Source: Planctomycetota bacterium (GTDB lineage: Bacteria; Planctomycetota; Planctomycetia; Planctomycetales; Planctomycetaceae). From it: a stretch of 64,000 nt of DNA. The DNA is taken from positions 21,505-85,504 of the forward strand of contig QWQG01000186.1 of assembly GCA_003670925.1 (NCBI GenBank). The letters are read 5' to 3'. Below, piece after piece: positions 1-64,000 of this stretch. The stretch's first letter is position 1. The number at the start of each line of letters is the position of its first letter. The notes under the pieces were generated by a model that was not told the DNA's origin, did not search any database, and saw nothing but the letters and a program-made list of their open reading frames with translations. The translations under genes and the position numbers were made by a program.

Positions 1-2
1 CG

Positions 3-839
3 GAAGTCAAAGATGCCCAAGATACGTTAGACGCTTCGGAACAAACTCGACGGGCTGCCGTGGCAATCCTAGCAAAAATCTCGCACCCGCGGCCCGAAAC
101 GGTCATGCAGGCCAAGGCCCGGCTCGAGGCACAGGAAAAGCATGTCGCTTTTTTGAAGGCGGAACAGGAAAAACGCACCACCAAAGCCCCGTTTACGGGA
201 TTTGTCGTCGCAGAACACACTTATCTTGGGCAGTGGCTCTCCAAGGGAGCTCCAGTGGTCACACTGGCGGACCTGCAGTCCGTGGAAGTGGAAGTTCAGG
301 TTGATCAGCAGTATATCGATCAGATTCACGAAGAGAGTCCGGTAGCGCTGAAGATTCAGGGGACCGGATCGTCTCGTGAATGGACAGGCAAAGTTCTCAC
401 CGTGGTACCGCGCAGCAATTGGAAAGAAGGTTCCCGAAGTTTTCCGGTGATCATTCGCATTCCGAATGAGGGATTCTTCGACAAGGATTCTGTCCCGATA
501 CTGCCCCCGAAACCGGCGCTTCGGGAAGGCATGATGGCAGAGGCTGAGTTTAGTGGAGAGGCAGTGGACGCAATCATGGTGCCCAAGGATTCGGTCGTGA
601 GAACCTCCCGGGGAAATTTCATTTATGTCATCAATCCCTCTCCGGAAGGGCAACCCCTCAGCGTCCGCCAGGTTGAAGTTACCCTCGGCATCGGCTCGGA
701 TACTTGGATTCAGGTGACCGGCGAGAATCTCGAGGCTGGCATGAAGGTGGTCACAGAGGGAGCGCCGCGGATGCGGCCGTTTCAACCCGTACAGATTGAG
801 AACAAAGAAAAATCGGAGAAGAGTAAACAGGGAGAATAG
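3..839 (+). CDS. HlyD/AcrA-type RND efflux periplasmic adaptor, 5' truncated by window edge
   Basis: Reading frame is open upstream of the listed GTG at 60 to the window edge (EVKDAQDTLDASEQTRRAA...). Adaptor-like 'APFTGFVVAEHTYLGQWLSKGAPVVTLADL' and C-terminal 'VTEGAPRMRPFQPVQ'. Directly upstream of an RND permease. Confidence 0.88.
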   Translation, partial: EVKDAQDTLDASEQTRRAAVAILAKISHPRPETVMQAKARLEAQEKHVAFLKAEQEKRTTKAPFTGFVVAEHTYLGQWLSKGAPVVTLADLQSVEVEVQVDQQYIDQIHEESPVALKIQGTGSSREWTGKVLTVVPRSNWKEGSRSFPVIIRIPNEGFFDKDSVPILPPKPALREGMMAEAEFSGEAVDAIMVPKDSVVRTSRGNFIYVINPSPEGQPLSVRQVEVTLGIGSDTWIQVTGENLEAGMKVVTEGAPRMRPFQPVQIENKEKSEKSKQGE

Positions 840-905
840 ATGCTGTATCCCTCTAAGTGAACCCGCCTGTACTTTTTCCGCTTGCCCCGTTCGCTGGTAC
901 ACCCC

Positions 906-3900
906 ATGGACCTGATCAGATTCTCCCTCGACAATCCCGTCAAACTCACCGTCGGCGTTATTCTGGCGCTGTTGTTCGGGGGGATCGCTTATCTGGCAAC
1001 TCCGGTGCAGCTGACACCGGATGTTGCCGAGCCGGAAATCACAATCACAACTCTGTGGCCTGGCGCGAGTGCAGAAGAAGTCGAACGCGAGATCATTGAA
1101 CAGCAGGAAGAGCAGCTCAAGAGTGTCGAAGGGATGGATGAGTTAAAAAGCGAAAGCTCGGACTCGATGGGATCCATCATGATGCGATTCGCCGTCGGAA
1201 CAGATCTGGCGGATGCGCGGGCTCGAGTTGCGGAAAAACTGAACCAGGTCGCTGATTATCCGGAGGAGGCCCGGGAACCGGTGATCTCCACGGTCAATGG
1301 GAACGCGAATGCGGTTGCATGGTTTATCCTCAAGCCGATCCCGCCAACTCGCGACGACCTGAAAAATTTGATCTCGCTGCAGCCGGAACTCAGGGAACCC
1401 CTCGCTCCGCTGATGGAGGGAACGGACCAGATCGATCTTCCTAGGCTCAATCTGCTGGCGAGCGAACATCCTGTTCTGAAAGTTTTTATCCTTGGCCGCA
1501 ACAACCCGGCACTCATGCGAAAGTTTGCCGAGGATTACATCGAAGCGGCGTTTGAACGCGTTCCGGGTGTTGCAAATGGAAACGTGTTTGGTGGTCAGGA
1601 GCAGGAGTTCCGGGTAGAAATTAATCCCACTCGCCTAGCGGCATTCGGAGTCTCCATCGATCAGCTTCGCGCAGCGTTGCTGGCCCAGAATCAGAATACG
1701 TCAGCTGGCGATATTGCGGAACTGACTCAGCGCAACGTTGTCCGTACCATGGGTCAGTTTCAATCGCCCGAACAGGTGGAAGAAACCATCATCGTGAATC
1801 GGGACAACTCACCAGTCCGAGTGCGTGATGTGGCAACGGTTGGAGTAGCGTACAAAAAGCCGGACGGCGTTGTCCGGCAGATGGGGGTGAATGGACTGGC
1901 CGTCAATGCTCAGCAGGCCCCTGGCACAAACATCAAGGAAGTCATGGGCCCGCCACGTGATGCGTTGGACCTAGATCGCGATGGGCAGATCACATCTCTG
2001 GAGCTGGCCGAATGCACTCGGATCTATGGCAGCAATCTGCGCATTGCCTGCGAAGAGTTGAACCTTGGAATCCTGCAAACCAAGGGCCTGTACCTAGAAC
2101 AGGTTTACGATCAGACCGAGTACCTAGACTCAGCAACCGCACTGGTGGAAAGCAATGTGTATTCTGGTGGAGTGCTGGCGGTTGTAATTCTGCTGTTGTT
2201 TCTGAAGAGCGTGCGATCGGTGCTCATTATCGGACTTTCCATTCCGATCAGCGTCATTGCCACGTTCATTTTTGTGAAGTTGTTTGGCCGCAGTATTAAT
2301 GTCATCAGTCTGGCCGGGATGGCGTTCGCTGTGGGGATGGTGGCAGACAACGCGATCACGGTGCTGGAGAATATCTATCGCCATTTCCAAATGGGCAAGT
2401 CTGCCCGAGAAGCCGCTCTGCAGGGGACTCACGAGGTCTGGGGGGCAGTGCTTGCTGCCACGCTGGCGATGATCGTGGTTTTCGTGCCGGTGATCTTTGT
2501 GCAGGGGCAGGCTGGGCAACTGTTTAAGGATATTTCGATTGCCATCGCCTGCTCGGTCGGCATTTCGATGCTGGTCAGCGTGACCGTCATTCCGGCGGCG
2601 GCCTGCTGGCTGCTGGGAAATCAGAAAACTGCCAGCCTCGAATACAATACAAGCCTTGGTCCTTCCGGCCTGTTTGGACTGGTTCGCTTCTGTCATTGGG
2701 CCAACGAATTGTTGGCCAGTTTCATGCGACGCCTGATGTCAGCTCGGGGAAGCTGGCTTTGGCGACTGCTGGTTGTGGCAGCGTTTTGCATCGGGTCGGT
2801 CTGGTGCAGTTTTCTGCTGTGGCCGGCAACGGAATACCTGCCGACAGGAAATCGCAATCTGGTGATCGCGATCCTTCTACCTCCGCCCGGTTACAACATT
2901 GACAAAATGATCGAACTGGGTGAAGACATTGAAAAGCAGCTGGCACCTTACTGGACGGGAGAAGTAAAGCCCGGTGAGCCTCGAATCAAGAACTTCTTTT
3001 TCGTGGCGCGCGGGCGCAGTCTGTTCCTAGGGGCTCGCGCTGTGGATGAATTGCGGGCGGGGGAGCTGATTCCCGTCCTGTCGGCCGTCGTCGGCAAACA
3101 GCCAGGCGTCATTCCCATCGTGAGTCAGTCCAGCCTGTTTGACAGCGGACTGAGTGGTGGACGAACGATCGACATCGAGATCACGGGGCCTGACCTCGTC
3201 GAGTTATTCGAAAAAGCACGGTACGCCTTTGAGATCTGTACCGGTCGGCCGGAAGGCCCGGGCCGGCCAGCAATCCCCGGGGCGTTTCCCCCAGTTGACG
3301 ACTCAGGGAAGCCGACCGGCCATCAGTTGCGTCCGATTCCCGGCTTGGACGTGAACAGCCCTGAAATCCATCTCATTCCGAAAATCGAAAAGGCGGCTGA
3401 ACTGGGAATCAGTGCTACTTCCATGGGCTATGCCATTAACGCCCTCGTGGATGGGGCCTTCGCGGGCGACTACTGGCACGAGGGGCGTCGGATCGATCTT
3501 GTCATTTGTGGCGATGCGGAGTTTTCCAAACACTCTCATGACATAGAGAATCTGCCGGTCCAGACTCCATCTGGGACGACAATTCCGTTTTCATCGATCG
3601 CAGATGTCCTGCTCACATATGGACCAGAGCAGGTGAATCACACAGAGCGAGAGCGTGCGGTCACGATTCAGGTAAAGCCGAAGCAGGATATGCCTTTGGA
3701 AACAGCAATGAAGATTGCTGAGGATATGGTCTGCAGGAAGCTCATGGAGCAGGCAGACTTTCAGAGTGGCCTTTACCAGGTTCGCCTCGCAGGTACCGCC
3801 GACAAACTTGCCGATACTTGGTTTGATCTTAAATGGAATCTGCTGTTGGCGCTGCTGCTGACCTACCTCCTGATGGCTGCACTGTTTGAATCGTTCCTGT

Positions 3901-4457
3901 ATCCGCTCGCCGTGATGATCAGTGTTGCTTTGGCGTTGGTGGGAGGACTTGGCGGACTCAGGATCATGAATGCATTTGTTTACCAGCCGCTCGACATGCT
4001 GACCATGTTGGGGTTCGTGATTCTGATCGGAACCGTCGTGAATAATGCGATCCTGATCGTCCACCAGAGCCTGAACTACATGCGAGAAGAGGGTCTGAAC
4101 TCCGTGGATGCTGTTTGCGAAACCGTGCGAACTCGCATGCGTCCGATTCTGATGAGCACGCTGTCCACGGTGCTGGGCATGCTTCCACTGGTTGTCCCAA
4201 TTCCCATCTGGGCTGACGGTGCCTGGGTGTGGAGCGTGGGCGCAGGAAGCGAATTGTATCAAGGACTTGGAGCGGTAGTTCTCGGCGGCATGATTGTGTC
4301 CACGTTCTTCACGCTCATCCTGATTCCGGCTGGTTTCAGTCTGGTGATTGATGCCGCAGCAAGATTCCATCCCATCGTTGGGCCATCGGGATCGCCAGCT
4401 GGCCACCTACCGCTGTCAAACGTTGACATTGAGCCACGTACCGCTAGCGACCAGTGA
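906..4457 (+). CDS. RND efflux transporter permease (AcrB/HAE-like) with an EF-hand-like periplasmic insertion
   Basis: Start ATG 906 (MDLIRFSLDNPVKLTVG) preferred over ORF start 882. Typical RND segments 'WPGASAEEVEREIIEQQEEQLKSVEGM', 'GMAFAVGMVADNAITVLENI', 'GFVILIGTVVNNAILIVHQS'. Confidence 0.93.
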   Translation: MDLIRFSLDNPVKLTVGVILALLFGGIAYLATPVQLTPDVAEPEITITTLWPGASAEEVEREIIEQQEEQLKSVEGMDELKSESSDSMGSIMMRFAVGTDLADARARVAEKLNQVADYPEEAREPVISTVNGNANAVAWFILKPIPPTRDDLKNLISLQPELREPLAPLMEGTDQIDLPRLNLLASEHPVLKVFILGRNNPALMRKFAEDYIEAAFERVPGVANGNVFGGQEQEFRVEINPTRLAAFGVSIDQLRAALLAQNQNTSAGDIAELTQRNVVRTMGQFQSPEQVEETIIVNRDNSPVRVRDVATVGVAYKKPDGVVRQMGVNGLAVNAQQAPGTNIKEVMGPPRDALDLDRDGQITSLELAECTRIYGSNLRIACEELNLGILQTKGLYLEQVYDQTEYLDSATALVESNVYSGGVLAVVILLLFLKSVRSVLIIGLSIPISVIATFIFVKLFGRSINVISLAGMAFAVGMVADNAITVLENIYRHFQMGKSAREAALQGTHEVWGAVLAATLAMIVVFVPVIFVQGQAGQLFKDISIAIACSVGISMLVSVTVIPAAACWLLGNQKTASLEYNTSLGPSGLFGLVRFCHWANELLASFMRRLMSARGSWLWRLLVVAAFCIGSVWCSFLLWPATEYLPTGNRNLVIAILLPPPGYNIDKMIELGEDIEKQLAPYWTGEVKPGEPRIKNFFFVARGRSLFLGARAVDELRAGELIPVLSAVVGKQPGVIPIVSQSSLFDSGLSGGRTIDIEITGPDLVELFEKARYAFEICTGRPEGPGRPAIPGAFPPVDDSGKPTGHQLRPIPGLDVNSPEIHLIPKIEKAAELGISATSMGYAINALVDGAFAGDYWHEGRRIDLVICGDAEFSKHSHDIENLPVQTPSGTTIPFSSIADVLLTYGPEQVNHTERERAVTIQVKPKQDMPLETAMKIAEDMVCRKLMEQADFQSGLYQVRLAGTADKLADTWFDLKWNLLLALLLTYLLMAALFESFLYPLAVMISVALALVGGLGGLRIMNAFVYQPLDMLTMLGFVILIGTVVNNAILIVHQSLNYMREEGLNSVDAVCETVRTRMRPILMSTLSTVLGMLPLVVPIPIWADGAWVWSVGAGSELYQGLGAVVLGGMIVSTFFTLILIPAGFSLVIDAAARFHPIVGPSGSPAGHLPLSNVDIEPRTASDQ

Positions 4458-4552
4458 CGATCTAGGGATGTCTCAAAATCGTGCGGACTTGTGTCACTTG
4501 TCGGCGTAGACTAATGGTTGAGACAGCAGTTCTTGAACGTACGATCTGGAGC

Positions 4553-7500
4553 ATGAAAATGTGGCGATGTTTGTTCACTGGCCTGATTTTTTCGGTACTT
4601 TCTTCGAATACGGGCTTTGCGGACGACCTGTTCCTAGAACGTTTTGCTCTGGCAAGTGACCGTGAAGCGGTTCTGAAAGAACTTATTCCTGGGACACAGG
4701 AATATTACTATTTTCACTGCCTGCATTATCAGAATACGCAGCAGTTTCAGCGAGTTGAAGATCTCCTGCAGAAGTGGATAGCCCTCCACAACAGCGGAAA
4801 TTTGATCAATGAGATCCAATATCGCCAAGCCTTGCTGACTTACGAACGCAATCCCCAAAAAACACTGGATTTCATTCGTGATCACCTTGGACTGACTTTC
4901 AATCATCAGAAGGATGTCCCGAACTCCGAGCCGGATTTGCCGGAGACGCTGGATCAAAACCTGATCGCACGCGAACGACTTCTGCAGCAGGCCTATGTGG
5001 ATCACACGAACCTTTCAGGTGTGACGACTCAGTCATTTCCATGGCTGATCGGCACGGAACTCAACCCCGAACGCCGACGACATCTGCTCAGCCAACTGGA
5101 TCGGCCAGACTTCCCGAGCCTTGCGAAAATGCTTGTCGATGATCTGAACTCTGAGAACAGCGGCGGCTTTGGTTCTCTGGGGATTCACCAGCGACTAATG
5201 CTCGATCAGCTGCAGGAATGCGTTCAGCTCATGCCGACGTTGCGGGATCAGTCAGCGTTTGTCAATGTGTGGCTCCAGCGTCTGGCTCCTGACAACGATG
5301 TTAACTCTGTTCAGGATGCTATCGAACGCGAGGCACATTTGACGCGCTTGTGGGAATTCGTCAAGTCCTTGTCGTCCGCACAGAACTCGCTGAAAGCTCA
5401 CGTGCTCTATCAGCGACTCGATTTCAATCGATCGAAGAACGACTACGACAAGGCGCTGTTTCTGGAATACATCAAATTGCCGCGGCATGCGCCGTACATG
5501 AACGGCACATATATGCAGCAACCATTGTCGCAGCAGTATCCCGCGGACCTCGCCGCAAATTATTCGTCTTTTACGCGATGCCCGGTCATTGGTAATGACG
5601 AGCCCCTGATTCGCGACTACCTGCATCGCCTCCTGACCGAGGCAGACAACACGGGCGAATTTCAACCGTACATCAACGACACATATCTCAATCAACGGTT
5701 TGCAGAAACAAAGATCGTGAATGGGCTGGGTAATCCGGAACAATGGTATGCACTGCTCCCACCGGCAGATTACCAGATCCTCCGCGACCGTGTGGATCTC
5801 GATTTTTCACCTACGAACAAGACGCAGTTCACAGTCGATGAAGCTGTCGGCTTGGACGTGTTTATCAAGAATGTTCCGACCCTGATCGTCAAGGTTTTTG
5901 AAATCAACACCGCGAATTTTTATCGTGATTTTGACGCTGAAATCAACACTGACATTGATCTAGATGGACTGGTTGCCAACCACGAAGAAACTCTCATCTA
6001 CGACGAAGCCCCGTTGCGTCGTGTGCGACGTCACTTTGAGTTTCCGCAGTTGTCAAAACGTGGAACATACGTCATCGACTTTATTGGGAATGGGCATAGT
6101 AGCCGCGCCCTGATTCGTAAGGGGCAACTCCGGTTTGTCGTCTCTACGACCTCCGCCGGACAGCAGTTCAAGATCTTTAATGAACTCGGCAAGCCAGCAA
6201 AATTGCCCACCGCGACGCTTGGTGGACAGAAGTACGACGCTGACAAAAATCAAAATGTCATCGTGCCGTATTCGACAAATCCTGGAAGGCGATCGATCAT
6301 TATTTCGTCTGGGGATTTGTCGACGTTGGGGAGTTTTCAGCATGATGCGGAAAACTACGAACTCCGGGCGGGCATTCTGGTCGATCGCCAGTCACTGCTG
6401 CGACTGCGGACAGCAAAAGTTATTGTGCGACCACAACTCCTGTTGAATGGCTCTCCAGTGTCACTTCGGCTCCTCAAGAACGTCCGCCTGACGTTGACAT
6501 CCATCAACTTAGATGAAGTCTCAACCACAGCCACTGTTTCCGATTTTGGACTGACGGAAGATCGGGAAGCTGAGCACGAATTTCTTGTTCCCGACCGCCT
6601 GTCATCCATGACATTTACGCTGACAGCGCAAGTCAGAAACCAAAGCCAAGCGAAGGATATTGACCTTAGCGTCGGTGATACAGTTGCCGTGAATGCGAGC
6701 GACCGAACTGAAAAAATTGAGTTCGCCCATCTCTCTCAAGTGGAGAGTCGTTACATCGTCGATGTTCGCGGACGGACGGGAGAACCGTTGAAACATCGTC
6801 CGGTGTACCTGACGCTTCGGCATCGTGATTTCACCCGTGAAGTGGTTGTGTCTCTCCGTTCCAATGCGAAAGGCAAAATTGATCTCGGCCTGCTGGCTGG
6901 CGTCATTTCCGTCAAGGCACAGTTAGCGAATGGAGTCGCGCAGTTATGGCTGCTCGGGACTGATCAGATCGAGCAATTTCGTGTAGTCCATGTGGCATCT
7001 GGGTCGCAAGTTCGCATCCCGTGTTTGCTTGCGAATGGCATACCGTCACGCACCGATATCTCGCTTTGTGAACTGCGCGGGAGTGAATGCTTTGCTGACC
7101 GATTTGATGCCATTCGCATCCACGATGGCTTTGCGGAAATCAACGATCTGGCAGCGGGGGACTATAGTTTTCTGTTGCGGGATTCTGGTCAACAGATCCT
7201 GATTCGAATTACGGACGGCACACAGCTCGACGAACTTGTGATCGGCAAGGCACGAATCCTAGAAGAGCGCTCACTTTTGCCGATGAACATCAGTTCGATT
7301 AAGAGCATGGACGGACAACTGAAAATTAAAGTTGAAAATGCCACAAAGCTGGCTCGGGTACACATCTTTGCCAATCTGTTTCTGCCTGCCGTTTCACACT
7401 TTGAAAAACTCACGAGAATCTTGAATCCCGGCGTCCTCGTGCAGGCCCAAATTGATCCCCTGTCCGCTTATGCACAGGGACGAAAAATTGGAGATGAATA

Positions 7501-10500
7501 TCGCTATATTCTCGATCGGCGGCTGGCGGAAAAATATCCCGGCAACATGAATGCCCGACCGGAGATGCTGCTCAATCCTTGGGCCGTGCGTGCGACTGAA
7601 ACCGAGCGGCGAGACGCTGCGGCAGGTGATGAATTCGCGGCGCTGCCAGCCGCTGCTGCTCCGACATCTGCGATGGATGCCGATGCAAAGATCGCTGGAG
7701 GTCCCCAGGGTGACTTTGCAAATCTGGACTTTATGGCGGAGGCCGCATTGGTCGCGACCAACTTGCTCATTGATGAACAGGGGTTTGTGACAGTGGATTT
7801 GGCAATGATGGGGACGCACCAACACGTCCATGTTGTCGCGGTTGATCCGCTAAACACGGTGGAGCGGAGTTACTCGCTGCCCGATCGATCGCCACGCGTG
7901 ATCGATCAGCGACTCGCGGAGTCACTGCCGAGCGATCAACACTTTTCGCAACAGAAGCAGATTGACGTTGTTTCAGCTGGGACAGAATTCAAAATTCCAG
8001 ACGTCACGACGTCACGCTTCCAAGTCTACGATGATTTGGAGAGCGTGTTTCAGCTGTATCAGTCACTCTTGAAGGATCCAACGCTTGCCGAATTTCAATT
8101 CATTCTGACGTGGCCGGAACTCGAGCAGCCACGCAAGCAGGAGCTGTATTCCCAATTTGCTTGTCACGAACTTAACTTCTTTCTTTCACAACGAGATCCC
8201 GATTTCTTCAATAAGATCGTTAAACCGTATTTATCGAACAAGCTCCACAAGACCTTTCTGGATCTTTGGCTGCTGGACAAAGATCTCAGTGAATACCTGA
8301 AACCACGAAATTACCAACATCTCAATACGGTTGAGAAAGGCTTGCTGGGGCGGCGCATTGTAGCCGAGCGTGATGTGACTTCCCGGTTCCTCCGTGAACA
8401 ACTGGAACTCCTACCTCCGGATGTCGTGCGGGTGGAACTGTTGTTTGGTACGGCGGTCAACGGTCGACAAATGATGCTAGACTTTAATTTGAAGCCGCAA
8501 GACGCTCCCGCAGACGGCAGCATCTCTCGCGAAACGGACCGTGGACGCATGTCGATTGACGGCAGGGCTGCTGGCAGCGGCGTGAGACTCGGGGCCGGAG
8601 GAGAACTCATGGAGAAGGCCAGCGAGCGGCAAGAGAGAGATCTTGAAATGCAAAAAGACGCAACTCCACTCTTTAGAAAAGAAGCAGCGGCCGCCGACAA
8701 TGCGTTGTCCGAATCACTCGGGGACAATAGCAGCGACAAACAGAAACGAACTCTGAGTGAGCTATTTCGGCAGACTGAAAAGACTCAGGAATGGGCAGAA
8801 AACAACTACTACAAACGACCAATCGAATCGCAAGATGCCAGCCTTGTGACCGTAAATGCATTCTGGGCGGACTTTGCGGCGCATGGTCCGCAAGGCGCGT
8901 TCTTCTCCTCTCACTTGGCCGAAGCCTCACGTAATTTCACGGAAGTGATGTTTGCCATGTCGGTGCTGGAACTTCCGTTCAAGGCGGGCGAGCATCAGCA
9001 GGACCAGCAGGGCGCGGCTTGGAAGATCAAAGCAGCAACCCCCCTCGTGATTGTGCACGAACAGATTAAAGCGACAGCTGGCGTCGTCAAAGATCTTCCC
9101 ATTCTTGTGAGCCAGAATTTCTTTAAACACGATGATCGATATCGCACTGTTAATGGCCAACGTCAAGACAAATTTGTGTCCGATGAATTCCTGCTGCACA
9201 CGGTTTACGGGTGCCAAGTCGTGCTGACGAATCCGACGTCCAGCACTCGTAAGCTGAATCTGTTGTTTCAGGTACCTCAGGGGGCGATTCCTGTGCTCAG
9301 CAGCCATTACACTCACAGTCAGGAAACCGTGCTGGAATCGTACAAGACAAGTTCGATTGAGTACTACTTTTACTTTCCGTTCGCAGGTGAATTTGGGCAC
9401 TATCCGGTAAATGTGGCTCAAGCGCAAGAACTGGTCACAAACGCCGCACCAGTGAAATGTAAGGTGGTCGAACGACCAACGACTCAGGATACCGAATCGT
9501 GGGACTACGTCTCACAGTATGCGTCGGCCGCTGAAGTGCTGCGATATCTTGAGACACACAGCCTGCACCAGACAAACCTCAGCCGTATCGCGTGGCGGAT
9601 GCAGGATGCAAACTTCTTCACACAGGCGATTGCCCAGCTTTCCATGCAACATGCCTTCGAACCGACGGTCTGGTCATACGGCGTGAAACACAACCAACCC
9701 GCTGCGGTCCGTGAATTTTTGAGCCAGAATGAACAGTTCGTACAGATCTGTGGCCCGGTCTTGAAAAGTCTGCTCCTCGACATTGAGCCGGTGGAACGCA
9801 ATCTGTTTGAATATCGTGAGTACCGTCCCTTGGTGAACGCACGGGCTCATCAACTGGGCGACGGCCGCCACATCCTCAACGATCGTTTTCGCGGACAGTT
9901 CGCCAATTTCACAAAAATTCTTTCGTATGGGCGTGACGTCAGTGACCAAGATCGGCTGACGCTGAGTGGTTACCTGCTGCTTCAAGATCGAGTGACGGAG
10001 GCCTTATCGTGCTTGTCGCAAATCAATGTCGATAATTTGCCAACTCGCATCCAGCATGACTATCTGGCGGCATACTGCGACTTCTTCGACGGCGAACTCG
10101 ACGTCGCGCGCACCATCGTGGCGAAGTACGCCGACTATCCGGTCGATCGGTGGCGAAATGCTTTTGCCGCAATGGCCGTGCAGGTTAGAGAAATTGACGA
10201 AGCCCGGAAACGCGGCAACGCTCAGGAACTCATTGATCCGAACAATCGCGATCAATTGCTGGCTCAGCTAGCTGCCGGAGAATCTACGTTCGAAGTGGCT
10301 GTTGATCAGCAGGAAGTCACGGTGGATTTTCAAAATCTTGAAACCATTCAGGTCAATTACTATCTGATGGACATCGAATTGTTGTTCAGCCGTAACCCCT
10401 TCGTGCAGCAGGAATCCGGCAACTTTGCGCATATCCACCCGAATTTGTCGCAGAGCATCGAACTTCCAAAAAAGAAGTCGCAGTTTACCTTGCAGCTGCC

Positions 10501-10855
10501 TGCTGAACTCCGCAACAGAAACGTGCTTGTCGAAGTCCTTGGTCAGGGTAAGAGTAAGCGTGCCGCCTACTACTCAAACTCATTGACGGTACAGACGTCA
10601 GACAATTACGGACAAGTTCGTGTGACTGACGAAAAGGGGCGGAAGTCGCTGGCGGGGGTGTACGTGAAAGCGTATGCAAAAATGAAGGACGGCAGCACGA
10701 GATTCTACAAAGACGGCTACACGGATCTGCGTGGACGATTCGACTACGCATCTCTCAGTACTAATGACCTCGATAACGTCGAGCGCTTCGCTTTGCTGAT
10801 GATGAGTGAGGATCAGGGCGCCGTTGTCCGCGAAGTCGCCCCCCCCGCACGATAG
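4553..10855 (+). CDS. Very large (~2100 aa) secreted protein, possibly alpha-2-macroglobulin/MG-domain-like, with C-terminal carboxypeptidase-regulatory-like region
   Basis: In-frame ATG at 4553 gives signal peptide 'MKMWRCLFTGLIFSVLSSNTGFADD'. One uninterrupted frame to 10855, beta-rich repeats, C-terminal 'VRVTDEKGRKSLAGVYVKAYAKMKDGSTRFYKDGYTDLRGRFDYAS'. Family assignment is tentative. Confidence 0.85.
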   Translation: MKMWRCLFTGLIFSVLSSNTGFADDLFLERFALASDREAVLKELIPGTQEYYYFHCLHYQNTQQFQRVEDLLQKWIALHNSGNLINEIQYRQALLTYERNPQKTLDFIRDHLGLTFNHQKDVPNSEPDLPETLDQNLIARERLLQQAYVDHTNLSGVTTQSFPWLIGTELNPERRRHLLSQLDRPDFPSLAKMLVDDLNSENSGGFGSLGIHQRLMLDQLQECVQLMPTLRDQSAFVNVWLQRLAPDNDVNSVQDAIEREAHLTRLWEFVKSLSSAQNSLKAHVLYQRLDFNRSKNDYDKALFLEYIKLPRHAPYMNGTYMQQPLSQQYPADLAANYSSFTRCPVIGNDEPLIRDYLHRLLTEADNTGEFQPYINDTYLNQRFAETKIVNGLGNPEQWYALLPPADYQILRDRVDLDFSPTNKTQFTVDEAVGLDVFIKNVPTLIVKVFEINTANFYRDFDAEINTDIDLDGLVANHEETLIYDEAPLRRVRRHFEFPQLSKRGTYVIDFIGNGHSSRALIRKGQLRFVVSTTSAGQQFKIFNELGKPAKLPTATLGGQKYDADKNQNVIVPYSTNPGRRSIIISSGDLSTLGSFQHDAENYELRAGILVDRQSLLRLRTAKVIVRPQLLLNGSPVSLRLLKNVRLTLTSINLDEVSTTATVSDFGLTEDREAEHEFLVPDRLSSMTFTLTAQVRNQSQAKDIDLSVGDTVAVNASDRTEKIEFAHLSQVESRYIVDVRGRTGEPLKHRPVYLTLRHRDFTREVVVSLRSNAKGKIDLGLLAGVISVKAQLANGVAQLWLLGTDQIEQFRVVHVASGSQVRIPCLLANGIPSRTDISLCELRGSECFADRFDAIRIHDGFAEINDLAAGDYSFLLRDSGQQILIRITDGTQLDELVIGKARILEERSLLPMNISSIKSMDGQLKIKVENATKLARVHIFANLFLPAVSHFEKLTRILNPGVLVQAQIDPLSAYAQGRKIGDEYRYILDRRLAEKYPGNMNARPEMLLNPWAVRATETERRDAAAGDEFAALPAAAAPTSAMDADAKIAGGPQGDFANLDFMAEAALVATNLLIDEQGFVTVDLAMMGTHQHVHVVAVDPLNTVERSYSLPDRSPRVIDQRLAESLPSDQHFSQQKQIDVVSAGTEFKIPDVTTSRFQVYDDLESVFQLYQSLLKDPTLAEFQFILTWPELEQPRKQELYSQFACHELNFFLSQRDPDFFNKIVKPYLSNKLHKTFLDLWLLDKDLSEYLKPRNYQHLNTVEKGLLGRRIVAERDVTSRFLREQLELLPPDVVRVELLFGTAVNGRQMMLDFNLKPQDAPADGSISRETDRGRMSIDGRAAGSGVRLGAGGELMEKASERQERDLEMQKDATPLFRKEAAAADNALSESLGDNSSDKQKRTLSELFRQTEKTQEWAENNYYKRPIESQDASLVTVNAFWADFAAHGPQGAFFSSHLAEASRNFTEVMFAMSVLELPFKAGEHQQDQQGAAWKIKAATPLVIVHEQIKATAGVVKDLPILVSQNFFKHDDRYRTVNGQRQDKFVSDEFLLHTVYGCQVVLTNPTSSTRKLNLLFQVPQGAIPVLSSHYTHSQETVLESYKTSSIEYYFYFPFAGEFGHYPVNVAQAQELVTNAAPVKCKVVERPTTQDTESWDYVSQYASAAEVLRYLETHSLHQTNLSRIAWRMQDANFFTQAIAQLSMQHAFEPTVWSYGVKHNQPAAVREFLSQNEQFVQICGPVLKSLLLDIEPVERNLFEYREYRPLVNARAHQLGDGRHILNDRFRGQFANFTKILSYGRDVSDQDRLTLSGYLLLQDRVTEALSCLSQINVDNLPTRIQHDYLAAYCDFFDGELDVARTIVAKYADYPVDRWRNAFAAMAVQVREIDEARKRGNAQELIDPNNRDQLLAQLAAGESTFEVAVDQQEVTVDFQNLETIQVNYYLMDIELLFSRNPFVQQESGNFAHIHPNLSQSIELPKKKSQFTLQLPAELRNRNVLVEVLGQGKSKRAAYYSNSLTVQTSDNYGQVRVTDEKGRKSLAGVYVKAYAKMKDGSTRFYKDGYTDLRGRFDYASLSTNDLDNVERFALLMMSEDQGAVVREVAPPAR

Positions 10856-10969
10856 GCGGAGCGGTTGGAATTCTCGCAGCTTTAAGCATCCTCACGCCGA
10901 TTCTCGATCAACACCAAACAAAGATGCGGTCAGCCATAACTGCCTAGGATTTTTTTAGCAAAATGCGGT

Positions 10970-11950
10970 TCAAACTCGCTTGGCGGCGGATTCTACGATT
11001 TGCCGGATGAGTTCTTGGAAGCTCATGCCGACTTTGGTGGCGATCATCGGCAAGTCAGAATGCTCGGGGTGTAGGCCTGCGAGAGGATTGGCTTCGATAA
11101 AGTTGGGTTGACCGCTGCCGTCTGATCGCAGATCGATGCGACCCGCGTCGCGACCGTTCAGTTCACGCCATGAGATGAGTGCAATGCGTTCCGCTTCGGC
11201 GACTTCAGGATCGTTGTCGGATCTTACGAGATCGTAGCGAACGAGCTCTTCGCAGCGTTCTTTGTTGAGGTAAGAATATGCGCCCGGTTCAGCATCCGAC
11301 AGGAGTACGATCTCAAGCGTGCCGAGCACCCTTGCGTCATCGCCTGACCCCAGAATCCCCACCGTGAATTCACGACCGCTAAGATATGTCTCGACGAGCA
11401 CTGGCTGGCGGAAATCGGAAAGCAATGCTGCACACACTTGGCTTAACTCAGCCGCAGATGAAATCCGCGAGGCTGGCGAAACGCCTTTTCCCGTGCCTTC
11501 GGCAATCGGCTTGGCGAAGAGCGGGAACGGTAGATTGACCTTCGCGAGATCGGACATAGTTTCGACGACCACAAACTGCGGTGTCGGCATGCCGCTTTTT
11601 TCGACAAGTGTCTTCGTGAGTCCCTTGTGCAAGCACACGGTCATGGCAACCGGGTCCCCAAACGTGCAGGGAATGGAATAGGCTTCCAGTAATGCAGGCA
11701 CTTGGGCTTCGCGGGCGATGCCACGCAGCCCTTCACAGATGTTAAATACCAAATCCCAACGATCACCAGCAGCCAAGCAACTTACCAATTGCCGCACATG
11801 ACCGATTCGATCCGTCTTGTGTCCCAACGACCGAAGCGCATTTTCCAGAGAATCGATCGTATCTATCCGGTCGAATTCGGCGGTTTCTAGTTCGCTGTAA
11901 CCTTCAGCGAGGTACGCCTCACGCAGGTCGTATGTCAGTCCAATCTTCAT
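10970..11950 (-). CDS. ATP-grasp ligase, D-alanine--D-alanine ligase-like
   Basis: 'MKIGLTYDLREAY...VFNICEGLRG...PLFAKPIAEGTGKGV...RIDLRSDGSGQPNFIEANPLAGLHPEHSDLPMIA' matches the ATP-grasp/Ddl pattern. ATG overlaps the upstream gene stop (ATGA). Confidence 0.82.
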   Translation of the reverse strand: MKIGLTYDLREAYLAEGYSELETAEFDRIDTIDSLENALRSLGHKTDRIGHVRQLVSCLAAGDRWDLVFNICEGLRGIAREAQVPALLEAYSIPCTFGDPVAMTVCLHKGLTKTLVEKSGMPTPQFVVVETMSDLAKVNLPFPLFAKPIAEGTGKGVSPASRISSAAELSQVCAALLSDFRQPVLVETYLSGREFTVGILGSGDDARVLGTLEIVLLSDAEPGAYSYLNKERCEELVRYDLVRSDNDPEVAEAERIALISWRELNGRDAGRIDLRSDGSGQPNFIEANPLAGLHPEHSDLPMIATKVGMSFQELIRQIVESAAKRV

Positions 11951-12462
11951 GCCGCCACAACCTCCGTTGCCGCATCCAAATCTTCCCTCTCAGGGAGTTC
12001 GGCATACAACTGTGCCCGATACCGCTCCGCTTCGTCGCGATCCATGCCCAGCACTTGCAGGAGTTGCTGCTCAGGCCGCAGGAGTTGCACGGGACAGCCT
12101 CCAGCTGGCCGTTCCTTGATCCCATCGACATCGTAATCAAATGGGTAGATGCGGCAGATAAGCGGCCTCTCGATGAGTGCAAGCGTGCATCCCTGAGCGC
12201 CAAGAAAATGGCAGTCTCCGTTCGACTGTTGCTTGAGCACGCGCCGCGTTCCATTCGGTCGAAACACGTGATGCTGCCAGAACGGATCTTCCAGCGTCTG
12301 ATCATAAGACGCATCTTTTGGCGCACGATATTCCGTAAAATCCGTCGCGGATGATGCGACCGCGATGCGGCGGACATCTCCCAGCGTCACGTAAATATCG
12401 GTTTTCTGACAACACGTCGAATAGTGTCTAGCACAGCGTGCACATAGGAACTCGTCGGACAC
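11947..12462 (-). CDS. YkgJ-family cysteine cluster protein
   Basis: 'FLCARCARHYSTCCQKTDIYVTLGDVRRI...CHFLGAQGCTLALIERPLICRIYPF' gives the characteristic Cys cluster of YkgJ/CxxCxxxxC proteins. Confidence 0.85.
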   Translation of the reverse strand: MSDEFLCARCARHYSTCCQKTDIYVTLGDVRRIAVASSATDFTEYRAPKDASYDQTLEDPFWQHHVFRPNGTRRVLKQQSNGDCHFLGAQGCTLALIERPLICRIYPFDYDVDGIKERPAGGCPVQLLRPEQQLLQVLGMDRDEAERYRAQLYAELPEREDLDAATEVVAA

Positions 12463-12644
12463 AATAACTTCCTAGGGAAAAATTTTGGGGAAACTTCACG
12501 TGAATTTCGCTCAACTGCCAGACACACGCGACGACCTCTGGTTGCCGCTTTGTCAACGACCCCCGTCGCACATGTACCGGCAGGCTGATTCAAGTCTATC
12601 GGTACACTGCGCGAGATTGACTGAATAGTGTGCTTCTGCATCCG

Positions 12645-14093
12645 CTAAGTGGGGATTGGATCCGGATAACGGAACGTCTTGCCTTCAAAGTTCCGAAGCA
12701 GCAAGTCGTCACCATCGCGTCCGACCAAACTGTCGGGCTGAAGTGGAATTTTTCCTCCTCCGCCCGGAGCATCGATCACGTACGTTGGTACCGCGTAGCC
12801 TGTAGTGAAACCACGTAAACCTTGGATGATTTCCAGACCCTTTGAAACGGGCGTCCGAAAATGTGACGAACCACTAATCGGATCGCACTGGTAAAGATAA
12901 TACGGGCGTACACGCATCAGCAGCAATTTATGAACAAGCTCCTTCATAATTTCTACTTCGTCGTTGACTCCCTTGAGCAACACAGTCTGAGAACCCAGTG
13001 GAATCCCAGCATCAACTAATCGTTCGCACGCTTGTTTTGATTCCACGGTGCATTCTTCTGGATGCAGATAGTGAACACTCATCCAAATTGGATGATACTT
13101 ACGCAGCATGGTGCAGAGCTCCGGCGTGATGCGTTGCGGCAGCACGGCGGGCATCTTCGTCCCGATTCGAATAAATTCGATATGCGGGATCGCTCGTAGG
13201 CGGCCGATGATCCAATCAAGCTTTTCGTCGCTGAGTGCCAGTGGATCACCGCCAGAGATCAGCACGTCACGCACCTGCGTCGCTTCTTCCAAGTAGTGAA
13301 AAATGGCTTCTAAGCGTTCGACGTTTGGCTGAATTTCCCCGTGACCTACCACTCGTGAACGAGTGCAATAACGGCAATAGGTGGAACAAAAATCGAGCGG
13401 CAACAAGAGCACTCGATCAGGATACCGATGCACAAGGCCCGGAACTGGACTGTGTCCATCTTCGCCCAAAGGATCATCCGCTTCGCCCGCCGTACGGACG
13501 AATTCTCGCGTCGTCGGAACCACTGTTTTTCGCAGCGCCTGCAACGGGTTTTCAGGATCAAGGAGACTCATGTAGTACGGCGTAACGGCCGTTGGAAGCA
13601 GCGTCCCACCATCGGAAAGAACATCCCGTTCTTCTGTGGACAAATCCAAGATTTTCTCGAATTGCTCCAGCGTCTTAATGCGGTGCCGGGATTGCCAACG
13701 CCAGTCGTCCCAATCGTCGTCTGTTGCATCCGGATAGAAGCGTTCACGGAACTGGACGGTACGGGCGTTTTCTTGGCGGGGCTGAGTTCCTGCATGATGG
13801 GCGGCGTCAAGTCTGACACCATTGCGAGTAGACTGGTTTTGAGTCGCCGTTACTCTGTCAGTAACAGCCTGTCCGTTGCTCTTTTTTTGGCGGGAAGCAA
13901 TTGCCGATGGGGCAGCGTTTCGAACAAGGTTCAAAACTGACAATTTACTGGGGGGGTAGGTTTGCGCCTTTGTAGCAGTTCCTTCTGCGATGGTCAGGAC
14001 ACTTAGACGCCCTGAACTTCCTGGAGGGTCATCATGCTCCGGCCCGACGGAAGGAGGTTCCGAACTCTCCCCGCCGAATGACGATTCGTCCAT
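12645..14093 (-). CDS. kamA: KamA-family radical SAM protein (lysine 2,3-aminomutase-like) with long low-complexity N-terminal extension
   Basis: Radical SAM 'CSTYCRYCTRS', 'LISGGDPLALSDEKLDWIIGRLRAIPHIEFIRIGTK', PLP-Lys motif 'VIDAPGGGGKIPLQP'. True start could be downstream of 14093. Confidence 0.9.
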   Translation of the reverse strand: MDESSFGGESSEPPSVGPEHDDPPGSSGRLSVLTIAEGTATKAQTYPPSKLSVLNLVRNAAPSAIASRQKKSNGQAVTDRVTATQNQSTRNGVRLDAAHHAGTQPRQENARTVQFRERFYPDATDDDWDDWRWQSRHRIKTLEQFEKILDLSTEERDVLSDGGTLLPTAVTPYYMSLLDPENPLQALRKTVVPTTREFVRTAGEADDPLGEDGHSPVPGLVHRYPDRVLLLPLDFCSTYCRYCTRSRVVGHGEIQPNVERLEAIFHYLEEATQVRDVLISGGDPLALSDEKLDWIIGRLRAIPHIEFIRIGTKMPAVLPQRITPELCTMLRKYHPIWMSVHYLHPEECTVESKQACERLVDAGIPLGSQTVLLKGVNDEVEIMKELVHKLLLMRVRPYYLYQCDPISGSSHFRTPVSKGLEIIQGLRGFTTGYAVPTYVIDAPGGGGKIPLQPDSLVGRDGDDLLLRNFEGKTFRYPDPIPT

Positions 14094-14660
14094 TAAATAA
14101 AATCTCCGCGTTCTGCATCTGGTCGCACTTCATGATCAGGAATCCCCAAGATGGATTTCATAAAATCCTGAGGAAAACAAGCTGTTGGAAACAAGTGGCA
14201 GGCTGGAAATCCGTTTCCTAGTCCGTTTCAGGTCATCTGAAAACGATGGGCACTGGGATTTCTAAAGACAGCAAATAACTCTTCCAAACAATTGAAACGC
14301 GAGGCCGATGCAATGGTTGAGAAGTCGGCAGACTCGAGTTAACACCGGCCGACTCCATCCCGGGTTAACGATCAAGCAAATTGATAGCGAGTCTCTTCCC
14401 GGATCGATCGCTCTTTCAGCAAAAGCTCCAGGGGTGAGGGAATGACGCCAACAGGCCGAACCCCTCTACACCTCCACATGTGTTTTGTATGGACAACTTG
14501 GCCGTCTCCGCAACTCTCGCACAAAAAAACCAGAGCCACTTAGACCAGTCAGATGAGATTCATCGCACCATGCAAATAAACCTCACTGCGCGGCGTTATA
14601 TCTTTCATCGCTTCCAAATCAATAGATCAGTTGCCGTTGTTTTCCGGAATCAGGAGAAAA

Positions 14661-15704
14661 TCACAAAATTGCAACTGTTAGCCCCGCCAGAGCAGCAAGC
14701 ACTGCTCCCAGCCAAAACGCAATTACGATTCTTGTTTCAGCGACTCCGCGAAATACAAAGTGGTTGTGCAGAGGACTGCAGAGCAGCACTCGTCGCCGCG
14801 TCCGCCGATACCAGCCAACTTGCAGCATTACACTCAGTGTCTCAACGACGAAGACCGCTCCGATGATCGCCAACAGCAATTCATGACCGGTCGATAATGC
14901 GGCAAGTGCCAATAAACCGCCGATTGGCAAGGAACCCGCATCGCCCATAAAGACGCGAGCCGGATGTCGATTCCACCAGAGAAATCCGAAGGTGCTTCCA
15001 GCCAGCGCCGCACAACTAATCGCAGCGACAGTCCGACTTGAATCATGGATGTCAGGTCCATCACCCCCAACTATTGATATACCGCAAATTACCAGAACCA
15101 TCGTGCTCGATGCGATTGCTGAACAGCCGCAGGCAAGTCCATCGAGGCCGTCCGTCAGATTGACCGCATTCGACGAACCGACAATCACGAAGGCCGCCCA
15201 CGGAATCCAGCCCCAGCCAAGGCGGATTGTAGCATCAATCCCTGGAATCATGATGCGTCCTGCGTGGGCACCGGTGGTCTGAAGCATGTACATCCATCCG
15301 GCTGCAGCAAATGCAATCAGGCATTGAAAGATGAGCTTTTTTCGAGCTGTCAGACCCATTCTGGCAGTTCGCAACTTAATCCAGTCATCAGAGACGCCAA
15401 GCAGCGTGAACGCTGCGACAGTGAGGCAAAAAAGCCATGCCTGCGGGGATGACACATCAGCCATGCACAAGATCGAAAGTACAGTGGTTCCGGCAATCAA
15501 CAAACCGCCCATGGTCGGCGTGTTCTGTTTCGCGGCGTGCAGTTCGTTCAAACGCGCTGAATCGCTGACAATGCGTTCGGTGAAACGCGACCTGAGCCAT
15601 CGAATCAACCATGGCCCACACACGAGCGACAGCACCAGCGAAAGTAATCCGGCACCGTATATGCCCATAGAATTTGACATTGCAAATGATTCGCCAGTGA
15701 ACAC
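14661..15704 (-). CDS. mraY: Phospho-N-acetylmuramoyl-pentapeptide-transferase-like (MraY family); start probably internal Met (MSNSMGIYGAG)
   Basis: 'NTPTMGGLL', 'LLGVSDDWIKL...GLTARKKLIFQ', 'NLTDGLDGLACG', 'VFMGDAGSLPIGG', 'SPLHNHFVFRG'; multi-TM. Confidence 0.85.
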   Translation of the reverse strand: MFTGESFAMSNSMGIYGAGLLSLVLSLVCGPWLIRWLRSRFTERIVSDSARLNELHAAKQNTPTMGGLLIAGTTVLSILCMADVSSPQAWLFCLTVAAFTLLGVSDDWIKLRTARMGLTARKKLIFQCLIAFAAAGWMYMLQTTGAHAGRIMIPGIDATIRLGWGWIPWAAFVIVGSSNAVNLTDGLDGLACGCSAIASSTMVLVICGISIVGGDGPDIHDSSRTVAAISCAALAGSTFGFLWWNRHPARVFMGDAGSLPIGGLLALAALSTGHELLLAIIGAVFVVETLSVMLQVGWYRRTRRRVLLCSPLHNHFVFRGVAETRIVIAFWLGAVLAALAGLTVAIL

Positions 15705-15803
15705 CGAGGTCTCCTGTATTACTCAGTCGCTCTGCTGACAGAGATTTCCTAGTCCGATGTGCCAAGAGTCTGAAATCGCTCATGAATCTGCGATTCCAGT
15801 TGT

Positions 15804-16547
15804 CTATTCAATCAACGGACGTTGGCGTTTTAAATGGGCACGATGAAATGTGTCGAATTCGGGCGGCAGCAACGTGAGCAACTGTTCGATCGACAGGGAA
15901 TGCAAATCCCACGTAAGGTCAAGCTGGCTGAGCACATCTGCAAAGCGGCGCGGGCTTCCGGGACTTTTTCCGCTCAGTCTAGGGCGATTCCGCCCAATGG
16001 CAGCGTCGTAGTAAAGCCGAGTGGCAACTCCCACGACGGCGTTGCAGGTGACCAGCGATGGTCGGGAGGCAATCAACGGGACAAGTACGCCGAGTTGAGT
16101 TGGTGTGCCGCACAGCAAAGACATGGCGCGACGCGGATCGTCGCGATGAGCCCGATAGATCTGAAATGGCCCTGCCAGAAGATGACGGCAGGTCCGGCGA
16201 GGGTCTTCCAGATCGGCCAGCCAACGAAATCGCTCGCCGGGATTCCAGCGATCCTTAACCTTCGGACACAGGGACTCAAACCAGTACAAGGCCAACCAGC
16301 ACCAAAATCCGGCGTCGGCGCGAAGTGTGGTCGTATCTTTTCGCAACAGCCGAGTCAGGTGTTCGGCAATCTCGAGGCGTGATCGAAACCGACACACTTC
16401 GGCCTCAAACTCCGCCTCGATCGGTTCTGAGGTTCCCGATTCTGTCAGCAGTTCTAGCGGAGCGTCCGCCGTCGGATATTCTTTCAGCGATGCGAGAAAC
16501 GCATCGAACTGTTCAATCCCAGCTTGTGTGAGTCGGCGAGCCAGCAT
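15804..16547 (-). CDS. Uncharacterised protein, resembles DUF6339-type proteins (from memory)
   Basis: 'MLARRLTQAGIEQFDAFLASL...RFRSRLEIAEHLTRLL...GFWCWLALYWFESLCP'. ATG at 16547 is 17 nt after the stop of the upstream gene on the same strand. Confidence 0.72.
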   Translation of the reverse strand: MLARRLTQAGIEQFDAFLASLKEYPTADAPLELLTESGTSEPIEAEFEAEVCRFRSRLEIAEHLTRLLRKDTTTLRADAGFWCWLALYWFESLCPKVKDRWNPGERFRWLADLEDPRRTCRHLLAGPFQIYRAHRDDPRRAMSLLCGTPTQLGVLVPLIASRPSLVTCNAVVGVATRLYYDAAIGRNRPRLSGKSPGSPRRFADVLSQLDLTWDLHSLSIEQLLTLLPPEFDTFHRAHLKRQRPLIE

Positions 16548-16564
16548 AATGAAGCTAAAACCAA

Positions 16565-18658
16565 TCAAAGCCAGACATATTTCTGCACAAACTCCACGAC
16601 GTCACCGAAGCACCAATAGGCCAACGATGTCTTGCCGCAGTACAAATGCACGGTCACTTCCACGCCGATCCGCTGAGGCGGAAGATCCTGTCCTGCATTC
16701 GCTTCTGCCGTCAGTTCGAACACGGTTCCCAGTTCAGTATCGGTTGTCGAACGAGTCGCGACCTTGGTGAGATGGCACGTGAATTCTTTTTCAGGCTGTG
16801 ATGCCAGTTTAAATTCCCCTTCAAGTTCGGGTGATTGGCCGTTAACAACTCGGTCCCGCTGCGCCTTCAGCAAGTGCCCCATGCGTTTCTCTTCAACTAA
16901 TAGTTCCATGTGCCATTGGCTGCCTTCCCCGTCGTTCATGATGTCGAATAAATGATCTCCCGCGCGAACGGGACGATCTTCCAGAAGTTGGCGTAACTGA
17001 AAGTCTGGAATGCGACCGCTCGCCTGAGCCTTGATGTAAAGTTTTTCAGCCTTGCGTTTTTCAAGTTGAGCCAGTTGCTTGACGGCGACTCGACCGTCGC
17101 CAAGGATTCGCTGCTTTTCCACTTCCAAACGTTTGACAGTCGCCACTGCACTGCCCTTCTGCTCGCCTTCTTCAGATCGCTCCTGAAATTGTGCAGTCCG
17201 GATTTCATTTTCTTTCGCAAGCTGCATGTTGTTCTGCTTTTCGATCGCAGCCTTTGCCTCCTCAATCTGTCCGTCCAGTTCGTCGTTCTGCAAGACGATG
17301 AGGAGATCACCTTTCTTGACCAACTGATCGGGAGGAATCATGATACCCGTCCGCGTTATCAGGCCGTCGGATGTTGCAAACACGGCAGTTTGTTCCACTG
17401 GCATCCATTTGCCTTCAGCCTTGATTGGATATTCCAGCTGATACAACGCCATCACTGCGACCAGTCCGGCGACACCCAACAAGACGGCAGCCGAGATCGC
17501 TAACTTTCGACCACGAAACCATTCCAAGCCTTTGCCCATCACTTTCCACAGACTCAGGCCAAAAATTCGCCCATACTGGCGAGAGTTCCACAGTGCCGCT
17601 CCAATGTGATCGGCCAAGAGTTCTGCTCGCTGCTCCAGTTGAGGCAATGGTTCTGATTCGGCAATCTGTTCGATTACGAGGCAACCTGTAGCTCGCGGGC
17701 GTTTCTTCCGCCGTTCACGATCCTCCTCTTCGCCCTGCTTGCGGACCATGGCTTCGTTTTCAAACATTGGCACGAGCATGACCATCCGGGAACCACTCTC
17801 CTGCACAAACGCCGCGAGAGGTTCTTCAACTTGTGGAGCAAGCCCTTCCACTTTGCCAGTGTAAATCAGGGTCTCACCCATCTCAATCACGCGCTGTGAC
17901 AGATTTCGCATGGCAACGATCAAATTCGCTCGCGGATTAACACTGCTTTGGCCACTCACCGCTCGAATTTGAAAACTACGCCCCTTCCGGATCGCAACAC
18001 TGACACGATCACAGCCGAGCAAAGCGCGGCTGTCACTCGCTGCTGCGTCCGCGACTTCATCTTCTAGCAACGAACGCTGAAGCCGTAGCGAAAATTGTTC
18101 AAAGTCGCTCCAGAATTGATTTTTAAGTTCTACGTTGTCTTCCACGTTACGTCGGCGACCTTCCAGAAATCGCGACGCGTATCCGCACATCTGTTCCAAA
18201 AACTGCATGTACCCCGACTGGGCCTTCACCGGTACATCAGGACGCTGAAACAATTCGACGACACCGACACACTTCTTTTCTTTATGCAGTGCTGATAGCA
18301 CCAAGACATGTTCGGTCGGGAGTTTTGATTCACCCCCGTGAGTCAGCGTCCGAGCTTCACCCGTCTGCATCACTTCGACAAGCAATTTCTCGTTGACTCC
18401 CAAGGCACCGGGCGTTTCACGCAGTCCTGTTTGCTCCAAATTCATCTGCGCGAGCAAGCTGAGACGACCAGATTCGTCCAATAACCAGACGACACCCGCA
18501 CGCGCCCCCACTGCCGTGACCACACGCGTCAGAAATTCCTGAAAGTAGATCGGCGGCGGAATTTCCTGACCCGACATCTGCTCAATCTCACGTGCCAACT
18601 GCATCACGCGTTCGCGGACTTTTTTAAGGTTTTCGTCGACTGGTACAGGTTCTGTCAT
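16565..18658 (-). CDS. GAF-domain protein fused to HlyD-type membrane fusion/adaptor domain
   Basis: N-terminal GAF-like blocks ('VGARAGVVWLLDESGRLSLLAQ...', 'ALLGCDRVSVAIRKGRSFQIRAVSGQ'), single TM 'LAISAAVLLGVAGLVAVMALYQLEYPIKAEG', then HlyD-like 'FATSDGLITRTGIMIPPDQLVKKGDLLIVLQNDELDGQIEEAKAAI'. Confidence 0.85.
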   Translation of the reverse strand: MTEPVPVDENLKKVRERVMQLAREIEQMSGQEIPPPIYFQEFLTRVVTAVGARAGVVWLLDESGRLSLLAQMNLEQTGLRETPGALGVNEKLLVEVMQTGEARTLTHGGESKLPTEHVLVLSALHKEKKCVGVVELFQRPDVPVKAQSGYMQFLEQMCGYASRFLEGRRRNVEDNVELKNQFWSDFEQFSLRLQRSLLEDEVADAAASDSRALLGCDRVSVAIRKGRSFQIRAVSGQSSVNPRANLIVAMRNLSQRVIEMGETLIYTGKVEGLAPQVEEPLAAFVQESGSRMVMLVPMFENEAMVRKQGEEEDRERRKKRPRATGCLVIEQIAESEPLPQLEQRAELLADHIGAALWNSRQYGRIFGLSLWKVMGKGLEWFRGRKLAISAAVLLGVAGLVAVMALYQLEYPIKAEGKWMPVEQTAVFATSDGLITRTGIMIPPDQLVKKGDLLIVLQNDELDGQIEEAKAAIEKQNNMQLAKENEIRTAQFQERSEEGEQKGSAVATVKRLEVEKQRILGDGRVAVKQLAQLEKRKAEKLYIKAQASGRIPDFQLRQLLEDRPVRAGDHLFDIMNDGEGSQWHMELLVEEKRMGHLLKAQRDRVVNGQSPELEGEFKLASQPEKEFTCHLTKVATRSTTDTELGTVFELTAEANAGQDLPPQRIGVEVTVHLYCGKTSLAYWCFGDVVEFVQKYVWL

Positions 18659-18925
18659 GAAAATAGTCCGGTGTACTGCAGATGATCGGCGGTATGCTGA
18701 TGGAATGTTTCGTCGTTACGATGCAAAATTGGGCGGGTGTTTCAGCAGAATACCAGCTTGTTTTGGCGCGGAAAACCGAAATCTCCAACACACTTCGCCT
18801 TGATTGCCTTAAAACCGCGGATTGTTCATGTGTTCTGAAATACGGTCAAGACCGTTGATCCCTTTGCTTGCAAGAGTTTGATACCGATTTTTATTTTTGC
18901 AATCGCATGCGAGGAATAGGCAGAA

Positions 18926-20014
18926 TTGGTAACCTTTCGGCGGCATTCTTATGTGTGGATTTCGCCACTGGTCAGCGGTTCCCCCAATTTGTTGCAGAAT
19001 GAGTTGCAAATGACTTATCAAACGTCTGACAACAGTTCTGCAGATTTAGCGTGGTCGGGTGCTGCGATGTCTAGGCTTCCTGTCACACCCTGCGATCGCC
19101 AAATCCATACGACTGCGATGACCGCGTTTGGTATCTTCTTGATGGTGGCATGCCGGTCCGCGACCGCGATCAGCGATGAAGCTGCCGAATTCACAAAAGA
19201 GGTCTGCATCGTGCAGGACCCATTAATTTCCGAGGCGAGCGGACTTGCCGTCAGTCGGACAACTCCAAATGCCGTCTGGCTGCACAATGATTCGGGTGAC
19301 TTACCGCGTTTATTTCTGATCGGCCTGCAGGGTACGACGCTGGGTATCGTGAATGTGAAGGATGTGACAGCCACGGACTGGGAAGATATCTGTTCATTTG
19401 AACTAGACGACGCATCATGGCTGCTCGTGGGCGACATCGGAGACAACCAACGCATGCGCGGAACGAAGTCGCGGCCGTGCCAACTTTTGTTGCTGAAAGA
19501 ACCAAAACTGAAACTGCCCAGTGCCACAAAAATGATCGCCCAGTCGACAGTCGAGGTTGTCCGCAGGATCGAATTTCAATTTCCCGATGGCGCACATGAC
19601 TGTGAAAGTCTAGCTGTCGATACCGTATCACGCACCATTCTGCTCGTCACAAAAGCCGATCCCTTTGAGAGCGCGTTGTATTCGTTGCCACTGGCTTTGA
19701 CGACGGGGAAAGAATCACTGACAGCCGAACGACTCGCCCCCTTGGGCGTCACGTATGCAACTGCGATGGACGTTTCCTCCGACGGCCGTCATTTGGCGAT
19801 CGTCAATATGTTCAGCGGCGTGATGCTGACGCGCGAGGACCCGGAAAAACAATCGTGGGCCGAGGCATCCCGCGGATCCATCACAGTGCTCACATTGCCA
19901 ATCCGGAAACAGGGAGAATCTGTCTGCTTCACCGGCGACGGCAATTCACTGCTGCTTAACAGCGAGGGCAAATCACAGCCGCTGTGGCAGGTTCAGCTGA
20001 AAACCCCGGAATAA
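18926..20014 (+). CDS. Secreted protein of unknown function, probable beta-propeller-like; start uncertain (18926, 19010 or later)
   Basis: Long ORF with 'EASGLAVSRTTPNAVWLHNDSGDLPRLFLIG', 'DWEDICSFELDDASWLLVGDIGDNQRMRG'. Hydrophobic segment 'MTAFGIFLMVACRSATAISDE' suggests signal peptide. Confidence 0.75.
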   Translation: MVTFRRHSYVWISPLVSGSPNLLQNELQMTYQTSDNSSADLAWSGAAMSRLPVTPCDRQIHTTAMTAFGIFLMVACRSATAISDEAAEFTKEVCIVQDPLISEASGLAVSRTTPNAVWLHNDSGDLPRLFLIGLQGTTLGIVNVKDVTATDWEDICSFELDDASWLLVGDIGDNQRMRGTKSRPCQLLLLKEPKLKLPSATKMIAQSTVEVVRRIEFQFPDGAHDCESLAVDTVSRTILLVTKADPFESALYSLPLALTTGKESLTAERLAPLGVTYATAMDVSSDGRHLAIVNMFSGVMLTREDPEKQSWAEASRGSITVLTLPIRKQGESVCFTGDGNSLLLNSEGKSQPLWQVQLKTPE

Positions 20015-20017
20015 AAC

Positions 20018-21331
20018 CTACTCGGGCATTTCCGCTGGCAATGACATCCCCGGACCTGAACCGCTCTGGAATTCGGTTTGCCTTTTGCCCTGCGTGGCAG
20101 CGAAAATGCCGCCGGCTACGAGAATCGTTAGCAGAATCGCAAACAGAATCTTCCAGACACTGTAGGGGCGTTCGCCCTGGACCTCGCCAGTCGCCGCGTT
20201 GATGAACACCTGAAATGTCTTGTTGTTGTACTTGTAGGCTAGCAGCCAGACAGGCAGCAACAGGTGTTTGTACGTCATTGCGTCGTAGCGACTTTTCACG
20301 GAACTCACGACCTGTGTATCGCCGCCGATCCGCTGGCAGACTTCTGCATGAATCGCGGCATCAATTCGCTGCTTGCCATCGACAAAGCACTCATCCAGTT
20401 CGATGTCGTACGTCCGTGCCATCAGTCCGGCGAGCATCTGCTGATCGAACGCGACAACTTTGAGCAGCGGCCACGGTTCGAGTTCCAGCATGAAATCCCG
20501 ACGCAGCCCCGTATTCGCCAGCACGAGCACGTCGTCAAAGAATCGCTGGAAATTACCACTGGCTGGATACCACCGCGTGTGCCGTTCCGTGCGTTGGTTC
20601 TTTCCTGTGCCTACTGTGACGTAATAATGTTCGCCACGCTGTCCGGTGTAGGCCGTCAGCGTCATGGAATCGAACGTAAAATACGAGAGGTACACGCCAT
20701 TGAGTTTTCCTGCAGCGCGTTCCTGCCGAAACCGGCTCGGTGCGAACCAGCGAGAATTCACCCATTGGAACAGATTCTGTTTCGCATGATCACCATCAAC
20801 CTGAAACGGAAGCACGCCATCCACAGGAATACGATGCGCTTCGCTCTTATGAGCGTTTTCAAGCTGCATCGGCGAACCACAGTACGGGCAGAAAGTACTC
20901 GTCAGTGTGCCATAGAATTCGACATTGCCTCCACAGGAATCGCATCGCAATTCACGATGCTTAGATTCTGCTTCAGCAACGTCCGGGTCGGCCTTGGTTT
21001 TCTTCGCCTGAGCTGCCTCACGCCATTGCCGAATGTGTGCGAGCATGGCGTGGAAGTCCTGCTCAGGCAGTTCGCCTTCCAACCGTCGTTCGATCTGCTT
21101 GACGTGTCCGCAATGCGGACACTTCAGTGTCTGTTCGCCGATATTGAATTCCAAGTCCGAACCACAGGATTCGCAGGGAAAGACTCGTCCTGTGCCGCCG
21201 TCAAAAGTCTTGCCGACATCATCCGTGCGGACTTCCCTCCAAACAATATCCAGCGGATCATCCACATCGCGTTTGCGTAACTCTTCCGGCATGGCCGCCG
21301 AAAAATGCCGTTTGTCCGGCTCGTTTGTCAT
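20018..21331 (-). CDS. Zinc-ribbon protein with C-terminal transmembrane helix
   Basis: 'FPCESCGSDLEFNIGEQTLKCPHCGHVKQIE' and 'LRCDSCGGNVEFYGTLTSTFCPYCGSPMQLE', plus C-terminal TM 'VWKILFAILLTILVAGGIFAATQG'. Confidence 0.85.
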   Translation of the reverse strand: MTNEPDKRHFSAAMPEELRKRDVDDPLDIVWREVRTDDVGKTFDGGTGRVFPCESCGSDLEFNIGEQTLKCPHCGHVKQIERRLEGELPEQDFHAMLAHIRQWREAAQAKKTKADPDVAEAESKHRELRCDSCGGNVEFYGTLTSTFCPYCGSPMQLENAHKSEAHRIPVDGVLPFQVDGDHAKQNLFQWVNSRWFAPSRFRQERAAGKLNGVYLSYFTFDSMTLTAYTGQRGEHYYVTVGTGKNQRTERHTRWYPASGNFQRFFDDVLVLANTGLRRDFMLELEPWPLLKVVAFDQQMLAGLMARTYDIELDECFVDGKQRIDAAIHAEVCQRIGGDTQVVSSVKSRYDAMTYKHLLLPVWLLAYKYNNKTFQVFINAATGEVQGERPYSVWKILFAILLTILVAGGIFAATQGKRQTEFQSGSGPGMSLPAEMPE

Positions 21332-21411
21332 TGCAGTCCTGCCTTAGTTTTTATACGTCCGCCCGCGAATACGATGCGTACCATGTGTCCAACCAGATTC
21401 TAAAAGTCGCC

Positions 21412-22479
21412 TCAATTCACCATTTTCAAGCCATCATTAATTGCACCGACATAGATCATGGCGATCCGTAAAATGAAGAATACAATCAGAATTACCACCC
21501 CCAACCAGATGGCTCCACTGAAGAAGAGAGTCAGCCTGTTCATCGCGCGGCGGGCATCGTCGTCAAACAGATGGCTCAGGCGATCCAGTTGTTCGGGCAC
21601 CGTGCCGGTTTCTTCGGCGGTCGCCACAACCTGCAGGTATTCTAGGGGAAATAGCTGCGATGAGGTCAACGCGTCTGTCAGCGTTTCACCGCCTTTCATG
21701 TCCTCCCAGATCATTGGTTCGGCTGCGACGAAAGCTCCGTTGGCGGTTGCCTTCAGACTGCATTCTAATGAAGGACGAATGCTCATGCCCGCCTGCTGCG
21801 TTAATGCGAAGCACCATGAAAACCGGGAGATGGCAAACGACTGCATGCACTTGCCGATCACGGGGAGACGCAACAGGACCGGATGCAACGCCATTTGGCC
21901 GGCGGGATTGCGTGCCACGAACTTCCACGCAAACAAGCCGAGTCCGGCCGCAGCCAGCCAGCTCAGAAACCAAGTGATAGCGCCAGAAGTTCCATAAAGT
22001 CCTAAGCCAAGCACATCAAACGGTTTTCCGTCTGCTTGCGGTGGCATGATTCCAAGAATGAAGATCAACAGGCCGACAATGCCAATCGCTGCCACCAATT
22101 GAATCACGGGCCATGCAATCTGGGCGCGGAACTCGCGAACTTGCTGAACACGGGCTTCGTAATATTTAGCCAAAGAAGCAAAGACTTCAGGAGCGCTGCC
22201 AGTCAACTCACCGACGTTCACCAGATCGCGAAACAATGGGGGATACAATTCGCCCTCCGCCTCAATAGATTCCGCCAGCGATGAACCGCTGGCGATGGCT
22301 TTCTGGAGGCGTTGGGCACTGGCTGAAAGTCGCGAGTCACTGGATTGTTGCGACGCCGTCTGCAGAGATTTTCGAACATCCACGCCGGCTTCCAGCATCC
22401 GGGCCAGCGAACGACTGAACGCGCCAAGAGCCTGCGCTGAAATCTGACGACTGCGAATCATGTAGAATTTCCATGGCAA
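21412..22479 (-). CDS. Type II secretion system F family protein (GspF/PilC-like)
   Basis: 'LGAFSRSLARMLEAGVDVRKSLQTA...FRDLVNVGELTGSAPEVFASLAKYYEARVQQVREFRAQIAWPVIQLVAAIGIVGLLIFIL'. Confidence 0.88.
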   Translation of the reverse strand: MPWKFYMIRSRQISAQALGAFSRSLARMLEAGVDVRKSLQTASQQSSDSRLSASAQRLQKAIASGSSLAESIEAEGELYPPLFRDLVNVGELTGSAPEVFASLAKYYEARVQQVREFRAQIAWPVIQLVAAIGIVGLLIFILGIMPPQADGKPFDVLGLGLYGTSGAITWFLSWLAAAGLGLFAWKFVARNPAGQMALHPVLLRLPVIGKCMQSFAISRFSWCFALTQQAGMSIRPSLECSLKATANGAFVAAEPMIWEDMKGGETLTDALTSSQLFPLEYLQVVATAEETGTVPEQLDRLSHLFDDDARRAMNRLTLFFSGAIWLGVVILIVFFILRIAMIYVGAINDGLKMVN

Positions 22480-22544
22480 TGATCTTGAAACCCGGATAAA
22501 CCAGCAGCGTCACAGACTATGGCTTTTGCGCAAAGCTCAACGGC

Positions 22545-24227
22545 TTACCCAGGCATGGGAGTGGTCACGGCCTTTTCAACTTCATCCAGCATTTGAGCCC
22601 TGCGGAATGGCTTGTAAAGCACAGCCTTTAAGCCTTCCTGTCTGGCCTTCACAATCGAATGTGAGGCATCGTATCCAAATCCGGTCATCATAATGATGGG
22701 TACATAGCTATTAATTTCACGAAGTCGCCGGAAACATTCGTAGCCGTTGGCATCTGACAACCGAATATCGGTGAGCACCACGTCATAGTGATAGTTGCGA
22801 AGCATCGCGCAACCTTCAGTCGCATTCTGGACGGCTTCGACTTCGCACCCCATCTGCCCCAACAAGTTGTGAGCATCATCGCGGGCGGCTGAATCTTGGT
22901 CCACCACAAGCACGCGTTTACCCATCAGTGCCTTTCGCGGCGGGCGTTGGGGGGTCGTCTTGTTCAGCCGGGTGTCTACTTTTCCAGGCACGCTGCCAAC
23001 ATGACCAGAAATCTTGCGAACGCGATCAGTGATCAGATGCAGGCGGTCGCAAACGTCTGGATCGTGCCCAATGTAACGCTCCAGAACCCAAGTGGCGGCG
23101 TTGAGGATTTCATCGGACGGCTTGGAGATTTCACGCCGGAGTCGGTCCGAATTTTCCGTCTCCACCGTGACTTTTTCAGCGGCCAGCAGTTGCAACTGAT
23201 TGAGCGAACTCGCCACCACACGACTGAATAATGTGAGGAAGTCGAGGTCTGTCTGATTGAATGAAAGCGTGCCCGGACTTTCAACGTTAAACGTGCCCAA
23301 AACTGTGTCGCGAATCATCAACGGGACCGTGAGGGAACTGCGGGCATCGCTCGCTCCGCGCAGATACAGCGGATCGTTCTGCGTATCCGAACACAGATAA
23401 GAGCGTTTGCTGAACGCCACAAAACCCGTGACACCGTTTCCACTCTCAAATGCGTACAATGTGCGGACTGCGGCCTCAGCATCCATTCCGTCTTCCAACA
23501 ATGGAATGAGTTCGTGGGTTTCCGGATCGTTGAGTCGAATCTCGAACGTGTCGTAGCCCAGAATTTCCTGAGTGAACTGTAAGATCTGATCCTTGAGCAA
23601 CATCACGCGTTCTTCGTGACTCATGGCGGTGACTTCTTCCGCCGTCAAATTGCCCATCTCTAGGCCCGCGCGATAAATAGAATCTTGCTTCTGTTTTTCC
23701 AGAACCTGCATACTGACGTCGCGTACGGTCAGGATCATTGCTGACTGCTTGCCATCCTCCAAATTGATGGCGGTTCTTGCCAGTCTAAGTCCCAGTGAAC
23801 TGCGATCTTCGCAACGCACCGTGAAAGATACGGCTTCAATGCAACTTGCTGCAATGGGAATTCGTCGCAGATCTGTGCCGTCTGCAGGGAGGATAACATC
23901 GTGCAACCGCTGCCCCACAATGAGTTTTGCTGTTCGCAGTAACTCGCGAAATGTGCTGTTGTGCCACAGGACGGTAAGGTCATCGTCAAGCAGTACGATC
24001 CCATCCGGTAAAGCACTCAGCAAACCCATCGCACAGACCTGAAGATCGGACATCAACTGCGGTTCAGATCCGTCCACAACCACATAATCCGCGGACACAT
24101 CCGGAAGCCTGACGTGATTGCAGGAAATTACTTCGACTCTATCGCCGGTCAGTTCTTTAATCTTCGGAACTGTTGAGGCAGTATTACCAATCACCAACAT
24201 ACGCTGACGAGACACGGCCATCTGCAC
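22545..24227 (-). CDS. PAS-GAF protein with C-terminal response-regulator receiver domain
   Basis: PAS-like 'LLSALPDGIVLLDDDLTVLWHNSTFRELL', GAF-like middle, REC 'KRVLVVDQDSAARD...YDVVLTDIRLSDANGYECFRRLREINSYVPIIMMTGFGYD...AVLYKPF'. Confidence 0.87.
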   Translation of the reverse strand: MQMAVSRQRMLVIGNTASTVPKIKELTGDRVEVISCNHVRLPDVSADYVVVDGSEPQLMSDLQVCAMGLLSALPDGIVLLDDDLTVLWHNSTFRELLRTAKLIVGQRLHDVILPADGTDLRRIPIAASCIEAVSFTVRCEDRSSLGLRLARTAINLEDGKQSAMILTVRDVSMQVLEKQKQDSIYRAGLEMGNLTAEEVTAMSHEERVMLLKDQILQFTQEILGYDTFEIRLNDPETHELIPLLEDGMDAEAAVRTLYAFESGNGVTGFVAFSKRSYLCSDTQNDPLYLRGASDARSSLTVPLMIRDTVLGTFNVESPGTLSFNQTDLDFLTLFSRVVASSLNQLQLLAAEKVTVETENSDRLRREISKPSDEILNAATWVLERYIGHDPDVCDRLHLITDRVRKISGHVGSVPGKVDTRLNKTTPQRPPRKALMGKRVLVVDQDSAARDDAHNLLGQMGCEVEAVQNATEGCAMLRNYHYDVVLTDIRLSDANGYECFRRLREINSYVPIIMMTGFGYDASHSIVKARQEGLKAVLYKPFRRAQMLDEVEKAVTTPMPG

Positions 24228-24435
24228 AAATCCTTGAAGCCCGTTTCGGCACGCTGCAGACTAAATTGACAAGCAGCGGAATGACAATCCCGTTTCGCCT
24301 CAGACGCCATTGCCAGAAAGACAATCGGAAAACGCGACTCACTCAGGATTCTGCCCGTTGAACGTCAGGACTGCAAGAAGGATTCGTAATCTCCCTCAAA
24401 CCCGGCAAAGTTTCACGGTGCCGTATTCTGTGATT

Positions 24436-25410
24436 TCACACAGGCTTAGCCAGCAGACCGCACGCCGCACGAACTCGCTCGAGAACTTCCTGAGCTTTGG
24501 CACGCGCCCGATGAGCGCCTTCCCGGAGAATATCTTCGACGATATCTGGCGATGTCTCCAACTGCGTGCGGCGTGCAAACGCAGTTTCAAAGTGGGCAAT
24601 TGCCGCTTCGTACAAAGCTTGTTTGGCTTCGCCATAACCCATACCGCCCGCACGATAGCGTTCCGTTAATGTCATTTGTGCTTCAGGTGTGGCAAACAAT
24701 TTGTAGAGCTCAAACACTGAACAGGTATCCGGGTTCTTAGAGGACTCCTTCGATGTCGAATCAGTCTTGATCGACATAATCATCTTTCCCAGTTTCTTTG
24801 GCGTTTCGAAAATCGGAATTATGTTGTCGTAACTCTTGGACATTTTTTCACCGTCCCTCCCCGGCACTTTCGCAGAATCGTCCAGCACATAGGCCTCTGG
24901 CAAATGCAAGGTGTCGCCATAAATTGTGTTGAATCGCTGCGCGAGGTCACGCGTGACTTCAACATGCTGAATCTGATCCGCTCCAACGGGTACCGTTGTA
25001 CTGTCGTAGATCAGAATGTCGGCGGCCATCAGAACCGGGTAAGTGAACAGGCCGGCGTCCGCCGCAATGCCTTTTGCTTTCTTGTCTTTAAAGGCATGGC
25101 ATTTTTCGAGCAAATGCATTTGCGCGATGGTCATCAGCAACCATGTGAGTTCCGTGGTTTCCGGCACATCTGATTGGCGAAAGAGCGTGGCCCGCTGGGG
25201 GTCCAGTCCCAGGGCGAGCAGGTCCAGTGCTGCGTCTTTTACATTCTGCCGCAAAACGTGCGGTTCCCTCACCGTCGTCAAGGCATGCAGATCCGCAATA
25301 AAATAGAAAGACTGCTCATGCCCCTGAAGCGCAATGTACTGCCGAATTGCACCGAAGTAATTGCCCCAATGAAATCGTCCAGTGGGTTGGATGCCGGAAA
25401 GAATTTTCAT
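24436..25410 (-). CDS. trpS: Tryptophan--tRNA ligase
   Basis: '[22 protein letters not shown]', 'KMSKSYDN', overall TrpS architecture. Confidence 0.97.
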
Positions 25411-25528
25411 GGATGAGATGTCGTTTGTGGTTTATGTACGTTGGACATTCCTGTCCGACATGCTGTCAGCAAACTTTCCTGATGAAAGAATCGGTTGAAC
25501 GGCCCGAATGAAGTTCGTGAAGATTAGT

Positions 25529-26446
25529 CTACACAGTCGGAGTTTTCAGCGTACCGACAATTTCCGCAACGCTCTCCGCCCCTAAAGTTTGTAACGCGGC
25601 GGGCAGTTCACGAATCAGTTGATTTGCAAGACTGGGATTATAGAAGTTGGCCGTGCCGATCTGAACTGCCGTCGCGCCGACTAAGAAAAACTCCATGACG
25701 TCGTCGATCGACTGAATTCCGCCAATCCCAATGATCGGGATGTTCACCGCCCTCGAAACCTGCCAGACGATGCGGAGAGCCAGTGGCTTGATGGCCGGGC
25801 CACTCAGCCCACCCAACACATTCCCGAGCACCGGACGTCGTTTCTTCCAGTCTACGGCCATTCCTTGAAACGTGTTGATGAGTGAAACGGCATCAGCCCC
25901 AGCGTCAGCCACCGCTTGAGCGATTGGCACCACACTGGTAACGTTGGGTGTGAGCTTCGCAATCACCGGAATGTCACACACGCTGCGGACCGCTGCGACA
26001 ACTTCCGCAGCGAGTTCCGGACTCGTACCAAAATCGACGCCGCCGGAAACGTTCGGGCAGGAGATATTCAGTTCAATCGCTGCCACGCCTGCGCACTGAT
26101 TCAGGACGCTCGCCATCCGTCGGAAATCGTCGTTGGTCCTCCCGGCAATGTTGACAATGATCGCCGTCCCAAGGCCGCTGAGATACGGGAGTTTTTCAGC
26201 CACGAATTGATCAAATCCGTCGTTGTCCAGACCGATGGAATTCAACATGCCACTGGCCGTCTCAACCGTCCGGGGCGGCGGATTGCCAGGACGCGGCTGC
26301 GGCGTCACCGTCTTCGGAACAATTCCACCCAGTTGCTTAAAATCTACAAAGGCAGTCATCTCCTTTGCGTAACCAAAGGTTCCCGATGCCACTAAAATCG
26401 GATTCTGCAGCCGCAAGCGGTTCAGGCTGACACATAACGCCGTCAT
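25529..26446 (-). CDS. pyrD: Dihydroorotate dehydrogenase, class 1B-like
   Basis: '[23 protein letters not shown]', '[11 protein letters not shown]', '[12 protein letters not shown]', '[31 protein letters not shown]'. Confidence 0.95.
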
Positions 26447-26495
26447 TCGTCGCTGTCCTCAACCGAATCTTTTAAACTGGACTAAAAATGTCAGG

Positions 26496-26981
26496 CTAGG
26501 GCTTTGCCGCATCCACTTTTTCCGCTGCTGGATCGGCAGCCTTTGGCTTGGGCCCGACAACCTTGACAAGGCCACTCATCGCCACAATTAACAGGCCAAG
26601 CAAAATTGAAATAGTCGTCCATTGAGCGGCGTTGTCTCGAAATTTCTGAGTTCCTTTTGATCGACCGACAAGCACGGATGCAAGGAAAAAGACGCCCAAT
26701 GCGAGCACGATTTTGGTGTCAACCATCGCATGCCACAGTCCGTCACCTCGGTGCAGGGGAAGAGCTTGAATATAATTGTAAATACCGCTCAGCAGCAGAC
26801 CGGCAATTGCAGCATGCACGAATCTTTTCCAGCGACCGCGAACCGCGTCTTTTAGCTCTTGCGATTGATTCTGCAAGACAGGCCCGACGACAAACTTCAG
26901 GCAAATTGCGCCACCCAGAAGTACAATCGCGGAGCCGATATGCAGCCAGCGTGAAACAATCCCTAGGAGATCGAGATCCAT
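26496..26981 (-). CDS. Small integral membrane protein (CopD-like, uncertain)
   Basis: 'MDLDLLGIVSRWLHIGSAIVLLGGAICLKFVVGP' plus further TM helices. Confidence 0.75.
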   Translation of the reverse strand: MDLDLLGIVSRWLHIGSAIVLLGGAICLKFVVGPVLQNQSQELKDAVRGRWKRFVHAAIAGLLLSGIYNYIQALPLHRGDGLWHAMVDTKIVLALGVFFLASVLVGRSKGTQKFRDNAAQWTTISILLGLLIVAMSGLVKVVGPKPKAADPAAEKVDAAKP

Positions 26982-27024
26982 TGAAAACCCTTCAGAGAAA
27001 TCAAACAAGTTTGTTTAAAGAGTG

Positions 27025-27816
27025 TTACTTTCGTCGCAATACAAATACAACGTCTTCGGTCATGCCGGTGACCACATGCGGCTGGCGAATGTTGTAGGAG
27101 AAGTCATACGTTTCGGCGATCTCCAGTTCAGGCACTGATTTTACAAGCGACTGAAACTGGGCCTTTTTGTAGGTGCGGTATTCCATGTGATCCACAATCC
27201 GCATTCGTTTTGTCGGCGTGAACACGTCGATGTTCAGACCAAGGTGTTCGAGCCGCTTTTTGCGATCGATTCCTTTCGACCACATGTGCGAATTGATAAC
27301 AAGGTTGCCACGTCGAGCAGACCAGCTTTCTTCCTGCATTGCGGGACACGATGTTGGCTCCAAATGGATACCCAGGACATACAATCCACCCTGATTCATC
27401 GCGTTGCTCATACATTCGAGGTGATTGCGTGCCTCCTTTTCGGTCGCGAGGTGGCGAAAACTGTTGATCATGTTAAAGGATGCGTCAAACTTCTTTTTCA
27501 ACTTAAAGTCTGCCATGTTCGCGACAACTACTGATTCCGGCAAGTTGTACTTGCAGAGCCGCTCGTTGCAGAAATCGACCGCCTTGGGGTTCAGATCATT
27601 CCCTGAGACGTCATAGCCGGATCTCCCCAACTTAATCAGCAGCCTCCCTGTGCCGCAGGCCGGCTCAAAGATGCGTTTTACCACGCAGCCCGCGTGCTTC
27701 GCAAAGCATGCCCTCAAAAACCGGAATTCGGCAGCCACATCCGATCCAAACAGCAAATCGTAGTACTTCGGATAGTCGTAGATGCTGGCGGCGACTTCAA
27801 TCGACATAGATCCCAC
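27025..27816 (-). CDS. Class I SAM-dependent methyltransferase
   Basis: 'VKRIFEPACGTGRLLIKLGRSGYDVSGNDLNPKAVDFCNERL', 'FDASFNMINSFRHL'. Confidence 0.88.
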   Translation of the reverse strand: MGSMSIEVAASIYDYPKYYDLLFGSDVAAEFRFLRACFAKHAGCVVKRIFEPACGTGRLLIKLGRSGYDVSGNDLNPKAVDFCNERLCKYNLPESVVVANMADFKLKKKFDASFNMINSFRHLATEKEARNHLECMSNAMNQGGLYVLGIHLEPTSCPAMQEESWSARRGNLVINSHMWSKGIDRKKRLEHLGLNIDVFTPTKRMRIVDHMEYRTYKKAQFQSLVKSVPELEIAETYDFSYNIRQPHVVTGMTEDVVFVLRRK

Positions 27817-28203
27817 TCAGAATACGCGAAAATTTCAGGGCTGCCCCGCACCGTCGAGCTCAGCAATTCTCGGGCGAAGCTTACCGTGTGTTCCCATGAA
27901 AGCAGCCCTCTGAGCGACGGGAACCCGGAAAAAAACGCCGTCCGTGCGTTTTTGGCGAATTTTGGCCACTCTGAGAAGCCTTTGCGAATCTCAATAACAG
28001 TTATCCATCTGGTGTTGAACGTTGAATTCCAGATCGATATGCTCCCTCGCTTGCGAAAAACCTGTGTGAAGTGGTATGACACTTCCACAAGCTGGTTTTC
28101 AGCTGCAGAATTAAGTTCTCGGCGGTTCCGCTAGGACTGCCGCGTTGTCGAATGCGTATTGAATTCACTAGTTTTAACGAGTTTTGATTCAGGGTGCTCT
28201 TAG

Positions 28204-28761
28204 ATGTCGCAGGATCTTCTTCTTAAGGCTGAACGCCGTACAACACTCGGCACCGTGGAGACGCAGCGTTTGCGGAGTGCGGGGCGGGTACCCGCAAATA
28301 TTTACGGAATGGGAAAGCCCGGCGTGTCTGCCTCCGTTTGTGGCGATGCCATCGGTAAGCTCGTTGCAACGCTGTCTTCGGTGGTCGATGTGGAAGTTGA
28401 CGGAGCCATTGATAAAGCCGTCGTCCAAGAATTGCAATGGGACGTGTTTAGCACCAAAGTCATGCATGTTGATTTGCGGCGCGTAGACCCCAATGGACGA
28501 GCCACAGTCGATGTGGTACTCGAACTGCGCGGCGAGGCCGTCGGTTTGAAAGACGGCGGAGCAGTGCGGCAATTGCTGAAAACGGTAAAAATTGATTGTC
28601 CGGACTATCGTATTCCAAAGTCAATTGTGGTGCGGATGGGTGCGTTGCAGGTTGGTGATACGGTCAAAGCCCGTGACCTGCAGTTGCCGGATCACGCCCA
28701 ACTTGTCACGTCGGCAGACGAAGTGCTGGTTGAACTCTATGATTCTCGCAAGGTGGTTTAG
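28204..28761 (+). CDS. rplY: 50S ribosomal protein L25/general stress protein Ctc
   Basis: 'RTTLGTVETQRLRSAGRVPANIYGMGKPGVS', 'VLELRGEAVGLKDGG', position upstream of pth. Confidence 0.92.
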   Translation: MSQDLLLKAERRTTLGTVETQRLRSAGRVPANIYGMGKPGVSASVCGDAIGKLVATLSSVVDVEVDGAIDKAVVQELQWDVFSTKVMHVDLRRVDPNGRATVDVVLELRGEAVGLKDGGAVRQLLKTVKIDCPDYRIPKSIVVRMGALQVGDTVKARDLQLPDHAQLVTSADEVLVELYDSRKVV

Positions 28762-28787
28762 GGAATGGCAAAACCAACGCCGGGTTC

Positions 28788-29366
28788 ATGGCAATGAAAC
28801 TGGTTGTGGGACTTGGTAATCCAGGGCTTCAGTATGTAGGAACTCGCCACAACGCGGGTTTTGATGTAATCGCGGAACTCGTGCGGCGATGGCAATTAGG
28901 CAAGCCGCAGACAAAATTTTCATCGGTGATCTGGGAATTCTTCTCGACGACAGGCAAAGTTTTTCTGGTAACACCGACGACGTATATGAATCGAAGCGGT
29001 GAAGCTCTGCAGCAGATTACAAGTTTCTATCAGGTGTTGCCGCAGGATGTGGCTATTATTTGTGATGACATCAATTTGCCTCTCGGGAGAATTCGTTGGC
29101 GAGCCAGTGGTTCAGCTGGTGGTCAAAAGGGTCTAATCGACATCATTCAAAAACTTGGGACAGATCAGATTCCTCGGGTTAGACTGGGTGTGGGTCGTCC
29201 CCCGGGACAGTTAAACGCATCTGATTTTGTGCTGTCTCGGTTTCGTGCTGAAGAACGCGAAGAATCAGAAATAATGACAAAGATCGCGGCAGATTCTGTG
29301 GAAGCTTGGATCGCGGATGGTGTTTTAAGTGCGATGAATCGATACAATCGAACATCTGAAGAATAG
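28788..29366 (+). CDS. pth: Peptidyl-tRNA hydrolase (start may be ATG 28794)
   Basis: 'MKLVVGLGNPGLQYVGTRHNAGFDVI', 'TPTTYMNRSGEAL', 'DDINLPLGRIRWRASGSAGGQKGLIDI'. Confidence 0.96.
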   Translation: MAMKLVVGLGNPGLQYVGTRHNAGFDVIAELVRRWQLGKPQTKFSSVIWEFFSTTGKVFLVTPTTYMNRSGEALQQITSFYQVLPQDVAIICDDINLPLGRIRWRASGSAGGQKGLIDIIQKLGTDQIPRVRLGVGRPPGQLNASDFVLSRFRAEEREESEIMTKIAADSVEAWIADGVLSAMNRYNRTSEE

Positions 29367-29403
29367 TTATTCGTATGTTGGTTTTTTCAGGAGCAGTCCT
29401 TTC

Positions 29404-29853
29404 GTGTCAGCCGTAGCAGAAAATCCAGTGCGTCAGCACTTTTATGAAGGCATGTTCCTTGTCGATAGTGGCAAATTTGCAACTGACGCGGACGCCGTAA
29501 CGAACGATATCATGAGCGTACTTGCGAAAGCGGGCGCGACTGTGGTTGCTCATCGCCCATGGCAGGACGGCAAACTCGCATATGAGATCCAGGGCATGAA
29601 AAAGGGCCTGCATTACATCGTGTGTTTTACGATGCGTGGGGCTGGGATGAAAACACTGATTCGACAGTGTCAGCTGAACGAAACAATCATTCGACAGATG
29701 TTTATTGTGCATTCTCAGCAGATCTTTGATGCGACCGTGGGCGCAATTACGGGTGCGGTAACCTCGCCTCCAGAATCTCAGTCGAACGAGCGGCCAGAAC
29801 GTGGTCGAAACGATCGACGTCGCGATGAAATGCCAGTGGACGACGATGAATAG
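29404..29853 (+). CDS. rpsF: 30S ribosomal protein S6 (GTG start)
   Basis: 'YEGMFLVDSGKF...GATVVAHRPWQDGKLAYEIQGMKKGLHYIVCF'; followed by ssb. Confidence 0.93.
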   Translation: MSAVAENPVRQHFYEGMFLVDSGKFATDADAVTNDIMSVLAKAGATVVAHRPWQDGKLAYEIQGMKKGLHYIVCFTMRGAGMKTLIRQCQLNETIIRQMFIVHSQQIFDATVGAITGAVTSPPESQSNERPERGRNDRRRDEMPVDDDE

Positions 29854-29915
29854 CTTTCAGTGACTGACGGTTTCCCGGCAGTCAATATGGTGTGGAGTCT
29901 CAAACGGAGCGACAC

Positions 29916-30473
29916 ATGGCCTCATTTAACAAAGTCATTCTGGTTGGCAATCTGACACGCGACCCTGAGGTTCGTTACATCCCGAGTGGCAGCGCGGTGT
30001 GCGATATTTCGCTTGCAGTCAATAGTCAATGGACCGATCGCAAGACGAATGAACGAAAAGAAGAAGTCACATTTGTTGAAGTCACGCTATGGGGACGCAC
30101 AGCGGAGATCGCGGGCGAGTATCTCGCAAAGGGAAGACCTGTTCTCATTGAAGGCCGTTTGAGCCTTGATTCTTGGGAAGACAAAGAAACCGGGCAGAAA
30201 CGTTCTAAGCTCAAGGTTGTTGCAGACTCCATGCAACTCTTGGGAAGTCGTGATGGTGCAGGTGCTGCCAGCGGCGGGGCTTCCGCCGGCGGTGGCACAG
30301 GTGGCAGCCCGGCGTCACGCGGACCAACCCGGCCCGCAGCCCCGAAGCCGCCTGCTGGACGTGTGAACGAAAGCGGAAATAGTCGAGGTGGGGATGCAGA
30401 TTCCTATCGATCTCCGGATCAAACATTTTATGATGACATGCCCTCCGGTGGGGCCGACGAGGTTCCTTTTTAG
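29916..30473 (+). CDS. ssb: Single-stranded DNA-binding protein
   Basis: 'MASFNKVILVGNLTRDPEVRYIPSGSAVCDISLAVN', acidic C-terminal tip 'ADEVPF'. ATG 29916 preferred to 29892. Confidence 0.97.
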   Translation: MASFNKVILVGNLTRDPEVRYIPSGSAVCDISLAVNSQWTDRKTNERKEEVTFVEVTLWGRTAEIAGEYLAKGRPVLIEGRLSLDSWEDKETGQKRSKLKVVADSMQLLGSRDGAGAASGGASAGGGTGGSPASRGPTRPAAPKPPAGRVNESGNSRGGDADSYRSPDQTFYDDMPSGGADEVPF

Positions 30474-30576
30474 GGAATCTCTAACAGTTGTTATTTTGTA
30501 GACTCTAATGATCGAACGGATATTTCCATTGCTGGAATCGTCCGATCAGGAACGGTGAAAAAGGAATTGGTTCCCG

Positions 30577-31065
30577 ATGGCTCGAGCAGCTCAAACATCT
30601 TCTCGCAACGTAGAAGTCCTCTTGGTACACGACGTTGACAAACTTGGTCAGCGTGGTGAAATCGTGCGGGTCAAACCCGGATTCGCAAGGAATTACCTAC
30701 TGCCTCAGGGCAAGGCAACAGTTGCGACATTGCAAAATAAGCGAATGGTGGAAAAACACAAAGAACGTCTGGCGGCAATCGAAGTGGGCCGCGTGAAGCA
30801 GCTGCAGCGAATTGCGGATACCGTCAGCAAATACAGTGCGACGATCGAGGCGCATGCGACGGCCGATAATCATCTGTATGGTTCCGTGGTAGCGCGTGAC
30901 ATCAGTGAAGCGCTCAAGGCCGCTGGTCATCCGGTTGAAGCCGAACACGTGCGTCTCGACGGGCCGATTAAAGAGCTGGGGATGTACACCGTCAAACTAA
31001 AGTTCCACGACAAGGTTCAGGGCGAAGTCAAAGTGTGGGTTGTTCCTTCAGCGACCAGCGGCTGA
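30577..31065 (+). CDS. rplI: 50S ribosomal protein L9
   Basis: 'VEVLLVHDVDKLGQRGEIVRVKPGFARNYLLPQGKAT'. Confidence 0.97.
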   Translation: MARAAQTSSRNVEVLLVHDVDKLGQRGEIVRVKPGFARNYLLPQGKATVATLQNKRMVEKHKERLAAIEVGRVKQLQRIADTVSKYSATIEAHATADNHLYGSVVARDISEALKAAGHPVEAEHVRLDGPIKELGMYTVKLKFHDKVQGEVKVWVVPSATSG

Positions 31066-31190
31066 GCGTTGGGACGGAATTCCCGGTGTTTGGGTTGCTA
31101 AAAATCACGAGGCCGTTGACGGCAAGTCAATGTTGCACAATGCCGGCACGCTGGACTGCGGGCGGCAGACAGTTCAATCAAAAAATTACG

Positions 31191-31223
31191 ATCCTCAGGC
31201 ATTCATTTGTCTGAGGATTTTTT
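31191..31223 (+). terminator. Rho-independent terminator after rplI
   Basis: Perfect inverted repeat ATCCTCAG (31191-31198) / CTGAGGAT (31211-31218) with 12-nt loop, followed by T-run to 31223. Confidence 0.82.
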
Positions 31224-31274
31224 CTGGATGCAGCGGAAGATTTTCGGTGAGGGGATTGAGGGAAGTCAAGACCG

Positions 31275-32624
31275 ATGGCAGACGACAGACTTAAACTTCC
31301 CCCCCAGAATCTGGATGCCGAACGTGGTGTACTGGGCAGTATTTTGTTGATGAACGAAGCCATCGACGAAGTCGGTGAATCGCTGAAAACCGAACACTTT
31401 TATAGCGACGCACATCAAAAGATGTATTCCGCTATTCATCGCCTGTATGAGAACGGGATTCGCGGAATCGATGCGATCACATTGGCCGAAGAGCTCGTCC
31501 GGAGGGGGGACTTTGAGAGCATCGGCGGTGCCGGCTATCTAGCGCAAATTTTAGAAGCCGTGCCCCATGCGGCCCATGTGCGTTATTACGCGACCATTGT
31601 TCGTGATAAATGGATGCAGCGCAGTCTGATCTATGCATGTACCGAGATTCTCAGCGAGAGCTATGAGTCCAGTGACGACGTTGAAGGGCTTCTGCAAAGT
31701 GCGGAACGCAAGATCTTTTCGATTTTGGAGTCGCAGGGGAATACTGGCAGTTTTGCGATTGCTGACATTCTATTGGAAGCGTTCGTCCGCATTGAGGAGC
31801 GGCAGCATACGACCGGCGAAGTCACAGGGATCACCAGCGGCTTCACAGATCTCGATCGTCATACCACTGGATTTCAGCCAACAGAACTGATCATCTTGGC
31901 GGCGCGGCCCAGTATGGGAAAGACGGCACTGGTCTGTAACATTGCCGAGTCGGTCGCACGAACATCAAACAAGGGCGTATTGTTGTTCAGTTTGGAACAG
32001 TCAAACCTTGAATTGGCTGAGCGTTTTCTGTCGATCACGGCACGCATCGATAGTCACGCCTTTCGATCCGGCACACTCACTGAAGCACAGCATGACGCGA
32101 TGGTGCGAGCATCGGATGATCTTTCCCGATTGCCTTTGTTTATCGACGACAAGGCCGGCCGGACCATGACACAAGTGGCCGCCATCGCGCGGCGTCAGCA
32201 TCGAAAGTCGCCGCTCGGTGTGATCATCATTGACTATCTGCAGTTAATTGAACCTGACGAAAAAGGAGCTCCACGCGAACAACAGATTGCGCAGATTTCA
32301 CGCCGCTTAAAGTTCCTCGCGAAGGAATTGAAAGTACCCGTGATTGCTCTAGCGCAGTTGAATCGGGGAGTTGAACTTCGAGAAGACAAGCGACCGCGAC
32401 TGGCGGATTTGCGTGAGAGCGGTGCAATCGAACAGGATGCAGACATGGTTATGTTTCTGCATCGACCGGAGCAGTACGACCCGGAGGATCGGCCGGGCTT
32501 AGCCGAGATTATCATCGCCAAACATCGGAGTGGACCCACCGGTATTATTAAACTGACGTGGCGGAGCCAATATATGCGATTCGAAAATTTTAGTTCGACA
32601 GCGGACAATGATTTCAACCTGTAG
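31275..32624 (+). CDS. dnaB: Replicative DNA helicase DnaB
   Basis: 'LPPQNLDAERGVLGSILL', Walker A 'AARPSMGKTALVCNIA', 'IIIDYLQLI', 'DLRESGAIEQDADMVMFLHRPEQY'. No intein apparent. Confidence 0.97.
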   Translation: MADDRLKLPPQNLDAERGVLGSILLMNEAIDEVGESLKTEHFYSDAHQKMYSAIHRLYENGIRGIDAITLAEELVRRGDFESIGGAGYLAQILEAVPHAAHVRYYATIVRDKWMQRSLIYACTEILSESYESSDDVEGLLQSAERKIFSILESQGNTGSFAIADILLEAFVRIEERQHTTGEVTGITSGFTDLDRHTTGFQPTELIILAARPSMGKTALVCNIAESVARTSNKGVLLFSLEQSNLELAERFLSITARIDSHAFRSGTLTEAQHDAMVRASDDLSRLPLFIDDKAGRTMTQVAAIARRQHRKSPLGVIIIDYLQLIEPDEKGAPREQQIAQISRRLKFLAKELKVPVIALAQLNRGVELREDKRPRLADLRESGAIEQDADMVMFLHRPEQYDPEDRPGLAEIIIAKHRSGPTGIIKLTWRSQYMRFENFSSTADNDFNL

Positions 32625-32634
32625 GGACCAACCT

Positions 32635-32949
32635 ATGAGTTCCTCGAATTCCCTGCCTCAAGCGGCTGCATCGTCCTGCGGAACAGGTGGAGACTCGGTT
32701 CCGGTTTTCAACTGCAGCGTAATTCTCACACGGAACGCGACCAACGGCCGAATTTCCGGGAGGGTCGCGAATATTGCGGGGATCACGGCGGAGGGCAATG
32801 CGGAACGGGAGCTGCTCATACTGCTCACAAAGCGATTTAAGATGTTGGTGCAGGAATGTCTGCAGCAGAGTCGCGACATTCCTTGGATTAATCCGCCGGA
32901 AACGCCGCTGCCGGGTGAGCAGCAACGTTTTATTCCCGTGCATTTGTAG
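32635..32949 (+). CDS. Small conserved-looking hypothetical protein between dnaB and pyk
   Basis: ATG 32635 lies 11 nt after dnaB stop. 'VFNCSVILTRNATNGRISGRVANIAGITAEGNAERELLILLTKRFKMLVQECLQQSRDIPWINPPETPLPGEQQRFIPVHL'. Confidence 0.65.
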   Translation: MSSSNSLPQAAASSCGTGGDSVPVFNCSVILTRNATNGRISGRVANIAGITAEGNAERELLILLTKRFKMLVQECLQQSRDIPWINPPETPLPGEQQRFIPVHL

Positions 32950-32974
32950 TGAAGCAGACAAAGGAAAACAGAAT

Positions 32975-34450
32975 ATGTCGTTTGCAGGTACATCTCGAGG
33001 CTCGGGGCGTCAAAAACTTGTAAAGACACGCATCATTGCCACCGTCGGTCCAGCCAGCGAATCTGTTGAAATCCTGCGCGAATTGGTGCTCAATGGTGTC
33101 GATATTTTTCGGCTCAACTTCGCGCACAGCGAGTACGCATGGCTCTCAGACTTAGTCCGCAGGATTCGTCAAGTTTCGGCAGAACTAGATTGCCCCATCG
33201 GGATCCTCGCCGATCTTTCCGGGCCGAAGATTCGACTGGGTGAAATTCGCGGTGGCGACGTGTACTGCGATGCCGGCGCGGTATTCCGCTTTATTCGTGG
33301 GCTAACTTCGGAAGAACCAACCGATCTGACATGCACTTATGAACCACTGATCGATGACGTCCAACTTGGCGACCGAATCCTCTTGGCCGATGGCACCGTC
33401 GCAATGGTAGTGCTGGAAAAAGATGCTGCAGCCGCATGGTTGCGCTGCCAAGTGATTCAGCCTGGAAGAATCCGCAGTCGACAGGGCGTCAATTTACCCG
33501 GCGTGGCACTGAGCACACCGAGCGTTACGATGAAAGATCGGCGAGACCTCGAATGGGCATTACAACATCATATCGACTTTATTGGGCTGAGTTTTGTGCG
33601 TCGAGCCGCAGATATCATAGAACTGAAGCAACTGATCGAAGGACATCGCCCTAAGGTCATACCGCTGATTGTGGCTAAAATCGAAAAGACTGAAGCTGTT
33701 GCAGACCTTGATAACATTCTCAGCGTAACGGATGCCGTCATGGTGGCGCGGGGAGATTTGGGCGTTGAAGCAGACATCTGCCGCGTGCCAATTCTGCAGA
33801 AGCAAATCATTCGCCGCTGCAATGAATTGCGCATTCCCGTCATCACGGCAACTCAAATGCTGGACAGTATGCAGACGAATGACCTGCCGACACGAGCCGA
33901 AGTGACCGACGTCGCTAACGCCGTGATCGATGGCACGGATGCGGTCATGTTGTCTGGAGAGACCGCCATCGGTCATCATCCGGTGCAGGTTGTGCGGATG
34001 ATGGATCGGATCGCGGCTGAAGCTGAGCCCTTGGTTCATGCTGCCAGCCTGAACGAACTCCGCGATGACGAGTCCCGCCGCGCGCGACCAATTACGGAGG
34101 CTGTGACGCGTGGTGCAATTGCCGCGGCCGAATATCTTCAGGCTGACCTGATTGTGGTTGCCACTGTCACAGGACGAACAGCATTGGCACTGTCGAGATT
34201 GCGTGGACGTGTGCCCGTGCTGGCATTTACGGAGCGTGAAGAAGTCGCGCGACGAATGTGTCTTTACTGGGGTGTAACGCCGATTCTCAGTCGCGTCGTG
34301 CAGCAGTCAGCTGACACACTGCTCGCATTCGTCCTGAAATGGGGCGAACGCCAACAGTTGCTCACATCCGGCAGCAAAGTCATCGTCGTCGGCCATACCA
34401 ACTGGCTAGGCGAAACGCATGACCTGATGATGGTGCACGTTGTGCCATAG
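32975..34450 (+). CDS. pyk: Pyruvate kinase
   Basis: 'KTRIIATVGPASESVEILRELVLNGVDIFRLNFAHSEY', 'VMVARGDLGVEADICRVPILQKQIIRRCNELRIPVITATQMLDSM'. ATG 32975 preferred over ORF start 32774. Confidence 0.96.
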   Translation: MSFAGTSRGSGRQKLVKTRIIATVGPASESVEILRELVLNGVDIFRLNFAHSEYAWLSDLVRRIRQVSAELDCPIGILADLSGPKIRLGEIRGGDVYCDAGAVFRFIRGLTSEEPTDLTCTYEPLIDDVQLGDRILLADGTVAMVVLEKDAAAAWLRCQVIQPGRIRSRQGVNLPGVALSTPSVTMKDRRDLEWALQHHIDFIGLSFVRRAADIIELKQLIEGHRPKVIPLIVAKIEKTEAVADLDNILSVTDAVMVARGDLGVEADICRVPILQKQIIRRCNELRIPVITATQMLDSMQTNDLPTRAEVTDVANAVIDGTDAVMLSGETAIGHHPVQVVRMMDRIAAEAEPLVHAASLNELRDDESRRARPITEAVTRGAIAAAEYLQADLIVVATVTGRTALALSRLRGRVPVLAFTEREEVARRMCLYWGVTPILSRVVQQSADTLLAFVLKWGERQQLLTSGSKVIVVGHTNWLGETHDLMMVHVVP

Positions 34451-34701
34451 TCCGTGGGGAAGCAAAGTGCTGTGCAGAAGTGGCGACTTGTCGCGGCCGT
34501 CTCCTGACTACTGCCAGACGCCACATCAAGGGACTTAGGCCGCTCACCCGCCTCATCAGCGTTTGGCTGCGTCTCGTGCCGATCTTCAAGAAGCTGGCAT
34601 CAAGCAGCTCGAAACCTGCCGAAAACCCGCACTTCCCGGCAAGTTCACGTTACAATGGCAGGAATTGGAGTTGTTTAATTGTCGGGCAAGGTGCATGAAT
34701 T

Positions 34702-35736
34702 ATGTTTGCGGATCGAGTCATTCTGTATTGTCGCGCTGGTGATGGCGGCAATGGTTGCAGCAGCTTTCGGAAGGAAATCTTTGTTCCTCGCGGTGGTCCG
34801 GATGGCGGCGACGGTGGCGATGGCGGCGACATTATTCTTCAGGCGGATAATAATAAAGGCTCTCTGGGCAATCTTGTCGGGCATCGACACTGGAATTCTG
34901 ATCGTGGTCAGCACGGGAGTGGTGCACTCTGCACCGGACGTTGCGGCAAGCCTACGGTAATTCTAGTTCCACCGGGAACGTTGATTACAGACCTCAAACA
35001 CGGGCACTTATTAAAGGACCTGCAACGTCACGGCGAGAGTGTGGTGATTGCCAAAGGCGGGCGAGGCGGACGGGGCAACAAGCGTTTTGCGACTCCCTTG
35101 AATCGGGCTCCACGAGAATCCGAAGAAGGTCATCCGGGCGAGTATCGTGAGATCTCGCTGGACCTCAAGATGATCGCTGACGTCGGGCTGATTGGAAAAC
35201 CAAACGCCGGGAAATCTACGTTGCTGAGTCGCGTCTCACGGGCAACACCCGAGATTGCTGATTATCCTTTCACCACAAAGTATCCGAATCTTGGGGTCGT
35301 GAATGTCGGCTATGACTATGAGTTTGTGCTGGCCGATATTCCGGGATTGATCGAGGGAGCTCATGCCGGCGTTGGTCTGGGGCACGACTTTTTGCGACAT
35401 GTCGAAAGGACGCGACTGCTAGTGCATCTTGTCGAACCTTCCCCCATGGATCAAACGGATCCGCTCGATAACTATGCTCAAATCCGCGAAGAATTGCGTT
35501 TGTATGATCCGAAACTTGCCGAGCGGCCAGAGATCATCTGCGTCACAAAGGCAGAGCTGACGGATGCGGCAACTTGTGCTGAGTTATTGCGGGAAGTCAC
35601 CGGCAAAGAGGTGTTTTTAATTTCTGCTGTCACGGGTAAGGGACTTCCGGAGCTAACACGACTGATCATTCAACGTTTGGCGAAACTGATACCTGAGGCT
35701 CCAACGGTACCAGCAGAACCTGAGGTTGCGACTTAA
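34702..35736 (+). CDS. obgE: GTPase Obg/CgtA
   Basis: 'FADRVILYCRAGDGGNGCSSFRKEIFVPRGGPDGGDGGDGGDIIL', G1 'GKPNAGKSTLL', 'ADIPGLIEGAHAGVGLGHDFLRHVERT'. Confidence 0.97.
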   Translation: MFADRVILYCRAGDGGNGCSSFRKEIFVPRGGPDGGDGGDGGDIILQADNNKGSLGNLVGHRHWNSDRGQHGSGALCTGRCGKPTVILVPPGTLITDLKHGHLLKDLQRHGESVVIAKGGRGGRGNKRFATPLNRAPRESEEGHPGEYREISLDLKMIADVGLIGKPNAGKSTLLSRVSRATPEIADYPFTTKYPNLGVVNVGYDYEFVLADIPGLIEGAHAGVGLGHDFLRHVERTRLLVHLVEPSPMDQTDPLDNYAQIREELRLYDPKLAERPEIICVTKAELTDAATCAELLREVTGKEVFLISAVTGKGLPELTRLIIQRLAKLIPEAPTVPAEPEVAT

Positions 35737-35927
35737 TGCATGACGGTGCTGCGCTCATAATTTGCATCGGTGTGGCTTGTTGAAGAACCGGTTCGCTCTC
35801 TGTGGTCTTGATGCGAAGGCATAGGCAGAAACTTTTAACTGCGGCAAGGGGTACACAAAATTTTTGCCCCCTCCCCCCCCGAATAAATCAATACCGTCTC
35901 TATCCATTTAGTTCAAAGAGGAACTCT

Positions 35928-36881
35928 ATGAAAGTGCTGCTCGCGAATCCTCGCGGTTTTTGTGCGGGGGTGAATATGGCGATAGAATGTTTGGACGAAG
36001 CCATTCGGCGCGTCGGTGCTGGGATCTACGTTTACCACGAAATCGTCCACAATAAGTACGTCGTTGATCGTTTCACGAAGCAGGGCGTAAATTTCGTCAA
36101 CTCACTTGACGAAGTACCTCTTGGCGGAATTCTGCTGTTCAGCGCTCATGGCGTTTCTCCGGAAATTCGCAGGATCGCTCGCGAACGCAAACTTCAAACC
36201 GTGGATGCCACATGTCCGCTGGTGACGAAAGTGCATCTGGAAGCCATTCGTTATGCGAATCAGGGTTTCAATATTTTGCTCATTGGACACGAAGGTCACG
36301 ACGAAGTGATCGGTACCATGGGCGAAGCGCCGGAGAGCATTACGCTCGTAGAAACGCCCGAGGACGTAGGGCGACTGCCTTTTACGGGCACAGAAAAACT
36401 GGCCTATCTGACTCAGACGACGCTGAGTGTGGACGAAGCCACAACTGTCATTAACGCGATTCGGAGTCGTTACCCACAGATTGAATCGCCAAAAAAGGAA
36501 GATATCTGTTACGCCACAACTAATCGCCAAGATGCCGTCAAGGCTCTTGTCGCATTAGCGGATGTCCTCATTGTGTTGGGAAGTCAGAACAGTTCCAATA
36601 GTCGGCGTCTGATGGAAATTGGTGCAAGTCGGGGAATTCGCTCGTATCTGATCGATGGAGCCAGTGAACTCCAACGTGCTTGGTTCGCAGAAGCTGAGAC
36701 TGTGGTCGTCACTGCCGGCGCCAGTGCCCCGGAAGTGGTGGTCGAGGAGTGTATCCAGTACCTAAAGTTGAATTTTTCCGCTGAGGTTTCGGAAGAAACG
36801 CTTCGGGAAGAGCATGTGCATTTTGCCACTCCGCGTGAACTCTTGACGCTCAAACCAATTACGGAGAGTTCTCAGGGCTGA
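35928..36881 (+). CDS. ispH: 4-hydroxy-3-methylbut-2-enyl diphosphate reductase
   Basis: 'MKVLLANPRGFCAGVNMAIECLDEAI', 'VDATCPLVTKVHLEA', 'ICYATTNRQDAVKAL', 'VTAGASAPEVVVEE'. Start with upstream AGAGGA. Confidence 0.96.
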   Translation: MKVLLANPRGFCAGVNMAIECLDEAIRRVGAGIYVYHEIVHNKYVVDRFTKQGVNFVNSLDEVPLGGILLFSAHGVSPEIRRIARERKLQTVDATCPLVTKVHLEAIRYANQGFNILLIGHEGHDEVIGTMGEAPESITLVETPEDVGRLPFTGTEKLAYLTQTTLSVDEATTVINAIRSRYPQIESPKKEDICYATTNRQDAVKALVALADVLIVLGSQNSSNSRRLMEIGASRGIRSYLIDGASELQRAWFAEAETVVVTAGASAPEVVVEECIQYLKLNFSAEVSEETLREEHVHFATPRELLTLKPITESSQG

Positions 36882-36914
36882 CAGAACACAGGCTTGAGTT
36901 GCGGCGGGGCTTGA

Positions 36915-38690
36915 GTGTTGAACCCCGATGCTGTGAAATGTCAGGCTCCTGCATATTTCGCTGTTTCAGAATGTCCTACTGTGTTTCGAGCATCACTGCT
37001 GGTAATCAATGGGCCCAATCGCGGGACTCGTTACGAAATCGAGTCTGACAAGGACATCGTGATCGGGCGCAGTGTAGGTTGTAATCTACGACTTGACGAC
37101 AGTGAAATCTCGCGTCAGCACGCCAAGATTTTTCACAGCGGTGAAGATTTTGTGCTCCGGGATCTGAGCAGCGCGAATGGGACGCGGGTCAATGGCCATG
37201 TCCTGACAGAGCGAGTTCTCTGCAATGGAGATAACCTGCAGTTTGGTTCCAGCGTGCTCTTGTTTCAGATGGCCGAACTGGATCAGCCACCGGTCGCATC
37301 CATCGACCAAATTCATTTTGTTGATGATTCGCGGTCGATGCACGCATCAGCGATCGTGCAGAGCGTCGAAGTTGAAGAGGCTCCTGCCACGGTTGCGGAA
37401 GTTAATCGTAAGCACGGTCTGGAACTACTCTATCATGTCGCCGAGGAATTGGTGACACCTGTACGTTCACTGGATGATGTGCTGCAACGCATTCTGAATT
37501 TAGCAATGCAGGCTATTGACGCAGATCGCGGCTGCGTATTATTGAAAGATCCGGTTGGTGTCGACCTGACTGCCATCGCCATTGCGCGACGCGGTGGGAG
37601 TCAATCTGAGTCCACCCAAATGCCCGTGTCACGTTCAATCACAGATTACGTCCTGCGGCATGGAACAGCCGTGCGCACCTCAGATGCAGGCCAAGATGAG
37701 CGATTTCATTCAGGAAAAAGCATCGTCACATCGGGTATCCGCGAAGCCATTTGTGCGCCGATGCGTGGCCGTTCTGATTTGCTGGGTGTGCTGTATCTGG
37801 ACACCACGACGCCGGTCGATCAGGCGATGAACAGCGGCATAAGTTCCCGTATGACTGACGAACATCTACGGACGATTGTGACGGTGGCGCGTCAGGCCGC
37901 ATTGGCAATTGAATCGCGGCAATTTCAGGACGCGATGCTCAAGGCTGAACGCTTTGCTGCGATGGGCCAGACCATCACCGTACTCAGTCATCATATCAAG
38001 AATATTCTGCAAGGGGTTCGCGGCGGCAGTTATCTAATTCGCATGGGTTTGGATGAACACAAGGACGAATTGATTCGCCAAGGCTGGGGAATTGTCGAAC
38101 GCAATCAGACGCGGATTTACGACCTTGTGATGGACATGCTCAATTATAGCAAAGATCGAGTTCCCGCACTGAAACTGGCGGATGTGAATACTGTGGTCAG
38201 CGACGTGATCGAACTTGCCGCAACCCGCGCCACCGAATGTGGTGTCAAGCTAGAATTTCGTCGCGGCGACGATGTGTCGCTGGCGATGTTCGACGTAGAA
38301 GGAATTCACCGCGCAGTCTTAAATATCGTCTCAAACGCCATTGATGCTGTTGAAAGTGTTGAGAACGGGGCGGTGGTCGTGCAAACCGGCTACGATAAAG
38401 GGGCAGATATGCTGCTGGTAGCCGTAAGCGACAACGGTGCGGGGATTCCTGAAGATCAGCGCGCAGCCATCTTTAATGTGTTCGAGTCATCAAAGGGTTC
38501 TCGCGGAACGGGTATCGGCCTTCCGGTGAGTCGTAAAATTTTGCGCGAGCACGGTGGTCGTGTCCGTGTTGAAGGTGGTCCCGGACAAGGCACACGATTT
38601 GTTCTCAGCTGGCCGCGCGGCAATGCGACGATTCCGGACATCAGTCGACTTCTTCAATCAGACGATCCCGGCGTAAGGGATCTGCGTTGA
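36915..38690 (+). CDS. FHA-GAF sensor histidine kinase
   Basis: FHA 'IVIGRSVGCNLRLDDSEISRQHAKIFHSGEDFVLRDLSSANGTRVNG'; GAF 'RILNLAMQAIDADRGCVLLKD'; H-box 'LSHHIKNILQG'; HATPase 'NIVSNAIDAVES', 'DNGAGIPEDQ', 'GTGIGLPVSRKI'. Confidence 0.93.
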   Translation: MLNPDAVKCQAPAYFAVSECPTVFRASLLVINGPNRGTRYEIESDKDIVIGRSVGCNLRLDDSEISRQHAKIFHSGEDFVLRDLSSANGTRVNGHVLTERVLCNGDNLQFGSSVLLFQMAELDQPPVASIDQIHFVDDSRSMHASAIVQSVEVEEAPATVAEVNRKHGLELLYHVAEELVTPVRSLDDVLQRILNLAMQAIDADRGCVLLKDPVGVDLTAIAIARRGGSQSESTQMPVSRSITDYVLRHGTAVRTSDAGQDERFHSGKSIVTSGIREAICAPMRGRSDLLGVLYLDTTTPVDQAMNSGISSRMTDEHLRTIVTVARQAALAIESRQFQDAMLKAERFAAMGQTITVLSHHIKNILQGVRGGSYLIRMGLDEHKDELIRQGWGIVERNQTRIYDLVMDMLNYSKDRVPALKLADVNTVVSDVIELAATRATECGVKLEFRRGDDVSLAMFDVEGIHRAVLNIVSNAIDAVESVENGAVVVQTGYDKGADMLLVAVSDNGAGIPEDQRAAIFNVFESSKGSRGTGIGLPVSRKILREHGGRVRVEGGPGQGTRFVLSWPRGNATIPDISRLLQSDDPGVRDLR

Positions 38691-38744
38691 TCGCGACGCC
38701 TCTTTGGAATTAACGTTTTCAACTGAAAGCAGTCCCTCAACATC

Positions 38745-39551
38745 ATGCCACAGTTCAAAAAACATCGCATATCGAAGAACGACAATGTTAAGCTGAATCG
38801 GACAGAGACTGACGGGCAGAAGTTAAAAAAAGACCGAGATAGGTGTGAGGTATTGTTCCAGGCACTTCGGAGTGAGCTGATTACGCTCCAAGCTCAACTT
38901 TATGCAGAACGCAAACAGAAATTGTTGATCGTGTTTCAGGCAATGGACGCTGCAGGAAAGGACGGCACAATCCGTTCGGTCTTTGAAGGAGCCAATCCAC
39001 AAGGTGTGGTTGTGACATCTTTCAAACGTCCGTCTGAAGATGAACTAGCTCACGATTTTCTGTGGCGGGTTCATAAATCCGTGCCACCGAAAGGCATGCT
39101 TGGCGTCTTCAATCGTTCACATTACGAAGACGTGCTGGTGGTCCGAGTTCACGATCTTGTACCGGAATCGGTTTGGCGACCACGGTACGAAATGATCAAT
39201 GATTTTGAAAAGATGCTGACCGCTTCAGGCACCCGCATCATCAAGTTTTTTCTCCACATTTCAAAAAATGAACAGCAGCGGAGATTCCAAGAACGGATTG
39301 ATGACCCGTCTAAACGTTGGAAGTTCGATCCAGCAGATCTCGAAAAACGAAAACTCTGGGACGGTTATGAGCGGGCGTTTGAAGAGATGTTTGACAAATG
39401 CGCCACGCGCAAATGTCCATGGTACATCGTACCCTCCGACCAAAACTGGTATCGCGATCTCGTTGTGACAAGTGTGATCGTCGAAACGCTCAAAGACATG
39501 AACCCGCAATACCCAAGCTCTGCGGACGTGACGGGTGTGGTAGTCGAATAG
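38745..39551 (+). CDS. Polyphosphate kinase 2 family protein (PPK2)
   Basis: Walker A 'FQAMDAAGKDGTIRSVFEGANPQGVVVTSFKRPS', 'GVFNRSHYEDVLVVRVH', 'FFLHISKNEQQRRFQERIDDPSKRWKF'. Confidence 0.95.
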   Translation: MPQFKKHRISKNDNVKLNRTETDGQKLKKDRDRCEVLFQALRSELITLQAQLYAERKQKLLIVFQAMDAAGKDGTIRSVFEGANPQGVVVTSFKRPSEDELAHDFLWRVHKSVPPKGMLGVFNRSHYEDVLVVRVHDLVPESVWRPRYEMINDFEKMLTASGTRIIKFFLHISKNEQQRRFQERIDDPSKRWKFDPADLEKRKLWDGYERAFEEMFDKCATRKCPWYIVPSDQNWYRDLVVTSVIVETLKDMNPQYPSSADVTGVVVE

Positions 39552-39571
39552 CAACTTTAGAGTTGCACAAT

Positions 39572-39603
39572 CCATGGAACGCACGCAACCGTGCGGCACA
39601 TGG
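39572..39603. terminator. Hairpin between convergent genes (possible bidirectional terminator, no clear T-run)
   Basis: Nested inverted repeat CCATG-gaa-CGCACG-caac-CGTGCG-gca-CATGG; a second small hairpin GCAACT-ttag-AGTTGC lies at 39551-39566. Confidence 0.45.
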
Positions 39604-39605
39604 CT

Positions 39606-41348
39606 TCAATGCAAAACAATAGCCCGTCCCGGGCTAGCATGGCAATCGCGAATCCGGGTGGGGGCGAACAAGAAATAGGCGTCCTTGGGGACGCTCCCTA
39701 AATTATACAGAAATTCCACTCCGACCATGTCGTGGCCACCGAGAGTCCAGTAGGTCATCAAAGCCTGCCGTGGATCAACTCCACCCAAATCAGGTGCATC
39801 AGTGCCGATACAGCGGACACCTTTGAGATGCAGATAGTTGATCGCGTCTGGGCTGAGGGCAGGCCAGCCTTCGGATTTTCCTGTGAGTGGATCCAGCCAG
39901 ACACCTTTGTCATCCGGCGTTGGTTTGAAGTGTTGATCAAGATGTCCGGTATGGAACAGTATAATTTGGTCACGTTCGTATGCCCCATGCGCCGTTTCAT
40001 CAGCTATTAGCAAATCGACGGTAATTTCAGGTGACGCTGGCCATGCCGATTTCTGCGTCGTGCCGACAAGACTGCGAACATCGACCACTCGAGCATCGCC
40101 GCAGGTCCAGTCGAGCGGCACTTTGTCGGTTGTGCGAGAACTCAATCCCCGCCTGCCGTATTTGGATTCATACTCCGCCAGCCAACCTCGAACTTCCGGG
40201 GAATATTCGACCGCAGCACCTTCCGGCGGAAGAGCAAAGGCAGGCGACACTAAATGAGTGCCTGCCGTCGCATCCATCAGATGTGTGTGGTGCCACATAT
40301 CAAGGTCAGGTGAGTACAGAAAATCGACTTTCAAATAGACTTGGCGGTGACGCCCTGCGAGCCGACCTGGATTTGTGACGGGAAGATTCATTGCCAGCGT
40401 CGGCGACAAGTCGATGGCACGCTTCTGACGTGTGGACGCAATCAGTCTTGCCGGAAGATCACCCCCGACAACAGCAAAGGCTCGTGTTTCAGAATACGGA
40501 CCATTTGCATGTTTTGGACCAAGCATGCAATAAAACGCCCCCGTCGCAGGCAGTTGGCCAAGATTCGTTGCTGCCTCAGTCCAGATCATTCCATGCCGTA
40601 GGCCAGCATAGTGCGTGGGCTCAGCGAGATTTGGCATCGGCCCCATGCTCGCGCTGTCAGTGCCAAGTGTCATCACGCCGCGGGTTGCGAGGAATTCCAT
40701 GGTCTCTGGATTTGGATCCGGATAGCCGGGTGATTTACGATCCACGACATCGGCGATATATCGCTGCCCCTCCGGAAAAGGGCGATAGTAAGTGTCGGAA
40801 TAATCGCTCCGAAACAGCACGACGTCACCTAATCTCAACTTACGATGCTGCTGCTCAAATCCTTCAATGTGGGATGGCAGAACAAGTGGACTCACTCCGT
40901 TTGGAGCCTTATCAAGCAAATCACGAACATCGATAATACAGGCTTCACCACCAAACTGCCATGCTTCAATTTTGTCTGTATAAGCAAGACCGAATGGACC
41001 GGATTTCTCCCGATTTAGGTCCGGACGCATCACCGAATGAGGCGGCACATCGAGTTGCGTTCCCGTATTTCCGTCGATCAAGAGTACGTCAATATTGTAG
41101 GCACTGTCCGCCCCAATCGCCTGTTCGTGGATCAATTGAAAACGCGGAAACGGATACGTCGGCCACGTCGCAGGGTATTCCGACGCGATCAGCAGCGAGC
41201 AATCCACGAACCGCGTTGTCGCTTCTCCCGTTTCTTGAGCAGTCAGAGAGTCGCCGACAACGCAACAGGCAATGAGCAAAAAACTAATGTGCACAGCCTC
41301 AATCGCTGTTCGATGCCGCATCCTGCTGGAACGCCGAAAGTCTATCAT
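39606..41348 (-). CDS. Secreted protein with two cyclase (kynurenine formamidase-like) domains
   Basis: Two repeats: 'FVDCSLLIASEYPATWPTYPFPRF...GNTGTQLDVPPHSV' and 'AIDLSPTLAMNLPVTNPG...ATAGTHLVSPAFAL', each followed by 'GDVVLFRSDYSD' / 'DQIILFHTGHLD'. Signal-peptide-like 'AVHISFLLIACCVVGDSLTAQ'. Confidence 0.82.
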   Translation of the reverse strand: MIDFRRSSRMRHRTAIEAVHISFLLIACCVVGDSLTAQETGEATTRFVDCSLLIASEYPATWPTYPFPRFQLIHEQAIGADSAYNIDVLLIDGNTGTQLDVPPHSVMRPDLNREKSGPFGLAYTDKIEAWQFGGEACIIDVRDLLDKAPNGVSPLVLPSHIEGFEQQHRKLRLGDVVLFRSDYSDTYYRPFPEGQRYIADVVDRKSPGYPDPNPETMEFLATRGVMTLGTDSASMGPMPNLAEPTHYAGLRHGMIWTEAATNLGQLPATGAFYCMLGPKHANGPYSETRAFAVVGGDLPARLIASTRQKRAIDLSPTLAMNLPVTNPGRLAGRHRQVYLKVDFLYSPDLDMWHHTHLMDATAGTHLVSPAFALPPEGAAVEYSPEVRGWLAEYESKYGRRGLSSRTTDKVPLDWTCGDARVVDVRSLVGTTQKSAWPASPEITVDLLIADETAHGAYERDQIILFHTGHLDQHFKPTPDDKGVWLDPLTGKSEGWPALSPDAINYLHLKGVRCIGTDAPDLGGVDPRQALMTYWTLGGHDMVGVEFLYNLGSVPKDAYFLFAPTRIRDCHASPGRAIVLH

Positions 41349-41684
41349 GGCTGTACCCCTGCTTTTGAAGTGAACCCAAAGCGTAGATTGCAACCGATGC
41401 GAAGCAGACTGTCCAGCGACTTCAAGAGTCGAGACTGCTCTCACAGAGCGCACATCAGCAATTCCGTCGCTCTTTCACAAAATAAGCTCTGCCAATCCGA
41501 CGCGTGAATACAACGACCACATGCATTTCCCGTCAAGCTTTGATGTACGACAGGAATTCCTGGCCGTCATGCAATCGATGCGGACCCCCGACATGCCTAG
41601 ACATCCGTTTTACGGAACGCTGAGCAAGTGTTCATTTTGTAAACAACGGCGACGAATTACAGCAAGCGCAAGCAGCCACATTGT

Positions 41685-42989
41685 TCAGAGGCCCTGTGAT
41701 TCAGCAATGAGCGTATTCAGGCGTTCCAGAGCAGTAGCGCGATTCGTGAGAATTTCATCCAGTTGCTCGTTCCGAATTTTCGTCAACAAGACACGAAACA
41801 CTGGCCCCTCAGGCACATGCCTAGCCTTTAAATCCTGTCCATCGACAAGCGGGAGCGGACACAGTTTAGAACCACGCAGGGAGGAGACGTAATTGCGGCA
41901 AAAATCGACATCAAACGCCACACGATTTTCAGCCGCCGCAATTGCTGCTGACATTTGAAGCAGCCATTCAAAATACGGGTGATCAAGCAACGGCTTGCGA
42001 ACATGCAATGGTTTTCGAGGGATGTCGGAGAGTATCGGCAGCGATTCTGCCAGCCAGCAAATAGCATCCACTTCGTCGTTCGAAAGTTTGAGTCGGCGGC
42101 AGATGGCTTCAATCTTAGCTGTTTTTGGGGGGGGCAAACTTGGCTGATGCAACGACCGCAGCATCAAAGCCATGGCCGGTTCAAACTGCTCCGAGATCAG
42201 ATAGTGAAGTGTGCGTTCCATCAGAGTCAGTTCTGCGTCACGTTTCCCACCCGAAGCTTCAGAATTGAGTTCCGGAAAAACTTCAATGAACAAGCCAGTC
42301 TGGATCAACAAGCGAAAGGAATGCGCGCGAGTCTCATGGGACAGCATTCGCTTCAGTTCTTGCGCAATGCGTTCCTCGCTAATCTGACTAATCTGCTGAC
42401 GAAGGTGATACACGGCTGCGGCCGTGGCGGGATCTAGCGCGAATCCGAATGTTGCTGCAAACCTGACGGCGCGAAGCATTCGCAGCTTGTCTTCGGTAAA
42501 TCTCGCGATTGGATCACCAATGGCTCGCACAATGCCTGCGGCAAGATCTTCACGTCCGCCGACATAGTCGATCACGGTTTCATCGATGGGATCAAAAAAC
42601 ATGCCGTTAATCGTGAAGTCGCGGCGGCGGGCATCTTCTTCTGGTCGGCAGAACATCACACTGCTTGGGCGGCGGCCATCGAGGTAGTCACCGTCGCTGC
42701 GGAATGTGGCCACTTCGATTTGCCCAGCAGCTTTGTCTGGCCCTTGGACCATGACCACGCCAAAGCTAGCGCCCACAGCGACTGTCCGCCGTCGTCCAAA
42801 GATGCGGATGACGTCGTCAGGTGTAGCAGTGCTCGCAAGATCATAGTCCTTCGGCAATTTCCCAAGGACATGGTCACGCACGCAACCACCTGCCCAGAGC
42901 GTTTCAAATCCAGCCCGACGGAGCGTACATACAGTCTCCACAGCAAATCTGCGGCGGTGGTCTTCTGATTGGGAATCGGTGGATGCCAA
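41685..42989 (-). CDS. CCA tRNA nucleotidyltransferase / poly(A) polymerase family
   Basis: 'GFETLWAGGCVRDHVLGKLPKDYDLASTATPDDV', 'RRRDFTINGMFFDP', 'IARFTEDKLRMLRAVRFAATFGF'. Confidence 0.95.
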   Translation of the reverse strand: MASTDSQSEDHRRRFAVETVCTLRRAGFETLWAGGCVRDHVLGKLPKDYDLASTATPDDVIRIFGRRRTVAVGASFGVVMVQGPDKAAGQIEVATFRSDGDYLDGRRPSSVMFCRPEEDARRRDFTINGMFFDPIDETVIDYVGGREDLAAGIVRAIGDPIARFTEDKLRMLRAVRFAATFGFALDPATAAAVYHLRQQISQISEERIAQELKRMLSHETRAHSFRLLIQTGLFIEVFPELNSEASGGKRDAELTLMERTLHYLISEQFEPAMALMLRSLHQPSLPPPKTAKIEAICRRLKLSNDEVDAICWLAESLPILSDIPRKPLHVRKPLLDHPYFEWLLQMSAAIAAAENRVAFDVDFCRNYVSSLRGSKLCPLPLVDGQDLKARHVPEGPVFRVLLTKIRNEQLDEILTNRATALERLNTLIAESQGL

Positions 42990-42995
42990 TGTGTG

Positions 42996-43826
42996 TTACT
43001 TAAACGAAAAAATATCGGCTGTCGGAAGCTCCGCGATGGATCTGAGTCCGAAAAGTTTTAAAAATTTTGGTGTAGTACCATACGACACATCTGTTCTCTT
43101 TGTTCCGTTCCGTTGCAGTTCAACCAACTGCAGGCGCAGTAATTGGCGGAGCAAAGGCATGGTTGATTCGCGCCCGATAGACTCAACCTGTTCCTTCTCG
43201 ACAGGCTGATTCCATGCCACAAAAGCCAAGACCTCCAACGTCTCAGGCGACAGTTTCACGTCGCGTGGTCCAGTGCCGAATGAGCGAGTGCTGACCTCTT
43301 GAAAATCTTCACGCATTTGCAATTGATATCCGCCTTCGTGCAAACGAATTTCGTACGGCCGATTTTCGCGTTGGTAGGACTGATTCAGTGAATCAACGAG
43401 CGATACGGCAACACGATTATGGACATCCTGTCCGATCAACGATGCCAGTTTTCGTGCAGTGAGTGCTACATTGCCGCCCACAAATACGGCTGCTTCGATT
43501 ACTTCACGCGGTGAGACACGCCGCAAGCCGTCAACGAGTACCGCGTTGCCAGACGCTTCAGCCGCTGCGGCAGTGGACTTCAAATCTTCCGCTAGTTGCG
43601 CACCGATCGAAAACCCGTCCGAAGCCGATTCTTCCTCGACACCGCCACCCCCAGGTGGCTCAACAATATCGCCCATCACCGACCCGACTTGTCGTTCGGC
43701 CGCATCAAGTGCATCCAATGCCTGACGGTAGGCCATCTCAATATCATCGATTGCAAAATCCTGCTCAGGAAACTGCAAATCGTCAAGTTCATCGTCCTCG
43801 CCAAGAACGACGTCTGCATCAGACAT
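42996..43826 (-). CDS. scpB: SMC-Scp complex subunit ScpB
   Basis: 'VIEAAVFVGGNVALTARKLASLI...YEIRLHEGGYQLQMREDF...LSPETLEVLAFVAWNQPVEKEQVESIGR...VSYGTTPKFLKLFGL'. Confidence 0.9.
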   Translation of the reverse strand: MSDADVVLGEDDELDDLQFPEQDFAIDDIEMAYRQALDALDAAERQVGSVMGDIVEPPGGGGVEEESASDGFSIGAQLAEDLKSTAAAAEASGNAVLVDGLRRVSPREVIEAAVFVGGNVALTARKLASLIGQDVHNRVAVSLVDSLNQSYQRENRPYEIRLHEGGYQLQMREDFQEVSTRSFGTGPRDVKLSPETLEVLAFVAWNQPVEKEQVESIGRESTMPLLRQLLRLQLVELQRNGTKRTDVSYGTTPKFLKLFGLRSIAELPTADIFSFK

Positions 43827-43836
43827 GACGGTCTCT

Positions 43837-45573
43837 CTACTCGAAGTTTTCCTTTGAGAACGCGGACATCATCTTACCCACAAATCGCAAAAGTCCGGTA
43901 TTGCTGGTGAATTCACCGACCCACGTACTTTCTTCCGTGGTGATGACTAGTGAAAAGTCATCTTCCGTCACGAGGGCTGCGAGTGCACGTTCACGGATCC
44001 GCGCCTGTTCACGACGTAGTTTTTGTTCTTCAGCAGTCAGGTCCCTTGGCTTGTTGTCATTCGCCACCGCATCGATGCGTTTTGCCCAAGGCAACAGGTT
44101 GCCGTCTACACGAAACGCCACCGGATTTACGGTAGGCTCGCCAACGGCCATGACCGTGGATTTCAAAGTTGCCAGTCCATCTTGGCCAGCAGCCATCCAG
44201 ACCGTCCGTGGCCCCACGCCAATAAACATATCGCTATGGCCTCCAAATACTTTGTCGAAGATAGAAATAAAACCTTCGGCAATCTGAATTTTGTGGATAT
44301 CCACGTCACCGACTTTTTCCAGATTCAGTTGCACTGCATTGCCTTTGCCCGCATCGGTGAGGAGCGGCAAGATTTGATTCATCTCGGCGGCGGTTGGGGA
44401 GACAAACGCAGCAACCGTGGTAAAACGGTCCTTGCCGTCCGGCACAGATTCGACGAAACCGTTCAGGTGCCCGGATGTCACGCTGGATTCCAACACGCTC
44501 ACCACGCCCGCTACAAACTTATTAAATGCTGTTTTTTCGGCATCTGAACGTGTCTTGTTGGCCGTGAGACGGCCTTGGATATCAACTTTGCTCAACGCAA
44601 GGGTTTCCTGCAAATGGGCCTTGCGGAGTGCATCAAGCGGATGACTGACGCGGAGCGACAACGCGGAACCGTTCAACCGTTGCAGGCTCGCAAAGGCATC
44701 AGGTTGTTGACCATACTCTGCGATGGTTGCTTCGATCGCTGTGCCGGGTATAGCCGTCATGATGGTTCGCAGATTGACTTTCGGCGCAACAGGGTTGGTG
44801 CGATCCAGCGTCAGTGTCATCAGTAATTGATCTGCCTGGGACATGAGACGTTCCGCTTCGTCGTACAGTTGGCGAGCGCTTGATTTACGCAACTGAAACC
44901 CAGTGGCTTTTTCATCCGGTCGCTGCTTAATCAAGGCTAAGTTTTTTTCCCGGATCGGTTTGAACATATTGACGCGATGTGTGATCGCCGCAGGTGACAC
45001 ATCAATATTTTTAATTTCCGCAATCAAGTTTTCGTTCAGGGTCGTCGGCGTCAGTGCGGCTTTCAGCACGGTCTCTTTTATTTGAACCAGCAGAGCCTTG
45101 TCAGTAGTGATCATGAAAAATGCATATTGCAACTCAACATCGATTTTCATCCAACCATATTCGTTTGCATCACTTTCAATTGTGTACATTTTACGGTCCG
45201 TCGGACTGCGCACGAGACGATAACCCAGTGAATCCAGATTCTCTTTAAACGCCTTGGCTGGATCACTTCCAGCCAGTAATGGCACGCAGATCAAATAACC
45301 AGGCGGATCGATACCCGTCATGATCTGAATCTGGACTTCACGAGTCTCGTCAATCCCGATAATGAAAGTGTCAATGTAGCCCTGAATGTTTTCCCACTGC
45401 TTCTGTTCACCGGGCGTGGTGAGATCGATGGTTTTCATCAAATCTGACTTCAGCAAATTGAAGCCTGGGTGTGCCACGACAAGGCGCGAATCCAGTGGGG
45501 TCTGCGCAAAAGTTGGATGGGAGAGTGCAAGCAAAAGGACTACCAAGGACACTGAGCGAACTGCGGTTAGCAT
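43837..45573 (-). CDS. Secreted protein of unknown function
   Basis: In-frame Met at 45573 gives 'MLTAVRSVSLVVLLLALSHPTFAQ' signal peptide; long uninterrupted ORF. Confidence 0.8.
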   Translation of the reverse strand: MLTAVRSVSLVVLLLALSHPTFAQTPLDSRLVVAHPGFNLLKSDLMKTIDLTTPGEQKQWENIQGYIDTFIIGIDETREVQIQIMTGIDPPGYLICVPLLAGSDPAKAFKENLDSLGYRLVRSPTDRKMYTIESDANEYGWMKIDVELQYAFFMITTDKALLVQIKETVLKAALTPTTLNENLIAEIKNIDVSPAAITHRVNMFKPIREKNLALIKQRPDEKATGFQLRKSSARQLYDEAERLMSQADQLLMTLTLDRTNPVAPKVNLRTIMTAIPGTAIEATIAEYGQQPDAFASLQRLNGSALSLRVSHPLDALRKAHLQETLALSKVDIQGRLTANKTRSDAEKTAFNKFVAGVVSVLESSVTSGHLNGFVESVPDGKDRFTTVAAFVSPTAAEMNQILPLLTDAGKGNAVQLNLEKVGDVDIHKIQIAEGFISIFDKVFGGHSDMFIGVGPRTVWMAAGQDGLATLKSTVMAVGEPTVNPVAFRVDGNLLPWAKRIDAVANDNKPRDLTAEEQKLRREQARIRERALAALVTEDDFSLVITTEESTWVGEFTSNTGLLRFVGKMMSAFSKENFE

Positions 45574-46034
45574 GTGGTCACCGAAAATTGAGATGGGAAT
45601 TTTAGTGTTGTCGGATGTCTCGTAATTCGCGTTCAAGAGTTCGCAAACTGCGATGCCGGTATGATCGTCATCAAACACGTGGAATTGCAGCTTTCAAGCA
45701 GAAGTCTGCAGCGGTCAGTTGTCCACGTCTGGCGATTATATCTGAACCAGGCAAGACGGGTAAAGGCAGGTTGCTGAGTGTCGGCGACCTACGCGGAATA
45801 CGGATTCCTGAAATTGAGTAAAAATCGGCTGAAACTGCTTCATTCTCGGTTTCCGTAGCTGTTCCGCTTTCCAGTTTGCTCAACCTTGGCCGTTTGAACA
45901 TGCGGATGCGTTTTTGTTATACCGCACGCGGTTGGCAGCGAGGTTGTTTAGCCTCAAGGATCTAGTTGCCCTGATTTACGTCTGAACATTCTCAACTTGC
46001 AAATTCATCAGCAGACAAATTACAAGAGTTCCAC

Positions 46035-47456
46035 ATGCCCCGCGATTTTCTAAGAGGTGCGAAAGAGTCCTACGATGTTGTTGTGATCGGCAGCGGCCTC
46101 GCCGGTCTCACGTCTGCCAATATTCTCGCACGCCAGGGATTGAGGGTATTGCTCTTGGAACACCACTATCAACTTGGTGGCATGGCGACGTGGTTTAAAC
46201 GTGCGGGCGGACACATTTTTGATATTTCGTTGCATGGTTTTCCTTTCGGCATGATCAAGAGTTGTCGCAAGTACTGGACGCCCGAAATTGCTGAATCTAT
46301 CGTGCCGCTCAAGGGTATTCGTTTTGAAAATCCTCAATTCTCGCTGCGGACGACGTTCACCCGCGAAGACTTTACGAAGATCCTGATCGAACGTTTCGGG
46401 ATTTCCCAGGAAACGGTGCAACAGTTTTTCGACACAGCCCGCAGTATGAATTTTTTTGACGGACAATTGAAAACGATCCGTGATCTGTTTGAACAGTTTT
46501 TCCCTGGACGCGATGATGTCGTGCGGCTGCTAATGGAGCCGATCACGTACGCAAATGGTTCGACCCTTGATGACCCAGCCATCACATACGGAATTGTGTT
46601 CTCGAACTTTATGCAAAAAGGTGTCTACACATTTGAGGGTGGCACTGACTCGCTAGTGAGCCGCATGCGTGATGAACTTATTCGCAACGGAGTGGATATT
46701 CGGATTCGGTGTCTGGTTGAAAAGATTGAGGTGTCGCTGGACCGAAAAGTCACGGGGGTGATTGTGAATGGACAACGCATCGGATGCCGAGCCGTCGTTT
46801 CAAATGCAAACATTCGTGCGACAATTTTTAATCTTGTCGGGGAACAGCACTTTGATGCTAAGTTTATCGGGGATGCCCAAGCAGTGCGCCTGAATAACAG
46901 CTCCTGCCAAGTCTATATGGGATTAAAGCCGGGTGAAAGTTTTGACGAAAGTTGCGGTGATCTGCTGTTCCATTCCGAGCATACAGGCTTTGACATCGAT
47001 GCGATGCTCAGCCGCAACGTGAGTAGCCGGACCTTTAGTTTTTACTACCCGTCGACAAGACCAGGGAGCAATCGGTGGCTCATCGTGTCATCGACGAATG
47101 CAAATTATCGCGATTGGGCGGAACTTCCGGAAGAGGAATACGAAACCTCAAAGAAGCTGTTAGTGGAGTCTACGCTTGACTGCCTTGAGGCGTATGTTCC
47201 AGACGTGCGGAGAAAGCTTGATCATGCTGAAGCTGCGACGCCACGCACTTTTGAACACTACACGCGGCATCTCGCCGGGTCATCGTTTGGGACAAAGTTT
47301 GAGGGCCTGCAGGTCAGCCGCGACTTGCCTCAACAGGTGGCGGGCCTGTTTCACGCCGGGAGTGTAGGCATCATCATGTCCGGCTGGCTCGGAGCGGTCA
47401 ATTATGGTGTGATCGTGAGCAACGATGTGGATAAGTTTTTGGCAGCATCACCGTAA
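46035..47456 (+). CDS. CrtI/phytoene desaturase-like FAD-dependent oxidoreductase
   Basis: '[57 protein letters not shown]', C-terminal '[29 protein letters not shown]'. Confidence 0.88.
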
Positions 47457-47472
47457 TCGCTGGGACAATCCC

Positions 47473-48012
47473 CTATCGGGTCTCAAGTATTCCCATTTCT
47501 TGGCCGTTTACGGGATTAAGCCGTATGACTTCGGCCAATTTCCACTGCGAGCCGACGCGTTTCCAGATCGTTTTCCAACGGCTGAAAACACGGGTGATCA
47601 TGTCGCTCTGATTCACCTTTAGCGTTCCGTTTGCACGCAGTTCAGCCTTCGCGGTCTGGCCGTTGGCCTCCACGGTCACTTCCAAGTCTTTAATGTGAAA
47701 ATCTTTTGTAAGTGTGACCATATTTAATCCCTCCGCTGCTGTTTCACGCAACTTTGGTGACTTGTCGTCGATGCAACTATTGATCACGTCCTGATTGTGC
47801 TCTCGGAACGCAACTAGCATGATTTGCAACTGCACTTCAACTTCTTCACTGGGCGTCACGACTGCCGACTCGAACACATACAATCCTGCTGCCGTGAGCA
47901 GACATATGCCACACGTAGAACGCCCTTTTGACGCTCCTGAAATCAATGCGATTACTGCTGTTCCAACAAGCAGCAACAACAACGGCCAGGGATTTTCGCT
48001 GAGCCAAGACAT
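47473..48012 (-). CDS. Hypothetical membrane-anchored protein
   Basis: Two N-terminal TM segments ('WPLLLLLVGTAVIALISGASKG', 'TCGICLLTAAGLYVFESAVV') then a soluble domain. Confidence 0.75.
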   Translation of the reverse strand: MSWLSENPWPLLLLLVGTAVIALISGASKGRSTCGICLLTAAGLYVFESAVVTPSEEVEVQLQIMLVAFREHNQDVINSCIDDKSPKLRETAAEGLNMVTLTKDFHIKDLEVTVEANGQTAKAELRANGTLKVNQSDMITRVFSRWKTIWKRVGSQWKLAEVIRLNPVNGQEMGILETR

Positions 48013-48024
48013 TAGGGCAACTCC

Positions 48025-49170
48025 TTATTTAGGCACTCGTTGTCGTCTGATATAAGAAACGAGTTCCTCCTCCATTTCGTCTGGCAATTTCCCAAAAGCC
48101 GCCAAGAATTCTTGAGTTCGTGCTGCGTCATTTAGCCCAACCATCGGTTTTCGCTGCGACAGGGTGACCAAATATTTCTGCATTTCAACTTTTTTTTCAC
48201 GCACAAGGAAGTGCGTCAAAGCCCAGGCTTTGCCATACGCGGCTGGCATCTCGGCTGAATCCATAAATGCGGAGTCGGATTCAATGAGAGTGTTCATGGT
48301 TCCCGAGACATGATGATCGTCGAGCAGTTTCATGAACCCGGGTTGATGGCGACGATTTACAAGGCCGGGACGATTCCAAAGCAACGATGATCGCGACGAA
48401 GTCGTTTCAAAGTACATGGCTAGCCCCTCGGAAATCCAAAGTGGATTGTCCGCCATCCGCACCTGAAGTCCAGAATTGAACGCCAGTTGATGAACCGCTT
48501 CGTGCACGACAGTGGCGACCTGCAGCGGCTTCTCAGACAGGCGTCGCCGAATTGTCGATGCTGACCTAACTGACCGATCTCCAGTCAGATCCAGCAGCAA
48601 TGTTTGATTGTCTGTGACGGAATAGTATCCCGGTGTATCTGCAAACGAAATTTCTGGATGTTGTTTGGCTGCAAATGTCTGAAATTCTCCGCTGCTGGCG
48701 AAGATCACAATCGGCAACCTCTGTATCGGTGCCGTCACCTCAATCTTCTGTTCGGCCATAAAAAGAAAATACTGATCAAAGACCACTTCCAGTAACTTGC
48801 CGCAGAATTCAACATACTCCGGCGCGGAGTTGGAGCAGACAACGTAATGCGCTGTCTCTGTGATTTCAAATCCAGCGGGAACTTGCAGTAAGAGATCCGT
48901 GGCCAACTCTGCTGACGTACACCGCACGAATGGTTCCGCGGTATCCTCCCGGGCTTGAATCTGTCCAGCCGAAATCTGATGTAATCGACCATTGCGCTCC
49001 TCCAAGAGCACGGCACTGTTTGGGATTTCAGCGACAATTCGTCCCGTCAAGACGGTCGACTTTGGCTCCCCAAGTGTGAGCTTCCATGTGGACTCGTCAC
49101 CAGCGCTGCACGGATGCAACCTCGTCAACAAGAGACAAACGGCGACGATGATGGAGAGGCGAAAAACCAT
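48025..49170 (-). CDS. DUF1570-domain protein (putative metalloprotease-like, HExxH-type)
   Basis: 'VATVVHEAVHQLAFNSGLQVRMADNPLWISEGLAMYFET' with HEAVH; signal peptide 'MVFRLSIIVAVCLLLTRLHPCSAGDE'. Confidence 0.82.
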   Translation of the reverse strand: MVFRLSIIVAVCLLLTRLHPCSAGDESTWKLTLGEPKSTVLTGRIVAEIPNSAVLLEERNGRLHQISAGQIQAREDTAEPFVRCTSAELATDLLLQVPAGFEITETAHYVVCSNSAPEYVEFCGKLLEVVFDQYFLFMAEQKIEVTAPIQRLPIVIFASSGEFQTFAAKQHPEISFADTPGYYSVTDNQTLLLDLTGDRSVRSASTIRRRLSEKPLQVATVVHEAVHQLAFNSGLQVRMADNPLWISEGLAMYFETTSSRSSLLWNRPGLVNRRHQPGFMKLLDDHHVSGTMNTLIESDSAFMDSAEMPAAYGKAWALTHFLVREKKVEMQKYLVTLSQRKPMVGLNDAARTQEFLAAFGKLPDEMEEELVSYIRRQRVPK

Positions 49171-49819
49171 AGGTCAAATCGCAGGATGATTTCGTGCCAA
49201 GAGGAACTGTCTCAACAAACCTTCAGTGACATCTTGATCGCAAGGAACATTTAGTCATTGCCAACCAAGCAGTAGCGACGCATCGGCGGTCCACTTTAAG
49301 TCCCTGAATTTACCCTGCGTACGCCTCGCCTGCAATCCACTTCGACGCAGGTAGTAGGAAGCGTGGGATGGGTGTTGGAACTATAAAAGCGGTTAAGAAA
49401 CTCTGGCGTACGGCGCGCCAAAAGGGCAACGCTCGGGTGCACTCAGTTTTCTGCTGGAGCGTGATTGACATTTCAGATCGTCAAAGCGATTGCTTCGGAA
49501 TTGCAAGTAGAGTTAAATCCGCAGGAGAACTGTGTCTTAATTATTGAGTAAGATTGCAAACCCCAATTATCCGGTGCCGTTCACGTTGGTGTCGCGACAA
49601 CACGCTCGATGGGCATCGCCCTCGTAAAATACGCTGCGATTCCGACGTTCATTTTGGCTAGAATTATGTAATATACCCAATATTTCCGGACAGATGGCTC
49701 GTCCACAAATCAGCACTAAAAACCAGCCAGTGTTTTTACCATGCAGTCGTCAGTGGCGCAGGGGTGAATCGATTCAACAGTCCGGAGTCCATACTTCAGC
49801 CACATTAGGAAAGTCTGCC

Positions 49820-50737
49820 ATGCAACTTGGATTTGTAAGCGCGATCCTTCCAGAACAAACCTTTGACCGTACCTTTCAGATTGGGGCGGAGATTGGTTAC
49901 GACTGCGTTGAAGTCTGTTGCTGGCCTGCAGGTAAGGCGGAGCGACGATATGCTGGGGTCAGTCATCTCGATGTAGCTCATCTGACTGAACTCATGGTGA
50001 CTGACATTCGCCAGACCATCGATGCCACAGGCGTGTTGATCAGTGCCTTGGGGTATTATCCCAATCCGCTAAGTCCGGTCGCAGGGGAAGCGGAGGCGGC
50101 AATCGCTCATCTGCATGTCGTGATCGAAGCAGCGTATCGGCTGGGTCTGGCCCACGTCAATACGTTCGTGGGGCGAGATTGGACGTTGTCTGTCGATGAC
50201 AACTGGCCACGATTCCTGACTACTTGGAAACCACTCATTGATTTGGCTGAAGACCGTGGAATTCGCATCGGCATCGAAAATTGCCCGATGCTGTTCAGTG
50301 CCGACGAATGGCCGGGCGGAAAAAATCTGGCGACGACGCCTGAGATCTGGACGCGCATGTTTTCCGACATTCATTCCGATTGCTTCGGCTTGAACTACGA
50401 TCCGTCACATATGATTTGGCAGCACATGGATTATCTGGCACCGATGCGAGATTTTAGTGACAAGCTCTTTCACATTCATGCGAAGGATGTTCGGATCGAT
50501 CGACATCGGCTGAATCAAGTCGGCATCATGGCACATCCGTCGAAGTTCCACACGCCGAAATTGCCCGGATTGGGCGACGTCAATTGGGGCAAGTTTTTTT
50601 CCACGCTTACTGACTGCGGTTATCGCGGCCCAGTCTGCGTGGAAGTCGAAGACCGCGCCTATGAGGGGAGTTTAGACGAACGCTTAAAAGCACTTCGCCA
50701 GAGTCACACGTTTCTCAGAAATTTCATTCCAAAATAG
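49820..50737 (+). CDS. Sugar phosphate isomerase/epimerase (xylose isomerase-like TIM barrel)
   Basis: ATG 49820 '[36 protein letters not shown]', '[17 protein letters not shown]', '[34 protein letters not shown]'. Confidence 0.9.
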
Positions 50738-50957
50738 GATCCCCAGCCGTGGTGTAAGCTGGCAACTTTTAAGCGTCATTAACAGTGTATAAACCTCAGC
50801 GACCGGAATCAGGAGTATTACGATACGCCTGACATTTTTTGTCATTGGAGGTTTTTTGCTCGCAAACCAACTGGGTATTGCACCGCGCATCCGCGTCTTC
50901 GAGATCCAGATTGAGGGGCCGATCAACAAGCACTGGCCAGCGAAAAGTTCCATCGCC

Positions 50958-51190
50958 TTACTCTGTGAACATGAACCAACGCTCGCCAACGCCGAGACGA
51001 TCCTGCACCGGTTCGCTATCGAGGCCGCTGGCATCGGCAAGCCGGACCATTGAAGCGGGACGATTGTCGTTCATGCCCTGTGGGGGGGGACGTTCGCCAC
51101 AATGCTTTCGACTTCGGGGGCTTTCGGCTTTCCATCGCAACTGGAAGCGTACGCCACGCCAGCAACCGCTGCCACGACAGGCAACCGCAA
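50958..51190 (-). pseudogene. Possible small lipoprotein gene interrupted by a frameshift at a C8 tract
   Basis: TTG at 51190 reads 'LRLPVVAAVAGVAYASSCDGKPKAPEVESIVANVPP' up to the C8 run (51082-51089). Adding one C joins it to the frame '...PQGMNDNRPASMVRLADASGLDSEPVQDRLGVGERWFMFTE*' ending at 50958. Confidence 0.4.
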
Positions 51191-51198
51191 AAAATCAC

Positions 51199-51612
51199 CT
51201 ACGGTGACTTTGCCTCGGCGGCTTTAATCACGAGCAGTTTGTGGTTTTCGACGTCGTACTGGTATTCTAGTCCCGGCGACAGCGCTGGCAGGTGAATGCT
51301 GTTCTCTTGGATGATGCGGGTCATGAATTCGTCGTACGAATCTGGATACCGCCCTTCTGATGCATTGAACAGGTTGACTGCGTGCTCGATCCCCAGCGCC
51401 GCCAACTGTTGTACCATGGGCTGATACGCTTCGAGCGGGGCGGTGATCGGGTTCGTGATCTTAACTGCCGGCTTAACAACTTCGGCGTCTGCATTCGGAT
51501 CAAATTCACCAATCTTATCCGTGGACTTCTGTTTGGGGGCAGAGAGTGGTTGGGATTCCACACAGCCCAACAGCAGAATCGCAGCCAATGCCATTGGCAA
51601 GTGTCGATACAT
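51199..51612 (-). CDS. Small lipoprotein of unknown function
   Basis: Lipobox-bearing N-terminus 'MYRHLPMALAAILLLGCVESQPLSAPKQK'; 'GIEHAVNLFNASEGRYPDSYDEFMTRIIQEN'. Confidence 0.75.
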   Translation of the reverse strand: MYRHLPMALAAILLLGCVESQPLSAPKQKSTDKIGEFDPNADAEVVKPAVKITNPITAPLEAYQPMVQQLAALGIEHAVNLFNASEGRYPDSYDEFMTRIIQENSIHLPALSPGLEYQYDVENHKLLVIKAAEAKSP

Positions 51613-51916
51613 GGTTTTCTCCTAGCGTTGTGTGACCTTACCCGCGAGAACTTGACGTCAATTCTTCGCAAGACCCACGCCCCTACTAGGCGGGTTAAGC
51701 ACAGAGACAAATGCCCCTCGTGCCAGCACCGCAGCATAGCACGCACAACTCATACAATCATCATCTCTGCCGAAATCATGTAACTAGACCGGGCTGCATC
51801 ACTGTTACATATAGCCGTTTTGTGGCTTCAAAACACCCCGGGGATGTTTCCAAAACTCACCAATCGATTCCATGTGGTACGTTCTCTGTGTGTGCAATAT
51901 TCGGAACGACAAGAAT

Positions 51917-52657
51917 ATGAGAGCCCTCCACATGGACCCCAGTCACCTTCAGGAACTCGTGACGCTCGAAGATAATTACTGGTGGCACGTAGCCAAACGC
52001 CAATTGGTGACGCGACTCATGCAGCGTTACTGCCCGGCTCCAGGACGACTGGTGGAAGGCGGAATCGGCTCTGGCCGGAACCTTGTCGCGTTCGCTGAAC
52101 TCGGCTACGAAGTGACGGGGTTCGATCTGATGCCGGAATCAGTGCGGCATGTCCGCAATCGCGGCATTGAAGATGTTCGCGTCCACGACCTTGGCCAGCC
52201 ATGGCCGGTAGATGCATCTTCGCTGCGTGCTGTAGTCTTGCTAGACGTGCTAGAGCATCTGGAAGACCCGATTAAGGTGCTGCGTCATGCTTACACGGCA
52301 TTGGAAGAAGGTGGTGCCGTAATTGCCACTGTACCTGCTCATCCATGGTTGTATAGTCGCTGGGACGAACAGCTTGGGCACTTTCGTCGTTACACGACAC
52401 AAGAGTTTCGACATCAAGCCAACGAAGCAGGTTTCCGTGTTTCATTCCTTAACTACTGGAATAGTTTCACCATGCCGGCAGCCGTTGTTGTCCGCAGTTG
52501 GGAAAAGTTGTTTCCGAGCCGTACACAACCCGACTTTCCGTCTGTCTCGTCATTCACCAACCGCGCGCTACTCACAGCTGCCGCGGCTGAACGCGGATGG
52601 CTGATGAACCTTGGACTTCCCACCGGATTGTCACTTGCCGGAGTACTGCAGAAATGA
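51917..52657 (+). CDS. Class I SAM-dependent methyltransferase
   Basis: 'DNYWWHVAKRQLVTRLMQRYCPAPGRLVEGGIGSGRNLVAFAELGYEVTGFDLMPESV', 'VLLDVLEHLEDPIKVLRHAYTALEEGGAVIATVPAH'. Start may be 51872, 51917 or 51932. Confidence 0.88.
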   Translation: MRALHMDPSHLQELVTLEDNYWWHVAKRQLVTRLMQRYCPAPGRLVEGGIGSGRNLVAFAELGYEVTGFDLMPESVRHVRNRGIEDVRVHDLGQPWPVDASSLRAVVLLDVLEHLEDPIKVLRHAYTALEEGGAVIATVPAHPWLYSRWDEQLGHFRRYTTQEFRHQANEAGFRVSFLNYWNSFTMPAAVVVRSWEKLFPSRTQPDFPSVSSFTNRALLTAAAAERGWLMNLGLPTGLSLAGVLQK

Positions 52658-53739
52658 AAGTGCCGCTGCCCCGCCTCGCTCGTGATCGTCGCACGGCGAC
52701 AGTATCCGTGGTGTTGCCAGTATTCAATGAAACTGCGATTCTACAAGAACTGAATCGTCGGATCGTGACAGTCCTTGAACGGACGACACCGCGTTTCGAA
52801 GTTGTCTATATTAACGATGGTTCGTCCGATGGCTCCCGCGAAAACCTGAACACTCTCGCGGCACAGGATCGGCGGATTGTCGTGGTGCATCTGTCCCGAA
52901 ATTTTGGACATCAGCCGGCCGTCCATGCTGGGCTAGAACATGCGACGGGCGATGTCGTGATCGTGATGGATTCTGACCTGCAGGATAATCCCGAAGCCAT
53001 TCCAGCATTTCTGGATCAATGGGAACGGGGATCGGATGTGGTGTACGCGGAGCGTACAAATCGCAAAGAATCACTGCTGAAGCGTGCCTTGTTTTATAGC
53101 TTTTACCGCGTGCTGAACGCGATCGCCGACAGCCCAATCCCTGCCGATGCAGGTAACTTCGGACTCATGGATCGAGCCGTTGTAGATGCCGTGTTGTCGT
53201 TGCCCGAACGTGAACGATTCTTTCCGGGGTTACGGAGTTGGGCGGGGTTTCGTCAGACTGGAATTGCCGTCGAGCGAGCCGCGCGGCACGACGATCACCC
53301 ACGCGTATCGTTGCGCGGATTGTTTACTCTTGCCAAAACTGCTGTTTTCTCGTTTTCTTCTTTTCCACTAAAGTTTTTTTACGTAATTGCTGGCATGTCT
53401 GCCGCGATCTGCATGAGTACGTTTGGCTTCGTGTTGTGGCATCGGCTGTTCACAGGACTCGCGATCCCAGGTTGGGCATCAGTCATCATTACAGCTTCAT
53501 TTTTTGGATCACTGAATGCCCTAGGGATCTCGATTCTGGGCGAATACGTGATCCGAATTTACGATCAGGTGAGAGCGCGTCCAGTATATCTGACAGCTGA
53601 GACTCTGAATGTAGGTATGGTCCCAGCTGCTCCCCTGCAGAGCGGAACGCATCAAGCCGATGTGGAATTCCGTCGAATTCAAGAATTGCTGTCTGCCTTG
53701 CAGCAGGAATACGCCTCCTCAGACAAAATTCCAATCTAA
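52654..53739 (+). CDS. Family 2 glycosyltransferase, polyprenyl-phosphate sugar transferase-like (GtrB/DPM1 type)
   Basis: 'VSVVLPVFNETAILQELNRRI', 'VYINDGSSDGSRENL', 'LSRNFGHQPAVHAGLEHATGDVVIVMDSDLQDNPEAIPAFL', two C-terminal TMs. ATGA overlap with upstream methyltransferase. Confidence 0.92.
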   Translation: MKVPLPRLARDRRTATVSVVLPVFNETAILQELNRRIVTVLERTTPRFEVVYINDGSSDGSRENLNTLAAQDRRIVVVHLSRNFGHQPAVHAGLEHATGDVVIVMDSDLQDNPEAIPAFLDQWERGSDVVYAERTNRKESLLKRALFYSFYRVLNAIADSPIPADAGNFGLMDRAVVDAVLSLPERERFFPGLRSWAGFRQTGIAVERAARHDDHPRVSLRGLFTLAKTAVFSFSSFPLKFFYVIAGMSAAICMSTFGFVLWHRLFTGLAIPGWASVIITASFFGSLNALGISILGEYVIRIYDQVRARPVYLTAETLNVGMVPAAPLQSGTHQADVEFRRIQELLSALQQEYASSDKIPI

Positions 53740-53808
53740 TCACGCTGCCTATTTTTTAATCTAAGTAGTCTAATTTAAACTCGTTTGTTCTAACTACTGA
53801 AAACGATT

Positions 53809-55128
53809 ATGAAAATCACGATGATTGGAACGGGTTACGTCGGACTTGTAACCGGCACGTGTTTCGCAGAAAGTGGAAACGATGTCACGTGTCTGGACAT
53901 CGATAGCCGCAAAATTCAACTCCTCAATGATGGAGGCGTGCCGATCTACGAACCAGGTCTGGAAGAGCTCGTCAAACGCAATACGAGTGCCGGTCGTCTT
54001 AGTTTTACTGACAGTTACGAAGATGCCATTTCAGCGGCCGAATGTGTCTTTATCTGCGTCGGGACACCACAGGACGAATCGGGCGCCGCCGATCTGCGAT
54101 ACGTGCAGAGTGCGGCCGAGAACATGGCTCCTTATCTGAACCCCGAGACCGTGGTTGTCTGCAAAAGCACCGTACCTGTCGGCACGAATCGCCGAGTAGC
54201 CACATGGATTAAAGCGAAAACCGACACGCCATTTAGCATTGCATCAAATCCTGAATTCCTCAAGGAAGGTGCGGCTATTGACGACTTTACAAAACCCGAC
54301 CGTGTGGTCGTGGGTGTCGATAATCCCGCTGCAGCCGAAATTCTGCTCGAATTATACAAGCCGTTTCTGCGGACTGAGAAGCCCTTCATTTCTGTGGGGA
54401 TCGAAAGCGCAGAGATGATCAAGTATGCGGCCAACTGTATGTTGGCCACGAAGATTAGTTTTATTAACGAGATGGCAAACATCTGTGAGTTGGTTGGGGC
54501 AGACATCAACGAAGTTCGAAAAGGTATCGGTCACGATGCACGGATTGGATTCTCGTTTCTCTTTCCTGGCGTCGGCTACGGGGGATCGTGTTTTCCGAAA
54601 GACGTCAGAGCACTCGCGGCACTCGCTGCCGAATATGGCGTCGAGCCGCGCATCCTGCGAACTGTTGATGAGACCAATAACCAGCAGAAGCAGGTGCTGT
54701 TTCGAAAACTGCTGGCTTACTTTGCAGGTGACCTGTCCGGACGAACGATCGCCGTCTGGGGATTGAGTTTTAAACCACGGACCGATGATATTCGCGAATC
54801 TCCTGCGCTGGTCTTAATTCACAGCCTAGTGGATGCTGGCGCAATCGTGAAAGTTCATGATCCTGTCTCGCTCGAAAATGCGAGAAAAGTAATGGGCGAT
54901 AGAATCACGTACTGCGATCATCATTACGATGCTTGCGACGGTGCCGATGCCATCGCAATCGTGACGGAATGGAATGAATTTAGGAATCCGGATTTCGACT
55001 ATATTAAGCTCAAAATGAAATCTCCGGTCATCTTTGACGGACGCAATTTGTACGACCGCACCAAAATGGCTGCTCGTGGTTTTTACTACTCAGGCATTGG
55101 GCTGAGCCCGTTGTCAGTTCGTAAGTAG
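53809..55128 (+). CDS. UDP-glucose 6-dehydrogenase
   Basis: '[32 protein letters not shown]', '[12 protein letters not shown]', '[24 protein letters not shown]', '[16 protein letters not shown]'. Confidence 0.96.
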
Positions 55129-55193
55129 ATCGCCTCCGCCGGAAGATCGGTTCCCGGATTATTAGTGAAAATTTCGTCATCACGCTGGTGCTT

Positions 55194-56414
55194 TTACGGA
55201 AAATCTACGTCCATCTGGGCTCGAGTGTTGAGCGTACGATGGATGCGTTTCCACCAGAACCATCGCTGCGGTTCTGAAATATCGACACTGAATTCTGCGT
55301 TATCCGGCAACTTCGCAAGGACACGGCAAATCAGTTCGCGTTGAAATCGAGCTTGTGGATAGAGTGGGGATTCGGTTTCGGCGAGGGACCAACGATCAAG
55401 CCTGACGACCACCCAGTCGCCCAAAGGTGCCGGTCCTGAAATATGTGGTTGTAGGCTTTGGTCGAGATCGCGTGTGCTGGATTCTCGGACACGAAGGACC
55501 CATGTTTCCGGGCGTGTTGAATACAGTTGCCATGCTGGCCAATTGTCAGCAATGCCGAAGAGGCCAGACAGCGGAAACAGCCACACAAAACAACTCGCGA
55601 CGCGATAACTCCAGTGCTGCCCAGTCTGCAATGGCGGCGCAGCTATGATACGACCCGAAAACACAACCGGAAGAAGGCACAGAAAGCACAAGTTCCAGAT
55701 GAACACGGCCGTATGATGTCTAAGTCCCAACGGCCCAAGTGCCAGCAGCAGCGTCCCGTGCAACAACATCGCCAACAGCATGCCAGAGTGTCGGGACTTC
55801 GGCCACAATAATAGCAGTCCTACGCCGAGTTCCCCGAGGTTAAATCCATGGCATAGGATTTCGCTTACCCTTCCGGCAAGTAGTTCAGGTTGAATCCCAA
55901 ACATCCACAACAATTGATCCACGATGGCTGCCGACATTCCTACATGTGCCAGCGGGGCCATCCGGGAAAACGCAGAACAGACATAGATGGACGCCAACAG
56001 GCCGCGGAACAGTTGGAGTCCTTCTTGTGGTTTGAAAAAGGACGTTGCCACGCCACAGATAAATAACCAGTGCCATGCTTGGATACGATGCTGGTTGCAA
56101 ACACAAAGCATTAATGCTGCGGCAAGAGCTGCAATCCGCATGACTTTGTCAGTTGGGCGGTCTCCGGTAGCGCCTGCGACAAATATGCACACGGTTAATA
56201 AGATACAGAGAAAGATGCGGTCTGCCACGATTGGCAGCGAAAAATCGTGCATTAGAGGGATCGCTGGAAACGAACTGTTTCCCCACCAGAGCGGCCAGGT
56301 GACGGCAATCAAAAGAATCTCAAATCCCGCTAAAATCCGCACGGCTTTTCCGCAACGACAATGCCTGTCATTGGAGTAAGATAATGCACAAGTTACAGTG
56401 GGGATTGTGAACAC
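55194..56414 (-). CDS. Polytopic membrane protein, HTTM-like (uncertain)
   Basis: Multiple hydrophobic helices; 'ICHGFNLGELGVGLLLLWPKSRHSGMLLAMLLHGTLLLALGPLGLRHHTAVFIWNLCFLCLLP' and a soluble C-terminal region. Confidence 0.72.
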   Translation of the reverse strand: MFTIPTVTCALSYSNDRHCRCGKAVRILAGFEILLIAVTWPLWWGNSSFPAIPLMHDFSLPIVADRIFLCILLTVCIFVAGATGDRPTDKVMRIAALAAALMLCVCNQHRIQAWHWLFICGVATSFFKPQEGLQLFRGLLASIYVCSAFSRMAPLAHVGMSAAIVDQLLWMFGIQPELLAGRVSEILCHGFNLGELGVGLLLLWPKSRHSGMLLAMLLHGTLLLALGPLGLRHHTAVFIWNLCFLCLLPVVFSGRIIAAPPLQTGQHWSYRVASCFVWLFPLSGLFGIADNWPAWQLYSTRPETWVLRVRESSTRDLDQSLQPHISGPAPLGDWVVVRLDRWSLAETESPLYPQARFQRELICRVLAKLPDNAEFSVDISEPQRWFWWKRIHRTLNTRAQMDVDFP

Positions 56415-56511
56415 GATGCGTTTTGTTCGTCAGTAGTCAGTGGAAATTCATGATGCGATCCTCAGACAAAGCCTGCGTGACTATAGTACAGCCTCGATTG
56501 AATGGAACGAA

Positions 56512-57219
56512 ATGCAAACAGTTTTTGTCACCGGAACAGATACGAACGTTGGTAAGACGTATGTTGCATGTCTGCTCATTCGAAAATTGTGGGCGACTGG
56601 ACTGGTAACCGGGGCTTACAAGCCCGTCTGTAGCGGGGCCGAATTCGACGTGCAGGGCCATCCTTTCTGGCCAGATATCGAGGCCCTGAGAACAGCTGCA
56701 GGAGCAGAATTGCCCGTTGATCTGATCTGTCCACAACGATTTTTAGCGGCTGTCGCTCCGCCAGTGGCCGCAGAACAGGAAGGATTAATGGTTTCCAATG
56801 ACTTGCTGTTGCATGGTTTTTTCGCATGGACGACAAAAGCGGATGCTCTAATTGTGGAAGGTGCTGGCGGCATTTACTGCCCACTGTCGAATGAACTCAC
56901 CGTCTTGGATTTGGCAACGCAAATTCAGGCTCCTGTGATTGTTGTCGCTCCGAATCGCCTTGGCGTCATTAGCCACACGCGACTGACCGTCGATCGTCTT
57001 CGTCAGAGTGGACTTGATGTCGCAGCCGTGATCCTGAATGAAGCACAACTCGCAGACGCCGCTGATTTGTCGCGGACGACAAATGCCAAACAATTGTCGC
57101 ATTGGATTCCAGATGTCGCAGTTTTGCATGTAGCATTTCATGATGAGGCGATCAGAATCCTCGCTCACGATCAGGTTCTCACGAATCCACTTCTGAAACG
57201 CATCGTTTCAACATCTTGA
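56512..57219 (+). CDS. bioD: Dethiobiotin synthetase
   Basis: 'MQTVFVTGTDTNVGKTYVACLLIRKL', 'GAYKPVCSGAE', 'LIVEGAGGIYCPLSNELTVLDLA'. Confidence 0.94.
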   Translation: MQTVFVTGTDTNVGKTYVACLLIRKLWATGLVTGAYKPVCSGAEFDVQGHPFWPDIEALRTAAGAELPVDLICPQRFLAAVAPPVAAEQEGLMVSNDLLLHGFFAWTTKADALIVEGAGGIYCPLSNELTVLDLATQIQAPVIVVAPNRLGVISHTRLTVDRLRQSGLDVAAVILNEAQLADAADLSRTTNAKQLSHWIPDVAVLHVAFHDEAIRILAHDQVLTNPLLKRIVSTS

Positions 57220-57223
57220 ACGT

Positions 57224-58183
57224 TTACCCTGCGGGACATCTCGTTAACTGCTGATGATTCAGCAGGGTCTCCAGATGGATTTCCACACAATCTGCAAGGC
57301 GCTCGATGTTGTAGCCCCCTTCCAGAATACTCACCAGTCTTCCGTTGCAGTGCGTGTCTGCCACCTGGAGTACGAGTTCCGTGAGGGTGGAAAAGTCCTC
57401 AGTCTCCAGACCGAGCGATCCCACCGGATCATCCACGTGTGCGTCGAAACCGGCGCTGACGATAATCAGATCTGGTCTCATCGAATCGGCGGCGTGGGTG
57501 AGCATGTTTTCGAAGGCCGACAAATAGTCGCGTCTTGAAATTCCGAATTCGAGCGGCAGATTGAACGTGGCACCTAAACCGGAACCGCGTCCGGTTTCCG
57601 TCTTGCGGCCGGTCCCGGGATAAAAGGGAAATCGATGAGCAGAGAAAAATCCAACTTGTTCGTCTTCGTAAAATATATCCTGCGTCCCATTGCCATGATG
57701 CACGTCCCAGTCCACAACGAGCACGCGATCTAGCCCCAAGCGTTGCACAGCGGTTCGCGCGGCAATCGCGGCGTTTCCAAATAGGCAAAATCCCATCGGG
57801 GCGTCAGGCACAGCGTGATGGCCTGGTGGTCGCACCAAACACAACGCGGTGGAATCGCAACCATTGACGACTCTTGAGACAGCATCCACCGCCGCGCCGG
57901 CCGCAAGAATCGCGACCTCGGCTGACGCCGTACTCATCACCGTATCGACTTCAACGCGCCCCCCACCAGCGGCGGAGAATTCACGAATGTATTCCAGATG
58001 ACATGCCGGGTGAACGCGCAGAATATCGTCATCGGCAGCCGATACGACAGAATGTTGCGTGCAGCGACTGAGAAGATCAGACTGCGCAAGTTTTGCGTGA
58101 ATTGCCTGCAGCCGCTGCGGGGATTCCGGATGCGCACCCGTCTGATGCAGAAGAAAGCGGTCGTCGCGATAAAGCAGCGTCAT
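57224..58183 (-). CDS. Histone deacetylase-family (AcuC-like) amidohydrolase
   Basis: 'HPESPQRLQAI', 'RPPGHHAVPDAPMGFCLFGNAAIAARTAV', 'VLVVDWDVHHGNGTQDIFY', 'IIVSAGFDAHVDDP', 'SILEGGYN'. Confidence 0.95.
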   Translation of the reverse strand: MTLLYRDDRFLLHQTGAHPESPQRLQAIHAKLAQSDLLSRCTQHSVVSAADDDILRVHPACHLEYIREFSAAGGGRVEVDTVMSTASAEVAILAAGAAVDAVSRVVNGCDSTALCLVRPPGHHAVPDAPMGFCLFGNAAIAARTAVQRLGLDRVLVVDWDVHHGNGTQDIFYEDEQVGFFSAHRFPFYPGTGRKTETGRGSGLGATFNLPLEFGISRRDYLSAFENMLTHAADSMRPDLIIVSAGFDAHVDDPVGSLGLETEDFSTLTELVLQVADTHCNGRLVSILEGGYNIERLADCVEIHLETLLNHQQLTRCPAG

Positions 58184-59628
58184 TCCGCCAGTCCCTTGGC
58201 GAACGCATCCTCCGGCAGATCACGCCCTGTCAGTTCACGAAACTGAAGGTTTAACTGAATGGCAAAGACCGAAGTCGGGTCAAGGTACCTTGCGCCACGT
58301 GCATGAGCTTCTTCAGCAAAGGGAGACCCACGCAAACCAACCGTTAAATCGACCACCGTCATTCGTTCACGAATCATGGAGGGGTTGACCTGCCCTTTGG
58401 CCACGCCACACGGCAATCCGAAGTCGGCAAGAATTAATATATCCGTCCGCAGATCATGCACCGCGTTCCAGCCAACGTGCCGCACACCAACAGCGCGGGC
58501 CATGGTGGCCGCAGTATTGTCAGATGGACCAGCGAGGCTGACAGCGGCACCCTTCTGACTGAAGAAAATTGCCGCCCCACGCGCCCTAGCACTATTGCCG
58601 ATCACCGTGACCGAACCACGCGAAGCCCATTCAGTACTGCCAGTCACAACAGCCCCAGCCTTATCAACAGCTTCAAACGTCGTACAAATCCCCTTCCAGC
58701 CGCCACCCGCGACTTCCTTCAACACATCAATCCGATCTGATGCCGTTGCCAACTCGTCCCGCGATGCCGCGAGTGAAGTCAGGTCACCTTCGTACGCCGG
58801 ATCGACAATTAACCCGTTGATCTTCATTTTCTCTAACATCTTTGGGAATTTTGAAAGATCGCCAGGGAGCAGCGGCAGACAACGAATGGGTTTTTCCATG
58901 GAAGAAAATGCCGCATTAATAACTCGTGCGGCGATGTTTTCGGAATCTCCATAACCGATGATTCCGACAAAGCGAGTTTTCGAATTGATCTCTCCGCAGC
59001 GGTAATCTTCCTGCAACTGCCAGACGGTGGACTGCTTCGCAAAGGCCTCCATCCCGCGTTCTAAAGCGGCATAGATCCAAGGCGAACCGTACTTTCGCCC
59101 AAGCAACGAAAATGTCAGTCCCGATCGACCAAATCCAATCCCAACAATCGGTACTTCACGAGGTTGAGTGACTGCCGCTAGCAGTGGCCAAGCGCCGTCA
59201 AGATCTTCAGTGAGCCACGTGAACTTGACGACGTCGGCCTTCGCTTTGCAACACTGAGCGAAGATTTCATCAATTTTTGAAAGCGGACGATTGAGGTTCG
59301 TGTAGGCGATGACGCGTTTCGTCTGACCGAAGCGTGGAATTTTTTCGGCCATCTCAAGGTCCAATTCAACGTACGCCGGGCCCGCGACAATCGCTTCCCG
59401 CAGCAACTGCATCCGCTGAGTTTCGTTGCCCTTCCACTTGCCTCCATCTTGCTCGCGGCGACAGGAAACCAACATGGGTGTATCCACCATCTTGATCAAT
59501 TCGCCGACATTAGGTTCGGCGATAAAGTGATCAAGACACAATTCAATCAAGTCGCACTTACGCGAGGCATTGAGCAGATCTGCAGGTGCCAGCGTACGCG
59601 AAGTCGGTGTCACAGAAATACAAATCAT
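58180..59628 (-). CDS. AroD-AroE-like fusion (type I 3-dehydroquinate dehydratase + shikimate dehydrogenase folds), catalytic motifs appear degenerate
   Basis: N-terminal DHQ dehydratase-like 'LLNASRKCDLIELCLDHF...SCRREQDGGKWKGNETQRMQLLREAI', 'ADVVKFTWLTEDLDGAWPLL', 'KYGSPWIYAAL'; C-terminal AroE-like 'GSVTVIGNSARARGAAIFFSQKGAAVSLAG...FAIQLNLQFRELTG'. Confidence 0.82.
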   Translation of the reverse strand: MICISVTPTSRTLAPADLLNASRKCDLIELCLDHFIAEPNVGELIKMVDTPMLVSCRREQDGGKWKGNETQRMQLLREAIVAGPAYVELDLEMAEKIPRFGQTKRVIAYTNLNRPLSKIDEIFAQCCKAKADVVKFTWLTEDLDGAWPLLAAVTQPREVPIVGIGFGRSGLTFSLLGRKYGSPWIYAALERGMEAFAKQSTVWQLQEDYRCGEINSKTRFVGIIGYGDSENIAARVINAAFSSMEKPIRCLPLLPGDLSKFPKMLEKMKINGLIVDPAYEGDLTSLAASRDELATASDRIDVLKEVAGGGWKGICTTFEAVDKAGAVVTGSTEWASRGSVTVIGNSARARGAAIFFSQKGAAVSLAGPSDNTAATMARAVGVRHVGWNAVHDLRTDILILADFGLPCGVAKGQVNPSMIRERMTVVDLTVGLRGSPFAEEAHARGARYLDPTSVFAIQLNLQFRELTGRDLPEDAFAKGLAE

Positions 59629-60971
59629 ATTCTTGGCTTAAATGATGTCTGAAGGTGGAACCACTGAGAGACGTAATTGTACAACGAGTGCCATCCGACT
59701 GCGGCAAGAATGCAGATAAATGGCATCACGGGAGTCCGCATGCGGGTGTCAGTCCAGTAAAAAGCATGGAGCAGCATGAAGGACAACACGATGATCCACA
59801 AGTCTGCAAGGCTCTGATGTGCCGGAATGTGTCTCTTCGTGCGAAATTTCAGAATTCTATGCAAAGCCGGAAGCGAGCTCACAATTGTCGCTGCGACACC
59901 GATCCAGATCAGGCTATACCAAACGCCAATCAGTGTTGTGGCAAATCTCGGCAGCCCAGCGTCGGAGCCTGGCGTAATTGCACAGAATCGACGCAAACGC
60001 AGGAGACAGGATTTCAAGAAACTCAAGGGTTGTGCCTTGATCGATAACACGAACTGCTGATGGTACCACGCGTCTTGAGCGGGTTCGCTTCCCATTGGAA
60101 CACCTTGTACTGCGGCTTCAGAGATCATTCTTTGCTGCCACGCATCTAATTGCGGTCCAGGCCATGGGAACGAGAGGTTGCCATTAATCACATCGCGGTA
60201 AAAATCTGGATTATTTCCCAACGCGAGTGTGTACCCACCGTGCGTCGTGGCTGGAATGAATTTATGAAATTGGATGGCATTGCGAATGACCCACGGCGAA
60301 ATCGCAACCGCAGCAAAGATCATGGGCAGAATTGCAAATACCATATTCCGGGTACAATTCTGGCCGCCCTTCAGACTAAGTCTTAGACGTGAGAGGACTA
60401 GCAGCGCACAGGACACCAGGAGAAGCGGGCGCACGAGCGAACCCAGACCGAAGAGCGCACCTGACAGAATACAAAATACGTACCCTTGCGAGCCTAGCAG
60501 TTGGTGCCGCAACTCAGCAGCTTTCAGAGTCACAACGGCTGCGATCAGGATCGCCGCAGCTGGGACCTCCGTCATTGGCAGGATCGTGTAACGCAAAAGC
60601 AAAGGGTCGAAGACAATGATGCCAACCGCGAAGAGCCGGACACTTGGCGTCAGTTGAAGCTGCTGGCAAAGTCTCCATGAGAACCAGATAATCGCGAGAC
60701 TGCTCAAGCCGTTGATGAATGCGACACTCGCCCAACCGGGTAGCCCAAACACTAGCAGACCTGCGAGTGCAATCGGGTAGCCTGGAGGCCGAAAAGCGGT
60801 CGGACGATGCGTGTGCGGCCCGGCGAAGCCTTCGCCATGAGCAACCATATCTGCATGCGCCAGATACCCATCGTGGTCACTCGTCAGATCCGCGTAACGT
60901 GTCAACCCTCCGCCAAGGCGTACCGCGATCCCAAGCATCAGCACGATCATTAGCACGGTTGTGGTTCGCAT
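59625..60971 (-). CDS. Family 39-like / ArnT-like membrane glycosyltransferase
   Basis: 'DLTSDHDGYLAHADMVAHGEGFAGPHTHRPTAFRPPGYPIALAGLLVF' and ~10 hydrophobic helices. Stop overlaps downstream ATG (ATGA). Confidence 0.82.
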   Translation of the reverse strand: MRTTTVLMIVLMLGIAVRLGGGLTRYADLTSDHDGYLAHADMVAHGEGFAGPHTHRPTAFRPPGYPIALAGLLVFGLPGWASVAFINGLSSLAIIWFSWRLCQQLQLTPSVRLFAVGIIVFDPLLLRYTILPMTEVPAAAILIAAVVTLKAAELRHQLLGSQGYVFCILSGALFGLGSLVRPLLLVSCALLVLSRLRLSLKGGQNCTRNMVFAILPMIFAAVAISPWVIRNAIQFHKFIPATTHGGYTLALGNNPDFYRDVINGNLSFPWPGPQLDAWQQRMISEAAVQGVPMGSEPAQDAWYHQQFVLSIKAQPLSFLKSCLLRLRRFCAITPGSDAGLPRFATTLIGVWYSLIWIGVAATIVSSLPALHRILKFRTKRHIPAHQSLADLWIIVLSFMLLHAFYWTDTRMRTPVMPFICILAAVGWHSLYNYVSQWFHLQTSFKPRI

Positions 60972-61281
60972 GGTGGCGAGTCTTAGCTGACCAACGAAGG
61001 AAGGGCAAATGATGTGCGTGAGGCATTTAGCCTAGGCTTGATTGCTCCGAGCGGCGATTTCTCATGAAAATCAGGAGGCCGCTAACGGATCGACAGTAAA
61101 TGCGTCGACATGGCCATTTACTCTTGTGCGAAATTAGTCTGTTGCTTTTTAGCAACATTCAACAGAATGCATGCACGTGAGGTGTGAGCCGACAGCGGCT
61201 GAATGCTGCAAACCAGTCTCGCCTTGTAGCCGTGCTTCGTTGCGTATTTTTTTGAGTCTGCGTCGTACCGGAGAGTTGTCT

Positions 61282-61950
61282 GTGAAAGAGTCGCTTGCGT
61301 ATTTGGTGGATGTTGTTCTGCATCTGGATAAGCATCTCTCCATGCTATCCAATTCGCTTGGTCACTGGTTGTACGTAACCCTTTTTGCTGTGGTGTTCTG
61401 TGAAACAGGCTTAATCGTGACCCCGTTTCTTCCCGGCGATTCGTTACTGTTTGCGGTCGGAGCACTCGTCGCGGTGCCGGAAACGGGGCTCAACCTGCCA
61501 CTCATGTTTGGACTCCTGACTGTCGCGGCAATTCTGGGTGACGCGGTGAATTATCGCATTGGCCGAATGCTCGGGCCCAAAATTTTTCACAGTGATAAAT
61601 CTTGGCTGTTTAACAAGGATCACCTCTTAAAAGCCCAACGATTCTATGAACGGCACGGGGGCAAGGCCGTCTTCCTTGCGCGTTTCGTTCCCATCATGCG
61701 CACATTTGCCCCATTCGTAGCCGGTGCGGGGAAGATGCACTATTTCCGCTTCTGGATGTTCAACGTCAGCGGAGCCATCATCTGGGTTGGGTTGTTTCTT
61801 GTCGGCGGCTTTGTATTCGGGAATCTCCCGATCGTCAAAAAATATTTCTCGCTTGTCATGCTTGGGATCATCTTTGTCTCGGTCCTGCCCATTGCCTTTG
61901 AATGGTGGCGTGACAGAAAACAGCTAAAGACAACGAACACATCGAACTGA
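61282..61950 (+). CDS. DedA-family membrane protein (probable GTG start)
   Basis: 'FCETGLIVTPFLPGDSLLFAVGAL...GDAVNYRIGRMLGPKIF...FLARFVPIMRTFAPFVAGAGKMHYFRF'. Confidence 0.94.
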   Translation: MKESLAYLVDVVLHLDKHLSMLSNSLGHWLYVTLFAVVFCETGLIVTPFLPGDSLLFAVGALVAVPETGLNLPLMFGLLTVAAILGDAVNYRIGRMLGPKIFHSDKSWLFNKDHLLKAQRFYERHGGKAVFLARFVPIMRTFAPFVAGAGKMHYFRFWMFNVSGAIIWVGLFLVGGFVFGNLPIVKKYFSLVMLGIIFVSVLPIAFEWWRDRKQLKTTNTSN

Positions 61951-62010
61951 GATCTCTCTCCGCGGGCAGAAGCGAGGTTTCATGAAAGATGAGTCGCACG
62001 GGAAACGAAA

Positions 62011-63156
62011 CTATTCAAGAATCCGAATACACGAAGGACTTTCTACTTCCATAGGGGCGCCAGCCAACGTCAGCTTTCCTGTGTCCGCATTGATTCTGAA
62101 AACTGCAACATTGTTACCGGGCATATTCGCACACAAAAGCAGGGTACCGTCCTTCGTAATCGCAAGGTTCTGAGGCCCTTTTCCCAAGCTGGCCTTGATC
62201 TCGATGAGACTCAACGTGCCGTCATCAGAGATTCGATACGCAGCGATACTGTCGTGGCCTCGGTTCGTACCGTACAAGTACTTGCCGTTGGGAGTGATCT
62301 TAAGATCGGCCGTGTGACTCGTGTTCGCGAAATCAGCAGGCAGTGTTGAAATCGTCTGACGTTGGGTCAGCAATCCGGACTCTGGGACGAAATCAAACAG
62401 GGTCACAGAATTCTTCAGTTCGTTGATGACGTACATGAAATTCCCCTTCGGATGAAACGTCAAATGCCGCGGACCTCCTCCGGCAGGTGTTCGTACGAAC
62501 GACTGCTGATTCGGGCTGAGTTTTGCCGTCGCGGGATCGACAGCGTAGCAGACGATCTGATCAATTCCGAGATCCGCCGAGTACGCAAAGCGGTTGTTCG
62601 GACTGATGACAAAGCAATGCGCATGTGGCTCTTTCTGCCGCGCTGCATCAACACTCGATCCCTGATGCTTTACAAAAGAAACAGGCTCTGAGAGCGATCC
62701 ATCTGCCTGCACCGCATAAGACACAACACTACCCGTGGCGTAGTTTGCTAGGAAAACAATTTTCCCTGTGGCATCAACGTCCAAATAGCACGACGCGGTA
62801 CCTTCTGTAGACTGACGATTGAGCGGAGTGAGCTTACCGGAGCGACCTTCTATTCGGAAAGCAGCGACTTGCTCATTCTCAGTGCCGCCGAAAGTCGGCG
62901 CGTAAATCGAATAGAGAAATCTATGATCCGGCGACACAGCAATGAAAAACGGATTTTCCACCTCGGAGGTGCGGTGCAACACCTGCAAATTTCCGGACTT
63001 TAGATCCAGCGTAAAAGCTTGAATCACTCCCTGTGCGCCGGAGGCAAACGATGAAATAAAGATCAGTGGTTCCTCAGCGAATCCAACACCCTGTGGTGTC
63101 ATTAGGGTGACGCCAGCAATCAAGAATGTCAGTTGTAAAAGATAATTGCTACCCAT
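62011..63156 (-). CDS. Secreted lactonase-family (6-phosphogluconolactonase/YbhE-type) beta-propeller
   Basis: 'NPFFIAVSPDHRFLYSIYAP', 'KEPHAHCFVISPNNRFAYSADLGIDQI', 'GGGPRHLTFHPKGNFMYVINELKNSVTLFDF', 'TPNGKYLYGTNRGHDSIAAY'. Signal peptide present. Confidence 0.93.
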   Translation of the reverse strand: MGSNYLLQLTFLIAGVTLMTPQGVGFAEEPLIFISSFASGAQGVIQAFTLDLKSGNLQVLHRTSEVENPFFIAVSPDHRFLYSIYAPTFGGTENEQVAAFRIEGRSGKLTPLNRQSTEGTASCYLDVDATGKIVFLANYATGSVVSYAVQADGSLSEPVSFVKHQGSSVDAARQKEPHAHCFVISPNNRFAYSADLGIDQIVCYAVDPATAKLSPNQQSFVRTPAGGGPRHLTFHPKGNFMYVINELKNSVTLFDFVPESGLLTQRQTISTLPADFANTSHTADLKITPNGKYLYGTNRGHDSIAAYRISDDGTLSLIEIKASLGKGPQNLAITKDGTLLLCANMPGNNVAVFRINADTGKLTLAGAPMEVESPSCIRILE

Positions 63157-63304
63157 CGTCTTACCTCCAATTCGATCGCATCATGATTGTGGATTCCTAA
63201 CGTAGTCTACAATGTGATGTGTAATCGATCAGCCCGCCCTCTACCACTCTGTAAATCCCCATTGCTGCCACAGGGGGTGCAGTCGCGGATTTAAGGTGAA
63301 TGTC

Positions 63305-63550
63305 TTATGCGGCGTTCCAGTAATGTGCCCCGAGGTCGCCGTACGTGATAGACCGGAGGCCCGCCATGCGGTTGAATCGGCGGACTTTCCAGCGGGCACC
63401 GGTTCGTTTCAGGCGGCGCCTGATCAGCTTCTTGCAGGCTCCCGCGATCTAGCCACTCCCAATCGAGCGGCCTTCCGCAAGACGAGCAGCGGAGTGCGAC
63501 CGGCCGCCAGACACACCAGCCGCTCCCCTTCGACACGGTAACTTCTTACG
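63305..63550 (-). pseudogene. Decayed transposase C-terminus (ISKra4-type pattern)
   Basis: In one frame across an internal TAG (63449-63451): 'RLAEGRSIGSG*IAGACKKLIRRRLKRTGARWKVRRFNRMAGLRSITYGDLGAHYWNAA*', matching the transposase tail pattern 'YPIGSGVVEGACK.L...RLK.TG.RW'. Confidence 0.65.
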
Positions 63551-63970
63551 CCGCAAGCGGCAATGTCGTTCGTCGTCGACACCTTTATTTTTGATGAGCG
63601 TGCAGGGAAGAAAGTCGGAATGCTTTCGTGTGACCCAGTTGTACGGCAGCTTGAATGAGAACATCACGTGAAAAACAATTGTTTCCCGTGCGGTTGGCCG
63701 ATCGATTGCCCCGAGTACTTCCTCCGGCCATTTCGGCGGAGCCAATCGCCTCAAGAGATTCTCGATTTCAATCTGCCGCTTCACGTCCAAAGTCGAATCG
63801 AAGAGCCCTTCCTCTGGTGTCTTGGAAGCAAGATCCAGTTTGATAAAGACCCCCCAGTGACTCACCGATGTTCCGCGTTCATGGATTCGAAGCGACACCA
63901 GTCCATTGAACCCAAGCCGATTGCCGAGAATTCTACAAGAAAGGTGGTTTACCTGCGGTATCATTCCCAA
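63449..63970 (-). CDS. ORF of unknown origin merging into transposase remnant at its C-terminus; probably disrupted
   Basis: Plausible coding stretch 'SKTPEEGLFDSTLDVKRQIEIENLLRRLAPPKWPEEVLGAIDRPTARETIVFHVMFSFKLPYNWVTRKHSDFLP' followed by transposase-like residues. Confidence 0.35.
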   Translation of the reverse strand: MGMIPQVNHLSCRILGNRLGFNGLVSLRIHERGTSVSHWGVFIKLDLASKTPEEGLFDSTLDVKRQIEIENLLRRLAPPKWPEEVLGAIDRPTARETIVFHVMFSFKLPYNWVTRKHSDFLPCTLIKNKGVDDERHCRLRRKKLPCRRGAAGVSGGRSHSAARLAEGRSIGSG

Positions 63971-64000
63971 CGATCGCGAGATTCGATCTGAGCGAAATAA

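Follow-up and report, generated by a model that had tools for sequence, protein, structure and literature searches.

A divergent AroD-AroE paralogue of planctomycetes with a conserved barrel lysine and a drifting dehydrogenase half

What can a protein do that has the layout of a bifunctional shikimate-pathway enzyme, when residues expected for catalysis are missing from both of its domains? This question is raised by a gene on the minus strand (58180..59628) of the window, a 64,000-nucleotide stretch of a planctomycete contig. The gene encodes 482 amino acids followed by a TGA stop codon (58180-58182). A preliminary description, made from the sequence alone, read the product as a fusion of type I 3-dehydroquinate (DHQ) dehydratase (AroD) and shikimate dehydrogenase (SDH, AroE) with apparent loss of catalytic residues in both domains.

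The two-domain layout is real, as indicated by a sequence match to the Arabidopsis DHD-SDH (2gpt) across the whole 482-residue length (3.8e-52 with the orthologue profile) and by a model from AlphaFold2 with 37 orthologues as input (mean pLDDT 92.1), whose best fold match in the PDB is the Arabidopsis DHD-SDH 2o7s (TM 0.86, 21% identity). The DHquinase_I family (PF01487) matched the protein at 1e-32, above the gathering score, and this type I profile matched 37/37 orthologues. An AroE domain, including Shikimate_dh_N, was absent from the Pfam matches of the protein. Nevertheless, the AroE fold was recovered by Foldseek against the A. aeolicus SDH (TMt 0.82-0.85) and by a profile match to 2hk9 (1.8e-22). 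The paralogue fell below the cut-offs of the NCBIfam models for bifunctional AroDE (NF006802, 35.6 vs 598 bits) and aroD (TIGR01093, 62.7 vs 139.3 bits), as did the canonical planctomycete copy (173.3 and 132.8 bits, respectively), which passes aroE TIGR00507. A search of a viral fold library with the paralogue returned nothing at E <= 0.001.

The same assembly, which is 99.5% complete, encodes a second and intact AroDE fusion (G000:C85) with the motifs SYHNF, VIKI, MGELGTISR, SVTIPHK and NTD, sharing 28-29% identity with the paralogue. Separate canonical enzymes had been named as a point to check, and this copy settles it: the shikimate steps are covered by the canonical protein. A type II AroQ was considered as a backup and discarded, since the gene is absent from the genome and the canonical AroDE does both steps.

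To follow individual residues, we aligned 57 divergent orthologues, comprising a set of 37 (the window's included) and a further 20 that came largely from other families in the class, and compared them with 22 canonical planctomycete AroDE proteins. Residue roles were taken from PMC9902378 for the dehydratase and from PMC7752791 for the dehydrogenase. A second pairing, obtained by aligning the orthologue profile to 2gpt with HMMER, matched the residues identically, so the result does not depend on a single aligner. All four segments quoted in the preliminary description occur in the protein and fall at the sites it had assigned to them.

The AroD-like TIM-barrel half (aa 1-215; 58984..59628, minus strand) is strongly constrained and has a pocket that appears to be rebuilt. 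Its segment RVIAYTNLNRPL pairs without gaps with the canonical RIISYHNFEETP, placing Thr110 (59299..59301, minus strand) at the position of the catalytic His143. Threonine occupies this site in 52/57 orthologues and histidine in one, compared with histidine in 22/22 canonical proteins. Likewise, GFGRSGLTFSLLG pairs with the canonical CMGELGTISRILC, and the equivalent of Arg213, which contacts the substrate carboxylate, is Ser174 (59107..59109, minus strand). This residue is Ser, Thr, Ala, Asn or Gly in all 57 orthologues and never Arg, which is found in 22/22 canonical copies. Both the missing histidine and the altered M-G-x-x-G-x-x-S-R motif noted in the preliminary description are thus borne out. 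The Schiff-base lysine, equivalent to Lys170, is present: Lys135, within ADVVKFTW (59224..59226, minus strand), is Lys in 56/57 orthologues and in 22/22 canonical proteins. The claim of catalytic loss in both domains therefore holds for the His/Arg pair and for the SDH dyad treated below, but not for this lysine. Also kept are Glu29, the equivalent of Glu46, which contacts the substrate hydroxyls (59542..59544, minus strand; 57/57), Arg57, the equivalent of Arg82 (59458..59460, minus strand; Arg in 54/57 and Lys in 3/57), and the equivalent of Gln236 (53/57). At the Arg48 position, the paralogue has Cys31. Cysteine is found here in 36 members of the 37-sequence set, whereas the 20 more distant orthologues retain Arg. 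Neither the lysine nor the replacement of the histidine is absolutely fixed, since the Schiff-base Lys is replaced by Arg in one orthologue (L112) and the catalytic position is again occupied by His in another (L032).

The AroE-like half (aa 216-482; 58183..58983, minus strand) has lost its catalytic and NADP motifs and is drifting. The segment LIVDPAYEGD pairs with the canonical YSVTIPHKEG, so that the equivalent of the catalytic Lys385 is Glu280 (58789..58791, minus strand), and WKGICTTFEAV pairs with WVATNTDAPAA, so that the equivalent of the catalytic Asp423 is Thr317 (58678..58680, minus strand). The lysine and the aspartate, each found in 22/22 canonical proteins, occur at these positions in 0/57 orthologues, confirming that the SDH residues expected in NVTxPxK and G-x-N-T-D are gone, and both positions vary freely among the orthologues. 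In the SDH of M. tuberculosis, loss of this lysine by itself lowers kcat 68-fold (PMC2789096). The cofactor site has changed as well. The paralogue has GNSARARG in place of the NADP-binding motif GxGGxxxA, with an inconsistent Rossmann glycine motif across orthologues, and Pro368 at the Arg of the NRT-type motif that specifies NADP preference (NR[ST]), which is not maintained across orthologues either. The Rossmann segment, which had been described as remaining, does so in the sense that the AroE fold is kept, but the segment drifts and its NADP motifs are lost.

All or almost all of the 57 orthologues show the same losses, which is more than chance. With the His/Arg pair and the SDH Lys/Asp lost, and an intact AroDE encoded elsewhere in the genome, neither textbook activity is expected. 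In plant quinate dehydrogenases (QDHs), the changes His214Phe and Arg279Gln (Arabidopsis numbering) are held to explain the lost DHQ-dehydratase activity (PMC7752791), and the DHQase domain of Candida albicans Aro1 is inactive through loss of His and Lys (PMC9074039). By analogy with these proteins, loss of DHQ dehydratase activity in the paralogue is a well-supported prediction, and SDH activity is probably lost because the Lys/Asp dyad and the cofactor motifs are gone. The retained fold and Schiff-base lysine would fit an isozyme that has specialised yet remains active as a DHQ dehydratase or SDH by means of compensating residues. We consider this very improbable, since the two altered AroD positions are those lost in the inactive QDH domains and since no orthologue retains the SDH dyad or the NADP motifs.

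The paralogue is a widespread companion of the canonical gene. In a sample of the phylum, 28/28 genomes of the window's family held one divergent and one canonical copy, one of them with an extra divergent copy, while the other 12 members of the class had a single, canonical-like match only. In a class sample of 398 genomes, the divergent type (E <= 1e-60) was found in 120/124 genomes of the family and in 28 genomes of three other families (f101, f102 and f104). Among the four exceptions in the family, one has the gene split across contigs and three lack it (G509, G517 and G655). In one complete genome of the family (G587), the divergent gene lies in three adjacent pieces (G587:C1:3296587-3298027), pointing to either recent pseudogene formation or errors in the sequence. 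Such losses and breakage indicate that the gene is dispensable in places.

The divergent sequences form a single clade (support 100/100), separate from the canonical clade and joined to it by a long branch (1.22). The best reading is that the paralogue is an ancient duplicate of the AroDE fusion, with the root and the exact age of the duplication left unsure because long branches meet. Additional, more divergent copies of divergent or intermediate type were seen in single genomes (L043; G393:C1:6471089-6472513 and 931171-932286), and in L043 the lysine is kept while its surroundings are altered. Metagenome-assembled contigs labelled Candidatus Kuenenia stuttgartiensis (L035, L038) carry orthologues 77-90% identical to the window's gene, next to the same upstream neighbour, so these contigs or their labels look misassigned. 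The two-copy genomes of family f36, from another class, were considered as relatives and rejected, as their second copy has the AroD His and Arg intact and belongs to a different clade. That gene (L083-L086) encodes about 370-400 aa, with the catalytic His, Lys and Arg of AroD intact, a truncated N-terminal part of AroE with an altered NTD motif, and no Rossmann domain.

The two halves of the paralogue have had opposite fates, the AroD half being strongly constrained and the AroE half drifting. Over 20 genomes holding both copies, mean identity of the AroD half was 62.5% among divergent and 63.8% among canonical proteins, whereas that of the AroE half was 37.8% among divergent vs 56.0% among canonical ones. 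Between close pairs, dN/dS was 0.011-0.034 for the AroD half and 0.022-0.091 for the AroE half, and higher for the AroE half in every pair. This amounts to purifying selection on both halves, showing that the gene is not decaying. A duplicate on its way to becoming a pseudogene could account for the drift of the AroE half and for the few genomes in which the gene is broken or lost. However, these dN/dS values, the full-length frames in nearly all genomes and the class-wide retention already contradict decay for the family as a whole, and we give it hardly any credence.

The changes within the AroD half are also concentrated. Seventeen of its positions are fixed differently between the two clades, compared with one in the AroE half. 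In TIM barrels, the active site lies at the mouth of the barrel. We counted as mouth the last residues of each barrel strand or the loop after it, with strand ends taken from the predicted model and not from measured distances, and by this count 14/17 of the clade-specific sites fall at the mouth, which makes up 64/215 positions (p=4e-6). A mild enrichment at the mouth is also seen for the invariant sites of each clade (p 0.009-0.03). Ser10, Arg11, Asn20, Trp147, Pro148, Glu190, Gly192 and Glu194 are near-invariant in the 57 orthologues, and most are uncharacteristic of canonical proteins. If the AroD half were a scaffold only, the lysine should drift as the SDH lysine does and the newly fixed residues should not cluster at the mouth. 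This pattern in the sequences favours an AroD half that has been rebuilt into a new lysine-dependent pocket.

The same data bear on whether the paralogue might assist the canonical AroDE in a regulatory or structural role, with its well-conserved AroD half mediating the assembly of mixed oligomers. The canonical copy accompanies the paralogue in all 28 family genomes of the phylum sample, the constraint on the AroD half is on a par with the canonical one, and the type I DHQase domains of Candida Aro1 dimerise (PMC9074039). Still, the clade-specific residues gather at the mouth of the barrel and are not scattered over surfaces, the branch between the clades is long, and the conservation of the lysine would be left without an explanation. 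A partner role is thus quite improbable.

The gene neighbourhood did not point to a pathway. Upstream lies a gene for a 448-aa membrane protein (59625..60971, minus strand) that resembles a family-39-type glycosyltransferase but has no Pfam hit, and downstream a gene of the histone-deacetylase family (57224..58183, minus strand; PF00850, 2.6e-90). Each overlaps the paralogue by 4 bp. Across 27 orthologous loci, the membrane-protein neighbour was kept in close relatives only and the deacetylase-family neighbour only in the closest ones, and no conserved neighbourhood pointing to a pathway was found. An assignment from these neighbours was therefore dropped. The genome also carries a second DHQ-synthase-like gene of the PRK06203 type (G000:C80:16653-17942; L114, L115), and an ORF near it reads, by eye only, as an MfnB-type TIM barrel. 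A parallel pathway, fed by this second synthase-like gene, which might make a carboxylate-free cyclitol, was considered, and its pairing with the paralogue was not found in the 398-genome class sample. The PRK06203-type gene is patchy there, occurring in two families that lack the paralogue (f2 and f5) and missing from many genomes that have it, which argues against an obligate pairing.

Collectively, we propose, with a probability of roughly one half (0.5), that the paralogue is an ancient AroDE duplicate that performs neither shikimate step, in which the AroD barrel has become a lysine-dependent site and the AroE half a remnant. The barrel may bind a keto-polyol ligand, most likely through a covalent imine with Lys135. 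This ligand would lack the carboxylate of DHQ or orient it differently, and the barrel would use a different acid-base group to act on it. The AroE half would serve as a structural or lid remnant only. The preliminary description had offered a pseudoenzyme or an enzyme with a new reaction or ligand. The opposite fates of the two halves favour the latter and disfavour a plain pseudoenzyme. More specifically, and only tentatively, the gene might represent a class-wide planctomycete enzyme family whose barrel carries out another lysine-imine reaction, with a new substrate and acid-base group, and whose fused AroE domain is a dead lid or scaffold.

Retention of the binding shell and the lysine, together with loss of the catalytic His and both SDH residues, would also suit a non-catalytic sensor. 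Its barrel would bind a metabolite of the shikimate pathway or a related one and signal through protein contacts, in the manner proposed for the fungal regulators QutR, GaaX and TanX. The bound metabolite could possibly persist as an imine that stalls for want of the hydrolysing His. These AROM-derived and presumably inactive repressors may still bind their inducer (PMC10512348). The paralogue, however, has no shikimate-kinase domain, DNA-binding domain or adjacent transcription activator, and its neighbours are not conserved, so a sensor seems unlikely. We retain the lysine-dependent site as the preferred reading.

We found no published description of this paralogue family in the open literature. 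Pfam annotation would label the gene a 3-dehydroquinate dehydratase, and metabolic models would thus assign planctomycetes two of them. The paralogue is conserved and uncharacterised, and of the two domains of its bifunctional ancestor one appears to have been rebuilt and the other let go. It offers a natural experiment in how shikimate enzymes may give rise to new enzymes or sensors, with the canonical copy of the same genome as a built-in control. Planctopirus limnophila is a planctomycete open to mutagenesis (PMC10632474), and the main text of that essential-gene study does not name the shikimate genes.

Among known systems, the bifunctional DHD-SDH proteins (Arabidopsis 2gpt/2o7s and the planctomycete AroDE at G000:C85) share with the paralogue the domain order, length and fold, the Schiff-base Lys and the equivalents of Glu46 and Arg82. 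Unlike them, it lacks the catalytic His, Arg213, the SDH Lys/Asp and the NADP motifs. The plant QDHs of the DQD/SDH family (Eucalyptus EcQDHa/b, PMC7752791) are altered in the dehydratase at the same two positions, but their dehydrogenase half works, whereas that of the paralogue drifts. QutR, GaaX and TanX (PMC10512348) are likewise paralogues of shikimate enzymes in which catalysis is thought lost and ligand binding kept. Their homology extends over three AROM domains, one of them shikimate kinase, and their genes adjoin an activator gene, whereas the 482 aa of the paralogue hold no kinase-like domain and its neighbours are the membrane-protein and deacetylase-family genes. The Candida albicans Aro1 DHQase domain (PMC9074039) has the type I fold with the catalytic His replaced (by Gln), but it has no usable Lys, which the paralogue keeps, and the other Aro1 domains are active. 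The parts are therefore of a known kind, that of a shikimate-enzyme paralogue. It is the combination that sets the paralogue apart from the plant QDHs, Candida Aro1 and the fungal repressors: the Schiff-base Lys is kept, the His and Arg are replaced, and the partner domain is let go, class-wide and beside an intact copy.
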